Shown here in pieces: positions 1 to 56,149 of a stretch of 56,149 bases of DNA (the first letter of the stretch is position 1; the number at the start of each line of letters is the position of its first letter). The DNA lies in assembly GCA_015233395.1 (NCBI GenBank), contig JADFXV010000013.1, positions 1 through 56,149 of the forward strand, read 5' to 3'. This stretch comes from Desulfovibrionaceae bacterium. GTDB lineage: Bacteria; Desulfobacterota; Desulfovibrionia; Desulfovibrionales; Desulfovibrionaceae. Made by a program: the position numbers and the translations under genes. A model generated the notes under the pieces. That model was not told the origin of the DNA and did not search any database. It saw only the letters and a list, made by a program, of their open reading frames with translations.

Positions 1-2
1 CC

Positions 3-461
3 GGCGAGCCCGCCGCCGCCGAGCCCGCGCCAAACGCCGCGCCGGCCGAAGAGACCGCCCCGAGCTGCCCGGTCCCGCCGCAAGCGCAGCCGGAGGCCGT
101 GGACATAAGCGGCGCCTGGGAAGCCCGCACCCTCGGTTCGGCCGTGGAAATCTTCGTGGCCCAAAAAGGCGTCTATATCCTGTCCGTGGCCTACGTCACC
201 CAGCAAAACGGCAAAATCAGCGTCTATCACATGAGCGGTTTCCTGGACAACGGCAAGGTCCACGCCGTCCACGGCGACGGCCTCGTCTTCGACGGCCGGG
301 CGCTCGGCCCGGACTCGATCTGCGGCGCGCTGGCCATCAAAAACTACCCGATCAAAATCGAAACCACGGCTACGCGGCGCGCCCAGGGACGGCTGCGCGA
401 CGAACAGGCCGACGCCTTTTTCCGGGACATGCTGCCCAAGCTGCCGGACCCGCCGCAATAA
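3..461 (+). CDS. C-terminal part of a hypothetical protein (5' end outside window)
   Basis: The frame is open to the left edge of the window, so the GTG at 99 is probably internal. The visible part starts with an Ala/Pro/Glu-rich linker (about 30 residues) with one Cys. It continues into a compact domain of about 115 residues rich in beta-type stretches (VEIFVAQKGVYILSVAYV, then KISVYHMSGFLDNGKV). A low-complexity linker followed by a small beta domain suggests a secreted or envelope protein, but the N-terminus with any signal is not visible. I do not recognise the family. It ends before an A-tract hairpin that can serve as terminator. Confidence 0.6.
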   Translation, partial: GEPAAAEPAPNAAPAEETAPSCPVPPQAQPEAVDISGAWEARTLGSAVEIFVAQKGVYILSVAYVTQQNGKISVYHMSGFLDNGKVHAVHGDGLVFDGRALGPDSICGALAIKNYPIKIETTATRRAQGRLRDEQADAFFRDMLPKLPDPPQ

Positions 462-483
462 GAGGGGAGAAGAAGAAGAGAAT

Positions 484-617
484 CGGGGGGAACCTTTTGC
501 AGCGGGAAGACGCTTCGAAGCGGAGAGTACGAAAAGAAGACTTTTCTACTCTCCGCGCTTGAACAAAGGGACCACTGTCCCACGGTTCCCCCCGACCCCC
601 CTCCGAAAAACTTTTGT
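484..617. repeat. A-tract palindromic element with nested hairpin
   Basis: Outer arms CGGGGGGAACC (about 484-494) and GGTTCCCCCCG (about 585-595) enclose an inner hairpin with arms CGGAGAGTA and TACTCTCCG (about 521-555). It is followed by a run of C and by AAAAACTTTT. The same arm sequence recurs at about 15.6, 16.1, 27.7, 33.5, 37.7, 42.8 and 52.1 kb. It probably terminates the preceding gene. Confidence 0.7.
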
Positions 618-623
618 AATTTC

Positions 624-1910
624 ATGAAAAAGAGCGGCGCACATATTGTGAAAGAACGGCCGGGGCGGTCGTTTCGCTTCACCTGCGGGCCAAGCGAGAT
701 ACCCCTCGCCGAAGAACTCCTGCGCGCCCAGGGCTTTGAGTTCGAGGCCGAACCGTTCTCGCCCCTGTGCCGCCGGGCCGTCAACCGGCCGCTGCCGCTG
801 GGCTCGTCGCTGGCCGCCTATTTCGGCCTGATCTACATCCAGGACCGCTCCTCCATGCTGCCGCCGCTGGCGCTCGCCCCGAAACCCGGCGCGGCCGTGC
901 TCGACATGTGCGCGAGCCCGGGCGGGAAAACCGGCTTTCTGGCCCAGCTCGCCGGTCCCGGAGGCTTCGTCCTGGCCAACGAACCCGCCCCGGACAGACT
1001 CGAAACCCTGCGGCGCAACCTCGCGCGAACCTGCGCCGCTTCCGTCGTCACTTGCTGCTATCCCGGCCAACGCCTGCCGCTTGACGACGGCTGCTTCGAC
1101 TACATCCTGTGCGACGCGCCGTGCAGCGGCTGGGGCACGGCCGAAAAAAATCCCAAGGCGCTCACGATCTGGCGCGAGGATAAGGTCGCGCCGCTGATCT
1201 CCCTGCAACGCGCCCTGCTCGCAGAGGCGGCCCGGCTGCTCGCTCCGGGCGGGCGCCTGCTCTACTCCACCTGCACCACCAACCCGGCCGAAAACGAGGA
1301 GCAGACGCGAAAACTCCTGGGCGCCACGGAGCTTACGCTATCGCCCCTGGCCGAGCCGCCCGGATTCGCCTTCCTGAAACCCGCGCGAGCGGACCTCGAA
1401 GGCGTCCTGCGCGTCGACGGCGAGGCCTCGAAAGCGCAGGGCTTCTACCTCGCCGCCTTCGTCAAGCCAGGCCCGGGCGCGACCGGCGCGACCGGCCGCG
1501 ACGCCCAGGGCGGCGGCTTCTCCGGCTGCGAACCGCCGGGCCTCGATCTCCCCGGCGCCGATCTTTCCAGGCTGCCGCCCGGCCTCGCGCAACGCTTCGA
1601 CCACCGGCTTTTCTACCTGCCGCGGCGCGCTTACGATTTCCTCCCGGACCGGCTCAAATACCGGGGCTGCCAACTCGGCGCGTTCTCCGGAAACTCCGCC
1701 CGCGTCCACGCCCGGGCGCGCCTGCTGCTGCCGGACTATTCCCCGGGCTGCGGCTTTAACGCCGAGACCCCGGAAACGCTGGTCAAGCTGATTTCCGGCC
1801 AAAGCCTGGAAACCACGCTGGACTTGCCGCGCCCGGGATTGTACTTTCGCGGTTTGCGACTCGGCTTCCTGACCCGCAAAGGCCCGCGCCTTCTGTGGTC
1901 GGATAGATGA
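624..1910 (+). CDS. RsmB/RsmF-type RNA (cytosine-5) methyltransferase
   Basis: SAM-dependent m5C methyltransferase of the NOL1/NOP2/Sun family, acting on rRNA or tRNA in the cytoplasm. Visible motifs are the SAM-binding loop DMCASPGGKT (94-103), the DAPCSG motif with Cys167 and the STCT motif with Cys217. These two cysteines are the general-base/release and nucleophile pair of this family. The last ~130 residues form a C-terminal extension like those that help bind RNA in RsmF-type enzymes. The exact target base cannot be read from the sequence. ATG 624 lies at the edge of an A-tract element without a clear Shine-Dalgarno, so GTG 648 is an alternative start. Confidence 0.85.
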   Translation: MKKSGAHIVKERPGRSFRFTCGPSEIPLAEELLRAQGFEFEAEPFSPLCRRAVNRPLPLGSSLAAYFGLIYIQDRSSMLPPLALAPKPGAAVLDMCASPGGKTGFLAQLAGPGGFVLANEPAPDRLETLRRNLARTCAASVVTCCYPGQRLPLDDGCFDYILCDAPCSGWGTAEKNPKALTIWREDKVAPLISLQRALLAEAARLLAPGGRLLYSTCTTNPAENEEQTRKLLGATELTLSPLAEPPGFAFLKPARADLEGVLRVDGEASKAQGFYLAAFVKPGPGATGATGRDAQGGGFSGCEPPGLDLPGADLSRLPPGLAQRFDHRLFYLPRRAYDFLPDRLKYRGCQLGAFSGNSARVHARARLLLPDYSPGCGFNAETPETLVKLISGQSLETTLDLPRPGLYFRGLRLGFLTRKGPRLLWSDR

Positions 1911-1952
1911 TTACAGGGCTGCGCCCCTTGGTCTACTCTTTGGAGGTATTGC

Positions 1953-2726
1953 ATGACAGGGACACTACGGCGGTTGGCGCGGTTTTTTCATCCCGAGAGC
2001 GGCAGGATGCTCATCGCGCCGCTCGACCAGGGCGTTTACGAAGGCATGCTCGCGGGCATCGGCGAGATTGCGCCGCTGCTCCATTTGATGCGCGGCCAGC
2101 CGGTTCAGGGCGTGATTTTGAACAAGGGCATGGCCCGGGCCTATCTCACCGAGGTGCCGCTCGAAACGCAGCTCGTGATGCAGCTTTCGGCCGGGACCAA
2201 GCACGGCATACCGCCCTACGCCCGGGGCATCGTGTCCTCGGTTCACGAGGCGCATCGCCTGGGCGCGGACGCCGTGGCCTTGCAGCTCAACATCGGCAAC
2301 GATCTTGAGGACCGGATGCTGGCCGATTTCGGCGCGGTGTGCGACGACGCCCACGGCCTGGGCCTGCCGGTTTTCGCCCTGGTCCACCCCAAGGGCGGCC
2401 ATATCGTCAACGAACTCGACCCGACCCTGATCGCGCACTGCATCCGTCTGGCGGCCGAACTGGGCGCGGACGTCACCGGCGTGCCGTTTTCCTCCGATCC
2501 CGCAAGTTTCGCCGCAGCCGCAGCCGCCAGTCCGATCCCGGTCCTGGTCACCGGCGGTCCCAAACAGCCCGACTTCGAAAGCCTGCTCTCCATGATCGGC
2601 AAGGCCCTGGAAAGCGGCGCGGCCGGCACCTGCGTGGGCCGCAATTTCTTCTCCCGGCCAGAGCCGGGCGAGGCGCTCGCCCGCATCGTCGCCCTCGTGC
2701 ACGGCAAGGGCGCCCAACCGGACTAG
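1953..2726 (+). CDS. DeoC/LacD-fold class I aldolase-like protein, catalytic Lys apparently lost
   Basis: A 257-residue TIM-barrel protein of the archaeal-type fructose-bisphosphate aldolase / ADH synthase family. Family landmarks are APLDQGV (22-28), LNIGNDLED (112-120), a Pro-Lys pair in the loop at 146-147, and the phosphate-binding end TGGPKQPDF plus GTCVGRNFF. In characterised relatives the Schiff-base lysine sits in a stretch like ADIVKTSY. Here the aligned stretch is ADVTGVPF, with Gly176 in place of Lys. The fold is therefore confident but class I aldolase activity is doubtful. It could have a different or regulatory role. The gene starts 43 bp after the methyltransferase stop, with TTTGGAGG upstream of ATG 1953, so the two may be cotranscribed. 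Confidence 0.75.
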   Translation: MTGTLRRLARFFHPESGRMLIAPLDQGVYEGMLAGIGEIAPLLHLMRGQPVQGVILNKGMARAYLTEVPLETQLVMQLSAGTKHGIPPYARGIVSSVHEAHRLGADAVALQLNIGNDLEDRMLADFGAVCDDAHGLGLPVFALVHPKGGHIVNELDPTLIAHCIRLAAELGADVTGVPFSSDPASFAAAAAASPIPVLVTGGPKQPDFESLLSMIGKALESGAAGTCVGRNFFSRPEPGEALARIVALVHGKGAQPD

Positions 2727-2742
2727 CGCCTGTCCCGGACCC

Positions 2743-2835
2743 TCGGGGGGCCAAGGGGCTTTGCCCCTTGGATCCCCACCGGGGGCGATGATCGCCCCCG
2801 GACCCCCGCGTCAGGGGCGCGGCCGTGCCCCCTGC
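2743..2835. repeat. GC hairpin cassette, copy 1
   Basis: Three consecutive palindromes: CCAAGGGGC-TTT-GCCCCTTGG (2751-2771), CCGGGGGCGATGATCGCCCCCGG core (2779-2801) and CAGGGGC...GCCCCCTG (about 2812-2834). The first ~67 bp are identical to copy 2 at 3571. It lies between the aldolase-like gene and the cytochrome gene and may terminate the former. Confidence 0.85.
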
Positions 2836-2947
2836 CGAGGTCCGGGGCGGCCGCCTCTTTCTTTTTGCTTCAACCTCCTGGATTTCCCTTCTGTTTTGCT
2901 TTAAAGAGCGAAATACGCATCAACCGTACAACCGGGAGGGATCTTTT

Positions 2948-3550
2948 ATGAAACGCCTGCTCGTGGCGCTCACGGGGATGTTCTGCCTGCTGGCCGCGGC
3001 CGCCCCGGCCCTGGCCGCCGGCCCGCACGACATGGACTGCAAGGAATGCCACAGCCCGCACGAAGCCAAGGCGGACTGGATCATCGGCGTCGCGCCCCAG
3101 CCCAGCGTGATCACGCCCGACGGCTCCAAGATGACGCTTGGGCCGGTGGACGCCATGTGCCTCGGCTGCCACAACGAAAAAACCGGCATCATGCCGGTCA
3201 ACCTGCGCACCACCCACCCGGTGGGAATCAAACCCGTGCACGCCAAAGTTCCGGAAAACCTGCTCAGCGCGGGCCTCTTGACCTGCGGCAGCTGCCACAA
3301 CCCGCACCCGTCCAACACCAACTACAAATACCTGATCGTGGACACCAAAGGCGGCAAGGCCATGGGCGTGTTCTGCGCCGTATGCCATCCGGGCCAATCC
3401 GATCCGAATACGGTCGAACAGGCCAAGAAAGCCATCCTCAAAGCCGATGCGGTCAATACGCCGCTGGTCAAGGTCGAACCCAAAAAAGCCGCCCCGTCCT
3501 CGGCCGGCTCGGCCCCGGCGGCCAAACCCGCCGAAGCCAAAAAACCGTAA
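2948..3550 (+). CDS. Periplasmic tetraheme c-type cytochrome
   Basis: A 200-residue exported electron carrier. The start at ATG 2948 is preceded by GGGAGG and gives a clear Sec signal peptide (MKRLLVALTG, Ala-rich core, AxA near residue 24). Four CXXCH heme sites are visible: CKECH (31-35), CLGCH (71-75), CGSCH (113-117) and CAVCH (143-147). Extra histidines (90, 98, 120 region) could be axial ligands. The last ~45 residues are a Lys/Ala/Pro-rich tail without heme sites, unusual for small cytochrome c3. Spacing differs from classical c3, so I call it a doubled-CXXCH-type multiheme cytochrome. It stands alone, between two hairpin cassettes. Confidence 0.9.
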   Translation: MKRLLVALTGMFCLLAAAAPALAAGPHDMDCKECHSPHEAKADWIIGVAPQPSVITPDGSKMTLGPVDAMCLGCHNEKTGIMPVNLRTTHPVGIKPVHAKVPENLLSAGLLTCGSCHNPHPSNTNYKYLIVDTKGGKAMGVFCAVCHPGQSDPNTVEQAKKAILKADAVNTPLVKVEPKKAAPSSAGSAPAAKPAEAKKP

Positions 3551-3563
3551 ATCGCCGGACCAT

Positions 3564-3720
3564 CCGGGGGCCAAGGGGCTTTGCCCCTTGGATCCCCACC
3601 GGGGGCGATGATCGCCCCCGGACCCCCGCGTCAGGGGGCACGGCCGCGCCCCTGACGTGGGGGTCCGGGGGGCATCATGCTCCCCGGCGGGGGTGCAGGG
3701 GGCAGCGCCCCCTGACGGGG
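3564..3720. repeat. GC hairpin cassette, copy 2 (extended)
   Basis: Same modules as copy 1 (CCAAGGGGC arms at 3571-3591, then the CGATGATCG-centred palindrome), followed by extra palindromes, including one containing CAGGGGGCAGCGCCCCCTG near 3696. It lies between convergent genes (cytochrome and RlmM-like), so it can act as a terminator in both directions. Confidence 0.85.
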
Positions 3721-3725
3721 GGCGC

Positions 3726-4652
3726 TCAGGCGCGCAGCTTAATCCAGGTCAGCTCGTGTTTGTTGTGATATAAATGCAGCAGGCGCGAGTCCGGTATCGA
3801 CCGGAATTTCTCCAGGGCGGCGAAATCCGTCGCTCCCTGGAGCTTGACCGTGCATACGAAATTGGCGGCCGCCCCGGCCGCGAGCCAGCGCGAGACCAGT
3901 CCGTAAAGTCGCTCGGGATAGCAGACCACGTCCGAGAACAGCCAATCCACCGGTCCGAACTTCACCGGATCGATGGCGAAGGCGCTGCCCACCAGCTCTT
4001 CCACGTTCGGCAGCCCGGCCACGGCCGCAGCCAGCGGCGCCTTGTCCACGCTCGCCACCCGCGCGCCGAGTCCGGCCAGGACAAAAGCCCAGCCGCCCGG
4101 ACTGCCGCCCAGATCGAGACAGGCCTCGCCCGGCCCGGGCTTTTTCCCGATCAGCGTGAGCGCCTCCCACAGCTTCAGGTAGGCCCGGTTCGGCGGCCCG
4201 AGCCTGTCCTCCACGAAATGCGTCTCGCCGTGCGCAAACGGGCTGGAACACCGCGCCGCGGCCAGAATCGTGCGCTCGTCGAGCAGGGTCCACGAACCCA
4301 GTTGACCCGTGGGAACCGGGTCGCCGAAATGAAGCGGCCTGGCCGACACCTTGGGCAGGCCCTGCGCGATGAGCTTCGCCCGGCCGCGCGCGGCAAGCGG
4401 ATACAAAGCCCAATTGCGCTGGATCTCCTTCAAGGCCCGCACGCCCTCGCCGATCGAGGCGATCTCGATCGCCAGCGGATCAAACCAGACGTTCTGCGCC
4501 CAGGCCGCCGGCCGCGCCGGACCCGGCGCGACGAACAACCGGCCGTAACGCTCGCCCGCGCCCCCGGATGCGGCGAGCTCGGCGCCGAGCTCGTCCTCAA
4601 ACCCCTCGGCCGCCAAATACGCCGTTGCCTCAAGCGCCCTCGTCCGCGACAT
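3726..4652 (-). CDS. RlmM-like 23S rRNA 2'-O-ribose methyltransferase
   Basis: A 308-residue protein with an N-terminal region (1-150, THUMP-like position) and a C-terminal FtsJ-type Rossmann methyltransferase. The SAM loop is CLDLGGSPGGW (178-188). The Lys-Asp-Lys-Glu tetrad of 2'-O-ribose methyltransferases is visible as Lys160 (AYLKLWEAL), Asp241 (FSDVVCYPE), Lys270 (CTVKLQG) and Glu300 (KHELT). RlmM of E. coli modifies C2498 of 23S rRNA, and the same target is inferred here. The open frame extends upstream to 4880, but that part is translated hairpin repeat, so I start at ATG 4652 (MSRTRALEA). It is divergent from ftsE. Confidence 0.8.
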   Translation of the reverse strand: MSRTRALEATAYLAAEGFEDELGAELAASGGAGERYGRLFVAPGPARPAAWAQNVWFDPLAIEIASIGEGVRALKEIQRNWALYPLAARGRAKLIAQGLPKVSARPLHFGDPVPTGQLGSWTLLDERTILAAARCSSPFAHGETHFVEDRLGPPNRAYLKLWEALTLIGKKPGPGEACLDLGGSPGGWAFVLAGLGARVASVDKAPLAAAVAGLPNVEELVGSAFAIDPVKFGPVDWLFSDVVCYPERLYGLVSRWLAAGAAANFVCTVKLQGATDFAALEKFRSIPDSRLLHLYHNKHELTWIKLRA

Positions 4653-4721
4653 AATCCCCACTCTTTTGCGCCCCACCCCTTGCCTTCGCCGCAACCCCCG
4701 GGCTATCACGAACCAACCAGG

Positions 4722-4870
4722 GGCTGCGCCCCTGGCCCCCCCCGGGGGGGCAAGCGCCCCCCCGGACCCCCGCGTCGGGGGACTCAGCCGCGCCCCCTGA
4801 CGTGGGGGTCCGGGGGCGATCATCGCCCCCGGTGGGAATCCAAGGGGCAAAGCCCCTTGGCCCCCGGAGG
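4722..4870. repeat. GC hairpin cassette, copy 3 (inverted; supplies ftsE ribosome-binding site)
   Basis: Inverted orientation relative to copies 1-2: ends with CCAAGGGGCAAAGCCCCTTGG (4840-4860) and CCCCCGGAGG (4861-4870). The terminal GGAGG lies 8 nt before the ftsE ATG. This is the only copy in this window lying between divergent genes. Confidence 0.85.
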
Positions 4871-4878
4871 TTTTTTTC

Positions 4879-5568
4879 ATGGCCTTTGTCAGGGTGAGGG
4901 ACGTATCCTATCGTTTCGGCAAGCGCTTGGCCTTGGAGGGTGTGAATTTCTCTCTGGCCAAGGGCGGCTTCGCCTTTATAACCGGTCCGTCCGGGGCTGG
5001 GAAGACCACGCTTTTGCGTATTTTGCACGGCGATTTGCCGCTCATGCACGGCCACGCGGTGGTGGCCGGGTTTTCGCTCAACGCCATGGCGCGTTCCGAG
5101 TTGCCGCTTTTGCGCCGCGAGGCCTGTCTGATTTTCCAGGACTACCGGATCTTGCCCGAGCGCACGGTGTTTGAGAACGTGGCTTTGCCGCTTGAGGTTC
5201 GCGGCTTGCCTAGGGCGAGGGTGGCGGCGCGGGTCGCCGAGATGGCCGGCGCCTTGGATCTCGCCAAGGTGGCCCACGAGCGGTGCGACAATCTTTCCGG
5301 CGGCGAGCGGCAGCGCGTGGCCGTGGCCCGGGCCTTGGCCGTCGGTCCCCAATTGATTCTGGCCGACGAGCCCACGGGCAATCTCGATCCGGACGCCGCC
5401 TTGCGGCTGATGGATGTGTTTCGCCAGGCCAATACGCACGGCACGGCCTTTATCGTCGCCACCCACGACGAACGTTTGCCCGGCATGATTCCGGGAGCGC
5501 GGCTCCTGCATCTGGAAGCCGGGCGTTTGACCGCGACCGCCGAGGGCGGCGACGGCGAGGACGACTGA
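4879..5568 (+). CDS. ftsE: Cell division ABC ATPase FtsE
   Basis: The cytoplasmic ATPase of the FtsEX complex, which controls peptidoglycan hydrolases at the division septum. Walker A GPSGAGKTT (36-44), signature LSGGERQRVAVARAL and Walker B LILADEP are intact. At 229 residues it has normal size, with a short acidic tail. Its stop overlaps the ftsX start (ATGA at 5566-5570), which shows translational coupling. The Shine-Dalgarno GGAGG comes from the end of a hairpin cassette. FtsE identity rests on the neighbour FtsX as well as on sequence. Confidence 0.93.
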   Translation: MAFVRVRDVSYRFGKRLALEGVNFSLAKGGFAFITGPSGAGKTTLLRILHGDLPLMHGHAVVAGFSLNAMARSELPLLRREACLIFQDYRILPERTVFENVALPLEVRGLPRARVAARVAEMAGALDLAKVAHERCDNLSGGERQRVAVARALAVGPQLILADEPTGNLDPDAALRLMDVFRQANTHGTAFIVATHDERLPGMIPGARLLHLEAGRLTATAEGGDGEDD

Positions 5569-6437
5569 TGGAAACGGTTTTTCGCTTGTTGCTGCGCGGC
5601 TTGTCCGATTTGCGGCTCAAACCCCTGGCCGGTTTCCTGATTGTGTGCGCCGTGGCCATGGCCGTGTTTCTCTGCGGGCTGTTCAGCCTGTTTTTGCACA
5701 ACCTCGACGCCGAACTCGGCAAGCGCCACGGCACGGTGCAATTCCAGGTCTACTGGACCGCTTCCGCCGATCTGGCGCGGGTGCGCGAACAGTGGAGCAG
5801 GCTTGCCCAATTGCCCGGCCTGGAAGGATTTTCCACCTTCACGCCGGAGCAGGCTCTGGCCGCGTTGCAGGATTCGCTCGACGGCGCGATGGATTTTTCC
5901 TGGCTCAAGGGGTCAAGCCCCTTGCCGCCCACGGCTTTGATCACTTTTGCGGTCCGCGACCATTCCGAGGCCTTCACCAGGGAAATGTACGGCCGGCTCA
6001 AGGGCTTGGCCGGCGTCGAGCGGGTGACTTTCAACCCCCTCGAACTCGATGCCGCCAGCTCCTGGCGGCGCATCACCCGGACGCTGTTGTGGCCGCTGGC
6101 CGGATTTTGCATCGCCATCGCCGCCCTGGTCGTGGGTTATACCGTGCGCTTGTCCATGCTCGGCCACCAGGCCGAAATCGACGTCTTGCGCCTGGTCGGG
6201 GCCAGGGATTGGTATATCCGCCTGCCGCTCGCCTCCTCGGGCGCGGCCATGGGCCTGGCCGGCTCGCTGTGCGCCCTGGCGCTGCTCAAGGCCGCTCAGG
6301 TCTATCTCGCCGATATCCTGTATTATCCGCCGGTCTGGATCCGCATCGAATTCATCCCGGCCCGGCAAGCCGCCGGCCTGTGCCTGGCCGTGACCCTGGT
6401 CTCGCTGATCGCTTCCTGGCTCGCCGCCCGCGATTGA
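5568..6437 (+). CDS. ftsX: Cell division permease FtsX
   Basis: A 289-residue membrane partner of FtsE. It has an N-terminal transmembrane segment (about 20-44), a periplasmic domain (about 45-175) and three C-terminal transmembrane segments (about 180-205, 225-250, 265-285), the standard FtsX topology. FtsX transmits ATPase-driven change across the membrane to murein hydrolase activators. The start overlaps the ftsE stop by one base. The open frame upstream of 5568 is a shadow of ftsE. A hairpin cassette follows and probably ends the operon. Confidence 0.92.
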   Translation: METVFRLLLRGLSDLRLKPLAGFLIVCAVAMAVFLCGLFSLFLHNLDAELGKRHGTVQFQVYWTASADLARVREQWSRLAQLPGLEGFSTFTPEQALAALQDSLDGAMDFSWLKGSSPLPPTALITFAVRDHSEAFTREMYGRLKGLAGVERVTFNPLELDAASSWRRITRTLLWPLAGFCIAIAALVVGYTVRLSMLGHQAEIDVLRLVGARDWYIRLPLASSGAAMGLAGSLCALALLKAAQVYLADILYYPPVWIRIEFIPARQAAGLCLAVTLVSLIASWLAARD

Positions 6438-6451
6438 CCGGGAGGGCGCCG

Positions 6452-6568
6452 CCCCGGGGCTGCGCCCCGGACCCTGCCAGAGGAGGCGCTGCCTCCTCTG
6501 GGCTCCTCCGCTGGGGGCGATAATCGCCCCCAGACCCCCATGGCAGGGGGCGCGGCCGCGCCCCCTTA
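6452..6568. repeat. GC hairpin cassette, copy 4 (variant modules)
   Basis: Palindromes CCGGGGCTGCGCCCCGG, CAGAGGAGGC...GCCTCCTCTG, CTGGGGGCGATAATCGCCCC and a final GGGGGCGCGGCCGCGCCCCC. The CGATAATCG centre differs from the CGATGATCG centre of copies 1-3 and matches copy 5. It lies in the 317-bp space between ftsX and the iron genes. The remainder of that space (6569-6700) shows no gene. Confidence 0.8.
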
Positions 6569-6700
6569 CCGCTTGGCTCCCGAGCCGGACTCCCCCGGTA
6601 AGGGCGTTGTGCGCGCTTCGACGCGGCGGCTTGCGCCTTGGCGATTCGCGGATCGCGCTCCTGCATCGGGTAAATTTTCATTCCTTGAACTTTTTCAGTT

Positions 6701-6719
6701 GACAATGATTATCATTTGC
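6701..6719. promoter_or_regulatory. Fur box upstream of the first FeoA gene
   Basis: GACAATGATTATCATTTGC matches the 19-bp Fur consensus GATAATGATAATCATTATC at 15 of 19 positions. It overlaps a TTGACA-like hexamer (6699-6704) and lies 36 bp before the FeoA start, a typical position for iron-dependent repression. Confidence 0.85.
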
Positions 6720-6754
6720 ATTACTCAGGAGGCGACCAGACAAAGGGGGGGCCT

Positions 6755-7015
6755 ATGTCCGAACTGCTCCAGTCCAAACCCATCAACGCCTACCCGGGCG
6801 GCGCCACGGTCGTGATCGAACGTCTGGACGGAGGCTGCGGATGTCGCGGCCACTTGTGCGCCCTCGGTTTGGCGCCGGGGACCAAAGTCGTGGTCCGGGA
6901 CAGCCATTGCGACGGCTGCAGGGTGTTCGTGCGCGAGTCCGAATTGATCCTGGGCCAGGGCATGGCCGAAAAGATTTTGGCGGTCCCCTGCCGTCTTGCT
7001 CCCGGAGCGGACTGA
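6755..7015 (+). CDS. FeoA-family protein (Cys-rich variant)
   Basis: An 86-residue SH3-like FeoA protein: Val/Gly-rich core with CALGLAPGTKVVV (the LGL-PG turn typical of FeoA) and ESELILGQGMAEKILAV at the end. It has a cluster of cysteines (GGCGCRGHLC, SHCDGC) not present in the second FeoA at 10037. The paired cysteines could bind metal or form redox bonds; this is inference. AAAGGGGGG precedes ATG 6755. It is directly downstream of a Fur box and 1 bp from the small Cys-rich membrane protein, so it is expected to be made under iron limitation. Confidence 0.85.
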   Translation: MSELLQSKPINAYPGGATVVIERLDGGCGCRGHLCALGLAPGTKVVVRDSHCDGCRVFVRESELILGQGMAEKILAVPCRLAPGAD

Positions 7016-7016
7016 A

Positions 7017-7220
7017 ATGCGCGGCGACACCATCGCCGTCGTCGTCATCTGCGTTCTGGCGCTCGGCTATTTCATCCACCGGACGCGCAAGTCGTTTCGC
7101 GGCGGCTCTTCCTGCGGGTGCAGCGGCGGTTGCGCCGATTGCGCCGGCCATGACAATCGCGGCGCCTCGGCGCCCAAGTCTTCCAAAGAGCCCGGCCGCG
7201 ACCTTCCTGCCGGTGGATAG
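7017..7220 (+). CDS. FeoB-associated Cys-rich membrane protein
   Basis: A 67-residue protein: one N-terminal transmembrane helix (about 5-21, TIAVVVICVLALGYFIH), a basic stretch (RTRKSFR) and a cytoplasmic-side Cys cluster (SSCGCSGGCADC). This layout matches the small proteins encoded next to FeoB in many anaerobes, thought to assist ferrous iron uptake. Here FeoB is 3 kb downstream, separated by a signalling gene. The start ATG 7017 follows the FeoA stop by one base, so it is translated with FeoA. Confidence 0.8.
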   Translation: MRGDTIAVVVICVLALGYFIHRTRKSFRGGSSCGCSGGCADCAGHDNRGASAPKSSKEPGRDLPAGG

Positions 7221-7311
7221 TCTTGATCATCGCGGCGACCTGGGATAGCCTGAGATCGCGGCCCCCCGAAGCGCAAGGCGCGACCCGCGAACAGACTCAC
7301 CCCAGGGCGTC

Positions 7312-9744
7312 ATGAAGAAAACATCAGCCTCCAAGCCCGCCCGCGCATCCCACGCATCCGTGGACCGGTCGTTTTACGAGGCGATCGTCGAATCCTCGGA
7401 CGACGCCATCCTGCTCAAAAGCATCGACGGCTTGATCGTGAGCTGGAACCCGGGCGCTGAAAAGCTTTACGGCTACACCGCGAAGGAAGCGATCGGCCAG
7501 ATGATCGACCTGATCGTGCCGGAAGAATTCCGGGGCGAGCTTGAGACCATCGATCAGACCCTGCGCGAAGGCCGCCGGGTCGACCATTTCGAAACCGTCA
7601 GGCTGCGTAAGGACGGCTCCCGCATCGACATCTCGCTCACCATGAGTCCGGTCGCGGACGCCGACGGACAGGTCGTGGCCGCTTCGGCCATCGCCCGCGA
7701 CATCACCGACCGCAAACGGGCGCTGGCGGAAATTGCCTCGCAGGCGAAATTTCAGAGCGAAAATCCCTTCCCGGTTCTGCGCGCGAGCAAGGGAGGCGAT
7801 CTGCTGTACGCCAACCAGGCCGCCGCCCCGCTTTTGGGTCCGAACTGCGTGTGCTCCGGATCGCAACTGGCCGAGCCCTATCGCGACGTCCTGAACCAGG
7901 CCGTGGCCGCGGGCGCCGCGCGCGACGTCGAGGTCGAGTGCGAGGACAGGATCTTTCGGCTGCTCTTCAATCCGATCGCGGGCGAAAATTACGTCAACAT
8001 CTACGGCGAAGACGTCACCGCGCGCAAACAGGCCGAGGAACGCCTCAAGCTCGCCGCCACGGTCTTCGAATATTCCATCGAGGGCATCGTCGTCACCGAC
8101 CCCGCCGGCGTCATCTTGTCCGTCAACCCGGGCTTTACCGCCATCACCGGCTACCCGCCGCAAGAGGTTGTCGGCCAAAACCCGCGCGTGCTCAAAAGCG
8201 ACCGCCATACCCCGGAATTCTACGCCGCGATGTGGCGCCAAATCGCCTCCGCCGGCAGTTGGTCGGGCGAAATATGGAACCGCCGCAAAAACGGCGAGGC
8301 CTACCCCGAATGGCTGACCATCAGCGCCATCAGGAACGAAAACGGCGACATCAGCCACTACGTCTCGATCTTCCACGACATCACGGAAATCAAACGCCAG
8401 CAGGAAGCCATCGAATTCCAGGCCCACCACGACGCCCTGACCGGACTGCCCAACCGCGTGCTGTTCGCCGACCGCCTGGACATGGCCCTGGCCCAGATCG
8501 CCCGCAGCGGGCAGACATTGGCCGTGCTCTTCCTCGACCTGGACAACTTCAAGCACATCAACGACAGCCTCGGGCACGCCGTGGGCGACCTGGTCCTGCA
8601 GGAACTCGCCAAGCGCCTGAAAAAAGTCCTGCGCGCCGTGGACACCATCTCCCGCCAGGGCGGCGACGAATTCATCGCCATCCTGCCTGAAATCCACGCC
8701 GCGCAGTACGCCGGAACCGCCGCCCAGCGCATCCTGGAGAGCCTGCGCCAGCCCTTTCGGCCGCAGGGACACGAACTCTACGCCACGGCCAGCATCGGCA
8801 TCGCCATCGCTCCCGACGACGGCGCCGCGCCCGGCGACCTCATCAAAAACGCCGACCTGGCCATGTACCGGGCCAAGGAACTCGGCCGCAACAACTACCA
8901 GTTCTTCGCCCAAGGCATGGACACCCTGGCCCACCACCGCCTGTCCATGGAATCGCGGCTGCGCAAGGCGCTTGAGCGCGACGAATTCGAATTGCATTAC
9001 CAGCCCGTCATCGACCTGGCCACCGGCGCCATCGCCGGCGCCGAGGCCCTGGTGCGCTGGCGCTGCTGCGACGTTCTCATCCCGCCGAACGATTTCATCC
9101 CTCTGACCGAGGAAACCGGCCTGATCCTCGGCCTGGGCGGCTGGGTCCTCGACACCGCCTGCCGCCAGGCCAAAATCTGGCGCGACCTGGGCTACAGCGA
9201 TCTGGCCATGGCCGTGAACATCTCCTCGCGCCAATTCAGCCAGGCCGACTTCGTGGACATCATCAAGGGCGTCCTGCAGTCCACCGGACTGCCTCCGGCC
9301 GCCCTGCTCCTGGAAATCACCGAGTCCGTCCTCATGGCCAACATCGAGATCGCCTCCGAGCAAATGCGCCGCCTCAAGGACATGGGCGTGAAAATCATGC
9401 TCGACGATTTCGGCACCGGCTATTCCTCGCTGGCCTATCTCAAGCGACTGCCCCTGGACGGCCTGAAAATCGACCGCTCCTTCGTCATGGACATCCACCA
9501 CTCAGACGACAGCAAAGCCATCGCCGACGCGGTCATCTCCTTGGCCCGGGCCCTGGAGCTGGGCGTCGTGGCCGAGGGCGTGGAGACCCTCGAACAACTC
9601 AACTACCTGCGCGAGCACGTTCAGGGCCATATTCAAGGTTTCTACGCCAGCCCGCCGGTCCCCCCCGAAGCCTTCACAAAACTCCTGGCCGCCGGATTTC
9701 TGATCCAACCCTGCCCCGGCGCCTCGCCCGAACGCCTGCCCTGA
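7312..9744 (+). CDS. PAS-PAS-PAS-GGDEF-EAL cyclic-di-GMP enzyme
   Basis: An 810-residue soluble signalling protein without transmembrane segments. PAS-type sensor regions lie at about 20-135, 145-238 (weaker) and 245-365. The diguanylate cyclase domain (about 370-535) keeps GGDEF at 450-454 and has an RxxD inhibitory site, RAVD (441-444), five residues before it. The phosphodiesterase domain (about 550-795) keeps EALVRW (578-583), DDFGTGYSS (698-706) and EGVET (755-759). Both domains look catalytically competent, so the protein may make or degrade c-di-GMP. It starts 91 bp after the Cys-rich Feo protein with no obvious terminator between, so it may share the Fur-controlled transcript. Confidence 0.92.
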   Translation: MKKTSASKPARASHASVDRSFYEAIVESSDDAILLKSIDGLIVSWNPGAEKLYGYTAKEAIGQMIDLIVPEEFRGELETIDQTLREGRRVDHFETVRLRKDGSRIDISLTMSPVADADGQVVAASAIARDITDRKRALAEIASQAKFQSENPFPVLRASKGGDLLYANQAAAPLLGPNCVCSGSQLAEPYRDVLNQAVAAGAARDVEVECEDRIFRLLFNPIAGENYVNIYGEDVTARKQAEERLKLAATVFEYSIEGIVVTDPAGVILSVNPGFTAITGYPPQEVVGQNPRVLKSDRHTPEFYAAMWRQIASAGSWSGEIWNRRKNGEAYPEWLTISAIRNENGDISHYVSIFHDITEIKRQQEAIEFQAHHDALTGLPNRVLFADRLDMALAQIARSGQTLAVLFLDLDNFKHINDSLGHAVGDLVLQELAKRLKKVLRAVDTISRQGGDEFIAILPEIHAAQYAGTAAQRILESLRQPFRPQGHELYATASIGIAIAPDDGAAPGDLIKNADLAMYRAKELGRNNYQFFAQGMDTLAHHRLSMESRLRKALERDEFELHYQPVIDLATGAIAGAEALVRWRCCDVLIPPNDFIPLTEETGLILGLGGWVLDTACRQAKIWRDLGYSDLAMAVNISSRQFSQADFVDIIKGVLQSTGLPPAALLLEITESVLMANIEIASEQMRRLKDMGVKIMLDDFGTGYSSLAYLKRLPLDGLKIDRSFVMDIHHSDDSKAIADAVISLARALELGVVAEGVETLEQLNYLREHVQGHIQGFYASPPVPPEAFTKLLAAGFLIQPCPGASPERLP

Positions 9745-9909
9745 CGGCCTGCGCAATCAAAGAGACGCAGTTTTTTTGGGATCTGCGCCGGGGGCATGAC
9801 CTCTCATTACCGGAGGCTTTGCTGCCCGCCCCCCCGGCGAGCGCCTCGCGCGCCCCCATCCTGAGCGGGCGAGGGCCGCGATCCGGGGGCGATCATTTTT
9901 CCTTCAAAA

Positions 9910-9928
9910 GATATTGACAATCATTATC
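9910..9928. promoter_or_regulatory. Fur box upstream of feoA2-feoB
   Basis: GATATTGACAATCATTATC matches the 19-bp Fur consensus at 17 of 19 positions. It is stronger than the box at 6701 and lies 108 bp before the FeoA2 start. The TTGACA within it may be the -35 hexamer. No gene was seen in the rest of 9745-10036. Confidence 0.9.
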
Positions 9929-10036
9929 AACTTGGGTAGCACCCGTGGCGGTGGCGCGAGCCGGGCTGTTCGCCTTGCCCGGGGTTTCCGGGCGCACCGC
10001 TTTCCCGCGAAAAAAATGTTTCAAGCAAAGGACGCC

Positions 10037-10279
10037 ATGAACGCCCAAGTCAACCTGCGCACGCTACGCAAAGGCCAAAAAGCGGTCATCGTAAGCATCG
10101 CCGCACAAGGCGAACTAGGCCGCAGAATCAGGGACATGGGCCTGGTGCCCGGGGCGGAGATCGCCATCGTCGGCCGCGCCCCGCTCAGAGACCCCGTCGC
10201 CCTGCGGGTCAAGGACTTCACCTTGTCCCTGCGCAACAACGAAGCCGATTTCATCGAAGTCGCCATCCTGGAGCCCTGA
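10037..10279 (+). CDS. feoA: Ferrous iron transport protein FeoA
   Basis: An 80-residue cytoplasmic SH3-like protein with the family pattern [25 protein letters not shown] and the C-terminal strand ADFIEVAIL. FeoA is needed for full FeoB activity. The open frame extends upstream across the Fur box; ATG 10037 preceded by AAAGGA is preferred. It is immediately followed by feoB, one base after its stop. It lacks the cysteine clusters of the FeoA at 6755. Confidence 0.9.
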
Positions 10280-10280
10280 T

Positions 10281-12488
10281 ATGCAGCGTCCCCTGACCGT
10301 CGCCCTGGCGGGCAATCCCAACGCCGGCAAAAGCACCCTGTTCAACGCCCTGACCGGCGCGCGCCAACACGTGGGCAATTATCCCGGCATCACCGTGGAC
10401 AAGAAGGAAGGCCGCCTGCAAGGCGTCGAGGCGGACGTGCGCGTGGTGGACCTGCCCGGCGCCTACTCGCTCACCGCCTACTCCCAGGAAGAACTGGTCG
10501 CCCGCGACATGCTGGCCCTGGAACGGCCGGACGCGGTCGTGGACGTGCTCAACGCCGGAGCCCTGGAACGCAATCTCTACCTCGGCGTCCAGCTGCTCGA
10601 ACTCGGCGTGCCGCTCATCCTGGCCCTGAACATGATGGACGAGGCCAAAAAGCACGGACTGCGCATCGACGGCGCCAAGCTCGGAAAACTGCTCGGCCTG
10701 CCGGTCGTGGAACTGATCGCCAAAAAGGGCGTGGGCGTGGCCGAACTGGCCAAGATCGTCACCGACCGCGCCGCGATGCGGGCGCAACACCCCGAACCGT
10801 GGCGGCCCCTGGTCATCTCCTACGGACCGGACCTGGACGACGCCATCGCCTCGATGACCACGGCCATCGAGGCCGCGGGCTTTCTCACCGATCGCTACCC
10901 GGCGCGCTGGGTGGCCATCAAATACCTGGAAAACGATCCGCCGGTCATGGAGGAAGGACGCCGGGCCGGGGCCATCGGGCCAAGCCTGGAAGCCATGGCC
11001 GCCAAAGCCGCCGCCCATTGCAACGACACCTTGAACACCTATCCGGAAGCGATCATCGCCGACTACCGCTACGGCTTTATCAGCTCCATCCTGAAAAACG
11101 GGGTGCTCAGCCGCGACGACCGCCTGGAGCGCGTCGAATTCTCCGACAAGATCGACCGCGTCCTGACCCACAAGTTTCTGGGGCCGGTGGCCATGCTCGG
11201 CGTGCTCTACCTGGTCTACAAAATCACCTTCGGCCTCGGCCGCGTGCCCATGAACTGGATGCAGGACGGCTTCTCCCTGCTCGGCGAAACCGCGACCTCG
11301 CTCCTGCCGGAGGGACTTCTGCGCTCGCTGCTCGTCTCGGGCGTGATCGACGGCGCGGGCGGGGTGCTCAGCTTCGTGCCGCTGATCCTGATCATCTTCA
11401 TGCTCATCGCCTTCCTGGAAGACTCGGGCTACATGGCCCGCATCGCCTACATGCTCGACCGGGTCTTCCGCATCTTCGGGCTGCACGGCTGCTCGGTCAT
11501 GCCGTTCATCATCTCCGGCGGCATCGCCGGCGGTTGCGCCGTGCCCGGAGTCATGGCCAGCCGCACCCTGCGCAGCCCCAAGGAAAAACTGGCCACCCTG
11601 CTCACCGTGCCGTTTATGACCTGCGGGGCCAAACTGCCGGTGTTCATCCTGCTCACCGGCGTCTTCTTCCCGCGCTTCCAGGCCCTGGTCCTGTTCGCCA
11701 TCACCCTGTCCGGCTGGGCCGCCGCCCTGTGCGTGGCCTGGTTTTTACGCAAGACCATGATCGCCGGGCCGAGCACGCCCTTTGTCATGGAACTGCCGCC
11801 CTACCGCCTGCCCACCTGGAAAGGCCTGTGCATCCACACCTGGGAACGCACCTGGCAATATATCCGCAAGGCCGGCTCGGTGATCCTGGCCATCTCCGTC
11901 CTGCTCTGGGCGGCCATGACCTTCCCCGGCCTGCCGGGCGAAGAGGCCGCCCGCTACGAGGCCGCCAGGACGGAAATATCCGCCGCCCTCGATAACGCCA
12001 AAACAAACGGCGACGAACAGGCCGTCCAAAAACTGACCGAAGACCTGGGAAGCGCCGACAACGAACGCGCCGCCGCCGCCCTGCGCCACTCGATCGCCGG
12101 ACGCGCCGGAATCGCCGTCGAGTCCGTCAGCCGCTACGCCGGCTTCGACTGGCGGACCAATATCGCCCTGATCGGCGGCTTCGCCGCCAAAGAAGTCATC
12201 GTCTCCACGCTCGGCACCGCCTATTCGCTCGGCAAAGTCGAAAGCGGGGAAACCACGCCCCTGGCCGAACAACTCGCGGGCGACCCGGCCTGGACCATGC
12301 TCAAAGGCGTAAGCCTGATCGTCTTCATCCTGCTCTACGCCCCGTGCTTCATCACCGTCGTCGCCATCGCCCGCGAAACCGGCAGCTGGCGCTGGGCGCT
12401 CTTCAGCACCGCCTTCAATACCGGCCTGGCCTTCGCCCTGGCCGCCGGCGTCTACCAGATCGGCACGCTGATGGGACTGGGGCATTAA
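10281..12488 (+). CDS. feoB: Ferrous iron transporter FeoB
   Basis: A 735-residue inner-membrane Fe2+ transporter. The N-terminal G domain shows G1 GNPNAGKS (11-18), G2 around PGIT (35-38), G3 DLPG (57-60) and G4 NMMD (117-120). A regulatory helical region follows, then the core with two inverted Gate-type regions. The Gate motifs are visible around [21 protein letters not shown] and the later [14 protein letters not shown]. Length and order are standard. The gene is co-directional with feoA2 behind a strong Fur box, so it is expected to be repressed by Fe-bound Fur. A hairpin cassette follows the stop. Confidence 0.96.
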
Positions 12489-12489
12489 G

Positions 12490-12680
12490 CCCCCCCAGGG
12501 GCTAGCGCCCCTCACCCCCGCCAGAGGAGGCTCCGCCTCCTCTGGACTCCTCCGCTGGGGGCGATAATCGCCCCCAGACCCCCATGACCTGGGCGCAGCC
12601 CGCCGTGGGCGGGCTGCGCCCAGATTATGGGGTCCGGGGTGATTATCACCCCGGCGGGGTGCAGGGGCAGAGCCCCTGCT
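12490..12680. repeat. GC hairpin cassette, copy 5 (long variant)
   Basis: Palindromes: CAGAGGAGGC...GCCTCCTCTG, CTGGGGGCGATAATCGCCCC, CTGGGCGCAGCCCGCC...GGCGGGCTGCGCCCAG, CCGGGGTGATTATCACCCCGG and CAGGGGCAGAGCCCCTG. It lies between convergent feoB and the kinase operon and can end both transcripts. Confidence 0.85.
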
Positions 12681-12683
12681 TAT

Positions 12684-13301
12684 TTATTTCCCAAACCAGT
12701 TCGCGAAGCGGGCGAGCACCAAGTCGCGGGCTTCACTGATGCTGAGTCGTTCGGAATCGACCCTGCATTCGGCGGCCGGGTTTTCTTCGAAGGGGACGTC
12801 CACGCCGACGACTTCGCCGAGTCCGGGAACGGGCGCGCCGGTCGTCTTGCGCCGGACGGCCTTGGCGTAGAGTCCGGCCATGACCAGGCCGTCCGGTCTG
12901 GCCGCTTCGCGGCGCATGGCCGCGGCCAGCGGGCAGCGGACGTACACCTCGGCGAAGCGCTCGATTTTTTCGCGGGCGTAGCGGCGCATGGCCAGTTTAT
13001 AGGCCGTTGCGTCCATGAGCACGATATTGCCTGTTCGCGTGAGTCCGGCCGCCTCATCGGCGAAGGCGCGGTAGGCGGCTTCGCGCTCTTCGCCGGTATA
13101 GCCGGGATGGGCGCTGTAACGCCCGCGGCGTTCGTCCATGGACAGCAGGACCGAGGGCAGGCCCGCCGCCGCCAGGGCGTCGCGCACGGCCTGGGCGATG
13201 GCGCTTTTGCCCGACCCGGGCAGGCCGGTGAACCACACGGCGCAGCCCGCGCGCCCGGGCTCCTGGCCGTTCTCGCCCAGATTTTTCGCCGCCTCGCCCA
13301 T
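12684..13301 (-). CDS. Adenylylsulfate kinase-like P-loop kinase
   Basis: A 205-residue P-loop kinase with Walker A GLPGSGKS (26-33) preceded by VWFTG, as in CysC. Later regions depart from classical APS kinase: the DGDNxR stretch is replaced by SMDERRGRY and the region around the usual SPxxxxR motif reads ATAYKLAMRR. The substrate may therefore not be adenylylsulfate. It is the second gene of a tight operon: its ATG lies 2 bp after the stop of an APH-fold kinase. A joint role in phosphorylating a small molecule or sugar is inferred from the pairing. Confidence 0.75.
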   Translation of the reverse strand: MGEAAKNLGENGQEPGRAGCAVWFTGLPGSGKSAIAQAVRDALAAAGLPSVLLSMDERRGRYSAHPGYTGEEREAAYRAFADEAAGLTRTGNIVLMDATAYKLAMRRYAREKIERFAEVYVRCPLAAAMRREAARPDGLVMAGLYAKAVRRKTTGAPVPGLGEVVGVDVPFEENPAAECRVDSERLSISEARDLVLARFANWFGK

Positions 13302-13303
13302 GG

Positions 13304-14416
13304 CTATTTAAGGTATTTGCCGATGTGTCGCCAATCGAAACGCGGCTCTTCCAGGACGCGCTCCAGAAACGTAAGCAGCCTTTGCCGCACCGCCGGGGGA
13401 TGATGCGGATACCACTGCGGCGAGGCGATCACCAGGCCGCGAAAGACGTAAAACGGCGCGATCGCCTCCAGCATTTCCGTATCCCCGGAGCATTCGAGAT
13501 ATTGCTCCCAAAAGGCGTCGTACAGCCGCTTGAATTCTCCCGCCGCTCGTCCCTGGCCGTACAAACCGTACAGGACGTAATTGAGGCTCATGGTGGCCAC
13601 GTCGTCGGCCGGTTCGCCCCACTCGCCCCGGCTGCGGTCCAGGACGGTGAAGTCGAGGCCGCCCGGCTCCTCGCGGACCAGCACGTTCCAGGGATGGAAA
13701 TCGCCGTGCACGCAGGCCAGGCGATGCGTCTTGCCGCGCAGTTTCCAGCGCCAGTCGACGATGCGCTTCTCCAGGGCCGCAAACCGCTCGGGCGAGAACA
13801 GCTCGTAGGGATAGGGATAGGCGTCGACCAGCCCGAAAATGCACTCCGAGGCGCCGATCAGGTTGCGCACGCGGCGCAGGTACAGATCCGGATCGTCGCG
13901 CTTTTGTCCATGCACCCCGGCCAGCCAGGTCGCAAAGCCGCGCGCCAGGGCGATGTCGCCGGGCAGCAGGCCCTCGCGCCGAATGCGCTCCAGGTCGAGA
14001 TAATAATCGTGGCCTGCGGCCTTCTCGGTCAGGATGAAAAACTCTTTCACCCCGGACACGCCGACCAGGTCGTCGCGCTCGTCGAAATACCCGAGCCCAA
14101 GCGGCGCGACGTGGCGCGACAGCCGCGCGCCGGTCTCGTACTGGAACATCAAGATGGCGGCGCGGTCCCACCAGAACTGGTGCCCGTACTTGTCGCCGCG
14201 CATGATCGAAAGCACCGCCTCGCGCTCCACGCCGCCGGCCGTGAAACGGATCGAGAGCGGCTTGCCGTAGCCGAATTCCTTGGCGCCCTGCGCGCCGCCG
14301 CCGATTTCGCCAAGCCCGAGCAGCCTGGCGTCCTCGCCGAACCGCGACTTGAGATAGCGCTCAACCGAGCCGCGCCGGATGCGCAGCGCAGGCTTGCTCT
14401 CGGTCCCCTTGCGCAT
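13304..14416 (-). CDS. APH-fold phosphotransferase
   Basis: A 370-residue kinase of the aminoglycoside/choline phosphotransferase fold. The Brenner motif CVHGDFHPWNVLV gives the catalytic Asp and Mg-binding Asn. The second metal Asp lies in VLDRSRGEWGEPADD. This fold phosphorylates small hydroxyl compounds (antibiotics, choline, sugars), and the substrate cannot be assigned. I start at ATG 14416 (MRKGTESKPALRIRRG), because the upstream open frame is translated hairpin repeat. Forms an operon with the APS-kinase-like gene (2-bp gap). Confidence 0.8.
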   Translation of the reverse strand: MRKGTESKPALRIRRGSVERYLKSRFGEDARLLGLGEIGGGAQGAKEFGYGKPLSIRFTAGGVEREAVLSIMRGDKYGHQFWWDRAAILMFQYETGARLSRHVAPLGLGYFDERDDLVGVSGVKEFFILTEKAAGHDYYLDLERIRREGLLPGDIALARGFATWLAGVHGQKRDDPDLYLRRVRNLIGASECIFGLVDAYPYPYELFSPERFAALEKRIVDWRWKLRGKTHRLACVHGDFHPWNVLVREEPGGLDFTVLDRSRGEWGEPADDVATMSLNYVLYGLYGQGRAAGEFKRLYDAFWEQYLECSGDTEMLEAIAPFYVFRGLVIASPQWYPHHPPAVRQRLLTFLERVLEEPRFDWRHIGKYLK

Positions 14417-14427
14417 GCCCGCCTCCC

Positions 14428-14580
14428 CAGGGGCTCGCCCCGTGAAGCCCCGCCAGGGACGCTGCCCCTGAAGCCCCGCCAGGGGCGCTGCCCCTGGACC
14501 TCGCCAAAGGAGGCTCCGCCTCCTCTGGACTCCTTCGCCGGGGGGGATAATCCCCCCCGGACCCCCTTGGCAATCAATCA
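14428..14580. repeat. GC hairpin cassette, copy 6 (inverted)
   Basis: Tandem near-duplicates of CCCCGCCAGGGACGCTGCCCCTG / CCCCGCCAGGGGCGCTGCCCCTG units, then AAAGGAGGCTCCGCCTCCTCT and CCGGGGGGGATAATCCCCCCCGG. It lies between the PfkB gene and the APH-fold gene on the same strand. Confidence 0.8.
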
Positions 14581-14648
14581 TCCCGGCGGCGGGATTTTGA
14601 AGTATGCTCCCGGTGATAAAAAAGACGGGGTCCCCCGGATTCTCCCCT

Positions 14649-15578
14649 CTACGCCCCAAAATTCTCCGCATACCGCTGCGTAAATTCGCTCATGGTGAAC
14701 GCATGTTCCTGGGTGCCGTGATGCTCCACGGCGTAGGCCGCGGCCACGGAGCCCACCCGCGCCGCTTCGGGCAGGGGTTTGCCTTCGGCCAGGCCTTTGA
14801 GCAGGCCGGCCCGGAAGGCGTCGCCCGCGCCGGTCGGGTCTTTGGGCGAGGCGACCTTGGCCGCGCCGATTTTGGTCTCGCCGCCGCGCTCGCTGATGAG
14901 CGAGCCGTTTTCGCCGAGCGTGGTGATGATCACCGGCGTGCGCTCGAGCAGTTCGGCCTTGGTCAGGCCGGTGGCGTTGACGACCATTTCCAGTTCGTAG
15001 TCGTTGGAGATGAAGTAGTTCGCCCCGGTGATCATCTCGGCCAAAACCTCGCCCGGGAAGGCGGTGATGTTCTGGCCGGGATCGAAAAGAAAGCGCACGC
15101 CGCGTTCTTTGTAGAAGCGCGGGAACTCGCGCATGTCGCCTAAGTTGCCCGGGCTGACGATGGCCAGGTCGCGCTGCGGATCAAGTCCCGGGAAGGCGTA
15201 GCCGCAAGGCTGTTTCATGGCCCCGGGGTTGAAACCCGTGATCTGGTTGTCCGAGAGGTCGGTGGTGATGTAGGCCCCGGCGGTGAATTCCTCGGCCACG
15301 TGCTTGACCCCGTCCAGCGGCAGGCCAAGCGAGCCGAGCCAGTCCCGGTAGGCTCCGAAATCCTTGCCCGAACTGCCGAGAATCAGCGGCTTTTCGCCGA
15401 GCAGCGACAAGGTGTAGGCGATGTTGCCGGCCGTGCCGCCGAATTTCTCGGTCAGGCCGTCGACCAAAAAGCAGACGTTCAGGATGTGGATCTTGTCCGG
15501 CAAAATGTGGTCGGCGAATTTGCCCGGAAAGGTCATGATCCGGTCATAAGCCAGCGACCCTGAAACGTAGATGCGCAT
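14649..15578 (-). CDS. PfkB-family carbohydrate/nucleoside kinase
   Basis: A 309-residue ribokinase-like kinase. Signatures: GGTAGN (48-52 region) in the substrate-binding part and DPTGAGDAF (247-255), with Asp253 as catalytic base. The N-terminal MRIYVSGSLAYDRIM and the DQIT-type lid resemble adenosine kinase-like bacterial members, but the sugar or nucleoside substrate is not certain. ATG 15578 with AAAGGAGCC upstream is chosen; the longer frame is non-coding repeat. Monocistronic by position, with an A-tract hairpin upstream and a hairpin cassette downstream. Confidence 0.85.
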   Translation of the reverse strand: MRIYVSGSLAYDRIMTFPGKFADHILPDKIHILNVCFLVDGLTEKFGGTAGNIAYTLSLLGEKPLILGSSGKDFGAYRDWLGSLGLPLDGVKHVAEEFTAGAYITTDLSDNQITGFNPGAMKQPCGYAFPGLDPQRDLAIVSPGNLGDMREFPRFYKERGVRFLFDPGQNITAFPGEVLAEMITGANYFISNDYELEMVVNATGLTKAELLERTPVIITTLGENGSLISERGGETKIGAAKVASPKDPTGAGDAFRAGLLKGLAEGKPLPEAARVGSVAAAYAVEHHGTQEHAFTMSEFTQRYAENFGA

Positions 15579-15627
15579 GGAGGCTCCTTTGGGGTGGATG
15601 GAGGGAGGGTGGAGATGGAAAGGGGAG

Positions 15628-15705
15628 GAATCGGGGGGAAACCCTTTTTTGCGAACAAAAGGGGGTTTCCCCCCGAGCCCCCCTTCCCCCAAAAAACTTT
15701 TATTT
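15628..15705. repeat. A-tract palindromic element
   Basis: Arms CGGGGGGAAACCC... (from 15632) and ...GGGTTTCCCCCCG (to 15675) around a short loop containing GCGAAC, followed by C-rich sequence and CAAAAAACTTTTA. It lies downstream of cutA (minus strand) and probably terminates it. Confidence 0.75.
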
Positions 15706-15712
15706 TATATCA

Positions 15713-16030
15713 CTATGAAATTGTTTCTTTTTCCAGCCAATTCAGAAAATCCGGATTGCCGCCGGCAATGGGCAGGGCGACCACGCAGGGCACCTGGTAG
15801 GAATGCAGCTGCCTGACCTTGGCGGTCAGGGCGTCAAGCAGAGAACGCCTGGTTTTGGCGATGAGCACGGTTTCGCCGCCGGACTCGACCTTGCCTTGCC
15901 ACCAATAGACCGCGCGCATGCCGGGAATCATGTTGACGCAGGCGGCCAGTCGCGCCTCGACCAGCGCCCGCCCGATTTTCTCGGCCTCGGCGTCGTCGGC
16001 CGCCGTCATGTAGACGAAAATGGATTCCAT
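15713..16030 (-). CDS. cutA: Divalent-cation tolerance protein CutA
   Basis: A 105-residue trimeric ferredoxin-like protein. Family motifs are RLAACVNMIPGMRAVYWWQGK (wording split by domain; Cys31 in AACVN) and SYQVPCVVALPI (78-89). CutA has been linked to copper/divalent metal tolerance; its molecular function is not settled. ATG 16030 (MESIFVYMTA) is chosen over the upstream frame, since the preceding residues do not match the family. It is flanked by A-tract elements on both sides. Confidence 0.92.
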   Translation of the reverse strand: MESIFVYMTAADDAEAEKIGRALVEARLAACVNMIPGMRAVYWWQGKVESGGETVLIAKTRRSLLDALTAKVRQLHSYQVPCVVALPIAGGNPDFLNWLEKETIS

Positions 16031-16079
16031 AAATTCAATCCCGCCGCGCAAGCGCACTCTCCACTAACTCCACCCCGTA

Positions 16080-16216
16080 AAAGTTTTTTGGAGAAGGGGG
16101 TCCGGGGTAAGGTGAGAGTTGAAAATGTCCACATTTTCTTACTCTCACCTTACGTCGTCAGCGCGTAGCGCTGGCCGGCGCCCTCCGCTGCAAAAGGTTC
16201 CTCCCCCGGTTCTCTC
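16080..16216. repeat. A-tract element with conserved ~100-bp loop insert, copy 1
   Basis: Begins AAAAGTTTTTTGGAGAAGGGG and ends AAAAGGTTCCTCCCCCGGTT. The inside contains GAGAGT...ACTCTC around TGAAAATGTCC (16114-16146) and then CGTCGTCAGCGCGTAGCGCT. The inner ~100 bp is closely matched at 42838-42937, and the first hairpin again at 25777-25812. Confidence 0.85.
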
Positions 16217-16224
16217 ATTCTACT

Positions 16225-18294
16225 CTACTCTTTCTCTCTTTCCTTCTTGTACTCCGCCACGACCTTGTCGGTCACGGGCGGCGGGGACTCTTCGTAGTGG
16301 TCGAAGACCATGACGAAGGCGCCCTGGCCGCCGGTCATTGAACTCAGCGCGCGGGCGTATTCCTGGACCTCGCTCATGGGCACGTTGGCGGTGATGTCGG
16401 TCATGCCGCCGGTCGAGTCCGAGCCCAGGACCTTGCCACGGCGCGAGGACAGGTCGCCGATGATGTCGCCCATGAATTCGTCGGGCACGCTGATGGTCAT
16501 TTGCGCGATCGGTTCGAGCAGGACCAGTTTGGCCAGTTCGCAGGCTTTTTTGAAGGCCAGGGATCCTGCGACCTTGAAGGCCATTTCCGAGGAATCCACG
16601 TTGTGGTACGAGCCGTCGAAGACCGTGGCCTTGAAGTCGACCACCGGGTATCCGGCCAGCACGCCGCGCACGGCCGATTCCTGGATGCCCTTGTCCACGG
16701 CCGGGATGTATTGCCGGGGAATCGCGCCGCCGACGATGGCGTCCACGAATTCGTAGCCGCTCCCGCGCGGCAGGGGTTCGATGCGCACCCAGCAGTCGCC
16801 GAACTGGCCGCGTCCGCCGGTCTGCTTCTTGTGCCGGCCCTGGACTTCGGCCTTGCCTTTGATGGCCTCGCGGTAGGGGATGGTCGGGGCCTTGAGCAGG
16901 ATGCCGACCTTGAAGCGGCGCTTGGCCTTCTCCACGGCGTTTTCGATGTGCGACTGGCCCATGCCCGAGAGCAGCGAATCGCCGGTCTCTTCGCTGCGGC
17001 CGAGCTTGAGCGTCACGTCCTCGTCGAGCAGCTTGGACATGGCCTGGTAGACCTTGTCCTCGTCGCCTTTTTCCTGCGGCGCCAGGGCGTAGGTGATCAT
17101 GGTGTTGGGCAGGGCCGGTTTGGGCAAAACAAACGGCGATTTTTCGTCGCACAGGGTGTCGCCGGTGGCGGTTTCCTTGAGTTTCGGGATGGCCACGATC
17201 GCGCCCGGTCCGACGGATTCCTTGATGGGCAGGGTTTCCTTGCCCATGGGGAGCAGGAGTTGTCCGACGCGCTCCTTGGCGTCCCTGGTGGCGTTGATCA
17301 GGCCGGAGTCGGGATTGAGCGTGCCGGTCTTGACGCGCACGATGGAGAGTTGTCCGGCGAAGGGATCGAACAGGGTTTTCACGACGAAACCGACAAAGGG
17401 CTCGGTCTCGGCGACCTTGCGTTTGGCCCCCTTGACGTCTTCGAGCTCGCGGGCGCCTTCAAGCGGCGAGGGGAAATATTTCTGGACCGCGTCGAGAATG
17501 TTTTTGGCCCCCATATTCATCAGTCCCGAGACCGCCAGCACCGGATAGAGCGAGCCGCCGGCCACGCCCTGGCGGGCGGCGCGGGCCAGGTCCTCGGCCG
17601 GAAGCGAACCCTCGTCCAGGTAGCGTTCCATGAGCGCTTCGTCGATCACGGCCACGTCCTCGACCATGGTCTCGCGCAGCGTGTCGATGTCGCCGGCCAT
17701 GTCGTCCGGAACCGGGGCTTCCTTGGCGCCGCCCTTGCCGTCGAACAGCCAGGCCTTTTCTTCCAGGGCGTCGACCACGCCCTTGAAATTTTCCTTTTGC
17801 CCGATCGGGGTTTGCAGCAAAAACGGCTTGACGCCGAGCAGGTTTTTGATGCCGGCCACGGCCATGTCGAAGTCGGCCCGGTCGCGGTCCATCTTGGTCA
17901 CGCAGAACATGGCCGGCAGCCCTCTGGCCTCGACTTCCTTCCACAGGCGGCGGGTCAGGGGTTTGACCCCGTCCACGGCGTCGATGACGAAGACGACCGC
18001 GTCCACGGCCGAGAGCACGTAGGAGATGTCGCCGTTGAAATTGGAATCTCCCGGCGCGTCCACGAGAAAATGCTGGTTCTTGTTCCACTTGAAGCTGGCG
18101 AAGCCGGGCTGGGTGCTGCCCCGGCGCTTGATTTCCTCGGGCTCGTAGTCGAGCGCGGTGGCGCCCTCTTCGATCTTGCCCAGGCGGTTGATCGCGCCGG
18201 CGGAAAAAAGCATCATTTCGGCGATGGACGTCTTGCCGCAGCCGCCGTGTCCGATCAAGGCGTAGGTCCGCTGGGTCGAAAGCGTGTCGAGCAT
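16225..18294 (-). CDS. EF-G-like translational GTPase (FusA paralogue)
   Basis: A 689-residue protein with EF-G domain order: G domain with P-loop GHGGCGKT (15-22), DAPGD (79-83) and TKMD (133-136), then beta-barrel and domains III-V. It is not the housekeeping factor: the usual His of DTPGH, which helps GTP hydrolysis, is Asp83, and the switch I RGITI-type segment is replaced by RGSTQPGFASF. Such paralogues (EF-G-like/EF-G2) are widespread and their role is poorly defined, with recycling or stress translation proposed for some. The start ATG 18294 has GGGAGAGGGG upstream. No ribosomal genes are adjacent. Confidence 0.85.
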   Translation of the reverse strand: MLDTLSTQRTYALIGHGGCGKTSIAEMMLFSAGAINRLGKIEEGATALDYEPEEIKRRGSTQPGFASFKWNKNQHFLVDAPGDSNFNGDISYVLSAVDAVVFVIDAVDGVKPLTRRLWKEVEARGLPAMFCVTKMDRDRADFDMAVAGIKNLLGVKPFLLQTPIGQKENFKGVVDALEEKAWLFDGKGGAKEAPVPDDMAGDIDTLRETMVEDVAVIDEALMERYLDEGSLPAEDLARAARQGVAGGSLYPVLAVSGLMNMGAKNILDAVQKYFPSPLEGARELEDVKGAKRKVAETEPFVGFVVKTLFDPFAGQLSIVRVKTGTLNPDSGLINATRDAKERVGQLLLPMGKETLPIKESVGPGAIVAIPKLKETATGDTLCDEKSPFVLPKPALPNTMITYALAPQEKGDEDKVYQAMSKLLDEDVTLKLGRSEETGDSLLSGMGQSHIENAVEKAKRRFKVGILLKAPTIPYREAIKGKAEVQGRHKKQTGGRGQFGDCWVRIEPLPRGSGYEFVDAIVGGAIPRQYIPAVDKGIQESAVRGVLAGYPVVDFKATVFDGSYHNVDSSEMAFKVAGSLAFKKACELAKLVLLEPIAQMTISVPDEFMGDIIGDLSSRRGKVLGSDSTGGMTDITANVPMSEVQEYARALSSMTGGQGAFVMVFDHYEESPPPVTDKVVAEYKKEREKE

Positions 18295-18530
18295 TCCCCT
18301 CTCCCTTGTCGTTGCAATGTTTCGGACAAACGAAACGGCGGGATTTCGCGGCCGCCATGCCGCCCCGCCGGTTTTTTCGCTGTTTCGGGGCTATAGAAAG
18401 AGCCGGTCAAGGTGTCAAGCCGGTTACAACCGGTTACGCCCGGTCAGGCCCGGAAGACGGCGCGCGCCCGCTTGACAAAAACCCCGCAATTACGCACCAG
18501 TGCGGCCTAGACGTTTTGCAAGGCGCGCCG

Positions 18531-19535
18531 ATGATCCTTTCCCCCGGCCTGGTCGCGATCCGAGGCCGCGACATCTCCCTTGAGGCCGAAAGCCTGCTCT
18601 GGCGCGAGGAGCCCGGCCCGGAGCTGACCGCCTCGCTGGCCGCCCTGGGCCAGCTCGTTCCGGTCGTCGTCGATATGGCGGACAAGCCGGTCTGCCTGGC
18701 CGGATACAAACGCGTCAAAGCCCTGAGCGCGCTCGGCCTGCCGGTGAACGCGCTGGTCCTGGCCCCGGACCTGCCCGCTCGACTCGCGGAAAACCCCGAA
18801 ACCGCCGGGCTTTCGCGCGCGGCCGCCCTGGGGCTGTTATACCTCGCCTCCAACCACGGCGCGCCGGCGTCGGACGCGAAGCTGCTCGCCGCCGGACGCT
18901 ATTTCGCCCGCTGCGGGGCGACGGCGGAGCTTGTGCGCCTGGGAGGGCCGCAGCTTGGGCTCTCGCCCAAGGATAAAATATGGGACTGGCTGCAAACCTG
19001 GCTTCGCCTGCCGGAAACGTTCGACGAATTGGTGCGCGGCGGGCGCGTCCCTTTGGCCTCGGCCAAGGCGGCGGCCGCCTTGGGACACGATGGCCTGGCC
19101 GCGTACGCGCCCTATCTGAGGCTGGCGCGCTGGTCGCGCGGCAACGCCGAAAAATTTTTGAGCCTGGCGCGCGAGGCGGCCCTGGCCAAGGATATTTCCG
19201 TCGCGGACGCGGCCGCCCGGGCCGGCCTGGCGGACGCCGCCGCCCGCGACCTCTCGCCCAACGACCTGACGAGCGCTCTGATCGCCAGCCTGCGCGCCTT
19301 TCGCTCGCCGGAACTGACCGGCCTGGAGGCGCGTTTCGCCGCCGCCGCGCGGACCATCGCCAAGGGCTCCAAGCTGAAACTGACGCCCTCCCAGGGCTTC
19401 GAGCAGGACAACGCGACCGTCTCGGTCACGGTCAAAAGCCGGGCGGACATCCTGGCCGCCGCCAGGGAACTGGCGCAACGGGCGGACAATCCGGGCTGGG
19501 GGGAGATCTTCGGGTTGGGTAAGCTTCGCGCCTGA
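18531..19535 (+). CDS. ParB N-terminal-like domain protein
   Basis: A 334-residue protein. The N-terminal ~90 residues resemble the ParB/Spo0J N-terminal fold: LGQLVPVVVDM, then CLAGYKRVKALSALG in place of the GERRYRA motif. The rest is Ala/Leu-rich helical (possible HTH around PLASAKAAAALG). No ParA is next to it and no parS-like 16-mer is evident, so it is probably not the chromosome partition ParB. ATG 18531 is preceded by CAAGG; the upstream frame reads into the 5' region of the EF-G gene. Function unknown. Confidence 0.65.
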   Translation: MILSPGLVAIRGRDISLEAESLLWREEPGPELTASLAALGQLVPVVVDMADKPVCLAGYKRVKALSALGLPVNALVLAPDLPARLAENPETAGLSRAAALGLLYLASNHGAPASDAKLLAAGRYFARCGATAELVRLGGPQLGLSPKDKIWDWLQTWLRLPETFDELVRGGRVPLASAKAAAALGHDGLAAYAPYLRLARWSRGNAEKFLSLAREAALAKDISVADAAARAGLADAAARDLSPNDLTSALIASLRAFRSPELTGLEARFAAAARTIAKGSKLKLTPSQGFEQDNATVSVTVKSRADILAAARELAQRADNPGWGEIFGLGKLRA

Positions 19536-19594
19536 CAGCCCGGATGCACCCGGATGCTCCCGGGAAAAGCGGCAAAGTTTCATTCTTCCGGGTC

Positions 19595-19622
19595 TTGACG
19601 CTCCCCCGCAATATGCTACAGT
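19595..19622 (+). promoter_or_regulatory. Sigma-70-like promoter for the coiled-coil gene
   Basis: TTGACG (19595-19600), a 16-bp spacer and TACAGT (19617-19622), in a locally AT-richer stretch about 145 bp before ATG 19768. Prediction from hexamer match only. Confidence 0.4.
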
Positions 19623-19767
19623 TCTCTGTAGTTCCTGATTTATCAAATATATCCAGGGCAGTAGCTCGTATTCCATGATGGATTGCCGGGAGCATCCACA
19701 TTTTCCCTCTACGCTCCCGGAGGCCGACGCCGCAACACACTGTAACGCCAGACAAAGGAGCGCCGCC

Positions 19768-20052
19768 ATGATCGATCGCGAAAAATTCATCGCGCAGATG
19801 GAAGAAGGTCTCAAGCGCGTCAAGGAAAAACTCGACGCGGCCAAAGAATCGGCCGCAGCCAAGGGCAAAACGATTCTCGAACAGGGCGGCGAACGCCTGA
19901 AAAAGCTGGAAGCGAAATACGAAGAGACCCGGTACAAGCTGACTCTGCTGCGCAACGGGGGAGATTCCGCCTGGACGGAACTCAAGCTCGGTTTCGAAAA
20001 CGCCTACGCCGAACTGAAAGACGCCCTGGGCAAGGCCAAGGACAAGTTTTAA
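19768..20052 (+). CDS. Small coiled-coil protein
   Basis: A 94-residue, highly charged, almost wholly helical protein (MIDREKFIAQMEEGLKRV, then Lys/Glu/Ala heptads). A break at LRNGGDSAWTELK separates two helices. No signal peptide or membrane segment. AAAGGAG stands 8 nt before ATG 19768. Similar small proteins (sll1863-type stress response family) occur in many bacteria, but the assignment is only by general pattern. It is monocistronic. Confidence 0.7.
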   Translation: MIDREKFIAQMEEGLKRVKEKLDAAKESAAAKGKTILEQGGERLKKLEAKYEETRYKLTLLRNGGDSAWTELKLGFENAYAELKDALGKAKDKF

Positions 20053-20130
20053 CCGCCGCCGCCCGCCAAGACGCCGGGCCTGGAAAAATCGCGCGCGGCG
20101 GTCTCGGCGCGGCCCGGGACGGGCGGCGGC

Positions 20131-23100
20131 TTACCGCCAGGCCACCGGTGCCCGCACCAGCGCTCCGGCCTTGTTGCGGAAGAGAAGATGGCCGTGGTCG
20201 CGGCCGTAAAGATACAGGTCGCGCGTGATCTCCACGTCCTTGCGGCAATAGTCGGCGATTTCGCGGACCCGGCCCTGCTTCCACCAGGCGAGCGCCTCCA
20301 GTCCCGAGGCGCTTTTGGGCGTTTGCAGCGTGGCCGTGGCCAGGCTGTCGAGCGAGAGGCGGTAGCCGAGCCGGGCGCGCACCTCGTCTAACATGTCGAG
20401 CGTGGGCAGCCCGTGATAGTCGAAGTCGTGAAGCCCGGAGAGCACCAGGTAGTCGAAGCGTTTGATGTTGAAGCCCACGATCAGGTCGAAGGCGCGCAGA
20501 TCCTCGGCCAGGACGGCGACGTCGTCCTGAAGATATTCGCGGAACTCGCCGCTGCCCGAATCGTACAAGACGGCCACGCTCACGCCCATGTTCGCGGCGT
20601 TGCCCCAGCCGCCGACCTCTTCGGCGCTGCGGCGGGTTTCCAGATCGAAGACCGCGAAACGGCCAGGCGCGTTGTCCATGACACCCCCCTTGGCGGCCGG
20701 GGTTTTCGCCCGGCCCTTCGTTGCGGACGGCAAAGCCTTGTCCGGCCCGGACGCCGCGATCGGCGACGCTGTCGCCGAACCCGATTTTCTCACGGGCGCT
20801 GCGTTCTCCGCGCCCGCCCCCCCGGCCTGCGGCGCGGGCGGCTCCGGCGCTCGGCGCTCCCCGGCCGGACGGTCCGGCGGCGGCGGCGCGGCGATCATCT
20901 CCTCGATCACGAATTTGGCCGCGTCCTTGTCGATCGGCCGGTTGCCCGAGCCGCATTTGGGCGAATGCACGCACGAGGGGCAGCCGGTTTCGCAGGGGCA
21001 GTCCCGGATCACGGCCAGGGTGCGCCGCAAGAGCTCCTCGGCGCGGTCGAAGGCCTCGCGCGAAAGCCCCACGCCGCCGGGCATGCCGTCGTAAATGAAG
21101 ATCGCCGCCCGGCCGAGTTCGGGATGCAGCGGCGTGGAGATGCCGCCGAAATCGTTGCGGTCGGCCAGGACCAAAAGCGGCAGGATGCCGATGGCGGCGT
21201 GCTCCACGGCATGGATGCCGCCCATGAAATGCAGCATGCGCTCGTCCGCCTCGCGCTGGACCGCTTCCGGTATCGTAAACCAGAAGCCTTCGGTCTCAAA
21301 GACGAGCGGCGGCAGGTCAAGCGGCACGACGCCAAGCAGCGCCCCGCCCCGCACCCGGCGGCGCTCGTAGCCGGTGACCTCCTCGCGCACCTTGAGCCGG
21401 CCCTGGGCGGCGCAGGTTCCGAAGACCGCGCGCTCGGCGGCGACGCATAAAATCTCGGTCTGCTTGCGGCCTCGCGAGCGGGTGTAATAGTCCACCGAGG
21501 CCGGGCGCGCCCGCACCAGGCGGGTGGCGAGGTCCATGGTCTCGACCACATACGTCCTGCCCCGGTGCAGGTAGACCGCGCCCGGATGGGTTTCGCGGAA
21601 GGCCCGGAATTCGTCGATCTCGCCGATGGTTTCGCCGCCGGCCGCATCCTCGATGCGGTAGCGCGAACCGCTGCCGCGCAGATCGACCTCGCGGTGCGGC
21701 CGCTTGCGGGCGCTGTAGACCCGCTCCCCGGCCGCGTCGAGCAACAGGCGCCCGTCGCTTATCATCTGCCCGATCAACTCCCGGACCGCCTCTTCCCGGG
21801 CGTACGGCTCATCCAGGGCGAGAGGGCGTTCGGCCGCGGCGCACTCGATGTGCCGGGCGGCGATGACCGGATTGGCCGGGTTGATGACCGCCGATTCCGG
21901 CGGCCGGTCGAAAAAGTCCTCGGGATGGCGCATGAAATACTGGTCCAGCGCGTCTTCCCCGGCGATCAGCGCGAGCAGCGACGCCCGCCCGGCCCGGCCG
22001 ACCCGGCCCGCGCGCTGCCAGGTGCTCATGATCGAGCCCGGGTACCCGGCCAGGATGCACACGTCCAGGCCGCCGATGTCGATGCCCAGTTCCAGCGCGC
22101 TGGTCGAGACCACGGCCAGAAGCTCGCCGCGCGTCATCCTGGCCTCGATGTCGCGGCGCTCCTCGGGCAGAAAACCCGAGCGGTAGGCGCTGATCTTGTC
22201 CTTGAACCGGCCCGCGCGCTCGGCCGCCCAAATGCTGATCAGCTCGGTCATCTTGCGCGAGCCGGTGTAGACGATCGCGCGCAGGTCCCGCTCAAGCGCG
22301 GCGCGCAGCAGCATGATCGCCGCGTGCGCCGCGCTCTCCACGGGATTGACGAACACGACGTGCTTGTCCCCGGCGGGCGCGCCGGACCTGGTCACGGCGA
22401 CCGCCGGCAGATTGGTCAGGGCCTGGGCCAGTTCGCCGGGATTGCCCACCGTGGCCGAGCAGAAAATGAACACCGGCGCGGAGCCGTAGCGCGCGCAGAT
22501 GCGCAGCAGGCGGCGAAAGACGTGGGCCATGTGCGAGCCCATCACGCCCCGGTAGGTGTGCATCTCGTCGACCACCACGAAGGACAGTCCCGCGAAAAAC
22601 TCCGCCCAGGTCTCGTGATGGGGCAGCATGGACAGATGGAGCATCTCCGGATTGGTCATCAGAACATGCGGCGGATTCTTGCGCAGCTTCGAGCGCTCGT
22701 GGCTTGGCGTGTCGCCGTCGTAAATCGCGGCCGCTGGCCTGGCCGAGGCGGGCAAGGAAGACGTCAGCTCGGAAAAGGCGCGCAACTGGTCCTGAGCCAG
22801 GGCCTTGAGCGGAAAAAGATAGAGCGCGCGGGCGTCGGGATCGGAAAAAATCCGCTCGATCACCGGCAGGTTGTAAATCAACGTCTTGCCCGAGGCCGTG
22901 GGCGTGGCCACGGCCACGTTGCGCCCGCTGCGCGCCAGGTCCAGGGCGGCCGCCTGATGGGAATACAGCCGCCGCGCCCCGGAAGCGGCCAAAAGGCCGG
23001 CGACCGCGCGCGGCAGGGGCCGGATAGGCTCGGCGTACTCGGCGTCCGTCGCCGGGATCACCCGGTGGTGGCAGATCGCCGGACGCAGCGCCTTGGCGGC

Positions 23101-23271
23101 GAGCAGCGAGGCGACGTAGGCGTCGACGTCGCCCGAAGAAGCGGCCCCCGGTTCCCGGGGCGCCTCGGCCGAAACCGGGTCTGAAGCCGGGGCCGCGTCT
23201 TTTGAGGTTTTCTCCGGCGACAGGCGGCGGTTGCGCAGAATGCCCGGCAACAGGCGATAGAGCGGCCGCAT
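20131..23271 (-). CDS. Fusion of MrfA-type DExH helicase and MrfB-type DEDD exonuclease
   Basis: A 1046-residue DNA-repair-type protein. Residues about 95-440 form a superfamily 2 helicase: ATPTASGKT (122-130), DEMH (235-238), SAT (272-274) and the motif VI region [11 protein letters not shown] (419-429). Residues about 560-790 are the DUF1998-type region, with the four-Cys motif C760, C764, C767, C773 followed by GSGNRPIDK. After a Pro/Ala linker (about 795-865) comes an RNase H-like exonuclease: FDLET (Asp876, Glu878), Asp940 in GFNIKRFDY, and Tyr1008-x3-Asp1012. In Bacillus MrfA (YprA) and MrfB (YprB) are separate proteins acting in mitomycin C lesion repair. Here they are one chain. It follows livF by 20 bp. 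Confidence 0.88.
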
Positions 23272-23291
23272 GGGGGAACAACGGACGCGGC

Positions 23292-24026
<735 letters not shown>

Positions 24027-24075
24027 GACCCACACTACCAGAACCCCACCCCACCGGCAACCGGAGGGAGAGCAG

Positions 24076-24232
24076 ACCAGGGGCGCTGCCCCTGGACCCC
24101 GCCGGGAGCGATGATCGCCCCCGGACCCCCACGTCAGGGGCGCGGCCGTGTCCCCTGACGCGGGGGTCCGAGGGGGCGCTTGCCCCCCCGGTGGGGATCC
24201 AAGGGGCAAAGCCCCTTGGCCCCCGGAGGGCT
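24076..24232. repeat. GC hairpin cassette, copy 7 (inverted)
   Basis: Same modules as copies 1-3 in inverted order, ending in CCAAGGGGCAAAGCCCCTTGG and CCCCCGGAGGG. It lies between the OFA transporter and livF, both on the minus strand. Confidence 0.85.
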
Positions 24233-24239
24233 CTCCTCC

Positions 24240-25463
24240 CTAGGCGGTCGCCCGGCGCAGGCCCCATTTGGCCAGGCCGAGGGACAAGGCGGCGGCGAAG
24301 AGCATCATGCCCGAGGCGATGGCGTAGGCGGCCGCGTAGGAGCCGGTCGCATCGGCGATTTTGCCCGCCAGGATCGGTCCGAACACGCCGCCCACGCCCC
24401 AGGCGGTGAACATGATGCCGTAGTTGAGGCCGAAGTTGCGTGTTCCCCACTGATCGGCGGTTTTGGAGGGGAACAGCGACAGGCAGGCGCCGTAGTTGAA
24501 GCCGACCAGCGAGGCGCCGAAGAAGAAGCCCGTGTCGGTGCTGATGCGCGCGAAGAAGAACATGACCACGGCCTGGGTCAGGCAGACCAGGGCGATGGTC
24601 AGGTTGCGGCCGAAGCGGTCGGAGAAGAATCCGGCGGCGATGCGGCCGGAGGCGTTGAAGATCGCCAGCAGGGCGACGAACAGGTAGCCCACGCTGCTGG
24701 CGCCGGCCGACTGCAGGGAGACGATCCGGGCCAGATGGCCGATGATCATGAGGCCCGCCGTGGCCGCGCAGGCGTATTGCAGCCAGAGCATATAGAAGGT
24801 CGGGGTGCGCACCATGTCGCGCCAGGAGTCTCCGGCCGGGGCCGCGCCGGAGGCGGCGCTCGCGGACGCGGCCGGGGGATTGACGATCAGTTGGCAGATC
24901 AGTCCGGCCAGCACGGCAAACGCGACGCCCAGGATCTTGAACGCTCCGGACAGGCCGTAGGCGTTGAGCAGGGCGCGGCTTAAGGGGGCGATATACACCG
25001 GGGCCAGGCCGAAACCGCTGACCACAAAGCCGGTGATGACCCCTTTGCGGCTGGCATGGAACCATTTCACCGCCGCCGGAGTGGCCGAGGAGTAGCCCAG
25101 GCCGATCCCGGCGCCGCCCAGCAGTCCGAACCCGAGCAGGGCCGGGAGCATGGAATCGGGCGTGGCGAAACCTGCCACGAACAGGCCAAGCCCGGTCAGG
25201 ACCGCCCCGCAGGTGGCCACCAGGCGCGGACCGAGGCGGTCTTGCAGCCGGCCGGCCGGAATCATCATCAGGGCGAAGACCGCGATGGCCAGGGTATAGG
25301 GCAGCGCCGATTCGGTCTTGGTCCAGCCAAAGCCGCCCTTGTCCAGGGGATCGGTGAACTGCTTGGCGAACACGCTCCAGGCGTAGAGCACGCCGAGCGC
25401 GAGGTTGAGTCCGGTTCCGGCGGCCACGACCAGCCAGCCTTTTTTCGCGTCGTTTGTGTCCAT
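24240..25463 (-). CDS. OFA-family major facilitator transporter
   Basis: A 407-residue, 12-helix MFS protein. The N-terminal GWLVVAAGTGLNLALGVLYAWSVF and the GRLQDRLGPR loop after helix 2-3 are characteristic of the oxalate/formate antiporter (OFA) family, which moves small carboxylates. The substrate is unknown; lactate, formate or oxalate are plausible. SD GGGAGGAAAG precedes ATG 25463. Transcribed alone, with a hairpin cassette after it. Confidence 0.85.
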   Translation of the reverse strand: MDTNDAKKGWLVVAAGTGLNLALGVLYAWSVFAKQFTDPLDKGGFGWTKTESALPYTLAIAVFALMMIPAGRLQDRLGPRLVATCGAVLTGLGLFVAGFATPDSMLPALLGFGLLGGAGIGLGYSSATPAAVKWFHASRKGVITGFVVSGFGLAPVYIAPLSRALLNAYGLSGAFKILGVAFAVLAGLICQLIVNPPAASASAASGAAPAGDSWRDMVRTPTFYMLWLQYACAATAGLMIIGHLARIVSLQSAGASSVGYLFVALLAIFNASGRIAAGFFSDRFGRNLTIALVCLTQAVVMFFFARISTDTGFFFGASLVGFNYGACLSLFPSKTADQWGTRNFGLNYGIMFTAWGVGGVFGPILAGKIADATGSYAAAYAIASGMMLFAAALSLGLAKWGLRRATA

Positions 25464-25884
25464 CGGTCTTTCCTCCCGTTGATTTCAAGATGCATGCAGC
25501 ACGGCCGCAAAAACGCCCGTCGATTTTCACGGTATAGAGCTTTTTTCAAAAAACAACGGTTTCTCGGACGAACGGCGCAAATTGTTTTGACGAACGGTTG
25601 GACGGCGAAAAAATTTGTTTGGCGGCGATTTACCGGCCAAAATCGACCGTTTACCGAGACAGAGACAGGGGAAAAAGACAAACGGGGGGAAAAAGCGGGA
25701 AACCGCCGGGAAGCCCCAAACTTTAAAGTTTTTTTGGGGAAAGGGGGGCGGGGGGAAAACCCCTTTTTGTTTCTAGGGAGAGCAGAAAATGTCCTCATTT
25801 TCGCGCTCTCCCTGACGAACAAGAGAGTACGCAGTGCTCTCGAAGTGCACAAAAAGGGGGGTTCTCCCCGATTCGCCTTACCCG
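25464..25884. other. Intergenic space between OFA transporter and leuB
   Basis: 421 bp without a convincing gene. The first part, near the transporter start, is locally AT-rich and probably holds its promoter. The second part (25721-25872) is an A-tract element. Long frames across it on both strands are shadows. Confidence 0.7.
25721..25872. repeat. A-tract element with hairpin insert
   Basis: AAAGTTTTTTTGGGGAAAGG start, GGGGGGAAAACCCC arm, then hairpin GGGAGAGC...GCTCTCCC around AGAAAATGTCCTCATTTTCG (25777-25812), a second GAGAGTA/TGCTCTC inverted repeat, and AAAAAGGGGGGTTCTCCCCG end. It is downstream of leuB (minus strand). Confidence 0.7.
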
Positions 25885-26958
25885 CTAAATCAATCCGGCC
25901 ACGATCTCGCCCATGGCCTTGCAGCCGAGCTTGGTCTTGCCCGGTTCCATGATGTCGCCGGTGCGGTAGCCTTGGGACAGGGCTTTGGACACCGCGTCTT
26001 CGATGCAGCGGGCTTCGGTTTCCAGCGCGAAAGAGTAGCGCAGCATCATGGCCACGGACAGGATGGTGGCCAGAGGGTTGGCCGCATCCGTGCCGGCGAT
26101 GTCCGGGGCCGAGCCGTGGATGGGCTCGTAGAGACCGGGATTTTTCTCGCCGAGCGACGCCGAGGGCAGCATGCCGATCGAGCCGGTGATTACCGCCGCC
26201 TCGTCGGACAAGATGTCGCCGAACAGGTTTTCGGTGACGATGACGTCGAACTGGGAGGGATTGCGCACCAGCTGCATGGCCGCGTTGTCCACGTACATGT
26301 GCGAAAGTTCGACGTCGGGATAGTCCCCGGCGACCGCGACCACCACCTCGCGCCACAGGCGCGAGACGTCGAGCACGTTGGCCTTGTCCACGGAGCAGAG
26401 CTTGCCGCGGCGTTTGCGCGCCGCCTCGAAGCCGACCTTGGCGATGCGGCGCACCTCGGACTCGGAGTAAATCATGGTGTTGAAGCCGACCTTCTCGCCG
26501 CCGCGCGTCTCGATTCCCCGGGGCTCGCCGAAATAGGCGCCGCCGGTGAGTTCGCGCACCACCAGCACGTCAAGGCCGGCCCCGACGATGTCCGGACGCA
26601 GGCAGCAGGCGCTTTTGAGCTCGTCAAAAAGCGCCGCCGGACGCAGGTTGGCGAACAGGCCGAGATGCTTGCGGATGGCGAGCAGACCCTTCTCCGGCCG
26701 GATCGCCGGATCGATCGCATCCCACTTGGGCCCGCCCACCGCGCCAAGCAGCGCCGCGTCCGAGGCGGCGGCCGCCCTGGCCGTGTCCTCGGGCAAGGGA
26801 ACGCCGCAAGCGTCGATGGCCGCGCCGCCGATCAGCGCGTCGACCTTCGTAAATTCATGGCCGAACTTCGCGGCTGCCTTGCCCAGGACCAAAAGCGCCT
26901 GGGACACGATCTCGGGACCGATGCCGTCGCCGGGCATCACGCAAATCGTCGCTTGCAT
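25885..26958 (-). CDS. leuB: 3-isopropylmalate dehydrogenase
   Basis: A 357-residue NAD-dependent enzyme of leucine synthesis, converting 3-isopropylmalate to 2-oxoisocaproate after decarboxylation. Visible features: N-terminal [11 protein letters not shown], the [16 protein letters not shown] substrate loop, [19 protein letters not shown] signature and the [15 protein letters not shown] metal/NAD region. Length is normal. SD GGGAG precedes ATG 26958. leuA, leuC and leuD are not adjacent in this window. The aconitase at 30-32 kb is a distinct single-chain enzyme, not LeuCD. Confidence 0.95.
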
Positions 26959-27041
26959 CGCAAAACTCCCTTGAAAAAAGTGCCGCCGGTGTAGATCACC
27001 TGTCCGGGCTTGTAAAGGCGGCCGGTCCCGGGTTAGTCAGG

Positions 27042-27100
27042 GAAAAAAAGAACGCCTCCGGCGGCCAAAGGGGCCACTGCCCCTTTGGAATCCCATTCCA
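27042..27100. repeat. CCTCCGGCGGCCAAAGGGG module (solo)
   Basis: CGCCTCCGGCGGCCAAAGGGG followed by CCCCTTTGGAATCCC, the same core as the 141-bp element at 37523 and 53939 but with unrelated outer ends. It lies between leuB and the small protein at 27127. Confidence 0.6.
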
Positions 27101-27126
27101 TAACCACCTGCCAGGACGCCGCATAG

Positions 27127-27477
27127 ATGAATTTCGAACACATCGACCGCATGGGCGGGCAAGAACTCAATATCCTGGCGGCCGAGGAAATCATGGGCTG
27201 GCGCATGGACGGCGACTTCTGGCTCGCGCCGGACGATACGCCCGCGCGCCGGGTCGCCGACTGGTATCCCTCGGGCGACCCGGGCCAGGCCGAAGACCTC
27301 GTGGCCGCCGTCGAAACCCTGGGCCTGGCCGGCGCCTTCGCCCTGGCCCTGTGCCGGGCGCTCGGCCTCACCCCGCCGCTGCAAACGCCGCTCGACCTCT
27401 ACCGGCTGGCCGCGGCCACGCCCAAGGCGCGCTGCAAAGCCGCCGTCCTCGCCGCGCTCGGGGGAGCGAGAAAATAA
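27127..27477 (+). CDS. Small phage-type protein (ABA-sandwich-like)
   Basis: A 116-residue protein. The pattern AAEEIMGWRM...FWLAPDD, followed by an alpha-beta region and ending in a CKAAVLAALG-type helix, resembles the phage ABA sandwich domain proteins, common in prophages and scattered as single genes. Function unknown. No clear Shine-Dalgarno before ATG 27127; the next in-frame start would be well inside the domain. No other phage genes are beside it, so it may be a prophage relic or a domesticated gene. It has host-like GC. Confidence 0.6.
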   Translation: MNFEHIDRMGGQELNILAAEEIMGWRMDGDFWLAPDDTPARRVADWYPSGDPGQAEDLVAAVETLGLAGAFALALCRALGLTPPLQTPLDLYRLAAATPKARCKAAVLAALGGARK

Positions 27478-27479
27478 AT

Positions 27480-27562
27480 CCCTCCGGAGGCCAAGGGGCT
27501 TTGCCCCTTGGAACCCCACCGGGGGGGATGATCCCCCCCGGACCCCCTCGACAAGGGGGGGT
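27480..27562. repeat. GC hairpin cassette, copy 8
   Basis: CCAAGGGGCTTTGCCCCTTGG and CCGGGGGGGATGATCCCCCCCGG palindromes directly after the stop of the small phage-type gene. The centre differs slightly (GGATGATCC). Confidence 0.85.
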
Positions 27563-27640
27563 GGGAATCGACGCGGCAGGCGTCCGAGGCGACTTTTCTC
27601 CTTCAAAACATTTTTCCCCGCGCCCCATTCAAAAACGAAC

Positions 27641-27687
27641 GATGCGGCTTGGCGTTTTTCGCTACGCGAAAAACGCCAAGCCGCATC
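27641..27687. terminator. Perfect 22-bp hairpin terminator
   Basis: Arms 27641-27662 and 27666-27687 are perfectly complementary with a 3-nt loop (TAC). The arms contain CGGCTTGGCGTTTTTCG. It lies between the convergent phage-type gene and ppiD and can work both ways. Confidence 0.8.
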
Positions 27688-27689
27688 GG

Positions 27690-27750
27690 ATAAAGTTTTT
27701 TGAAGGGGGTCCGGGGGGGAACTTTTTTTCAAAAAAGTTCCCCCCCGGTC
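27690..27750. repeat. A-tract palindromic element
   Basis: AAAGTTTTTTGAAGGGGGTC, then arms CCGGGGGGGAACTTTTTT and AAAAAAGTTCCCCCCCGG with a short loop. It follows the ppiD stop (minus strand). Confidence 0.75.
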
Positions 27751-27754
27751 TTCT

Positions 27755-29692
27755 CTACTTCTCTTCTTCCCCGCCGACGCCGGGCCGGGGGCCGAGGAGT
27801 TGGGGATTGACCACGTCGATTTTGGCCGTGGTCATCAGGTTCATGATGTAGCCGCCGATGATTTCGCGTTTTTTGGAGCCGGCCAGGCCATCCATCAGGC
27901 GTGCTTTTTCCTTGTCGAAGTCGGCGTCGGAGGCCGGGATGCGTTTGTCGACCTTGGCCAGGACCGTGCCGGAGGCGACTTTGTAGACGGCCGGGAACCA
28001 ATCTTGTCCGGCGGCGGCGAAGGCGGCTTCGCTCAAGTTCGGGGCCATGCCCAGTTCCGGGATGAAGCCTTGGCGCATGAAGGGCTTGGAGAGGCGGATC
28101 TTGTCCTTGTATTCGGCCAGGACGCTTTGGAGGGCGGCCGGATCGGTCATTTTCTTCTGCACTTCGCCGGCTTTCTCCTCGGCCCGCCTCGCGGCTTCCT
28201 GGTCGATGAGGATGGCGGCGATTTTCTCTTTGACGACGGCGAGTTCGGGGATGAACGCGGGTTTGACGTCCACGATTTTGGCCAGGACGTAGCCGTCCTC
28301 GGTGGTCAGCGGGGCGTCGGTGACGCTGCCCGGGGCCATGGAGAAGAGTTGTCCCAGGGATTCGGGCGGCAGGCGCAGGTCGGCCGGCGGGTTATCCTTG
28401 CTGAAGTAGCCGGTCTGTTCGGTTTTGAGTCCGGCTTCGGCGGCGGCTTTGGCCAGGTCCATGCCGCCCAGGACCAGGTCCATGACCTTGTCCAGGGTTT
28501 TGTTCATGAGTTCGTCGGCGGCTTTTTCCTCGGCCAGTTGGGAGCGGATGTCCTGCTTGGCTTCTTCGAGCGAGGTGACGCCGGCTTCTTTGCGGTCGTC
28601 CACCTTGATCAGGTGCAGTCCGAAGGCGGTTTTGACCGGCTCGGACAGGGCGCCTTTTTTCAAGGCGAAGGCGGCGTCTTCGAATTCTTTGACCATGGAG
28701 CCTTTGCCGAACCAGCCCAGGTCGCCGCCCATGATGCTCACGCCGTTTTTCTGGGCGGCCGCGAGCACGGCGTCGAAGTCCTCGCCTTTGCGGATCTTGG
28801 CCGCGAGTTCCTTCAGTTTGCCTTGGGCGGCCTTGACGTCGGCCTCGGGCGCATCCTCGGGCAGCCCGATGAGCATGTGCCGCGCCTTGATCATTTCGTC
28901 GTGGGAGAAGCGGGCGATGTTGGTGTCGTAGTAGGCCTTGATTTCGGCGTCGCTGACCGCGGCGGTGTTGGCCAGGGTATGGGGGTTGATTTCCAGGTAT
29001 TCGATTTTGTCCTGGGCCGGCTCCTGGAATTGCTGTTTATTTGCGTCGTAGTACGTTTGGATTTGTTCCGGCGCGGGGTTGACGCCGTCCTTGAAGTCCT
29101 GGGCCGCAAACAGGATATAGTCCAGTTGCAGTTGTTCCCTGGAGAAGAGATAGATGCCCTTGGCTTCGCTCTCGCTGATGAAGGCCGGCAGGCCCATGTA
29201 CTGGTCGATCTTCTGCATGAGCAGCGTGTCGCGGTAGTCGTTTTCGAAATCCGCGACCTTGATGCGGTTGGTTTCGAGGATCTGCTCGTAGCGGGTCTTG
29301 TCGAACTGCTTGGCTTCGTTTTGGAAGGTGGGGATCTGGGCGATCTCGTAGCGCAGTTCCTCGGCGGACACGGAGACGCCCAGGCGCTGCGCGTCTTTTT
29401 CGATCAGGATGTTGCGCGCCATGGTGTTGAAGACGTCCCAGAAAAATCCGTTTTTCTTGAGTTCGTCCATGGTCAGGCCGGGATTGTTCTGCCGGATGAG
29501 ACGGTATTGCTCGTCGATGTTCTTGGACAGTTCCGACCCCGTGACGGCCCTGCCGTCCACGGTGGCGACCAGGTTGCCCTTGTCGGGCTTGAAGCTGCCG
29601 AAGCCGAAGTAGAAGACGAAGACGATGATGATGACGGCGAAGACCGCTTTGACGCCCCAGGAGCGGGCGTGTTTGCGCATGGTGTCGAGCAT
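27755..29692 (-). CDS. ppiD: Periplasmic chaperone PpiD/SurA-type peptidyl-prolyl isomerase
   Basis: A 645-residue inner-membrane-anchored folding factor. One N-terminal transmembrane helix (about 13-33, VKAVFAVIIIVFVFYFGFG) is followed by a SurA-like N-terminal helical region and a central parvulin domain (about 260-370, from IKARHMLIGLP through GGDLGWFGKGSMVKEFEDA to GLHLIKVDD). A second, weaker chaperone region follows. This order is that of PpiD, which assists proteins leaving the Sec translocon. SD GGAGAG precedes ATG 29692. Alone, or with the aconitase gene upstream (139-bp gap). Confidence 0.88.
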   Translation of the reverse strand: MLDTMRKHARSWGVKAVFAVIIIVFVFYFGFGSFKPDKGNLVATVDGRAVTGSELSKNIDEQYRLIRQNNPGLTMDELKKNGFFWDVFNTMARNILIEKDAQRLGVSVSAEELRYEIAQIPTFQNEAKQFDKTRYEQILETNRIKVADFENDYRDTLLMQKIDQYMGLPAFISESEAKGIYLFSREQLQLDYILFAAQDFKDGVNPAPEQIQTYYDANKQQFQEPAQDKIEYLEINPHTLANTAAVSDAEIKAYYDTNIARFSHDEMIKARHMLIGLPEDAPEADVKAAQGKLKELAAKIRKGEDFDAVLAAAQKNGVSIMGGDLGWFGKGSMVKEFEDAAFALKKGALSEPVKTAFGLHLIKVDDRKEAGVTSLEEAKQDIRSQLAEEKAADELMNKTLDKVMDLVLGGMDLAKAAAEAGLKTEQTGYFSKDNPPADLRLPPESLGQLFSMAPGSVTDAPLTTEDGYVLAKIVDVKPAFIPELAVVKEKIAAILIDQEAARRAEEKAGEVQKKMTDPAALQSVLAEYKDKIRLSKPFMRQGFIPELGMAPNLSEAAFAAAGQDWFPAVYKVASGTVLAKVDKRIPASDADFDKEKARLMDGLAGSKKREIIGGYIMNLMTTAKIDVVNPQLLGPRPGVGGEEEK

Positions 29693-29831
29693 TGTGTTCT
29701 CTCCAGGCGCCGGGGACAGGCCCCGGCCAAGCCCTTGCGGGCGTTATCCCGTCCTGCCGGCGACCGGCGCGGGCGGGGGGAAATCCATGGCGCATGCCGC
29801 GCGCGGCCCGGGGCCGCTCGCGGACGGGCCG

Positions 29832-31760
29832 TCAGCGGCGGCAGCTTGCCTGTCCGGCGTAATTGAGCAGGCCGCCGGCCAGGATGACGTCGCATTCTTT
29901 TTGCGTCAGATCGTTCACGGCCGCGACCGCCTTGCCGCCGTCCACGGCCAGGGCCAGGGGCGCGCCAGGGCGCAGGCCGCCGGCGGGTATGGTCAGGGTC
30001 TGGCCTTCGCTTAACCGGTCGTAATCGTTTTTGTCGGCGAACAGAAGCGGCAGGATGCCGAAATTGATCAGGTTGGCGCGGTGGATGCGGGCCAGGGACT
30101 TGGCGACGACCGCGACCACGCCCAGGTGTCTGGGGCCAAGCGCCGCGTGTTCGCGGGAAGAGCCCTGGCCGTAGTTTTCCCCGGCCACGATGACGCCGCC
30201 GCCGAAAGACTTGATGCGGGCGACGAACCCCGGGTCCAGCTTGGAGAAGATAAACTCGCTGATGGCCGGGATGTTGGAGCGCAGCGCCGTGACCTGGGCG
30301 CCGCCGGGCAGGATGTGGTCGGTGGTGATGTTGTCGCCGGCCGTAAGCGCCACCTTGGCGGACACGGTCCCGGCCATGGCCGGGAATTTGTCCAGGGGCT
30401 TGATGTTCGGGCCGCGCAGGATGTCCACGCCCGCGCCGTCCTTCGGCGGGTAGACGAAAAGCTTTTTGATGCTCGGGACTTTCGCGGGCAGGGCCGGTTT
30501 TCTCGGCGGCTTGCCCCAGGTCGCCGGGTCGGTGAACTGGCCGCGCAGGGCGGCCATGGCCGCCGTGGCCGGGCTGACCAGAAACACCTTGGCGTCCTGG
30601 GTGCCGCTTCTGCCCTCGAAATTGCGGTTGAAGGTGCGCGCGCTGACGCCTCCCGAGACCGGCGAGCCGCCCATGCCGATGCACGGGCCGCAGGTGCATT
30701 CCAGGATGCGCGCCCCGGCGTCCATGAGCGGTTCGAGCAGGCCCTCGGCCGCGAGCATCTTCACGACCTGTTTGGAGCCCGGGGAGATGAGCAGGTCGGT
30801 GGTTGCGTCGACGCGCTTATTTTTGAGCATCAGGGCCACGGTTTTCAGGTCCGAATACGAAGAGTTGGTGCACGAGCCGATGGCCGCCTGGTCCACCTTG
30901 AGTCCGGAAAGTTCGGAGACCTTGACCGCCTTGTCGGGCATGTGCGGGGAGGCGGCCAGGGGAACCAGGGACGACAGGTCGATCTCGATCAGTTCGTCGT
31001 AGGCCGCGCCGGGATCGGCGGCGAGCTCCTTGAAATCCTTTTCGCGGCCTTGGGCGGCGAGAAATTTCCTGGTGACGGCGTCGCTTGGGAAAATCGAGGA
31101 GGTGGCCCCGAGTTCCGCGCCCATGTTGGTGATGGTGGCGCGCTCGGGCACCGTGAGCGTGGCTACGCCCGGACCGCAATATTCCATGACTTTGCCCACG
31201 CCGCCCTTGACGGTCAGTAGGCCAAGCAGGTGCAAAATCACGTCCTTGGCCGCGGCCCAGCCGGCAAGCCGGCCGGTCAGGCGCACGCCCACGACCTTGG
31301 GGCAGGGCAGGTTGTAGGCTTCCCCGGCCATGGCCAGGGCCACGGACAGTCCGCCCGCGCCCATGGCCAGGCTGCCCACGCCGCCCGCGGTCGGGGTGTG
31401 CGAATCCGAACCGATGAGCGTTTTGCCCGGCTTGGCGAAATTTTCCAGGTGGAGCTGATGGCAGATGCCGGTTCCCGGAGGCGAATAGACGACGCCGTAT
31501 TTGGCGGCCACGGTGCGCAAGTAGCGGTGGTCGTCGGGGTTGCGGAAACCCATCTGCAGGGTGTTGTGGTCCGCGTAACTGACCGAGAGCTCGGTGCGCA
31601 CGCGATCGACGCCGATGGCCTCGAACTGGAGATAGGCCATGGTGCCGGTGGCGTCCTGGGTGAGGGTCTGGTCGATTTTGAGGCCGATCTCGGCGCCGGG
31701 GGTCATTTGACCGCTTTGCAGATGGGCCTTGATGATCTTGCTGGTCAAATTCATGGGCAT
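29832..31760 (-). CDS. Aconitate hydratase (single-chain, short bacterial type)
   Basis: A 642-residue [4Fe-4S] enzyme interconverting citrate and isocitrate. Cluster cysteines lie in GSCTNSSYSD and CTCGPCIGMGG. Active-site elements SDSHTPTAGGVG and the swivel-domain GSSREHAALGP are present. Both catalytic parts are in one chain, which separates it from LeuC/LeuD. The length fits the compact 'putative/Aquifex' aconitase type rather than AcnA (about 890). ATG 31760 (MPMNLTSKIIKAHL) is preceded by GAGGATGACGTC; the longer frame lacks support. Confidence 0.88.
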   Translation of the reverse strand: MPMNLTSKIIKAHLQSGQMTPGAEIGLKIDQTLTQDATGTMAYLQFEAIGVDRVRTELSVSYADHNTLQMGFRNPDDHRYLRTVAAKYGVVYSPPGTGICHQLHLENFAKPGKTLIGSDSHTPTAGGVGSLAMGAGGLSVALAMAGEAYNLPCPKVVGVRLTGRLAGWAAAKDVILHLLGLLTVKGGVGKVMEYCGPGVATLTVPERATITNMGAELGATSSIFPSDAVTRKFLAAQGREKDFKELAADPGAAYDELIEIDLSSLVPLAASPHMPDKAVKVSELSGLKVDQAAIGSCTNSSYSDLKTVALMLKNKRVDATTDLLISPGSKQVVKMLAAEGLLEPLMDAGARILECTCGPCIGMGGSPVSGGVSARTFNRNFEGRSGTQDAKVFLVSPATAAMAALRGQFTDPATWGKPPRKPALPAKVPSIKKLFVYPPKDGAGVDILRGPNIKPLDKFPAMAGTVSAKVALTAGDNITTDHILPGGAQVTALRSNIPAISEFIFSKLDPGFVARIKSFGGGVIVAGENYGQGSSREHAALGPRHLGVVAVVAKSLARIHRANLINFGILPLLFADKNDYDRLSEGQTLTIPAGGLRPGAPLALAVDGGKAVAAVNDLTQKECDVILAGGLLNYAGQASCRR

Positions 31761-31868
31761 GACGTCATCCTCTTCGGGCAAGGCTGAATAGGCTGGGCTT
31801 AAGCCGTGAAAATTCGCATCCGGGCGGCCTCTTGTCAAGGCCGGCGTCAAACGGCCGCCGCTCGGCGC

Positions 31869-32126
31869 TCACATCACGGCGACGCCCAGGCGGATGCGGT
31901 TGATCTTGTTGCGCCGCATCATGATTTCGGTTTCCAGGCGCAATTTGTCCTGGCGCAGCTCGAAAATTTCCTTGGCGAAGGTCCGCCCCTGCTCGACGCA
32001 TTCCTCCTCCATAAGGTCGCGCGCGCCCTGCTCGCGCTGGCGCATCTGATCGGTCAGCGTGACGATCTCGGCTTCAAGGCGGTCGATTTCGGCGAGTTCC
32101 TCTTCGGTGAAATCGGTCTGGCTCAT
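31869..32126 (-). CDS. Small coiled-coil protein
   Basis: An 85-residue, strongly charged helical protein (MSQTDFTEEELAEIDRL, followed by Glu/Arg-rich heptads, ending MMRRNKINRIRLGVAVM). No signal or membrane segment. GGGAGACC precedes ATG 32126. The very long open frame upstream on the same strand is the shadow of gmd. It is upstream of the aconitase gene on the same strand, 108 bp apart, and could be cotranscribed. Function unknown. Confidence 0.65.
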   Translation of the reverse strand: MSQTDFTEEELAEIDRLEAEIVTLTDQMRQREQGARDLMEEECVEQGRTFAKEIFELRQDKLRLETEIMMRRNKINRIRLGVAVM

Positions 32127-32360
32127 GCGGTCTCCCTGTCGGTCTGTTTCCTCTGGCGCGGGCAGGGCAATAAATAAATTCCGCCGGAATTGAAAGGGCG
32201 CGGTCCGGACAAACTCCGGCAAGGCCGGATCGGGCGAATGCGCCCGGCTCTTTATCTTTGCCCGGGAGTGCGGTAAGCTTTGCGCCCGCCGCCTGGCGCC
32301 GGTCGCGACCGGCCGGACGCGACCGGCCGGACGCGGCCCACAACCCAAACGAGACACCCA

Positions 32361-33452
32361 ATGAGCAACAAAGTCGCTTTGATCACCGGCGTCACCGGCC
32401 AGGACGGAGCCTATCTCTCCGAATTCCTGCTCGCCAAGGGCTACCACGTGCACGGCGTCAAGCGCCGCGCCTCGCAGTTCAACACGAACCGCATCGACCA
32501 TCTCTACCAGGACCCGCACGAGACCGGACGGCGCTTCGTCCTGCATTACGGCGACCTGACCGATTCCACCAACCTGATCCGCATCATCCAGCAGGTCCAA
32601 CCCGACGAAATCTACAATCTGGCAGCCCAAAGCCACGTCCAGGTGTCCTTTGAGACTCCGGAATACACGGCCAACTGCGACGCCCTGGGCGCCCTGCGCC
32701 TGCTTGAGGCCATCCGCATCCTGGGGCTGGAAAAAAAGACCCGCTTCTACCAGGCCTCGACATCGGAACTCTACGGCAAGGTCCGCGAAACGCCGCAAAC
32801 CGAAGACACGCCCTTTCACCCGCGCAGCCCCTACGCCGTGTCCAAGCTCTTCGCCTACTGGATCACGGTCAACTACCGCGAAGCCTACGGCGTTTACGGC
32901 TGCAACGGCATCCTCTTCAACCACGAATCCAAGCTGCGCGGGGAGACCTTCGTCACCCGCAAGATCACCCGGGCGCTCGCGCGCATCAAGCTCGGCCTGC
33001 AAGACTGCCTGTACCTCGGCAATCTGGACGCCAAGCGCGACTGGGGCCACGCCAAGGACTTCGTCGAAATGATGTGGCTGATCCTCCAGCAGGACGAGCC
33101 GGACGATTACGTGGTGGCCACCGGCGTGCAGCATTCGGTGCGCGAGTTCATCCTGGCCGCGGCCGCCGCCCTGGACCTGCCCATCCGCTTTACGGGGACC
33201 GGGGTGGAAGAGAAAGGCCATCTCGCTTCGACCGGCCAATGCGTCGTGGCCGTGGACCCGCGCTATTTCCGGCCGGCCGAGGTGGATTCGCTGCTTGGCG
33301 ACGCGACCAAGGCCCGGCGCAAACTGGGCTGGAAACCCCGCATCGCCTTCGAGGAAATGGTCAGGGAGATGGTCGCCTCCGACCTGCACGACGCCAAACG
33401 CGACGCCCTGTGCCGCGAGGAAGGCTTCACGACCTTCAATTTTCACGAATAA
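32361..33452 (+). CDS. gmd: GDP-mannose 4,6-dehydratase
   Basis: A 363-residue short-chain dehydrogenase converting GDP-D-mannose to GDP-4-keto-6-deoxymannose, the precursor of GDP-fucose, GDP-rhamnose or perosamine for surface polysaccharides. NADP-binding GVTGQDG (10-16), the active-site run STSELYG (133-139; Thr134, Glu136) and Tyr158-x3-Lys162 (SPYAVSK) are intact. Next-step enzymes are not adjacent. ATG 32361 ([10 protein letters not shown]) is chosen. It is followed by a MITE-split hairpin. Confidence 0.95.
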
Positions 33453-33457
33453 GAGCG

Positions 33458-33764
33458 CCGGGGGGAAACTTTTTGGGGCTGTCCTAGCTAACAAGCGACA
33501 ATCCGTATCTTTCGTAATGTTATTAAACTGTTGAAGTGTATTTTCTGCTTTATCTTAAAGCGGGGGCCGGGGGCGGCAGCCCTCTGGGAAAAAAAGAGTG
33601 GTTTTGGTTTTCCGCTTTCAAGTCTGAACGCGGCAGCCCTTTGAAGAGGAAAGCCAGAACCACTGGTCTTTCTCCAGGGGGCTTCGCCCCCGGCCCCCAT
33701 GAAAGCGGAAAACGGATCCCTTAGCTAGGACAGCCCCAACTTTTTCCCAAAAGTTTCCCCCCGG
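33458..33764. repeat. A-tract hairpin split by a MITE
   Basis: Left arm CCGGGGGGAAACTTTT (33458-33473) and right arm AAAAGTTTCCCCCCGG (33749-33764). Removing the MITE and one copy of its 8-bp duplication joins them into a perfect 16-bp stem with a 4-nt loop (TCCC). Confidence 0.85.
33475..33737. mobile_element. MITE family A, complete copy (263 bp)
   Basis: Terminal inverted repeats of 17 bp, GGGGCTGTCCTAGCTAA (33475-33491) and its complement (33721-33737). These are flanked by an 8-bp direct repeat AACTTTTT (33467-33474 and 33738-33745). It has no transposase-like frame. The right ~140 bp is closely similar, inverted, to 53805-53938. An 8-bp duplication fits several IS families; the parent IS is not in the window. 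Confidence 0.88.
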
Positions 33765-33779
33765 CCCCGCCGCCCCGTT

Positions 33780-34397
33780 TCAGCCGCATTTGTCGTCCGG
33801 CTTGGCCGGCGATTCGATGCAGGCGGCCTGCAGGGCGTCCACCAGGATGGTCAGGGGCTGGTCCTCGTAGATAACCAGCCGCTTTTCCCGGATGGCGTAT
33901 TCGAAGAAGCAGGTGAAGGAAATGCGCTCCTTGAACTGGGACAGGCGCAGAAATTCCAGAAGGAATTCCATCTTGCCTTTCATCTGGGACGACTGGCGCT
34001 CGGCGCTGACGCGGATGAAGTGATTGCCCGAGCGCACCCATTCCTCGGCCCACTGCATGACGAAGTAGCGGATATGCACCCGCATGCCCTCGACAGCCTT
34101 GGCCAGGGACGCGCGCAGTTCCTTCTGGGTCAGCCGCCCGTCGGCCGCGAGCTGCTCGCGGAAGCGCTTTTCCATCTCGGCGGCGGCCATCATTTCCAGG
34201 TATTTGCACAACCCCCGGTGGATATCGACTTCCGGCACGCCGTATTTTGCGATCAAGATGGCCCCGATCTCGCGTTTGTCCCCGCCCTTCTGATCGGCCA
34301 GGGCCCGGTCGAGCGCCTCCTGGGCCGCGACGCCGTTGCGCACCAGTATCTCGCCGAAACGAAGCGGCATTTCCAGGCGCAGGCAATGTTCCTTCAT
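33780..34397 (-). CDS. MshEN/GspE N-terminal-like domain protein
   Basis: A 205-residue cytoplasmic protein. Residues 10-68 show the repeated pattern FGEILVRNGVAAQEALDRAL and IGAILIAKYGVPEVDIHRGL. This is the layout of the GspE/PilB N-terminal (MshEN) domain, some members of which bind c-di-GMP. The remainder, ending SPAKPDDKCG, is not recognised. Because it has no ATPase part, it is likely a stand-alone regulator. GGAGGGG precedes ATG 34397. Confidence 0.65.
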   Translation of the reverse strand: MKEHCLRLEMPLRFGEILVRNGVAAQEALDRALADQKGGDKREIGAILIAKYGVPEVDIHRGLCKYLEMMAAAEMEKRFREQLAADGRLTQKELRASLAKAVEGMRVHIRYFVMQWAEEWVRSGNHFIRVSAERQSSQMKGKMEFLLEFLRLSQFKERISFTCFFEYAIREKRLVIYEDQPLTILVDALQAACIESPAKPDDKCG

Positions 34398-34529
34398 GGC
34401 CCCTCCGAGGGTTGCCGGTCTGCGCGACACGATGACCGGGAGCGGGCGGTCTGTAAAAAAATTTCCGCTCCCGTGAATAAATTCCCCGGGCGGGCGTGGC
34501 GATCCCGCCGTCCCGAAATCGATACGCCC

Positions 34530-34919
34530 CTAGACCCCGACCCGGTAGCCCATGTCGATCAGGTCGGCCCTTTGGCCGCCGCGCAAGCCCCAGTTTTCCC
34601 TCGGCCCCTCGATGAGCACGATCAGGACGTCGCTTTCCGGCACTCCCAGGGCGGTTAGTCCCGCCGTGACGGCGGCGTAAAAATCGCCCTTGGCCTGGCT
34701 CGACCGGCCGGCGAACAAGGTCGCCTCGATGAGCACGAAGCGCTCGGACGCGCCTTCGGGCAAGATCCAGTCCTCGCGCTGAAACTCCACGAAACGGTGA
34801 TTGGTCCCGGACTCGGGAACGCCCAGGGCGCTCGCCATGGCCTGGCGAACCACCCCGGAAACGGCCAGTTTCTCGGCCCGGGACCGGCCCTTGATCATGT
34901 TGATGCGCACTTGCGGCAT
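34530..34919 (-). CDS. Tautomerase-family protein
   Basis: A 129-residue protein beginning Met-Pro-Gln-Val; after Met removal Pro1 would be the catalytic base of the 4-oxalocrotonate tautomerase superfamily. The pattern VRINMIKGRSRAEKLAVSGVV and the later VLIVLIEGPRENWGLRGGQRAD (with an Asn-Trp near the usual position) fits the longer tautomerase subfamily. The substrate is unknown. SD GGGAGG lies before ATG 34919. Confidence 0.78.
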   Translation of the reverse strand: MPQVRINMIKGRSRAEKLAVSGVVRQAMASALGVPESGTNHRFVEFQREDWILPEGASERFVLIEATLFAGRSSQAKGDFYAAVTAGLTALGVPESDVLIVLIEGPRENWGLRGGQRADLIDMGYRVGV

Positions 34920-34980
34920 GGCTTGCCTCCCGGACGCGGCGATCGCGCGCCCAAGGCGGCATACTAGAAATCCTGGCGGA

Positions 34981-35553
34981 CTAATGCAACCAAAAGCTGC
35001 CGGCCGCGGTGGTCAGGTCGTCGAGACTGCGGCCGAAAGCGCTTTTCGCCGATTCCGGACCGGTCCCGGTCGCCGTGGCGTTCATCATCAGGATGCGGCC
35101 CTCGTGGACGATGGCCGTCGTGCTGACGATCTGGACGCCTCGGGCATGGCCGTCGACCTCGCGGTAGAACATGGCGCTGAGCGCCTTCGCGCGCTGGATG
35201 TGCGTGGGACGACACTCCACATGGCGGCCTTGGAACTTGTTCTGGATGTATTTCGCCAGATGGGCGCAATTTTCCTCGTCGCTCCCGGAGTCGAGCGCTT
35301 CCGGGGGGGGGTCGTTGACGCAGACGTAAACGTAGAGGTCGTCGCCCCGGTACGCCCCGGCGACGTACTGGCATTCCCCGGTCTTGCCCTCGTGCCAGAT
35401 CCAGCCCTTGGGCGGGATGAAGCTGAAGCCGTAGGTATTGTTGAGGTAGCGCCCGGACTCGTCAAAGCCGGCGCCGTCGCCGCCGCAGGACGCCAGGCCA
35501 AGGGCGAAAACGAGGGCGAGAACGAGAAAAACGCGCTGCATGATGCCGGTCAT
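34981..35553 (-). CDS. Putative lipoprotein, paralogue of the one at 55.4 kb
   Basis: About 190 residues. A hydrophobic signal ends in the lipobox LASC (Cys23), so it is probably a lipid-anchored envelope protein. The mature part has GRYLNNTYGFSFIPPKGW, several Cys (in GECQYV, YVCVND, ENCAH, VECRP) and no recognised enzyme motif. The protein at 55439-56029 has the matching pattern GRYVNDEFDFSFMPPKDW and Cys at comparable positions. Start ATG 35553 or 35541. Confidence 0.7.
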   Translation of the reverse strand: MTGIMQRVFLVLALVFALGLASCGGDGAGFDESGRYLNNTYGFSFIPPKGWIWHEGKTGECQYVAGAYRGDDLYVYVCVNDPPPEALDSGSDEENCAHLAKYIQNKFQGRHVECRPTHIQRAKALSAMFYREVDGHARGVQIVSTTAIVHEGRILMMNATATGTGPESAKSAFGRSLDDLTTAAGSFWLH

Positions 35554-35824
35554 GGTCCCGTCCGGGTTGCGGCGCGCCGTCCCCGCGACCGGACGCGCCT
35601 GGTGAAACACGTTTGCGCGCCTAACTATTCAAAATTGATTCCAATATTAAATTGTTCAAATATATAAGGCAAGTACAATTGAACTCTTTTGGTCCGGCCG
35701 CCGGGAAAACGCGGGGCCGCCGGCTTTTTGGCGGCGCGGACCTCGCCAATGAGCGATTGCGCGGGGCGGGCCGCTGGGATACTCTGCGCGACAAACCAGA
35801 ACGCCGCGCGAAAGGAATCACCGC
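35554..35824. other. Intergenic space with AT-rich promoter-like tract
   Basis: Between divergent lipoprotein and rluD-coaE genes. 35620-35690 is markedly AT-rich (e.g. TTCAAAATTGATTCCAATAT, AAATATATAAGG), while both sides are GC-rich. It probably holds promoters for one or both genes. No gene seen. Confidence 0.5.
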
Positions 35825-37450
35825 ATGACACAGGCTCACCACGCCGCGCCGGGCGATACGCTCGCGATCACGGCGCCGGCCCAAGCCGCCGGGATGCGCC
35901 TGGACGCCTTTTTGGCCGAACGCCTCGCCGGGTCCGGCCGGGCCAGAAGCGAAATACAGAAATGGATCAAGGACGGCCTGGTCCTGGTCGACGGCGCGGC
36001 CGCGGCCAAAACCAGCTTGAAGCTGCGCGGCGGCGAGGAGCTTCGCCTGAGCGTCCCCGCCGCCGTGGCGCGCCTGGCCCCCGAGGAAGGCGAACTGGAC
36101 ATCCTGTACGCCGACGACGCCCTGCTCGTGATCGACAAGCCCGCCGGGCTGACCGTACATCCCGCTCCGGGGCGTACGTCGGGCACCCTGGCGCACCGGC
36201 TGCTTGGGCGATTCCCGCAACTTCGCGACATGGATTCGCCGCGTCCCGGGGTGGTGCACCGCCTGGACAAGGACACTTCCGGGGTGATGCTCGCAGCCTT
36301 GACAAACGCCGCCCGCCTGCGGCTTTCCGCCGATTTCGCCGAGCGCCGCGTGGACAAGAGCTATCTCGCCCTGGTCCATGGCCGGCCGCGGCCGGACAAA
36401 GGCAGGATCAACGCCGACATCGGCCGCGATCCCGAACACCCGACCAAGATGGCCGTCGTCCGCAAGGGCGGCCGCGAGGCCGTGAGCGTCTACCAGCGGC
36501 TCTGGAGCGATCCGTACGACCGGTTCAGCCTGCTGCACGTCGCCATCTTCACCGGCCGCACGCATCAGATCCGCGTGCATCTGGCCCACCTGGGCCATCC
36601 GGTCGTGGGCGACGCGACGTACGGTTCCCAGCAACGAGCGATCTTAAAACGCGAGGAAAAACTCCTGGCCAAACTGGCGCGCAGGCAACTGCTGCACGCC
36701 TGGCGCATCGCCGTCGACCACCCCGAAACCGGCCAGCGCCTGACGTTCACCGCCGCCCCGCCCAGGGACATGACCGGCTTCACTCGCCTGGCCGCCAGAC
36801 GGCTGCAAAAGGTGGTGCTGACCGGCCTGCCCGGCAGCGGCAAGTCCGAAGCGCTGCGCCGCCTGGGCCGGGCCGGTTTTCCGGTCTTTTCCGCCGACGA
36901 CGCCGTGGCCGCGCTCTATGCGCACGGCGCCGACGGCTGGGTCATGCTGCGCCGGCGCTACGGAGAACGCTTCACGCCGGGCCAGGACGCGGACGGCGCG
37001 CCCGTGGACAAAAAGGCCCTGCTCGCGGCCATGCTTGAGTCCCCGGCCCTGCGCCGCGAAGTGGAGGACCTGATCCACCCGCTCGTGCGCCACGCCCTGG
37101 ACCGCTTCTGGCTGGAAAACAAAAACGCCCGGGCGGCCTTTGCCGAGGCGCCGCTCTATTTTGAGGCGGGCTGGCAGGACATGGACGCCGGGGCGGTCAC
37201 GGTGTTCGTGGACGCGGACCACGCCTCGCGTCTGGCGCGCCTGGAAAACCGGGGACTGTCCCGGGAAGTCGCCGCCGCCCTGAACGCCTGGCAGTTGCCG
37301 CCGGAAACCAAGCGCGCGCGCTGCGACCTCGCGCTCGACAACAGCGGCCCGCTTACCGCCCTGGACGCGGCCGCGGCCGGCCTGCTCGCCGCCCTGCGCC
37401 TGCGCCGGACCCAGGCCGCGCGCGCCTTCGTCTTCCCCCTGCCCGCCTGA
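35825..37450 (+). CDS. RluD-type pseudouridine synthase fused to dephospho-CoA kinase
   Basis: A 541-residue two-enzyme chain. Residues about 20-85 are an S4-type RNA-binding domain. Residues about 90-315 form the RluA/RluD catalytic domain, with HRLDKDTSG (catalytic Asp148) and TGRTHQIRVHL. From residue ~328 a CoaE-like kinase begins with VVLTGLPGSGKSEALRRLG (P-loop 334-341) and FSADDAV (Asp358/359), through HPLVRHAL to the C-terminus. CoaE phosphorylates dephospho-CoA, the last CoA step; RluD modifies 23S rRNA. AAAGGA lies before ATG 35825. Confidence 0.88.
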   Translation: MTQAHHAAPGDTLAITAPAQAAGMRLDAFLAERLAGSGRARSEIQKWIKDGLVLVDGAAAAKTSLKLRGGEELRLSVPAAVARLAPEEGELDILYADDALLVIDKPAGLTVHPAPGRTSGTLAHRLLGRFPQLRDMDSPRPGVVHRLDKDTSGVMLAALTNAARLRLSADFAERRVDKSYLALVHGRPRPDKGRINADIGRDPEHPTKMAVVRKGGREAVSVYQRLWSDPYDRFSLLHVAIFTGRTHQIRVHLAHLGHPVVGDATYGSQQRAILKREEKLLAKLARRQLLHAWRIAVDHPETGQRLTFTAAPPRDMTGFTRLAARRLQKVVLTGLPGSGKSEALRRLGRAGFPVFSADDAVAALYAHGADGWVMLRRRYGERFTPGQDADGAPVDKKALLAAMLESPALRREVEDLIHPLVRHALDRFWLENKNARAAFAEAPLYFEAGWQDMDAGAVTVFVDADHASRLARLENRGLSREVAAALNAWQLPPETKRARCDLALDNSGPLTALDAAAAGLLAALRLRRTQAARAFVFPLPA

Positions 37451-37522
37451 TTGCGCCCGCCCCCATTTGGGTGCATAACCGCGCCTGCCGGGACTTGCGG
37501 CGGCTCCACGGCGATGGGGCGT

Positions 37523-37663
37523 GAGGGACTGGCGAAAAGAGTGGTTTTTTGACGCCTCCGGCGGCCAAAGGGCTGCGCCCTTTGGAATCCCGCATCATTT
37601 TCATGAGGCGCTCAGGCGAGTCGCCAGCCTGACCCGGCGGCACATGAATTTTGCAAGAGGCTC
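37523..37663. mobile_element. MITE family B, copy 1 (141 bp)
   Basis: From GAGGGACTGGCGAAAAGAGT to ATGAATTTTGCAAGAGGCTC. The same length, ends and core (CCTCCGGCGGCCAAAGGG...CCCTTTGGAATCCC) occur inverted at 53939-54079. It also contains AAAAGAGTGGTTTT, shared with MITE family A. Confidence 0.8.
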
Positions 37664-37675
37664 AGGTTATACAGT

Positions 37676-37735
37676 TTTTTGGAAAAGGGGTCTGGGGAAA
37701 AACCTTTTGCCCGCAAAAGGTTTTTCCCCCAATTT
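37676..37735. repeat. A-tract hairpin just upstream of the DHA2 gene
   Basis: Perfect 17-bp arms GGGGAAAAACCTTTTGC (37694-37710) and complement (37713-37729), 2-nt loop. It lies 16 nt before ATG 37746, where no Shine-Dalgarno is seen. Confidence 0.75.
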
Positions 37736-37745
37736 TTCATTCGTT

Positions 37746-39182
37746 ATGACGCTACTCAAAATTACCGACGACAACCGCAAGTGGTGGGTTTTGGCGGCCA
37801 TGACCGGTTCGTTGTCGATGATCATGATCGACCAGACCGTGGTCAGCGTGGCTTTGCCGCGCATGCAGCAGGATCTGGGCATGAGCGTGACCGGGGCGCA
37901 GTGGGTGGTCAGCGCCTTTTTGCTGTCCCTGGCCTCGTTTATGGCCGTGGGCGGCCGCCTGGGCGACACGCTTGGCCGGCCCAGGGCGTTTGTCGCCGGG
38001 GTGGCGCTGTTCGCCTTGGCCTCGGCGGTCTGCGGCCTGGCGCAAAGTCAGGCCCAGATCGTCTGCGGCCGGGTTTTGCAGGGCCTGGGCGCGGCGCTGA
38101 TGCAACCGGCCTCGGCGGCCATGGTCATCGGCGCCTTCCACCCGTCCGAGCGCGGCCGCGCCATGGCGCTGTACGCCGGGATCTCCATGGGGCTGATGGC
38201 CATGGGCCCGCTGATCGGCGGCCTGCTCACCCAGTACCTGTCCTGGCGGTACGCCTTCCACATCAACCAGCCGGTGGCGCTCTGGGCGATCGTGATGACC
38301 TTCGTCGCCAGGCCCACGGACCGGCCCGACCCGCAGGCCGTCAACTGGTCCAATCTGGCCCTGTTTCTGCTGGGATTGCCCTTTGTTGTGCTGGCCTTGC
38401 AGCAGGGCAACGACTGGGGCTGGTCAAGCCCGGAGATCCTGGCCTGCGGCGGCTGGGGTTTGGCCATGACCCTGATTTTCGTCGCGCGCGAACGGCGCTC
38501 GGCCACGCCGCTCTTGCGCCTGACGCTTTTTGCCGACCGGACGTTCGCGGCCGAGGCCTTTTTGCTCGCCTCGATCCAGGGCGCGATGACCGCCAATGTG
38601 GTCTTCGGCTCGATTTACCTGCAGCGGGCGCTTGGTTTTTCGCCCTCGCGGGCCGGGGCGTCGCTGCTTTTTCTGATCACTCCGGTGCTCGTCATGGCCC
38701 AGATCTCGGGCCGTTTCTACGACCGGCGCGGGGTGCGGATTCCGGCCGTGGCCGGTTCCGGGCTGATTTTTTTGAGCATGGCGTACCAGTGCCTGGCCCT
38801 GCGCCTGTGCGACTTCGCCTGGATCGCGCCCGGTTTGGCGCTGTTTGGCGTCGGCATCGGCTGCATCATGACCCCGGTCAACACCGACGCCTTGTCGCGC
38901 GCCCCGAACCTGGCGCGCGGCCAGGCCTCGGGCCTGATCCAGACCACGCGGCAGGTCGGCGGCTCGATGGGCCTGGCCGCCGTCGGCGCGATCTTCGGCC
39001 ATTTCGCCGTCAACGGCGTGGAGAACGGCCCGGCCCTGATCAACGGCCTGACCGCCGGCTACGCCCTGGCCTCCTTGATGGTGTTGGCGGGGTTCGTGGC
39101 GGCGCTGAAATGGATGAAGGGGGGGCGGACGGAACATGAAGCGACAACCGGGGCTCTGCCCCAGGCCCCGCCGGAGGGATGA
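37746..39182 (+). CDS. DHA2-family (EmrB/QacA) drug exporter
   Basis: A 478-residue MFS protein with many transmembrane helices. Motifs of the drug:H+ antiporter family are visible: IMIDQTVVSVALPRMQQDL (helix 1, motif D1), GGRLGDTLGRPRAF (motif A) and GRVLQGLGAALMQPASAAM (motif B). It exports toxic compounds using proton motive force; the substrate is unknown. The last ~15 residues (GALPQAPPEG) are encoded by the start of a hairpin cassette. No Shine-Dalgarno; a stable hairpin lies just upstream. Confidence 0.87.
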   Translation: MTLLKITDDNRKWWVLAAMTGSLSMIMIDQTVVSVALPRMQQDLGMSVTGAQWVVSAFLLSLASFMAVGGRLGDTLGRPRAFVAGVALFALASAVCGLAQSQAQIVCGRVLQGLGAALMQPASAAMVIGAFHPSERGRAMALYAGISMGLMAMGPLIGGLLTQYLSWRYAFHINQPVALWAIVMTFVARPTDRPDPQAVNWSNLALFLLGLPFVVLALQQGNDWGWSSPEILACGGWGLAMTLIFVARERRSATPLLRLTLFADRTFAAEAFLLASIQGAMTANVVFGSIYLQRALGFSPSRAGASLLFLITPVLVMAQISGRFYDRRGVRIPAVAGSGLIFLSMAYQCLALRLCDFAWIAPGLALFGVGIGCIMTPVNTDALSRAPNLARGQASGLIQTTRQVGGSMGLAAVGAIFGHFAVNGVENGPALINGLTAGYALASLMVLAGFVAALKWMKGGRTEHEATTGALPQAPPEG

Positions 39183-39200
39183 TCCCCGCAGACCCCCTCG
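39142..39200. repeat. GC hairpin cassette, copy 9 (short; overlaps the DHA2 C-terminus)
   Basis: CCGGGGCTCTGCCCCAGGCC and CGGAGGGATGATCCCCGCAG remnant, overlapping the last codons of the exporter and lying between it and convergent pyrF. Confidence 0.6.
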
Positions 39201-39229
39201 ATAGATAATTCACCCCTTGTCTTCTCTGC

Positions 39230-40183
39230 TTACCGCAATATCGCGTTCAACTCCCCCCGCGCCCCCGTCGCCTTCTCCCGCACCTTTCCGAAATAATCCG
39301 CCTCGTCCGGGTCGCAGGGATAGATGATGCTTCTTGAGGAATTGACGATCGCTCCCATTCCCTGGTCGTCGAACGCGGCGCGGACGCCGCCCGCTCCCGC
39401 GCCCTGGGCGCCGAAACCGGGCATGAGAATCACCGCGCGGGGCATGAGCGCGCGCAGCTTGGGCAGGCTTTCGGGCTGGGTCGCGCCGATGACCGCGCCC
39501 ACGGCGCTGTAGCCGGACTTGCCGATCATTTTTTTATCCTCGCCCCAGGCGTCGACCAGCGCGGCCAGGCGCTCGGCCACGGTTTCGCCGGCCCCGGCAC
39601 CGTGCGGCCTGGCGATTGGCAGGTCCTGGACCTGCGCGCCCGAGGGATTGGAGGTCTTGACCAGGATAAACAGGCCCTTGCCGCTCGCGGCGCAGGCGTC
39701 CACGAACGGCTTGATCCCGTCCTCGCCCAAAAAGGGCGTGACCGTCAGGGCGTCGCAGGCGAAGGCCGCCCGGTCCGGTCCCGTGTCCGGGCCGAGATAG
39801 GCCCGGGCGTAGCGCCGCGCGGTCGAGCCGATGTCGTTGCGCTTGGCGTCCATGATCACCGGAAGGCCGCGAGCCTTCGCCGCCAGACAGGCTGCGGTCA
39901 GGGCGCGCAGGCCGTGGTGGCCGTAAGCCTCGAAATGGGCGATCTGGAATTTGACCGCGCAGGCCAGGTCGTGCGTCGCGTCCAGGACTTCCAGGCAAAA
40001 GGCGGCCAGGCAATCGCCGATGCGCTTGGCGTTCGCAGGGTCGCTCCAGCTTTCCGGCCCCAGGCTGAAGCGCTGCAGAAGCTCCAGCGGAAACCGGGCC
40101 AGGTCCGGATCGAGCCCGACGCACAGGCGCGAATCGGTTGCGGCCACGCGCGCAAAAAGCCGGTCGGCGAAATGGGCGGTCAT
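39230..40183 (-). CDS. pyrF: Orotidine 5'-phosphate decarboxylase (long type)
   Basis: A 317-residue TIM-barrel enzyme making UMP from OMP. The catalytic run DAKRNDIGS gives Asp112, Lys114 and Asp117. The length and RLCVGLDPDLARFP start fit the type 2 (PyrF of actinobacteria/deltaproteobacteria) group, longer than E. coli PyrF. AAAGGAAG precedes ATG 40183. It follows folE2 by 19 bp on the same strand, so the two nucleotide-linked genes are likely one operon. Confidence 0.94.
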   Translation of the reverse strand: MTAHFADRLFARVAATDSRLCVGLDPDLARFPLELLQRFSLGPESWSDPANAKRIGDCLAAFCLEVLDATHDLACAVKFQIAHFEAYGHHGLRALTAACLAAKARGLPVIMDAKRNDIGSTARRYARAYLGPDTGPDRAAFACDALTVTPFLGEDGIKPFVDACAASGKGLFILVKTSNPSGAQVQDLPIARPHGAGAGETVAERLAALVDAWGEDKKMIGKSGYSAVGAVIGATQPESLPKLRALMPRAVILMPGFGAQGAGAGGVRAAFDDQGMGAIVNSSRSIIYPCDPDEADYFGKVREKATGARGELNAILR

Positions 40184-40202
40184 GAGGGCTTCCTTTAGAG
40201 CG

Positions 40203-40973
40203 CTATTTCGCGCGCTCGATCGCGGCGAAGGCGCTGTGGTTGTGGATGGACTCGAAACTCTCGGCCGAGGCCTTGTACCAGGTGACCAGCGGGTGCGCGT
40301 TGAGCGCGCTGGCGGCGGCGCGCACCACGTCCTCGACGAACGCCGGATTCTCGAAGGCGTCCTCGGTGACGTACTTCTCGTCGCGGCGCTTGAGCACGGC
40401 GTACACCTTGGACGAGGCCGAAGACTCGGCGATGTCGATGAGCTCCTCCAGCCACAAAAAACCCTTGAAACGGCAACGCAAACTGACCACGGCGCGCTGG
40501 GAATGGGCGCTCTTGCCGGAAATGGCCAGCGAACACGGACACACGGTCATCACCGGCGCCTCGACGCCGAGCGTGATGCGAAAACCCGCGTCGTCAAGGC
40601 GCCCCTCGACCGAACACTGATAGTCCATGACCCCGGGCGAGGCCGAAACCGGCGCCTTGCGCTTGATGAAATACGGGAAGCGAAACGTCACGTGCGCGTC
40701 CTTCGCCTTGAGCCTGCCGCGCACCTCGGAAAGCAGCTCGCGAAACGAGGCGTAACTCAAATCGCCGCTCCAACTCTCAAGCGCCTCGACGAAACGGCTC
40801 ATGTGCGTGCCTTTGAACCTGGCCGGCAAATCCACGCCGATCTCCACGTCGGCGACCGTGTGCTGCACGCCCTCGGCCTTGTCGCGCACAAGCAGCGGTA
40901 AACGCAGATTCTTGATGCCCACCCGGTCGATCGGCAACGAGACCGCGGCCGGGTCGTTTTGGATGTCCTTCAT
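40203..40973 (-). CDS. folE2: GTP cyclohydrolase FolE2 (type IB)
   Basis: A 256-residue metal-dependent enzyme converting GTP to dihydroneopterin triphosphate for folate. Family features: N-terminal [15 protein letters not shown], the Cys-bearing [20 protein letters not shown] and the Glu-rich C-terminus [13 protein letters not shown]. FolE2 can use metals other than zinc. The GGAGG before ATG 40973 is within a GC hairpin module. Operon with pyrF. Confidence 0.93.
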
Positions 40974-40982
40974 GTGGTCTCT

Positions 40983-41033
40983 GCCTCCGGTGGCCAGGGA
41001 GAAGGGCTGCGCCCTTCCCCCTGGTCGCCCATC
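40983..41033. repeat. GC hairpin module, copy 10 (short)
   Basis: GCCTCCGGTGGCCAGGGAGAAGGGC...GCCCTTCCCCCTGG arms; the CCTCC end is the folE2 ribosome-binding site on the other strand. It follows nikR (convergent in direction of reading from nikR's end). Confidence 0.65.
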
Positions 41034-41035
41034 CC

Positions 41036-41455
41036 CTACTTCAAATCATGCCCCGTGGTCGCCAGGGTGAGTTTGCCGTGTTTGACGCCTTTGGTGGAGA
41101 TGAGTTTGTCGGAGAGCTTTTTGATGGCGTCGCCCGGGCCTTTAAGCACCAGCACTTCCAGGCAGTTGTGGTGGTCCAGGTGGACGTGCAGGGCGCTCAT
41201 CACAAGGTCGTGCGCGTCGTGCTGGATGGCGGTGAGTTTCTGGGCCAGGTCGCTGACGTGGTGGTCGTAGACCAGGGTGAGGGTTCCGGCGGTTTCCTTG
41301 TCCGAGGACTCCCAGTCCTTTTGGATCAAAACGCCCCGGATCAGATCGCGGATGGCCTCGCTTCTGGTCTGGTAGCTTTTTTCCCGGCACAGGGCGTCGA
41401 ATTTTTCGAGCAGGTCGGAGTTGAGCGAGACGCCGAAGCGGATGGTTTCACCCAT
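41036..41455 (-). CDS. nikR: Nickel-responsive regulator NikR
   Basis: A 139-residue ribbon-helix-helix repressor with ACT-like metal domain. Residues 1-45 ([16 protein letters not shown]...[10 protein letters not shown]) form the DNA-binding ribbon-helix-helix. High-affinity nickel ligands are present: His79, His90, His92 and Cys98 ([13 protein letters not shown]), equivalent to His76/87/89/Cys95 of E. coli NikR. ATG 41455 (MGETIRFGV) overlaps the end of the upstream methyltransferase by 8 bp, so the two are cotranscribed. No nickel uptake gene is in the window. Confidence 0.93.
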
Positions 41456-42245
41456 GATCGTTCTCCCGTCGGGCCGCCGCCAGGGGCGGGGCAAGTTCCC
41501 AGAGATTGACCGTGACCGTATAGCCCTCCACGGGCACGGGCTCGGTGGTGAGGCGGCGCACGCCGAAGCCCTCGACGGCGAGTTCCTCCCATACCGGAGC
41601 GGACACGCTGCGCCTGGGCTCGGCCAGCCAGACGCGACCGCAGGGCTTGAGGCAGGCGCGAAAAAGATCGCGCAGGGGTTCGTAAAAACGCCGTTCGTAG
41701 AGGATGTCGCCGCCCCACATGAAATCGAAGGAGTGTGGCGCAAAACCCGGCGCGCGCCAGTCCATGAGCGTGAACAGCGGCGAGAGGCCGCCGTTTCGGC
41801 GGGCGTTGCCGCGCGCATAGCCAAGCGCCGGGCGTTCGTAGTCCAGGCCCACCACCCGTGCGCCGAGATTCGCCGCGACGATCGCGGTCAGCCCCAGGCC
41901 GCAGCCCAGGTCGAGGCAGGCCGCGCCCCGGATTTCGTTTTGCATTTTGGCCAGCCACTCGGCCAAAAGCAGGCTGGCCGGCCAGATCTCGGCCCAATAG
42001 GGCGCGCGCTCGTCGCAGCCGAATTCGTCCTCGCCGATCCCGGCCCAAAGCGTTTCCAGGTCGGCGCCGCGCTCGATGAGCCAGTCGCGGCCGCAGGCGG
42101 ACACGGCCAGACGCTGGCGGCCTTTGCCGGAACAGGCCGGCAGAATACGGATCGGCCCGGGCCCGGAGCTTCCGGACGCGGCCGGCGGCATGACCGGCGT
42201 TGCGGGCGCGGCCGGCTCTCGTGTTGCGAAGGATGATTTGCGCAT
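41448..42245 (-). CDS. METTL21/Methyltransferase_16-like SAM methyltransferase
   Basis: A 265-residue protein. After a ~35-residue Ala/Pro-rich start, it has the Rossmann SAM motif [20 protein letters not shown], and [22 protein letters not shown] before it. The arrangement Trp-Ala-Glu-x-Trp-Pro followed by this motif is typical of the protein-lysine methyltransferase family (ETFB-KMT/METTL20-21 type). The target is unknown. ATG 42245 ([11 protein letters not shown]) is chosen; the upstream frame is a shadow. First gene of the nikR operon. Confidence 0.75.
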
Positions 42246-42384
42246 GGTTTGTATGCCGCGCGTGTTACACTCCTGGCCCATTCTTCGCAAGAGACGCGCC
42301 CGAAGCTGGCGCGCCCTGCGCCCGGCCCGCGCCCTGGGCATGGTTTTGGCATGAACCGGACGCGTATCCGATGGAGGGAAAATC

Positions 42385-42624
42385 ATGCCCATTGCCGCCA
42401 TAGCCGCGAACCCGGCCGCACCCGTAGCCCAGCCCGGCGAAAATCCATACCACGCGCCCGCGCCGGCGCGGGCAACGGACGTCGTTTCCGTCAGCGCCGA
42501 AGCCAAAAATCTGGCCGCGCCGGCCCAAGACACCGTCATCGATCCCGCCTCCCAAGGCGATATCGCCTCGGTGCACGACTTCGACCCCGAACGCATCCAA
42601 CGCCTGCTCAAATTGCTGGAGTAA
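42385..42624 (+). CDS. Small hypothetical protein
   Basis: A 79-residue protein with GGAGGG 7 nt before ATG. The first half is Ala/Pro-rich and probably disordered. DVVSVSAEAKNLA (32-44) is a pattern also seen in small flagellar or surface-associated regulators, but this is weak. It ends with an amphipathic helix (DPERIQRLLKLLE). Divergent from the methyltransferase-nikR operon (139 bp apart). Confidence 0.55.
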   Translation: MPIAAIAANPAAPVAQPGENPYHAPAPARATDVVSVSAEAKNLAAPAQDTVIDPASQGDIASVHDFDPERIQRLLKLLE

Positions 42625-42629
42625 AGGCA

Positions 42630-42748
42630 ATGCCTCCGGCCAGGGGGAAGGGCGCAGCCCTTCCCCCTGGACCCCCATCCCGCTGGGGCTCCGCCCCAGA
42701 CCCCGCCGGGGGCGATGATCGCCCCCGGACCCCCGCGACGGGGGCTCT
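42630..42748. repeat. GC hairpin cassette, copy 11
   Basis: AGGGGGAAGGGC...GCCCTTCCCCCTGG, then CTGGGGCTCCGCCCCAG and CCGGGGGCGATGATCGCCCCC. It follows the small protein gene. The rest of 42625-43067 (443 bp without a gene) holds the A-tract element below and the gcvH leader. Confidence 0.8.
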
Positions 42749-42796
42749 GTTATTCACACATAACCCCGTGGTTTTTGGAAAATTATATGTTCCCCC

Positions 42797-42937
42797 CATG
42801 AAAGTTTTTTTGGGGAAAGAGGTTCCGGGGCAAAGCGAGAGTTGAAAATGTCCCCATTTTCTACTCTCGCCTTGCGTCGTCAGCGCGTAGCGCTGGCCGA
42901 CGCCCTCCGCCACAAACAGGGGTTTTCCCCCGGTTCC
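42797..42937. repeat. A-tract element with conserved ~100-bp loop insert, copy 2
   Basis: CATGAAAGTTTTTTTGGGG start, GAGAGTTGAAAATGTCCCC and complement hairpin (42836-42869), then CGTCGTCAGCGCGTAGCGCT and a GGGGTTTTCCCCCGGTTCC end. Closely matches 16081-16216 in the same orientation. Confidence 0.85.
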
Positions 42938-43067
42938 TCTTATCCCCTCCCCTCCCCGCCCCTCCCCGCCCTCCCCCATCTCCGTCCGCCTTGCCCCTGG
43001 CGCTTGCCCTTGATATAGTGGCCGGATCGCGCCGCAATGCGGCCAACAGGCCCAAAAGGAGCAGGTC

Positions 43068-43445
43068 ATGATTCCAGGGGATCTCAAATACACCAAGTCG
43101 CACGAGTGGGCCCGGATCGAGGGCGATACGGCCGTTGTCGGCATCACCGATTTCGCCCAGGAGCAGCTCGGCGACATCACCTTCGTCGATTTGCCCGCGC
43201 TCGGGGCCGGACTCACGGAAGGCGCGGAGCTTGGTTCGATCGAGTCGGTCAAGGCGGCCAGCGATCTGTATTCGCCGGTGACCGGCGAAGTCTCGGCCGT
43301 GAACGAGGCGCTCGCTTCGGAGCCGGAGCTGGTCAACAGGGAGCCTTACGGCCGGGGCTGGCTGGTCAAGGTGAAGCTCGCGGCCGCGCCGGAGAATCTG
43401 CTGTCCGCCGGAGATTACGAAGCCGTCGCGGCCTCGGACCACTAA
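43068..43445 (+). CDS. gcvH: Glycine cleavage system H protein
   Basis: A 125-residue lipoyl carrier that shuttles the methylamine group between GcvP, GcvT and Lpd. The lipoylation site is Lys62 in [11 protein letters not shown]. Length and the N-terminal [13 protein letters not shown] are standard. AAAAGGAG precedes ATG 43068. First gene of gcvH-gcvPA-gcvPB. No glycine riboswitch was recognised upstream. gcvT is not in the window. Confidence 0.95.
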
Positions 43446-43482
43446 CCGCCAGGCCCCGGCCGGGCCGTTTTGGAGACGAGCG

Positions 43483-44814
43483 ATGCCGTATATTCCCCAC
43501 ACCCCGGAGGAAGTCCGGGAGATGCTTCAAAGCGTCGGCGTGGCAAACGTCGAGGAACTTTTCGCCGACATACCGCGAGAGCTGCGGCCGGCCAGTTTCG
43601 ATCTGCCGCCGGGCATGACCGAGATGGGCGTGCGCGACCGGCTCGAAGCCTTGGCGGCCAAGAACCGCATCGACTTCGTGAGTTTTCTCGGCGCCGGATT
43701 TTACGACCATTACGTGCCTTCGGCCGTGGACGCCCTGGCCTCGCGCGGCGAATTCTACACCGCCTACACACCCTACCAGGCCGAGGCTTCCCAGGGCACG
43801 CTCCAGGCGATCTTCGAATTCCAGACGGCGGTCTGCCGCCTGTTCGGCATGGACGTGGCCAACGCCTCGGTCTACGACGGCGGCACGGCCATTTACGAAG
43901 CCCTGATGATGGCCGTGCGCCAGACCAAGCGCGCCACGGCCCTGATCTGCGAGACGGTCAGCCCGATTTACCGCACCATGCTGGCCACCTTCACCGAAAA
44001 GCTGGGGCTGACGCTCACGACCGTGCCGCATGCGGACGGCCTGACCGATTTTACGGCCTTCGAAGCCGCCCTGGATTCCCGGTGCGCCGCCGTGGTGGTG
44101 CAAAATCCCAATTTCTTCGGCGCGGTCCAGGATTACGCGGCGCTTTTCGCCAAGGCCAAGTCGCTCGGCGCGCTATCGATCGCAAGCGCCTATCCGGTCA
44201 TGGCCTCGCTTCTGGCCACGCCCCGGTCCATGGGCGCGGACATCTGCGTGGCCGAGGGGCAAAGCCTCGGGCTGCCCCTGTCCTTCGGCGGCCCGTACCT
44301 GGGCGTCATGACCTGCACCAAGGAACTGGCGCGCCAGATGCCCGGGCGCATCGTCGGACGCACCGCCGACGCCAACGGCCGCACCGGCTACGTGCTCACC
44401 CTGCAAGCCAGGGAGCAGCACATCCGCCGCCAGAAGGCCACGTCCAACATCTGCTCCAACCAAGCCCTGTGCGCCTTGCGGGTGCTCATCCACCTGTGCC
44501 TGCTCGGAGACGAGGGCCTGCGCCGCCAGGCGCTCAATTCCGTGGAAAAGGCCCATTACGCGGCCCAGCGCTTGACCGCGATTCCGGGCGTGCGCCTGCT
44601 CAACGACGCGCCCTTCGCCAACGAGTTCACCGTGGTTTTGCCGGGCACGGCCCTGGAGAGCTGCTCCAATCTGATGCGCTGGCAGTACGTCCCGGGCTTT
44701 CCGCTGACGCGCTATTATCCCGGGCTCGAAAACGCCCTGGTGGTCTGCTGCACGGAAAAGCACCGCCTCTCCGACATCGACACCCTGGCCGACATGATAG
44801 GAGCGCTGCAATGA
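43483..44814 (+). CDS. gcvPA: Glycine dehydrogenase (decarboxylating) subunit 1
   Basis: A 443-residue alpha subunit of the split P protein. The N-terminal pattern MPYIPHTPEEVREML and the middle motifs PYQAEASQGTLQAIFEFQT and SFGGPYLGVM identify it. With GcvPB it forms the PLP enzyme releasing CO2 from glycine. GGAGA precedes ATG 43483; 37 bp after gcvH. Its stop overlaps the gcvPB start (ATGA). Confidence 0.95.
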   Translation: MPYIPHTPEEVREMLQSVGVANVEELFADIPRELRPASFDLPPGMTEMGVRDRLEALAAKNRIDFVSFLGAGFYDHYVPSAVDALASRGEFYTAYTPYQAEASQGTLQAIFEFQTAVCRLFGMDVANASVYDGGTAIYEALMMAVRQTKRATALICETVSPIYRTMLATFTEKLGLTLTTVPHADGLTDFTAFEAALDSRCAAVVVQNPNFFGAVQDYAALFAKAKSLGALSIASAYPVMASLLATPRSMGADICVAEGQSLGLPLSFGGPYLGVMTCTKELARQMPGRIVGRTADANGRTGYVLTLQAREQHIRRQKATSNICSNQALCALRVLIHLCLLGDEGLRRQALNSVEKAHYAAQRLTAIPGVRLLNDAPFANEFTVVLPGTALESCSNLMRWQYVPGFPLTRYYPGLENALVVCCTEKHRLSDIDTLADMIGALQ

Positions 44815-46271
44815 GGACCGTCTTCGAGAAATCCAGGGCCGGCCGCGAGGGCGTCTGGCAGGAGAAGCCCGCGGCAAGCGCGTCCGATTTCATTCCGGCC
44901 GGACTTTTGCGCGGCCGGGAGGCGAACCTGCCGTCGCTTTCGGAACTCGACGTGGTGCGCCACTTCACCAGGCTCTCGCGGCTGAACTTCGGCGTGGACG
45001 CCAATTTCTATCCGCTGGGCTCCTGCACCATGAAGTACAACCCCAAATTCACCGAGGTCGTGGCCAATCTTCCCGGCTTCGCCCGCCTGCATCCCCTGGC
45101 CCCGCAGCTGTGCGTGGCCGCGAAATGGTGCCAGGGATCGCTGGAGGTTATCTACGAGACCGAGAGGCTTTTGTGCGAGATCACCGGCATGGACGCCTTC
45201 ACCCTGCACCCCATGGCCGGGGCGCACGGGGAACTCACCGGCGCGCTGATCATCGCCGCCTACCACGCCGACCGGGGTAACAAGAAAACCAAGATCCTCT
45301 GCCCGGATTCGGCGCACGGCACAAATCCGGCCTCGGCGGCCATCGCCGGCTTCGAGGTGGTGAGCGTCGCCTCCAGGGACGGCATCGTCGATCCCGAGGC
45401 GCTGGCCGCCGCGCTCGACGATTCCGTGGCCGCGGTCATGCTCACCTGTCCCAACACCCTGGGCCTTTTCGAGCGCCACCTGCCCAAAATCGTGGACATG
45501 ATCCACGACGCCGGGGCGCTGCTCTATTACGACGGCGCGAACTTAAACGCCATTTTGGGCAAAATGCGCCCGGGCGACGCCGGTTTCGACGTGATGCACG
45601 TCAATCTGCACAAGACCTTCGCCACCCCGCACGGCGGCGGCGGCCCGGGCTCGGGACCGGTCGGGGTGAGCGCGGCGCTGGCCCCGTACCTGCCCATCTC
45701 GCGCGTGGTCAAGGACGAGGAAGGCCTGTACTACCTGGACTACGACTACCCCAAGTCGATCGGCTACGTGGCCCCGCTCTACGGCAATTTCGGGGTCATC
45801 CTCAAGGCCTACGCCTATATCCTGCGCCTGGGCCGCGAGGGCCTGATCCGGGTTTCCGAGCAGGCGGTGCTGGCGGCCAACTACCTGCGCGTGCGCCTGG
45901 AGTCCTGTCTCGACATCCCGTACAACCGCATCTGCATGCACGAGTTCGTGGCCTCGGCCGAGAAATCGGCCCAGGCGACCGGCGTGCGGGCCCTGGACCT
46001 GGCCAAGGCCCTGCTCGACCGGGGCCACCACGCGCCCACGATCTATTTCCCCCTGATCGTCAAGGAAGCGGTGATGATCGAACCGACCGAAACCGAGAGC
46101 AAGGACACCCTCGACCTCTTCGTCGAAGACCTGCAACGGATCGCGGCCCAGGCCGAACACGCCCCGGAGGAAGTCAAGGCAGCGCCGCGCGCCATGCCCG
46201 TCGGCCGGCTCGACGAAACCAAAGCCGCCCGAGACATGGTCCTGACCGCCGATTTGGCGCCGGCGCGGTAA
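44811..46271 (+). CDS. gcvPB: Glycine dehydrogenase (decarboxylating) subunit 2
   Basis: A 486-residue beta subunit carrying the PLP lysine, Lys268, in NLHKTFATPHGGGGPG. Other landmarks: FYPLGSCTMKYNPK and DSAHGTNPASA. ATG 44811 overlaps the gcvPA stop by 4 nt with GGAG upstream. Immediately after its TAA the base composition becomes AT-rich (the DUF262-HEPN island). Normally lpd would follow; it resumes at 48541. Confidence 0.95.
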   Translation: MRTVFEKSRAGREGVWQEKPAASASDFIPAGLLRGREANLPSLSELDVVRHFTRLSRLNFGVDANFYPLGSCTMKYNPKFTEVVANLPGFARLHPLAPQLCVAAKWCQGSLEVIYETERLLCEITGMDAFTLHPMAGAHGELTGALIIAAYHADRGNKKTKILCPDSAHGTNPASAAIAGFEVVSVASRDGIVDPEALAAALDDSVAAVMLTCPNTLGLFERHLPKIVDMIHDAGALLYYDGANLNAILGKMRPGDAGFDVMHVNLHKTFATPHGGGGPGSGPVGVSAALAPYLPISRVVKDEEGLYYLDYDYPKSIGYVAPLYGNFGVILKAYAYILRLGREGLIRVSEQAVLAANYLRVRLESCLDIPYNRICMHEFVASAEKSAQATGVRALDLAKALLDRGHHAPTIYFPLIVKEAVMIEPTETESKDTLDLFVEDLQRIAAQAEHAPEEVKAAPRAMPVGRLDETKAARDMVLTADLAPAR

Positions 46272-46276
46272 TCATA

Positions 46277-46306
46277 TTGACATTTTTTTGATCTCAATTT
46301 TATAGA
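46277..46306 (+). promoter_or_regulatory. Sigma-70-like promoter of the AT-rich island
   Basis: TTGACA (46277-46282), 18-bp spacer, TATAGA (46301-46306), placed just after the gcvPB stop and 37 bp before the DUF262 ATG. Both hexamers match consensus well, so the pair could be expressed independently of the gcv operon. Confidence 0.6.
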
Positions 46307-46342
46307 TTTAATATCAAAATAGGAATCAAAAATTTTAACAAT

Positions 46343-47545
46343 ATGGGTATTAACATGGAATTAATTTCTCCATCTGAATCAAATATGTGGGACAAGTCAT
46401 ATAAAGCTATATTACTACGCCCAAGCGACGAGGATATAAATAAAAAATATGAAAAAGGGGAGCAAAGAATAGTAACTGAATCAAACAGAGAAAAACTACC
46501 AAATTTTGTTGATGCACTACGTCGCCCCAATTACATGGAACTACGGCCATTTTACCAGAGAAGAAATAGATGGGACACCGAACGCCAGTCAAAATTAATA
46601 GAATCATTCATTATGAATGTTCCTGTGCCTCCACTTTTTTTGTATGAAAAAAATTTCAATTCTTATGAAGTGATGGACGGACAACAACGTATCAGCGCAA
46701 TAAAATCATTTTATGACAACGAGTTCAAATTAAAAGGCCTTCAACAATGGTCTGAACTTAACGGGCGTACTTATAAAACCTTACCATCAAAAATTCGCGC
46801 GGGAATCGACAGAAGATCAATTGCTTATATTGTTTTATTAAAAGAATCTGCCCCTGATGCAGAAGAAGCATTACTTTTACGACAGATTGTTTTTGAACGA
46901 CTCAATACCGGTGGCATAAAATTAGAAAGACAAGAAATCAGAAATTCCATGAACAGTGGGGCGATGAATGACCTCTTACATTTATTATCGCGAAATAAAA
47001 TTTTTCGAAGAAGCTGGAGTTTGCCCGAATATTCTGATGAAGAGAACATCAACCCCGCGCATGAAATTAAAAAACATAAAATTTATGAAAAAATGGAAGA
47101 TTTAGAGATCATTTTAAGGTTCTTTGCCCTTAGACATGTTGAAAGATATACAAAAGGGATGCAAGGCTTTCTTGATCTATACATGATAAAAAGTGCAACA
47201 TTTACAAACAAAGATGTTGAAATCTTAGAAAATTTATTTATAAAAACTTTAACAATAGCCCACGAAATATATCAAGGACAACTTTTTAAACCATACAATA
47301 TAAATAAAAATATATGGTCCTTGCGCCCACATAAATCATTCTATGATTCCGTCATGGTAGGTATTTCAAAATACATAAACTATTCAGAGAAATTACTAAG
47401 AAAAAAAACGTTAATTGTCGAATCAACAAAAAAATTATTTCTAGCTAATCCAGAAGGCACATTCACTGGAAGAGGTAACACCAAGGCAGATATCGAACGA
47501 AGAATAAGTTTATACCAAGACATGCTAAAATTTATAATTTCATAA
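46343..47545 (+). CDS. DUF262 (ParB-fold) protein of a putative defence pair
   Basis: A 400-residue protein of the DUF262 type. Conserved features: FYQRRNRWDTERQSKLIESF (70-89), VMDGQQRISAI (110-120; the DGQQR core of the ParB-like NTPase/nuclease fold) and FERLNTGGIKLERQEIRN (184-201). The C-terminal half is helical and has no HNH (DUF1524) motif, unlike GmrSD or SspE. It is strongly AT-rich compared with its neighbours. No clear Shine-Dalgarno before ATG 46343; ATG 46355 is an alternative. It is 9 bp from the HEPN gene. Confidence 0.85.
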   Translation: MGINMELISPSESNMWDKSYKAILLRPSDEDINKKYEKGEQRIVTESNREKLPNFVDALRRPNYMELRPFYQRRNRWDTERQSKLIESFIMNVPVPPLFLYEKNFNSYEVMDGQQRISAIKSFYDNEFKLKGLQQWSELNGRTYKTLPSKIRAGIDRRSIAYIVLLKESAPDAEEALLLRQIVFERLNTGGIKLERQEIRNSMNSGAMNDLLHLLSRNKIFRRSWSLPEYSDEENINPAHEIKKHKIYEKMEDLEIILRFFALRHVERYTKGMQGFLDLYMIKSATFTNKDVEILENLFIKTLTIAHEIYQGQLFKPYNINKNIWSLRPHKSFYDSVMVGISKYINYSEKLLRKKTLIVESTKKLFLANPEGTFTGRGNTKADIERRISLYQDMLKFIIS

Positions 47546-47554
47546 CATGCAGTT

Positions 47555-48544
47555 ATGCTTAACCACATACTACAAAAATCTTACCTTGAAATTGAAACGA
47601 TTCAAAAAATACTTACAATAAACGAAAAAATCAGAAATACGGAGATAACATTTGAAAAAATTCAAATAGATATTCCACCTCTAACAGCATGGAAAATATT
47701 CGACCACAGGGCAACTTATTCCCAGTTATATGTTGTATATGAAATTTTTATTGAAACCTTATTGTCCGGATATTTATCATTCATTCAAAAACAATATAAA
47801 TACGCTGACCTTGCTGATGCCATTAAACAAAACCACAGAAAAGGTATATCTGTAGTTCTTGATAAAATTGACAGGAAAAACTTCAAGAACTTATCAGAAC
47901 TAGATGTTATTGAACCATATTATAAATCTTTAACAAATGATTCAAGCTACTCCCTACTGTCTGATGCATTTACTAATCACGACAAAAATATAAATTTTTC
48001 TTTGCTTTTATCACTTTTTAACAGAGTAAACATTAGAGACACCGAGAACTGGCTCACAAATCACCCAATAATTAATGACTATTTTAAATCTAAAGGGAGT
48101 CATTTAAACGTTACAAACGAGCTAAATGACTTTATTGACGAGCGCAATACTGTATCTCACGGTGAAATAGACCAAATTCGAGGCTACTCACTTTTACAAG
48201 AGTCTTGTACGTTTATTAAATCACTATGTTTATCCTTATATGAATTAATAATAAAAAATATACTAGAAATTAAATTGGCTAACAGTATTGTTAAAATAGA
48301 CGGAACTGTAGAACATAATTATCAAAATAATATCTCGATAATTAAATTTAACAATTCAAATATTTCTGTCGATGACACTTTTTATTGTTTGGGAAGCGGA
48401 AGGTGCTATCAGTTCAAAATATTATCGTTAAAAAAAAATAATTTAAAAGTAAATGAAATAACGGTAAATGGTGAAGAAAAAATTGGTGTTCAAAGTGATG
48501 TTTTAATTAAGGAAAAATGTAGTATAATTAGAGATCTAAATTGA
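47555..48544 (+). CDS. HEPN-domain nuclease-like protein (MAE_28990-like)
   Basis: A 329-residue, AT-rich gene product. The helical N-terminal region carries the HEPN RNase motif R-x4-H as RNTVSH (197-202) inside DERNTVSHGEI, the form seen in MAE_28990/MAE_18760-like HEPN proteins. The C-terminal ~90 residues are beta-rich (IVKIDGTVEHNYQNNISII...). HEPN proteins of this type usually cleave RNA in toxin or defence systems. The start is 9 bp after the DUF262 stop. Its TGA overlaps the TTG start of lpd. Confidence 0.8.
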   Translation: MLNHILQKSYLEIETIQKILTINEKIRNTEITFEKIQIDIPPLTAWKIFDHRATYSQLYVVYEIFIETLLSGYLSFIQKQYKYADLADAIKQNHRKGISVVLDKIDRKNFKNLSELDVIEPYYKSLTNDSSYSLLSDAFTNHDKNINFSLLLSLFNRVNIRDTENWLTNHPIINDYFKSKGSHLNVTNELNDFIDERNTVSHGEIDQIRGYSLLQESCTFIKSLCLSLYELIIKNILEIKLANSIVKIDGTVEHNYQNNISIIKFNNSNISVDDTFYCLGSGRCYQFKILSLKKNNLKVNEITVNGEEKIGVQSDVLIKEKCSIIRDLN

Positions 48545-49929
48545 ACGCTACCATTAATATCTTCGACCTCCTGGTCATCGGCGGCGGTCCGGCCGGGTAC
48601 GAAGCGGCCCTGACCGGCGCGCGCCTGGGTTTGCGCGTCGCCCTGGCCGAAGCCGGGGCGCTTGGCGGAACCTGCCTCAATCGCGGCTGCATCCCGACCA
48701 AACTCATGCTCGGCGCGACCTGCGCCATCGAGGAACTCGCCTGCCAAAGCCGCCTCAGGCTCGCCTCGGGCGCGGCGCACGTGGACCTTGCCGCCTTGCA
48801 GGCCAGAAAGGAGCGGCTTTTGGCCGGGTCGCGCAAGGCCATGGCCGAAGCCCTGAAAAAGGCCGGGGTCGAGGTTTTCGCGGGCCGGGCCAAACTCATG
48901 CCGGGCAACGCCGCCCGGATCGCCGCCGAAGACGGCGAGAAAACCGTAGGTTTCGCCAAGTGCGTCCTGGCTGCGGGCTCGCGCCCGGGTTATCCCCGCT
49001 CGCTTGCCCCGGACGGCGACGCAGTGCTCGATTCCGACGCCGTGCTGGCGCTTGAAACCCCGCCGCAAAGCCTGATGATCGTCGGCAGCGGGGCCATCGG
49101 CCTGGAAATGGCCGAGATCTTCTCGCGCCTGGGAACGACCGTGACCATCGTCGAAGCGGCGCCGCGCCTGGCCCCGTCCGAAGACCCGGAGATCGGGAAC
49201 GCCCTGGCCCAATATTTCAAGCGCAAGGGCGTGGCCGTGCTGACCGGGATCACGGCGGCCGGCGTCGCCGCCTTCGAGGGCCGCGCCAGGCTCAGCCTTG
49301 AGAACGGCGAGGAATTTTTCGCGGACAAGGCCCTGATCGCTGCCGGACGCGCGCCCAACTCCGCCGGACTGGGGCTTGAAGAGTACGCGATCGCCTTGAA
49401 CGCGGCCGGGTTCATCGAAACCGGCGCGGACCTCCTGGCCGCCCCGGACGTCTACGCCGTGGGCGACGTGAACGGCCGCTGGCTCCTGGCCCACGCCGCC
49501 GCGCACCAGGCCGCCTACGCCGCCGGCCACGCGGCGGCCGTCCTTGCGGGCAACCAGGCGAAGCCTTACGCTCCGGGCGTGATCCCCTTTTGCATCTACG
49601 GCGGCGTCGAGGCCATGCGCGCCGGCGCCGCGGCCGAGGAACTCGCCCGGTCGGGCGCGGACTTCACCGTCTCGCGCGCCTTTATGGCCGCCAACCCCAT
49701 GGCCCAGGCCCATGGCCAGACCGCCGGACTGGTCAAGGCCGTCTGGGTAGACGGCCGGGTCGCCGGACTGGCCGCGCTCGGACACAACGCCTCCACCCTG
49801 GCCACGCCCGCGGCCATGATCGTGGCCGCCGGCTGGACAAGGCAGGACGCCGAACGCTTTATTTTTCCCCATCCCTCGCTGGACGAGGCCCTGCGCGAAG
49901 CCCTGCTCGCCCCGGCGGTCCGCCCGTGA
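48541..49929 (+). CDS. lpdA: Dihydrolipoyl dehydrogenase, TTG start
   Basis: A 462-residue FAD enzyme re-oxidising the lipoyl arm of GcvH. The redox pair is Cys45-Cys50 in GGTCLNRGCIPTK. FAD-binding VIGGGPAGYEAA, the NAD site VGSGAIGLEMAEIF and the active-site His444/Glu449 (HPSLDE) are present. TTG 48541 overlaps the preceding TGA (TTGA) and no in-frame ATG precedes the FAD motif. The base composition returns to GC-rich from this codon. The last 4 nt overlap maf (GTGA). Confidence 0.92.
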   Translation: MNATINIFDLLVIGGGPAGYEAALTGARLGLRVALAEAGALGGTCLNRGCIPTKLMLGATCAIEELACQSRLRLASGAAHVDLAALQARKERLLAGSRKAMAEALKKAGVEVFAGRAKLMPGNAARIAAEDGEKTVGFAKCVLAAGSRPGYPRSLAPDGDAVLDSDAVLALETPPQSLMIVGSGAIGLEMAEIFSRLGTTVTIVEAAPRLAPSEDPEIGNALAQYFKRKGVAVLTGITAAGVAAFEGRARLSLENGEEFFADKALIAAGRAPNSAGLGLEEYAIALNAAGFIETGADLLAAPDVYAVGDVNGRWLLAHAAAHQAAYAAGHAAAVLAGNQAKPYAPGVIPFCIYGGVEAMRAGAAAEELARSGADFTVSRAFMAANPMAQAHGQTAGLVKAVWVDGRVAGLAALGHNASTLATPAAMIVAAGWTRQDAERFIFPHPSLDEALREALLAPAVRP

Positions 49930-50597
49930 CCGGCCGCTCCAAAACCGGGCTTGTCGCGCCGGGTCTTCCCGGTTCAATCCATTCGGCCGATGCGGCCGGC
50001 CCCTTCATCACGCTCGCAACCCTGGTCCTGGCCTCGGGTTCTCCCAGGCGGCGCGAGATGCTGTCGCAACTGGGCATCGACTTCACCATCGCCGCGCCGC
50101 AATCCCCGGAGCCGGAGCCGGGCGAGGGCGAGACTCCCGCAGCCTACGCCCTGCGCGCGGCCAAGCACAAGGCCCTGGACATCGCCTCAAATCACCCCGA
50201 CGCCTTTGTCCTGGCGGCGGACACCGTGGTGGCCGTGGACGGATCGATCCTGGGCAAGCCTCGCGACCCGGCCGGCGCGGTCCGGATGCTGGAAGCCCTG
50301 GCCGGACGCGAACATCTGGTGGTGACCGGCTGTTGCCTGTCCGCGCCCGGCGGGGCGACGGTCGATTTCACGGTCAGCTCGAAGGTGAGCTTCAGCTGGC
50401 TCGATCCCCAGGCGATCGCGGCCTACGTGGCCACCGGCGAACCCATGGACAAGGCCGGGGCGTACGCGGTCCAGGGCAAAGGGGCGTTCATGGTCGAGAG
50501 CGTGCACGGCTCCTACACCAACGTCGTCGGCCTGCCGCTGTGCGAAGTGGTGGACATGCTTGTCAATTTCGGGGTAATTGGAGTAAAATCCTCGTAA
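49926..50597 (+). CDS. maf: Maf-family nucleotide pyrophosphatase
   Basis: A 223-residue house-cleaning enzyme hydrolysing non-canonical or modified (d)NTPs. Motifs are LASGSPRRREML, the catalytic AADTVVAVDG and ESVHGSYTNVVGLPL. GTG 49926 is the first base after the lpd frame (GTGA overlap). It gives an N-terminal tail of ~33 residues before the conserved start, so a shorter form is possible. Confidence 0.9.
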   Translation: MTGRSKTGLVAPGLPGSIHSADAAGPFITLATLVLASGSPRRREMLSQLGIDFTIAAPQSPEPEPGEGETPAAYALRAAKHKALDIASNHPDAFVLAADTVVAVDGSILGKPRDPAGAVRMLEALAGREHLVVTGCCLSAPGGATVDFTVSSKVSFSWLDPQAIAAYVATGEPMDKAGAYAVQGKGAFMVESVHGSYTNVVGLPLCEVVDMLVNFGVIGVKSS

Positions 50598-50611
50598 AGA
50601 ATAGCCCCCGC

Positions 50612-50678
50612 GCCCGGGAAAAGTCCCGGGCCAACCCTCTCAAACGGCCTCGGCCCGCCGGCTCACCGAGTCCCGGGC
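50612..50678 (+). promoter_or_regulatory. Structured leader with alternative pairing (ACS transporter)
   Basis: Arm GCCCGGGA (50612-50619) can pair with TCCCGGGC at 50624-50631 (4-nt loop) or with an identical TCCCGGGC at 50671-50678. Between them lies CTCGG...CCGAG (about 50649-50670). The mutually exclusive pairing resembles attenuators. It is in the 168-bp space before ATG 50766. Function is inference. Confidence 0.35.
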
Positions 50679-50765
50679 GTTTCACGGGCCGCGTCTGTGC
50701 GACGAACGGCGAAAGCGGACTCCCCCGCAGGTGCAAACCGTATAGCGAAAGGAGGTCGTCAGCGC

Positions 50766-52082
50766 ATGAACACGGACCCGATCTTCGAAAGAAAGACCTA
50801 CTCCAAGGTCGATTTCCGCCTGATTCCCTTTTTGTTCCTGTGCTACATCCTGGCCTATCTCGACCGGGTCAACGTGGGCTTCGCCAAACTGCAGATGCTC
50901 AAGGCCCTGTCCATGAGCGACGCCGCCTTCGCCACGGGCGCCGGCATCTTCTTCATCGGCTATTTCTTCTTCGAGGTGCCAAGCAACATCCTGCTCAAAA
51001 AATTCGGGGCGCGCATGTGGATCGCCCGGATCATGATCAGTTGGGGCATTATTTCCTCGCTGATGATGTTCGTGACCAGCGAATGGGAATTCTACGCCCT
51101 GCGCTTCATCCTGGGCCTGGCCGAAGCCGGGTTCTTCCCGGGGATCATCTTCTACCTGACCCTGTGGTACCCCTCGAACATGCGCTCCTCGCGCACCGCC
51201 TGGTTCGTCGCGGCCATCGCGGTCTCGGGCGTGATCGGCAATCCGGTCTCGGGCCTGATCATGGACACTCTCTCCGGGTGGCTTCACTTCGCCGGCTGGC
51301 AATGGCTGTTTTTGGCCGAGGGCGTTCCCTCGATCCTGGTCGGCGTCATCGTCATCTTCTACCTCGACTCCAACATCGAAGACGCCAAGTGGCTTGACGG
51401 CGAGGAAAAAGCGCTGCTCGCCGCCAACATCCTGGCCGAGGACAAGCACAAAATCGAACACAAGCTCTCCGACGCCTTCAAAAGCTTCAAGGTCTGGGTT
51501 CTGTGCGCCATCTACTTCACCCTGATGATCGGCCTCTACGGCATCGCCTTCTGGCTGCCGACGATCGTCAAGGCCTTCGGACTCAAAGGCTACCTGGAAG
51601 TCGGCCTGATCTCGGCCATCCCCTACGGCGTGGCCGTGGTCGGCATGATCCTTTTGAGCAATCATTCCGACCGCACCGGCGAACGCCGCTGGCATTACGT
51701 CGCCAACGTGACCGCCGGCGCCCTGGGCCTGATTTTAAGCGGCATCTACGCCGCCAACCCCTGGGCCTCGATCGCCTTCCTGTCCGTCGGCACGCTCGGC
51801 GTGGTCGGCTCGATGCCGCTGTTCTGGCCCATGCCCTCGGCCTTCCTGGCCGGCACCGCCGCCGCCGCCGGCATCGGCATCGTCAACTCCATCGGCAACC
51901 TGGGCGGCTACGTCGGCCCGAACGTGCCCATCTGGGCCAAAGCATACTCCGACGACCCCTCGGCCGCCCTGTACATCATCGCCGCCGCGCTGCTGCTCGG
52001 CGCCGCGCTCGTGCTGATCTTCATCCCCAAAAGCGTCAACATCCCCAAATCCGCCCCGGCCCCGGCCGGGGAAAGAGGATAG
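50766..52082 (+). CDS. ACS-family (anion:cation symporter) MFS transporter
   Basis: A 438-residue, 12-helix MFS protein. The helix 1 pattern LFLCYILAYLDRVNVGFAKL and FIGYFFFEVPSNILLKKFGAR are hallmarks of the ACS family (phthalate, tartrate, hexuronate type transporters). AAAGGAGG precedes ATG 50766. The next gene is a glycerate 2-kinase, so glycerate, tartrate or a related acid is a plausible substrate (inference). An A-tract hairpin and a GC cassette separate them. Confidence 0.87.
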   Translation: MNTDPIFERKTYSKVDFRLIPFLFLCYILAYLDRVNVGFAKLQMLKALSMSDAAFATGAGIFFIGYFFFEVPSNILLKKFGARMWIARIMISWGIISSLMMFVTSEWEFYALRFILGLAEAGFFPGIIFYLTLWYPSNMRSSRTAWFVAAIAVSGVIGNPVSGLIMDTLSGWLHFAGWQWLFLAEGVPSILVGVIVIFYLDSNIEDAKWLDGEEKALLAANILAEDKHKIEHKLSDAFKSFKVWVLCAIYFTLMIGLYGIAFWLPTIVKAFGLKGYLEVGLISAIPYGVAVVGMILLSNHSDRTGERRWHYVANVTAGALGLILSGIYAANPWASIAFLSVGTLGVVGSMPLFWPMPSAFLAGTAAAAGIGIVNSIGNLGGYVGPNVPIWAKAYSDDPSAALYIIAAALLLGAALVLIFIPKSVNIPKSAPAPAGERG

Positions 52083-52103
52083 AGGGGGAGAGAAGAAGAA
52101 GAA

Positions 52104-52180
52104 GGGAAAGAGGAATCGGGGGAGGAACCTTTTTTAAAAAAAAGGTTCCTCCCCCGAACCCCCTCCTCCCAAAAATTTTA
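52104..52180. repeat. A-tract palindromic element
   Basis: Perfect 20-bp arms TCGGGGGAGGAACCTTTTTT (52116-52135) and complement (52138-52157), 2-nt loop, followed by C-rich tract and AAAAATTTTATGG. It follows the ACS transporter gene and probably terminates it. Confidence 0.8.
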
Positions 52181-52242
52181 TGGTTTCAAGAAATACAACA
52201 GCTTTATTTACAATATTCCGTTCACGACACAATAAGGTTCGT

Positions 52243-52346
52243 ACCCAGCCCCCTGTCGAGGGGGTCCGGGGGCGATCATCGCCCCCGGCGGGGCCTGGGG
52301 CGGAGCCCCAGCGGGGCCCAGGGGCAGCGCCCCTGGGGGCGGGAGG
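52243..52346. repeat. GC hairpin cassette, copy 12
   Basis: CCGGGGGCGATCATCGCCCCCGG, CTGGGGCGGAGCCCCAG and CAGGGGCAGCGCCCCTG in a row, ending GGGGGCGGGAGG, whose GGGAGG serves as the glycerate kinase ribosome-binding site. Confidence 0.8.
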
Positions 52347-52351
52347 ACGTC

Positions 52352-53734
52352 TTGACGAAGGAATTCGATGATTTGCGCGCGATTTTTCAGGCGGCGCTTG
52401 AGCGTGTCGATCCGTACAGGATGATTGTCGACCATGTGCGGCTTGAGGGCGGCGAGTTGGCGGTGGAGTTCGAGGATGTCCGTCACCGGGTGAACCTGGA
52501 CTCTTTCGAGCGGATTTTGGTTTTGGGCGCGGGCAAGGCTTCGGCGCGCATGGCCAGGGCCGTGGAAGACATCCTGGGCGACAGGATTTCCGGGGGACTG
52601 GTCGCGGTCAAGTACGGGCATGCGGAGAAGTTGTCCCGGATCGAGGTTGTCGAGTCGGGCCATCCCACTCCGGACGAGAACGGCGTGGCCGCGGCCGAGC
52701 GTATCGCCGCTTTGGCGCGCGGCGCGGATGCGGGCGCCTTGATTTTGAATATGGTTTCCGGCGGCGGTTCGGCGATCTTGCCTTTTCCGCTGGTTCACGA
52801 GGACGCCGAAAACGGCGTGCGCCTGACTTTGGGCGACAAGCAGGCGATCACCGGGGCGCTGCTCGCCAGCGGCGCGGACATCACCGAGATCAACTGTGTG
52901 CGCAAGCACATTTCCGGGGTCAAGGGCGGCCGTCTGCTGCGTCTGATGGCCCCGGCCGCGAGCCTGAATTTCATCCTGTCCGACGTGGTCGGCGACCGTC
53001 TGGACACCATCGCCTCGGGCCTGACCACCACCGACGAGACCACTTTCGCCCAGGCGCTTGCGATCGTGGAGAAATACAAGCTGACCGGCAGCGCTCCGGG
53101 CAGCGCTCCGGCGAACGTGATGGCCGCGTTGCGTCTCGGGGCGAGCGGCAGGATCGCGGAGACGCCCAAGAAGGGCGATCCGGCAGCCTCTCTGGCCACC
53201 AACATTCTGATCGGCTCCAACCACGCCGCCTTGGTCGCGGCCCGCGACGAGGCCGCCGCGCTCGGCTACGCCGTCGTCCCCCTGACCAGCGCCCTGACCG
53301 GGGAAGCCCGGGAGGCGGCGAAATTCTTTTACGCCATCGCCCGGGACGTACGCGCTCGCGGCCTGCTCGCCGCCCCGCCCGCCTGCGTGATCGCCGGGGG
53401 CGAGACCGTGGTTTCGCTCAGGGGAACGGGCAAGGGCGGGCGCAACCAGGAAATGGCTTTGGCCTTTTTGGCCGAACTGGCCAAGGACGAGCTTGGCGGC
53501 CGGGGCATCTTTTTTCTCTCCGCCTCGACCGACGGCAGCGACGGCCCGACGGACGCGGCCGGCGCGTTCGCCTCGGCCGGGCTGCTTGCCGAGGCCGAGG
53601 CCAATGGCCTATCCATCGAGGCCGCCATGCAAAACAACGACTCCTATCATTTCTTCGCGGCCTTGGGCCGTCTGCTCAAGACCGGTCCGACCATGACCAA
53701 CGTCTGCGACCTGCATATGGTCATCGTGGCCTAG
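52352..53734 (+). CDS. Glycerate 2-kinase (MOFRL/DUF4147 family), TTG start
   Basis: A 460-residue kinase of the glycerate kinase type 2 family, which makes 2-phosphoglycerate. Visible: ILVLGAGKASARMARA near the N-terminus, VSGGGSAILPFP, NCVRKHISGVKGG and the C-terminal MOFRL-type GRNQEMALAFLAEL and STDGSDGPTDAAGAF. TTG 52352 with GGGAGG 5 nt upstream is the only supported start; the upstream frame is the hairpin cassette and ACS shadow. Confidence 0.88.
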   Translation: MTKEFDDLRAIFQAALERVDPYRMIVDHVRLEGGELAVEFEDVRHRVNLDSFERILVLGAGKASARMARAVEDILGDRISGGLVAVKYGHAEKLSRIEVVESGHPTPDENGVAAAERIAALARGADAGALILNMVSGGGSAILPFPLVHEDAENGVRLTLGDKQAITGALLASGADITEINCVRKHISGVKGGRLLRLMAPAASLNFILSDVVGDRLDTIASGLTTTDETTFAQALAIVEKYKLTGSAPGSAPANVMAALRLGASGRIAETPKKGDPAASLATNILIGSNHAALVAARDEAAALGYAVVPLTSALTGEAREAAKFFYAIARDVRARGLLAAPPACVIAGGETVVSLRGTGKGGRNQEMALAFLAELAKDELGGRGIFFLSASTDGSDGPTDAAGAFASAGLLAEAEANGLSIEAAMQNNDSYHFFAALGRLLKTGPTMTNVCDLHMVIVA

Positions 53735-53804
53735 CCGTCCAGCCAAGCCTTGGCCCAGCGCTGCCCCAGCAGCATACTTCGGGTGCGCCGGGGGCATATG
53801 TATC

Positions 53805-53938
53805 GGGGTGTCCTAACCCAGAAATTCGCTTTCCGCTTTCATGGGGGCCGGGGGCGGAGCCCCTTGGGAAAATATCAGTGGTTCTGGCTTTTCTCTTCAA
53901 AGGGCCGCCGCGTTCAGGCTTGAAAGCAGAAAACCAAA
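53805..53938. mobile_element. MITE family A, partial copy
   Basis: Starts with GGGGTGTCCTAA (cf. GGGGCTGTCCTAGCTAA of the full copy) and runs through TTTCCGCTTTCATGGGGGCC and GTGGTTCTGGCTTT to GAAAACCAAAG, matching the inverted right ~140 bp of the complete copy. The far end is absent; it ends where MITE B begins. Confidence 0.85.
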
Positions 53939-54079
53939 GAGGGACTTGCAAAATTCATTCTCCGCCATGTCCGAGTCGTAATACGGCTGAATAAATCCTT
54001 AAATTATAGGGGATTCCAAAGGGCGCAGCCCTTTGGCCGCCGGAGGCGTTAAAGAAACCACTATTTTTACAAGTCCCTC
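53939..54079. mobile_element. MITE family B, copy 2 (141 bp, inverted)
   Basis: Inverted ends GAGGGACTTGCAAAATTCAT and the complement-like TTTTTACAAGTCCCTC; core CCAAAGGGCGCAGCCCTTTGG. The same length and core as 37523-37663 in opposite orientation. Confidence 0.8.
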
Positions 54080-54108
54080 GAAAAGGAAGACATTTTCCGC
54101 TCCCGGTC

Positions 54109-54336
54109 CTATGCGAAGGGACGGTCCTTACCCTGGATGCGTTCGGCGCGGATCATGGCCGCGCGGACCGGGGTCATGCCGTCCTGGTACTGGCGCCCGG
54201 CCTTTTCTTCGATCTGCCTGCCGCCCAGGCGATAGTAGATGTAGTAAATCTTCTCGGGCATGCCCGTGGCGCTGAACGTTCCCATGATGTAATACACGCC
54301 GGGATACCCGGTTTTGCATCGCTCCTGTCTTGGCAT
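54109..54336 (-). pseudogene. Tyrosine integrase N-terminal fragment
   Basis: A 75-residue frame: KTGYPGVYYIMGTFSATGMP, IYYIYYRLGGRQIEEKAGRQ and DGMTPVRAAMIRAERIQGKD. This is the pattern of the N-terminal arm-binding region of phage-type tyrosine recombinases (YPGV...Y...GRQ..DDMTPARAARIRAERI.GK). The core-binding and catalytic (R..HxxR..Y) parts are missing; the frame ends at TGA about 30 bp from the MITE B end. ATG 54336 (MPRQERCK). Confidence 0.7.
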
Positions 54337-54648
54337 CGCGCCCTCCGTGGGCCTCTCCCAGGTCAATGGGCAAATCCCCAACATCTTCCCAGCACATGCT
54401 CTGATTCGATGAAATACCATGGAATGTCAACATGCGCCGCAATCCGTCGCCTCGGCGACCGGTCTTTTCAGACCGCGCGGCAACCGCCCGCCGGGACGGG
54501 ATTTTTCCTCTTTACCCCCCCATTGGGCCGTATCCGGGTTGAAGGAGTGACCGGCGCGATTTTTTCGGGTATACGGCAGTTTCAGTTTCAATTCCGGCGG
54601 CAGCCTCCGGCGCGCGGCCCGGTCATCCCGATCAGACCAGGAAGGACC
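54337..54648. other. Intergenic space before the TPR gene
   Basis: 312 bp. A short hairpin GGTCTTTTCAGACC (about 54460-54473) is visible; nothing else is recognised. The open frame from 54409 is a read-in to the TPR gene. Confidence 0.5.
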
Positions 54649-55455
54649 ATGTATCCACGTATTCTCGGCGTGTATTCCTATCGCAAGTCCGAAGATATCG
54701 GTACGGGGCTGACCCAAAAAAGCCACCAGTCGGTCACCTATTGGTTCGTGCGGCGCCTCGACGACGACCGTTACGAACTGCAGCCGCTCAACACCAATCA
54801 CGTGCCGTCCGGGATCGTCACCATCGTCGGCTCGGGCGAATTCGCCAAATGCTATTTTCCGGAAACCGATTACTACAACAGATACACCGTTCCGGCCCTG
54901 AAAACCTTGAAGGCCAAGCTGGACCGGGGCGAGGAATGCTACAGCAAGGGCGATCTGGAGCAGGCGGAAAAAGAATTCCTCAAGGCCGTCATGGTCGACG
55001 AGTCCAACGCCTCGGCCAACCTCGGCCTGGGCTCGGTCTATTGCGACAAGGGCGACTACAACAAGGTCAAAAAAGTCCTGGCGGTCATCTTAAACAACGA
55101 CGCCGCCTTCCGGGAAGAGCAGCGCCACCAGTTCAACTCCTTCGGCATCGGCCTGCGCAAGGGGGGGCTCTTTACCGAGGCGATCACCTATTACCAAACC
55201 GCGCTCAAAGGCAATCCCGACGACGAACACCTGCTTTTCAACATGGCCCGGGCCTGCCTTGAAGCCGGGGACACGCAGGCCGCCTCCGAAAGCATCGCCA
55301 GAGCGCTAGAAATCAATCCGGATTTTACCGAAGCCAAAAAGCTGCAGACCTTCCTGGCCAAAAAAATGGCCGGGGAGAACGTCGACGCGAAGTTCCTCGA
55401 CGGGCCGGACATCCCCGCCGGCGTGGCCGGGCCTTCCCTTGAGCCCGCGAGCTGA
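54649..55455 (+). CDS. Tetratricopeptide repeat protein
   Basis: A 268-residue cytoplasmic protein. An N-terminal ~90-residue region (MYPRILGVYSYRKSEDIG...) unknown to me is followed by three to four TPR helical hairpins: GEECYSKGDLEQAEKEFLKA, ANLGLGSVYCDKGDYNKVKK, GGLFTEAITYYQTALKGNPD and ACLEAGDTQAASESIARALE. TPR units mediate protein contacts. AGGAAGG precedes ATG 54649. Its stop overlaps the start of the next frame by about 17 nt, so the pair is coupled. Confidence 0.85.
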   Translation: MYPRILGVYSYRKSEDIGTGLTQKSHQSVTYWFVRRLDDDRYELQPLNTNHVPSGIVTIVGSGEFAKCYFPETDYYNRYTVPALKTLKAKLDRGEECYSKGDLEQAEKEFLKAVMVDESNASANLGLGSVYCDKGDYNKVKKVLAVILNNDAAFREEQRHQFNSFGIGLRKGGLFTEAITYYQTALKGNPDDEHLLFNMARACLEAGDTQAASESIARALEINPDFTEAKKLQTFLAKKMAGENVDAKFLDGPDIPAGVAGPSLEPAS

Positions 55456-56029
55456 GCCGCGCCGGTCCGGCGGGAGGGCGCGCGCGCTCGTTGCGGCGTT
55501 CGCGGCCGTCCTGGCGCTGAGCATTCCGGCCGCCTGTGAGCCGCCCGCGACCGGCCGCTACGTCAACGACGAATTCGATTTCAGCTTCATGCCGCCCAAG
55601 GACTGGAAATTCACCGCTTCCAAGACCGCCGATTGCCTGGCCCGCGCCGAAGCGATCAAAGACGAGAACTGCAAAATCTACGTCTGCGTCGCGCCGAGGG
55701 CGGAAAACCTGATCACCATGCGCGACGATTTTCTCAACTGCGAACAGGTCAAGACCTTCATCCGGGAACAGCTCAAGGGCCAAAGCGTCGAATGCGAACC
55801 GGCCCACACCTGGCGCCTGCGGGCCTACCAGGCTAAATACCTGCGTATGGTCCGGCGCGGCGAGGGCGTGGTGTGGCAGTTCGTGGACCAGAAATACCTG
55901 ATCCGGGGCGCGCTTATGTTCACCATCACCGCCTACACCCTGGGCGAAAGCCCCGAAGCGGCCCGCGAGGTCTACGAGCAAAACATCTACTTTCTCTCCC
56001 AAGCCATGAATTCGCTGTATTTCAGGTGA
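55439..56029 (+). CDS. Putative lipoprotein, paralogue of the one at 35 kb
   Basis: About 196 residues from TTG 55439 (start uncertain). A hydrophobic segment (ALVAAFAAVLALSIPAAC) ends in Cys with an imperfect lipobox. The mature part has GRYVNDEFDFSFMPPKDW and cysteines in DCLARA, ENCKIYVC, LNCEQ and VECEP, matching the layout of the 34981-35553 product. Overlaps the TPR gene end. Confidence 0.65.
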   Translation: MSPRAEPRRSGGRARALVAAFAAVLALSIPAACEPPATGRYVNDEFDFSFMPPKDWKFTASKTADCLARAEAIKDENCKIYVCVAPRAENLITMRDDFLNCEQVKTFIREQLKGQSVECEPAHTWRLRAYQAKYLRMVRRGEGVVWQFVDQKYLIRGALMFTITAYTLGESPEAAREVYEQNIYFLSQAMNSLYFR

Positions 56030-56046
56030 CGAGCCGGGAAAACGGA

Positions 56047-56149
56047 CCAGAGGAGGCTGCGCCTCCTCTGAACTCCTGCGCCGGGGGGCATGATACCCCC
56101 GCACCCCCTCGCCAGGGGCGCGGCCGTGCCCCCTAACGCGGGGGTCCGG
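56047..56149. repeat. GC hairpin cassette, copy 13 (runs off the window)
   Basis: AGAGGAGGCTGCGCCTCCTCT, CCGGGGGGCATGATACCCCC and CAGGGGCGCGGCCGTGCCCCCT, at the right edge. No gene after 56029. Confidence 0.8.

Follow-up and report, generated by a model that had tools for sequence, protein, structure and literature searches.

A probable IS1016-group miniature element within a dispersed host hairpin between convergent genes of a Desulfovibrio-like bacterium

The window analyzed here is a stretch of 56,149 nucleotides from a Desulfovibrionaceae bacterium, in which the spacer between two convergent genes contains a hairpin interrupted by a short mobile element. The features of this locus, in the order of their positions, are as follows.

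32280..33452, plus strand: gmd, GDP-mannose 4,6-dehydratase (TIGR01472, 599.9 bits against a cut-off of 415; PF16363)
33457..33473, plus strand: left arm of the interrupted hairpin, GCCGGGGGGAAACTTTT, 17 nt, complementary to 33749-33765
33467..33474, plus strand: left copy of the target site duplication (TSD) AACTTTTT, 8/8 identical to the right copy
33475..33737, no strand assigned: miniature inverted-repeat element (MITE), very probably of IS1595/IS1016 type, 263 bp, without a transposase ORF, with terminal inverted repeats (TIRs), a TSD and 9 further full-length genomic copies
33475..33491, plus strand: left TIR, GGGGCTGTCCTAGCTAA, the same as both ends of an autonomous insertion sequence (IS) on a viral contig and of others in relatives
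33562..33698, no strand assigned: long inverted repeat inside the MITE, formed by two inverted copies of a ~50-bp repeat that other genomic sites carry without the MITE
33721..33737, minus strand: right TIR, a 17/17 match to the left repeat
33738..33745, plus strand: right copy of the TSD AACTTTTT, 8/8 identical to the left copy
33749..33765, plus strand: right arm of the interrupted hairpin, AAAAGTTTCCCCCCGGC, 17 nt, in the predicted fold still paired with the left arm, the folded MITE lying between them
33780..34430, minus strand: convergent gene for a small protein with a weak MshE-N-like c-di-GMP-binding motif (NF053729, E 1.2e-8, 34.6 bits, below the cut-off of 38)

The stop codon of gmd ends 4 nt ahead of the hairpin, and the convergent ORF begins at GTG, with an internal ATG start also possible. 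An initial sequence-only reading of this DNA had described a 263-bp MITE whose 17-bp inverted ends and 8-bp target duplication were both perfect, and both descriptions were confirmed. Within the window, the 17-mer GGGGCTGTCCTAGCTAA occurs only at the two MITE ends, even when 3 mismatches are allowed (0.09 occurrences expected from shuffles). The element is short, lacks a transposase ORF (the longest ORF lying wholly within the 263 bp is 70 aa) and exists in multiple copies with TIRs and TSDs, the features by which a MITE is recognized. The ~50-bp repeat in its interior (GCGGGGGCCGGGGGCGGCAGCCCCCTGGGAAAA..CAGTGGTTTTGG; window 33562-33622 and 33639-33698; L205-L215) is a REP-like dispersed repeat, which was also found alone at ~11 other places in the genome. 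Comparison of the MITE with Rfam gave only matches to long-hairpin microRNA families, all scoring far below the gathering threshold.

In-silico excision of the MITE together with one AACTTTTT yields GCCGGGGGGAAACTTTT-TCCC-AAAAGTTTCCCCCCGGC, and the gmd 3' spacer in its uninterrupted form would read GCCGGGGGGAAACTTTTTCCCAAAAGTTTCCCCCCGGC. The perfect stem with loop TCCC that had been proposed is thereby restored, with 17 rather than 16 pairs once 33457 and 33765 are included. The duplicated octamer comprises 7 bases of the ascending stem arm and the first loop base; the insertion was thus into a pre-existing hairpin, as had been suggested, at the stem-loop junction rather than wholly in the loop. 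Elsewhere in the host genome, the strict pattern GGGAAACTTT(n)AAAGTTTCCC identified 27 uninterrupted copies of this hairpin, against 0 for the reversed control pattern, and loose copies number ~54 genome-wide (forward matches of AACTTTTT(n)AAAAGTT minus the two interrupted ones). These loose copies represent a dispersed unit of AAAGTTTTTTGAAGGGGGTCC, GGGGGAAACTTTTTTTCAAAAAAGTTTCCCCC and a T-rich tail (L217-L224; window 27720-27739), apparently located beside gene ends. Because uninterrupted copies persist elsewhere in the genome, the hairpin is a pre-existing host feature and not a part of the element, and the uninterrupted copies are its empty-site class. The hairpin arms directly abut the element, so that the outer inverted repeat might be read as part of a longer transposon end, with no hairpin before the insertion; however, the arms are absent from the other full-length copies except C112, direct duplications lie between the arms and the element, and the 27 uninterrupted hairpins exist on their own, which makes such a longer end scarcely conceivable. 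As for an orthologous empty site of the gmd spacer, the relatives searched included no same-genus genome, and no homologue of the gene downstream of the MITE was found in 199 family genomes.

The host genome (G000) is a draft of 3.37 Mb in 158 contigs. The sequence-only reading had called for a search of this genome for other copies with the same ends, and this search recovered 10 full-length copies, 86-99.6% identical when aligned, along with many partial copies, so that the refuting condition named in that reading, an absence of further copies, did not apply. Exact 8-bp duplications flank six of the full-length copies, namely AACTTTTT (C44, C112), TAAATAAA, AAAGTTTT, AAAAACTA and TAAAAAAT. 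A young subgroup is formed by C33, C136b and C93, which are mutually 99.2-99.6% identical. In addition, a related 209-bp element with the duplication TTTCGTAA is present at C105, and shorter MITE derivatives extend down to 52 bp (C103). The closest relative of the window copy is C112 (C112:9379), a sister MITE that occupies the identical position in a hairpin of the same class. Transposition with an 8-bp duplication is accordingly upheld, whereas the qualifier "recent" attached to it earlier is not: the ends, the duplication and the stem of the window copy are undecayed, but the insertion event cannot be dated because the nearest copy is just 93.9% identical. Outside the host, the MITE was found neither in 38 sampled relatives nor, beyond one short 83% stretch, in 297 genomes of the order; plasmids gave no match to it, and a genome-contig collection gave none to its exact end.

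The exact 17-bp end was detected in four viral contigs, in all four at the end of an IS1595-like element. One of these (L133) carries a complete IS of 713 bp with both TIRs identical to the MITE ends, the TSD TATTTTTA and a 217-aa transposase, whose sole Pfam match is PF12762 (DDE_Tnp_IS1595; E 1.8e-36, residues 59-197), without a zinc finger; on reading, the other three ends run into IS1595-like coding sequence. Autonomous ISs with 17-bp ends identical to those of the MITE were found in G256, G067 and G178 as well as in L133, and IS1595-like transposases (family definition in PMC8101967) are encoded in 164 of the 297 genomes of the order. The proposal that the parent IS could be traced through the MITE ends thus held for relatives and failed for the host genome: neither Pfam nor protein searches revealed an IS1595 transposase gene in G000, although a draft of 158 contigs could miss one. 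Among relatives, the 40 IS copies retrieved all have paired GGGGCTG-type ends and lengths of 709-722 bp, and 36 of the 40 are flanked by exact 8-bp direct repeats (one more has a single mismatch), nearly all A/T-rich.

Several features relate the element and these autonomous relatives to the IS1016 group. The order of transposase motifs, E..DESYFG / VYTD / HINGIENFW, is the IS1016 signature given for ISApl4, a 712-bp member of the group with ends GGGGCTGTACTAGA and A/T-rich 8-bp repeats (PMC12561309). Like ISApl4, the MITE has terminal repeats of the GGGGCTGT... type (beginning GGGGCTGT.C.TAG or alike) and A/T-rich 8-bp duplications, with a mean of 6.9 of 8 A/T positions over 14 two-ended copies; its autonomous relatives, with ~217-aa DDE_Tnp_IS1595 transposases that lack a zinc finger and lengths of 709-722 bp, likewise resemble the group, this transposase being found in relatives and not in the host genome. 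In contrast to IS1016-group elements, the window MITE is 263 bp long, has no transposase gene and has an interior unrelated to one, and its demonstrated sequence similarity to the autonomous ISs is confined to the TIRs. In this respect it resembles MITEs generally, which have only terminal repeats in common with their autonomous partners, and its small size, lack of an ORF and moderate copy number are those of bacterial and archaeal MITEs (PMC3852290). It differs from them in that the autonomous partner was not found in the same draft genome and in that the interior is an inverted pair of a host-dispersed repeat. Judged from its sequence, the element is very probably a non-autonomous MITE of the IS1595 family, IS1016-like group, inserted with duplication of AACTTTTT.

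An ISL3 parent was considered and rejected. On contig C20, the end GGGGCTGTCCTAG (C20:1842) lies ~65 bp from an ISL3 transposase remnant, with 13 bp of that end in common with the MITE, and on reading the ISL3-type elements of relatives also show A/T-rich duplications; however, ISL3 relatives in the same family have ends GGCTCTTCCGGGTTTTCCGTGGG, unlike the MITE, whose ends are not of the ISL3 type (GGCTCTTCCG...), and sequence similar to theirs lies inside the C20 stretch. Membership of the MITE in the ISL3 family is thus extremely improbable. The C20 remnant itself (L047 1842-3990) is truncated at an IS3-type element beside the end GGGGCTGTCCTAGGTC, and sequence similar to this region is present in genome G234.

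The sequence-only reading had further taken this insertion as evidence that hairpins are insertion targets. A transposase that recognizes hairpins, as cruciform or terminator structures, so that 3'-end hairpins are the true targets, would agree with the identical position of the window copy and C112 in one hairpin class. However, overlap with a stem of at least 8 bp is limited to 2 of the 14 sites of two-ended MITE copies and, in relatives, to 2 of 37 IS sites, against 4-8% for A/T-matched octamers. Both MITE-hit stems are at least 16 bp long, and ~2% of A/T-matched octamers lie in such stems, so that 2 of 14 insertions in long stems is mildly above expectation (~3% by chance, by our own estimate). 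Among the AACTTTTT octamers in sampled host DNA, 8/15 (53%) lie in stems of at least 8 bp and 6/15 (40%) in stems of at least 16 bp. Once this octamer is chosen, a hairpin is thus expected in roughly half of the cases without any recognition of hairpins, and a rule of A/T-rich octamers suffices for the hairpin insertions; the published ISApl4 sites are also simply A/T-rich (PMC12561309).

A second property of the sites is a clear AAACT bias in this genome. AAACT, AACTT, ACTTT or their complements occur at 8 of the 14 two-ended MITE sites against 0.8 expected from A/T-matched octamers, and at 16 of 32 against 1.8 when one-ended copies are included; relative to the local flanks, the 8 (of 14) compare with 3.45 expected (P 0.003), although the P values are optimistic because the motif set was chosen after the sites had been seen. 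Since AAACT-like boxes accompany hairpins, their over-representation speaks in favor of hairpin targeting, whereas the preference is absent from the IS sites in relatives (3/37). On balance, recognition of hairpins by the transposase is decidedly unlikely. It is rather doubtful as well that an IS1016-type transposase prefers the AAACTTTT boxes of dispersed host 3'-end hairpins, recognizing either their sequence or a cruciform structure, so that these units would serve as landing sites in which the insert lengthens the hairpin and does not break it. The bias may instead reflect where insertions survive. The sampled host DNA has a G+C content of 63.6%, and only 1.8% of its positions carry octamers with 7-8 A/T; it is reasonably probable that insertions occur across such A/T-rich octamers and are retained in 3'-end intergenic spacers, where they do little harm. 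The position of the MITE between convergent genes and the old stem still paired around it in the predicted fold are consistent with retention of this kind, which by itself does not account for the AAACT enrichment relative to the local flanks. It bears solely on where copies are found and is compatible with the assignment of the element to the IS1016-like MITEs.

For the IS1016-like MITE, we propose that an IS1016-type transposase that this lineage once possessed, and that is no longer found in the assembly, would have acted in trans on the 17-bp ends. Its staggered cut, 8 bp wide, would have fallen on AACTTTTT, an A/T-rich octamer near the top of the hairpin between the two convergent genes; the MITE would have been joined at the cut, and gap repair would then have doubled the octamer.

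The interrupted hairpin had also been described as the gmd terminator, a description that is not supported. A Rho-independent terminator has a G+C-rich stem followed directly by a T-run; here a stem is present, whereas the T-run is absent from both strands of the rejoined site on reading, and a terminator scan of the interrupted site gave 0 matches; "terminator" would therefore follow only from the position between convergent genes. T-rich tails such as GGTCTTCTCTC do lie beside some intact hairpin copies elsewhere, and a literature search on MITEs in terminators returned nothing relevant. In the predicted RNA fold (-181 kcal/mol, z -11.8), the two old arms remain paired, and the whole MITE forms a long hairpin above them. 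Because the MITE folds into one long hairpin, the old arms can still pair, and with the outer stem retained in the prediction, little loss of 3'-end structure is expected; the insertion probably lengthens this structure rather than destroying it.

The MITE insertion is real, and the element is new as a named element, while its kind is well known. The locus is a clean example, with element, target duplication and target all readable, and an orphan family of MITEs from a Desulfovibrio-like bacterium can, with high probability, be placed in a known transposase family. The parts that deserve attention are the AAACT bias and the internal control within one genome, consisting of dozens of uninterrupted sister copies of the same target hairpin. 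The finding would carry more weight if real target choice lay behind the bias toward gene-end AAACTTTT boxes.

Related elements of other structure were also observed. One of 186 bp (L042 2969-3154; C108:4968-5153) has flanks that are inverted (CTTTCAAGTTT ... AAACTTGAAAG) and not direct repeats, and represents either an insertion into a palindrome with loss of the duplication or an element whose ends are longer. In addition, positions 53805-54078 of the window contain a half copy of the MITE and, directly after it, a second MITE-like repeat whose ends are GAGGGACTTGCAAAAT / TTTTTACAAGTCCCTC. A complete version of this composite lies at C75:1182-1587 (L049), and partial versions lie at C84:28015 (L037) and C96:18515 (L020). 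Since the junction lies near MITE position 129-133 in every case, the composite apparently arose by insertion of one element into the other and may since have spread.
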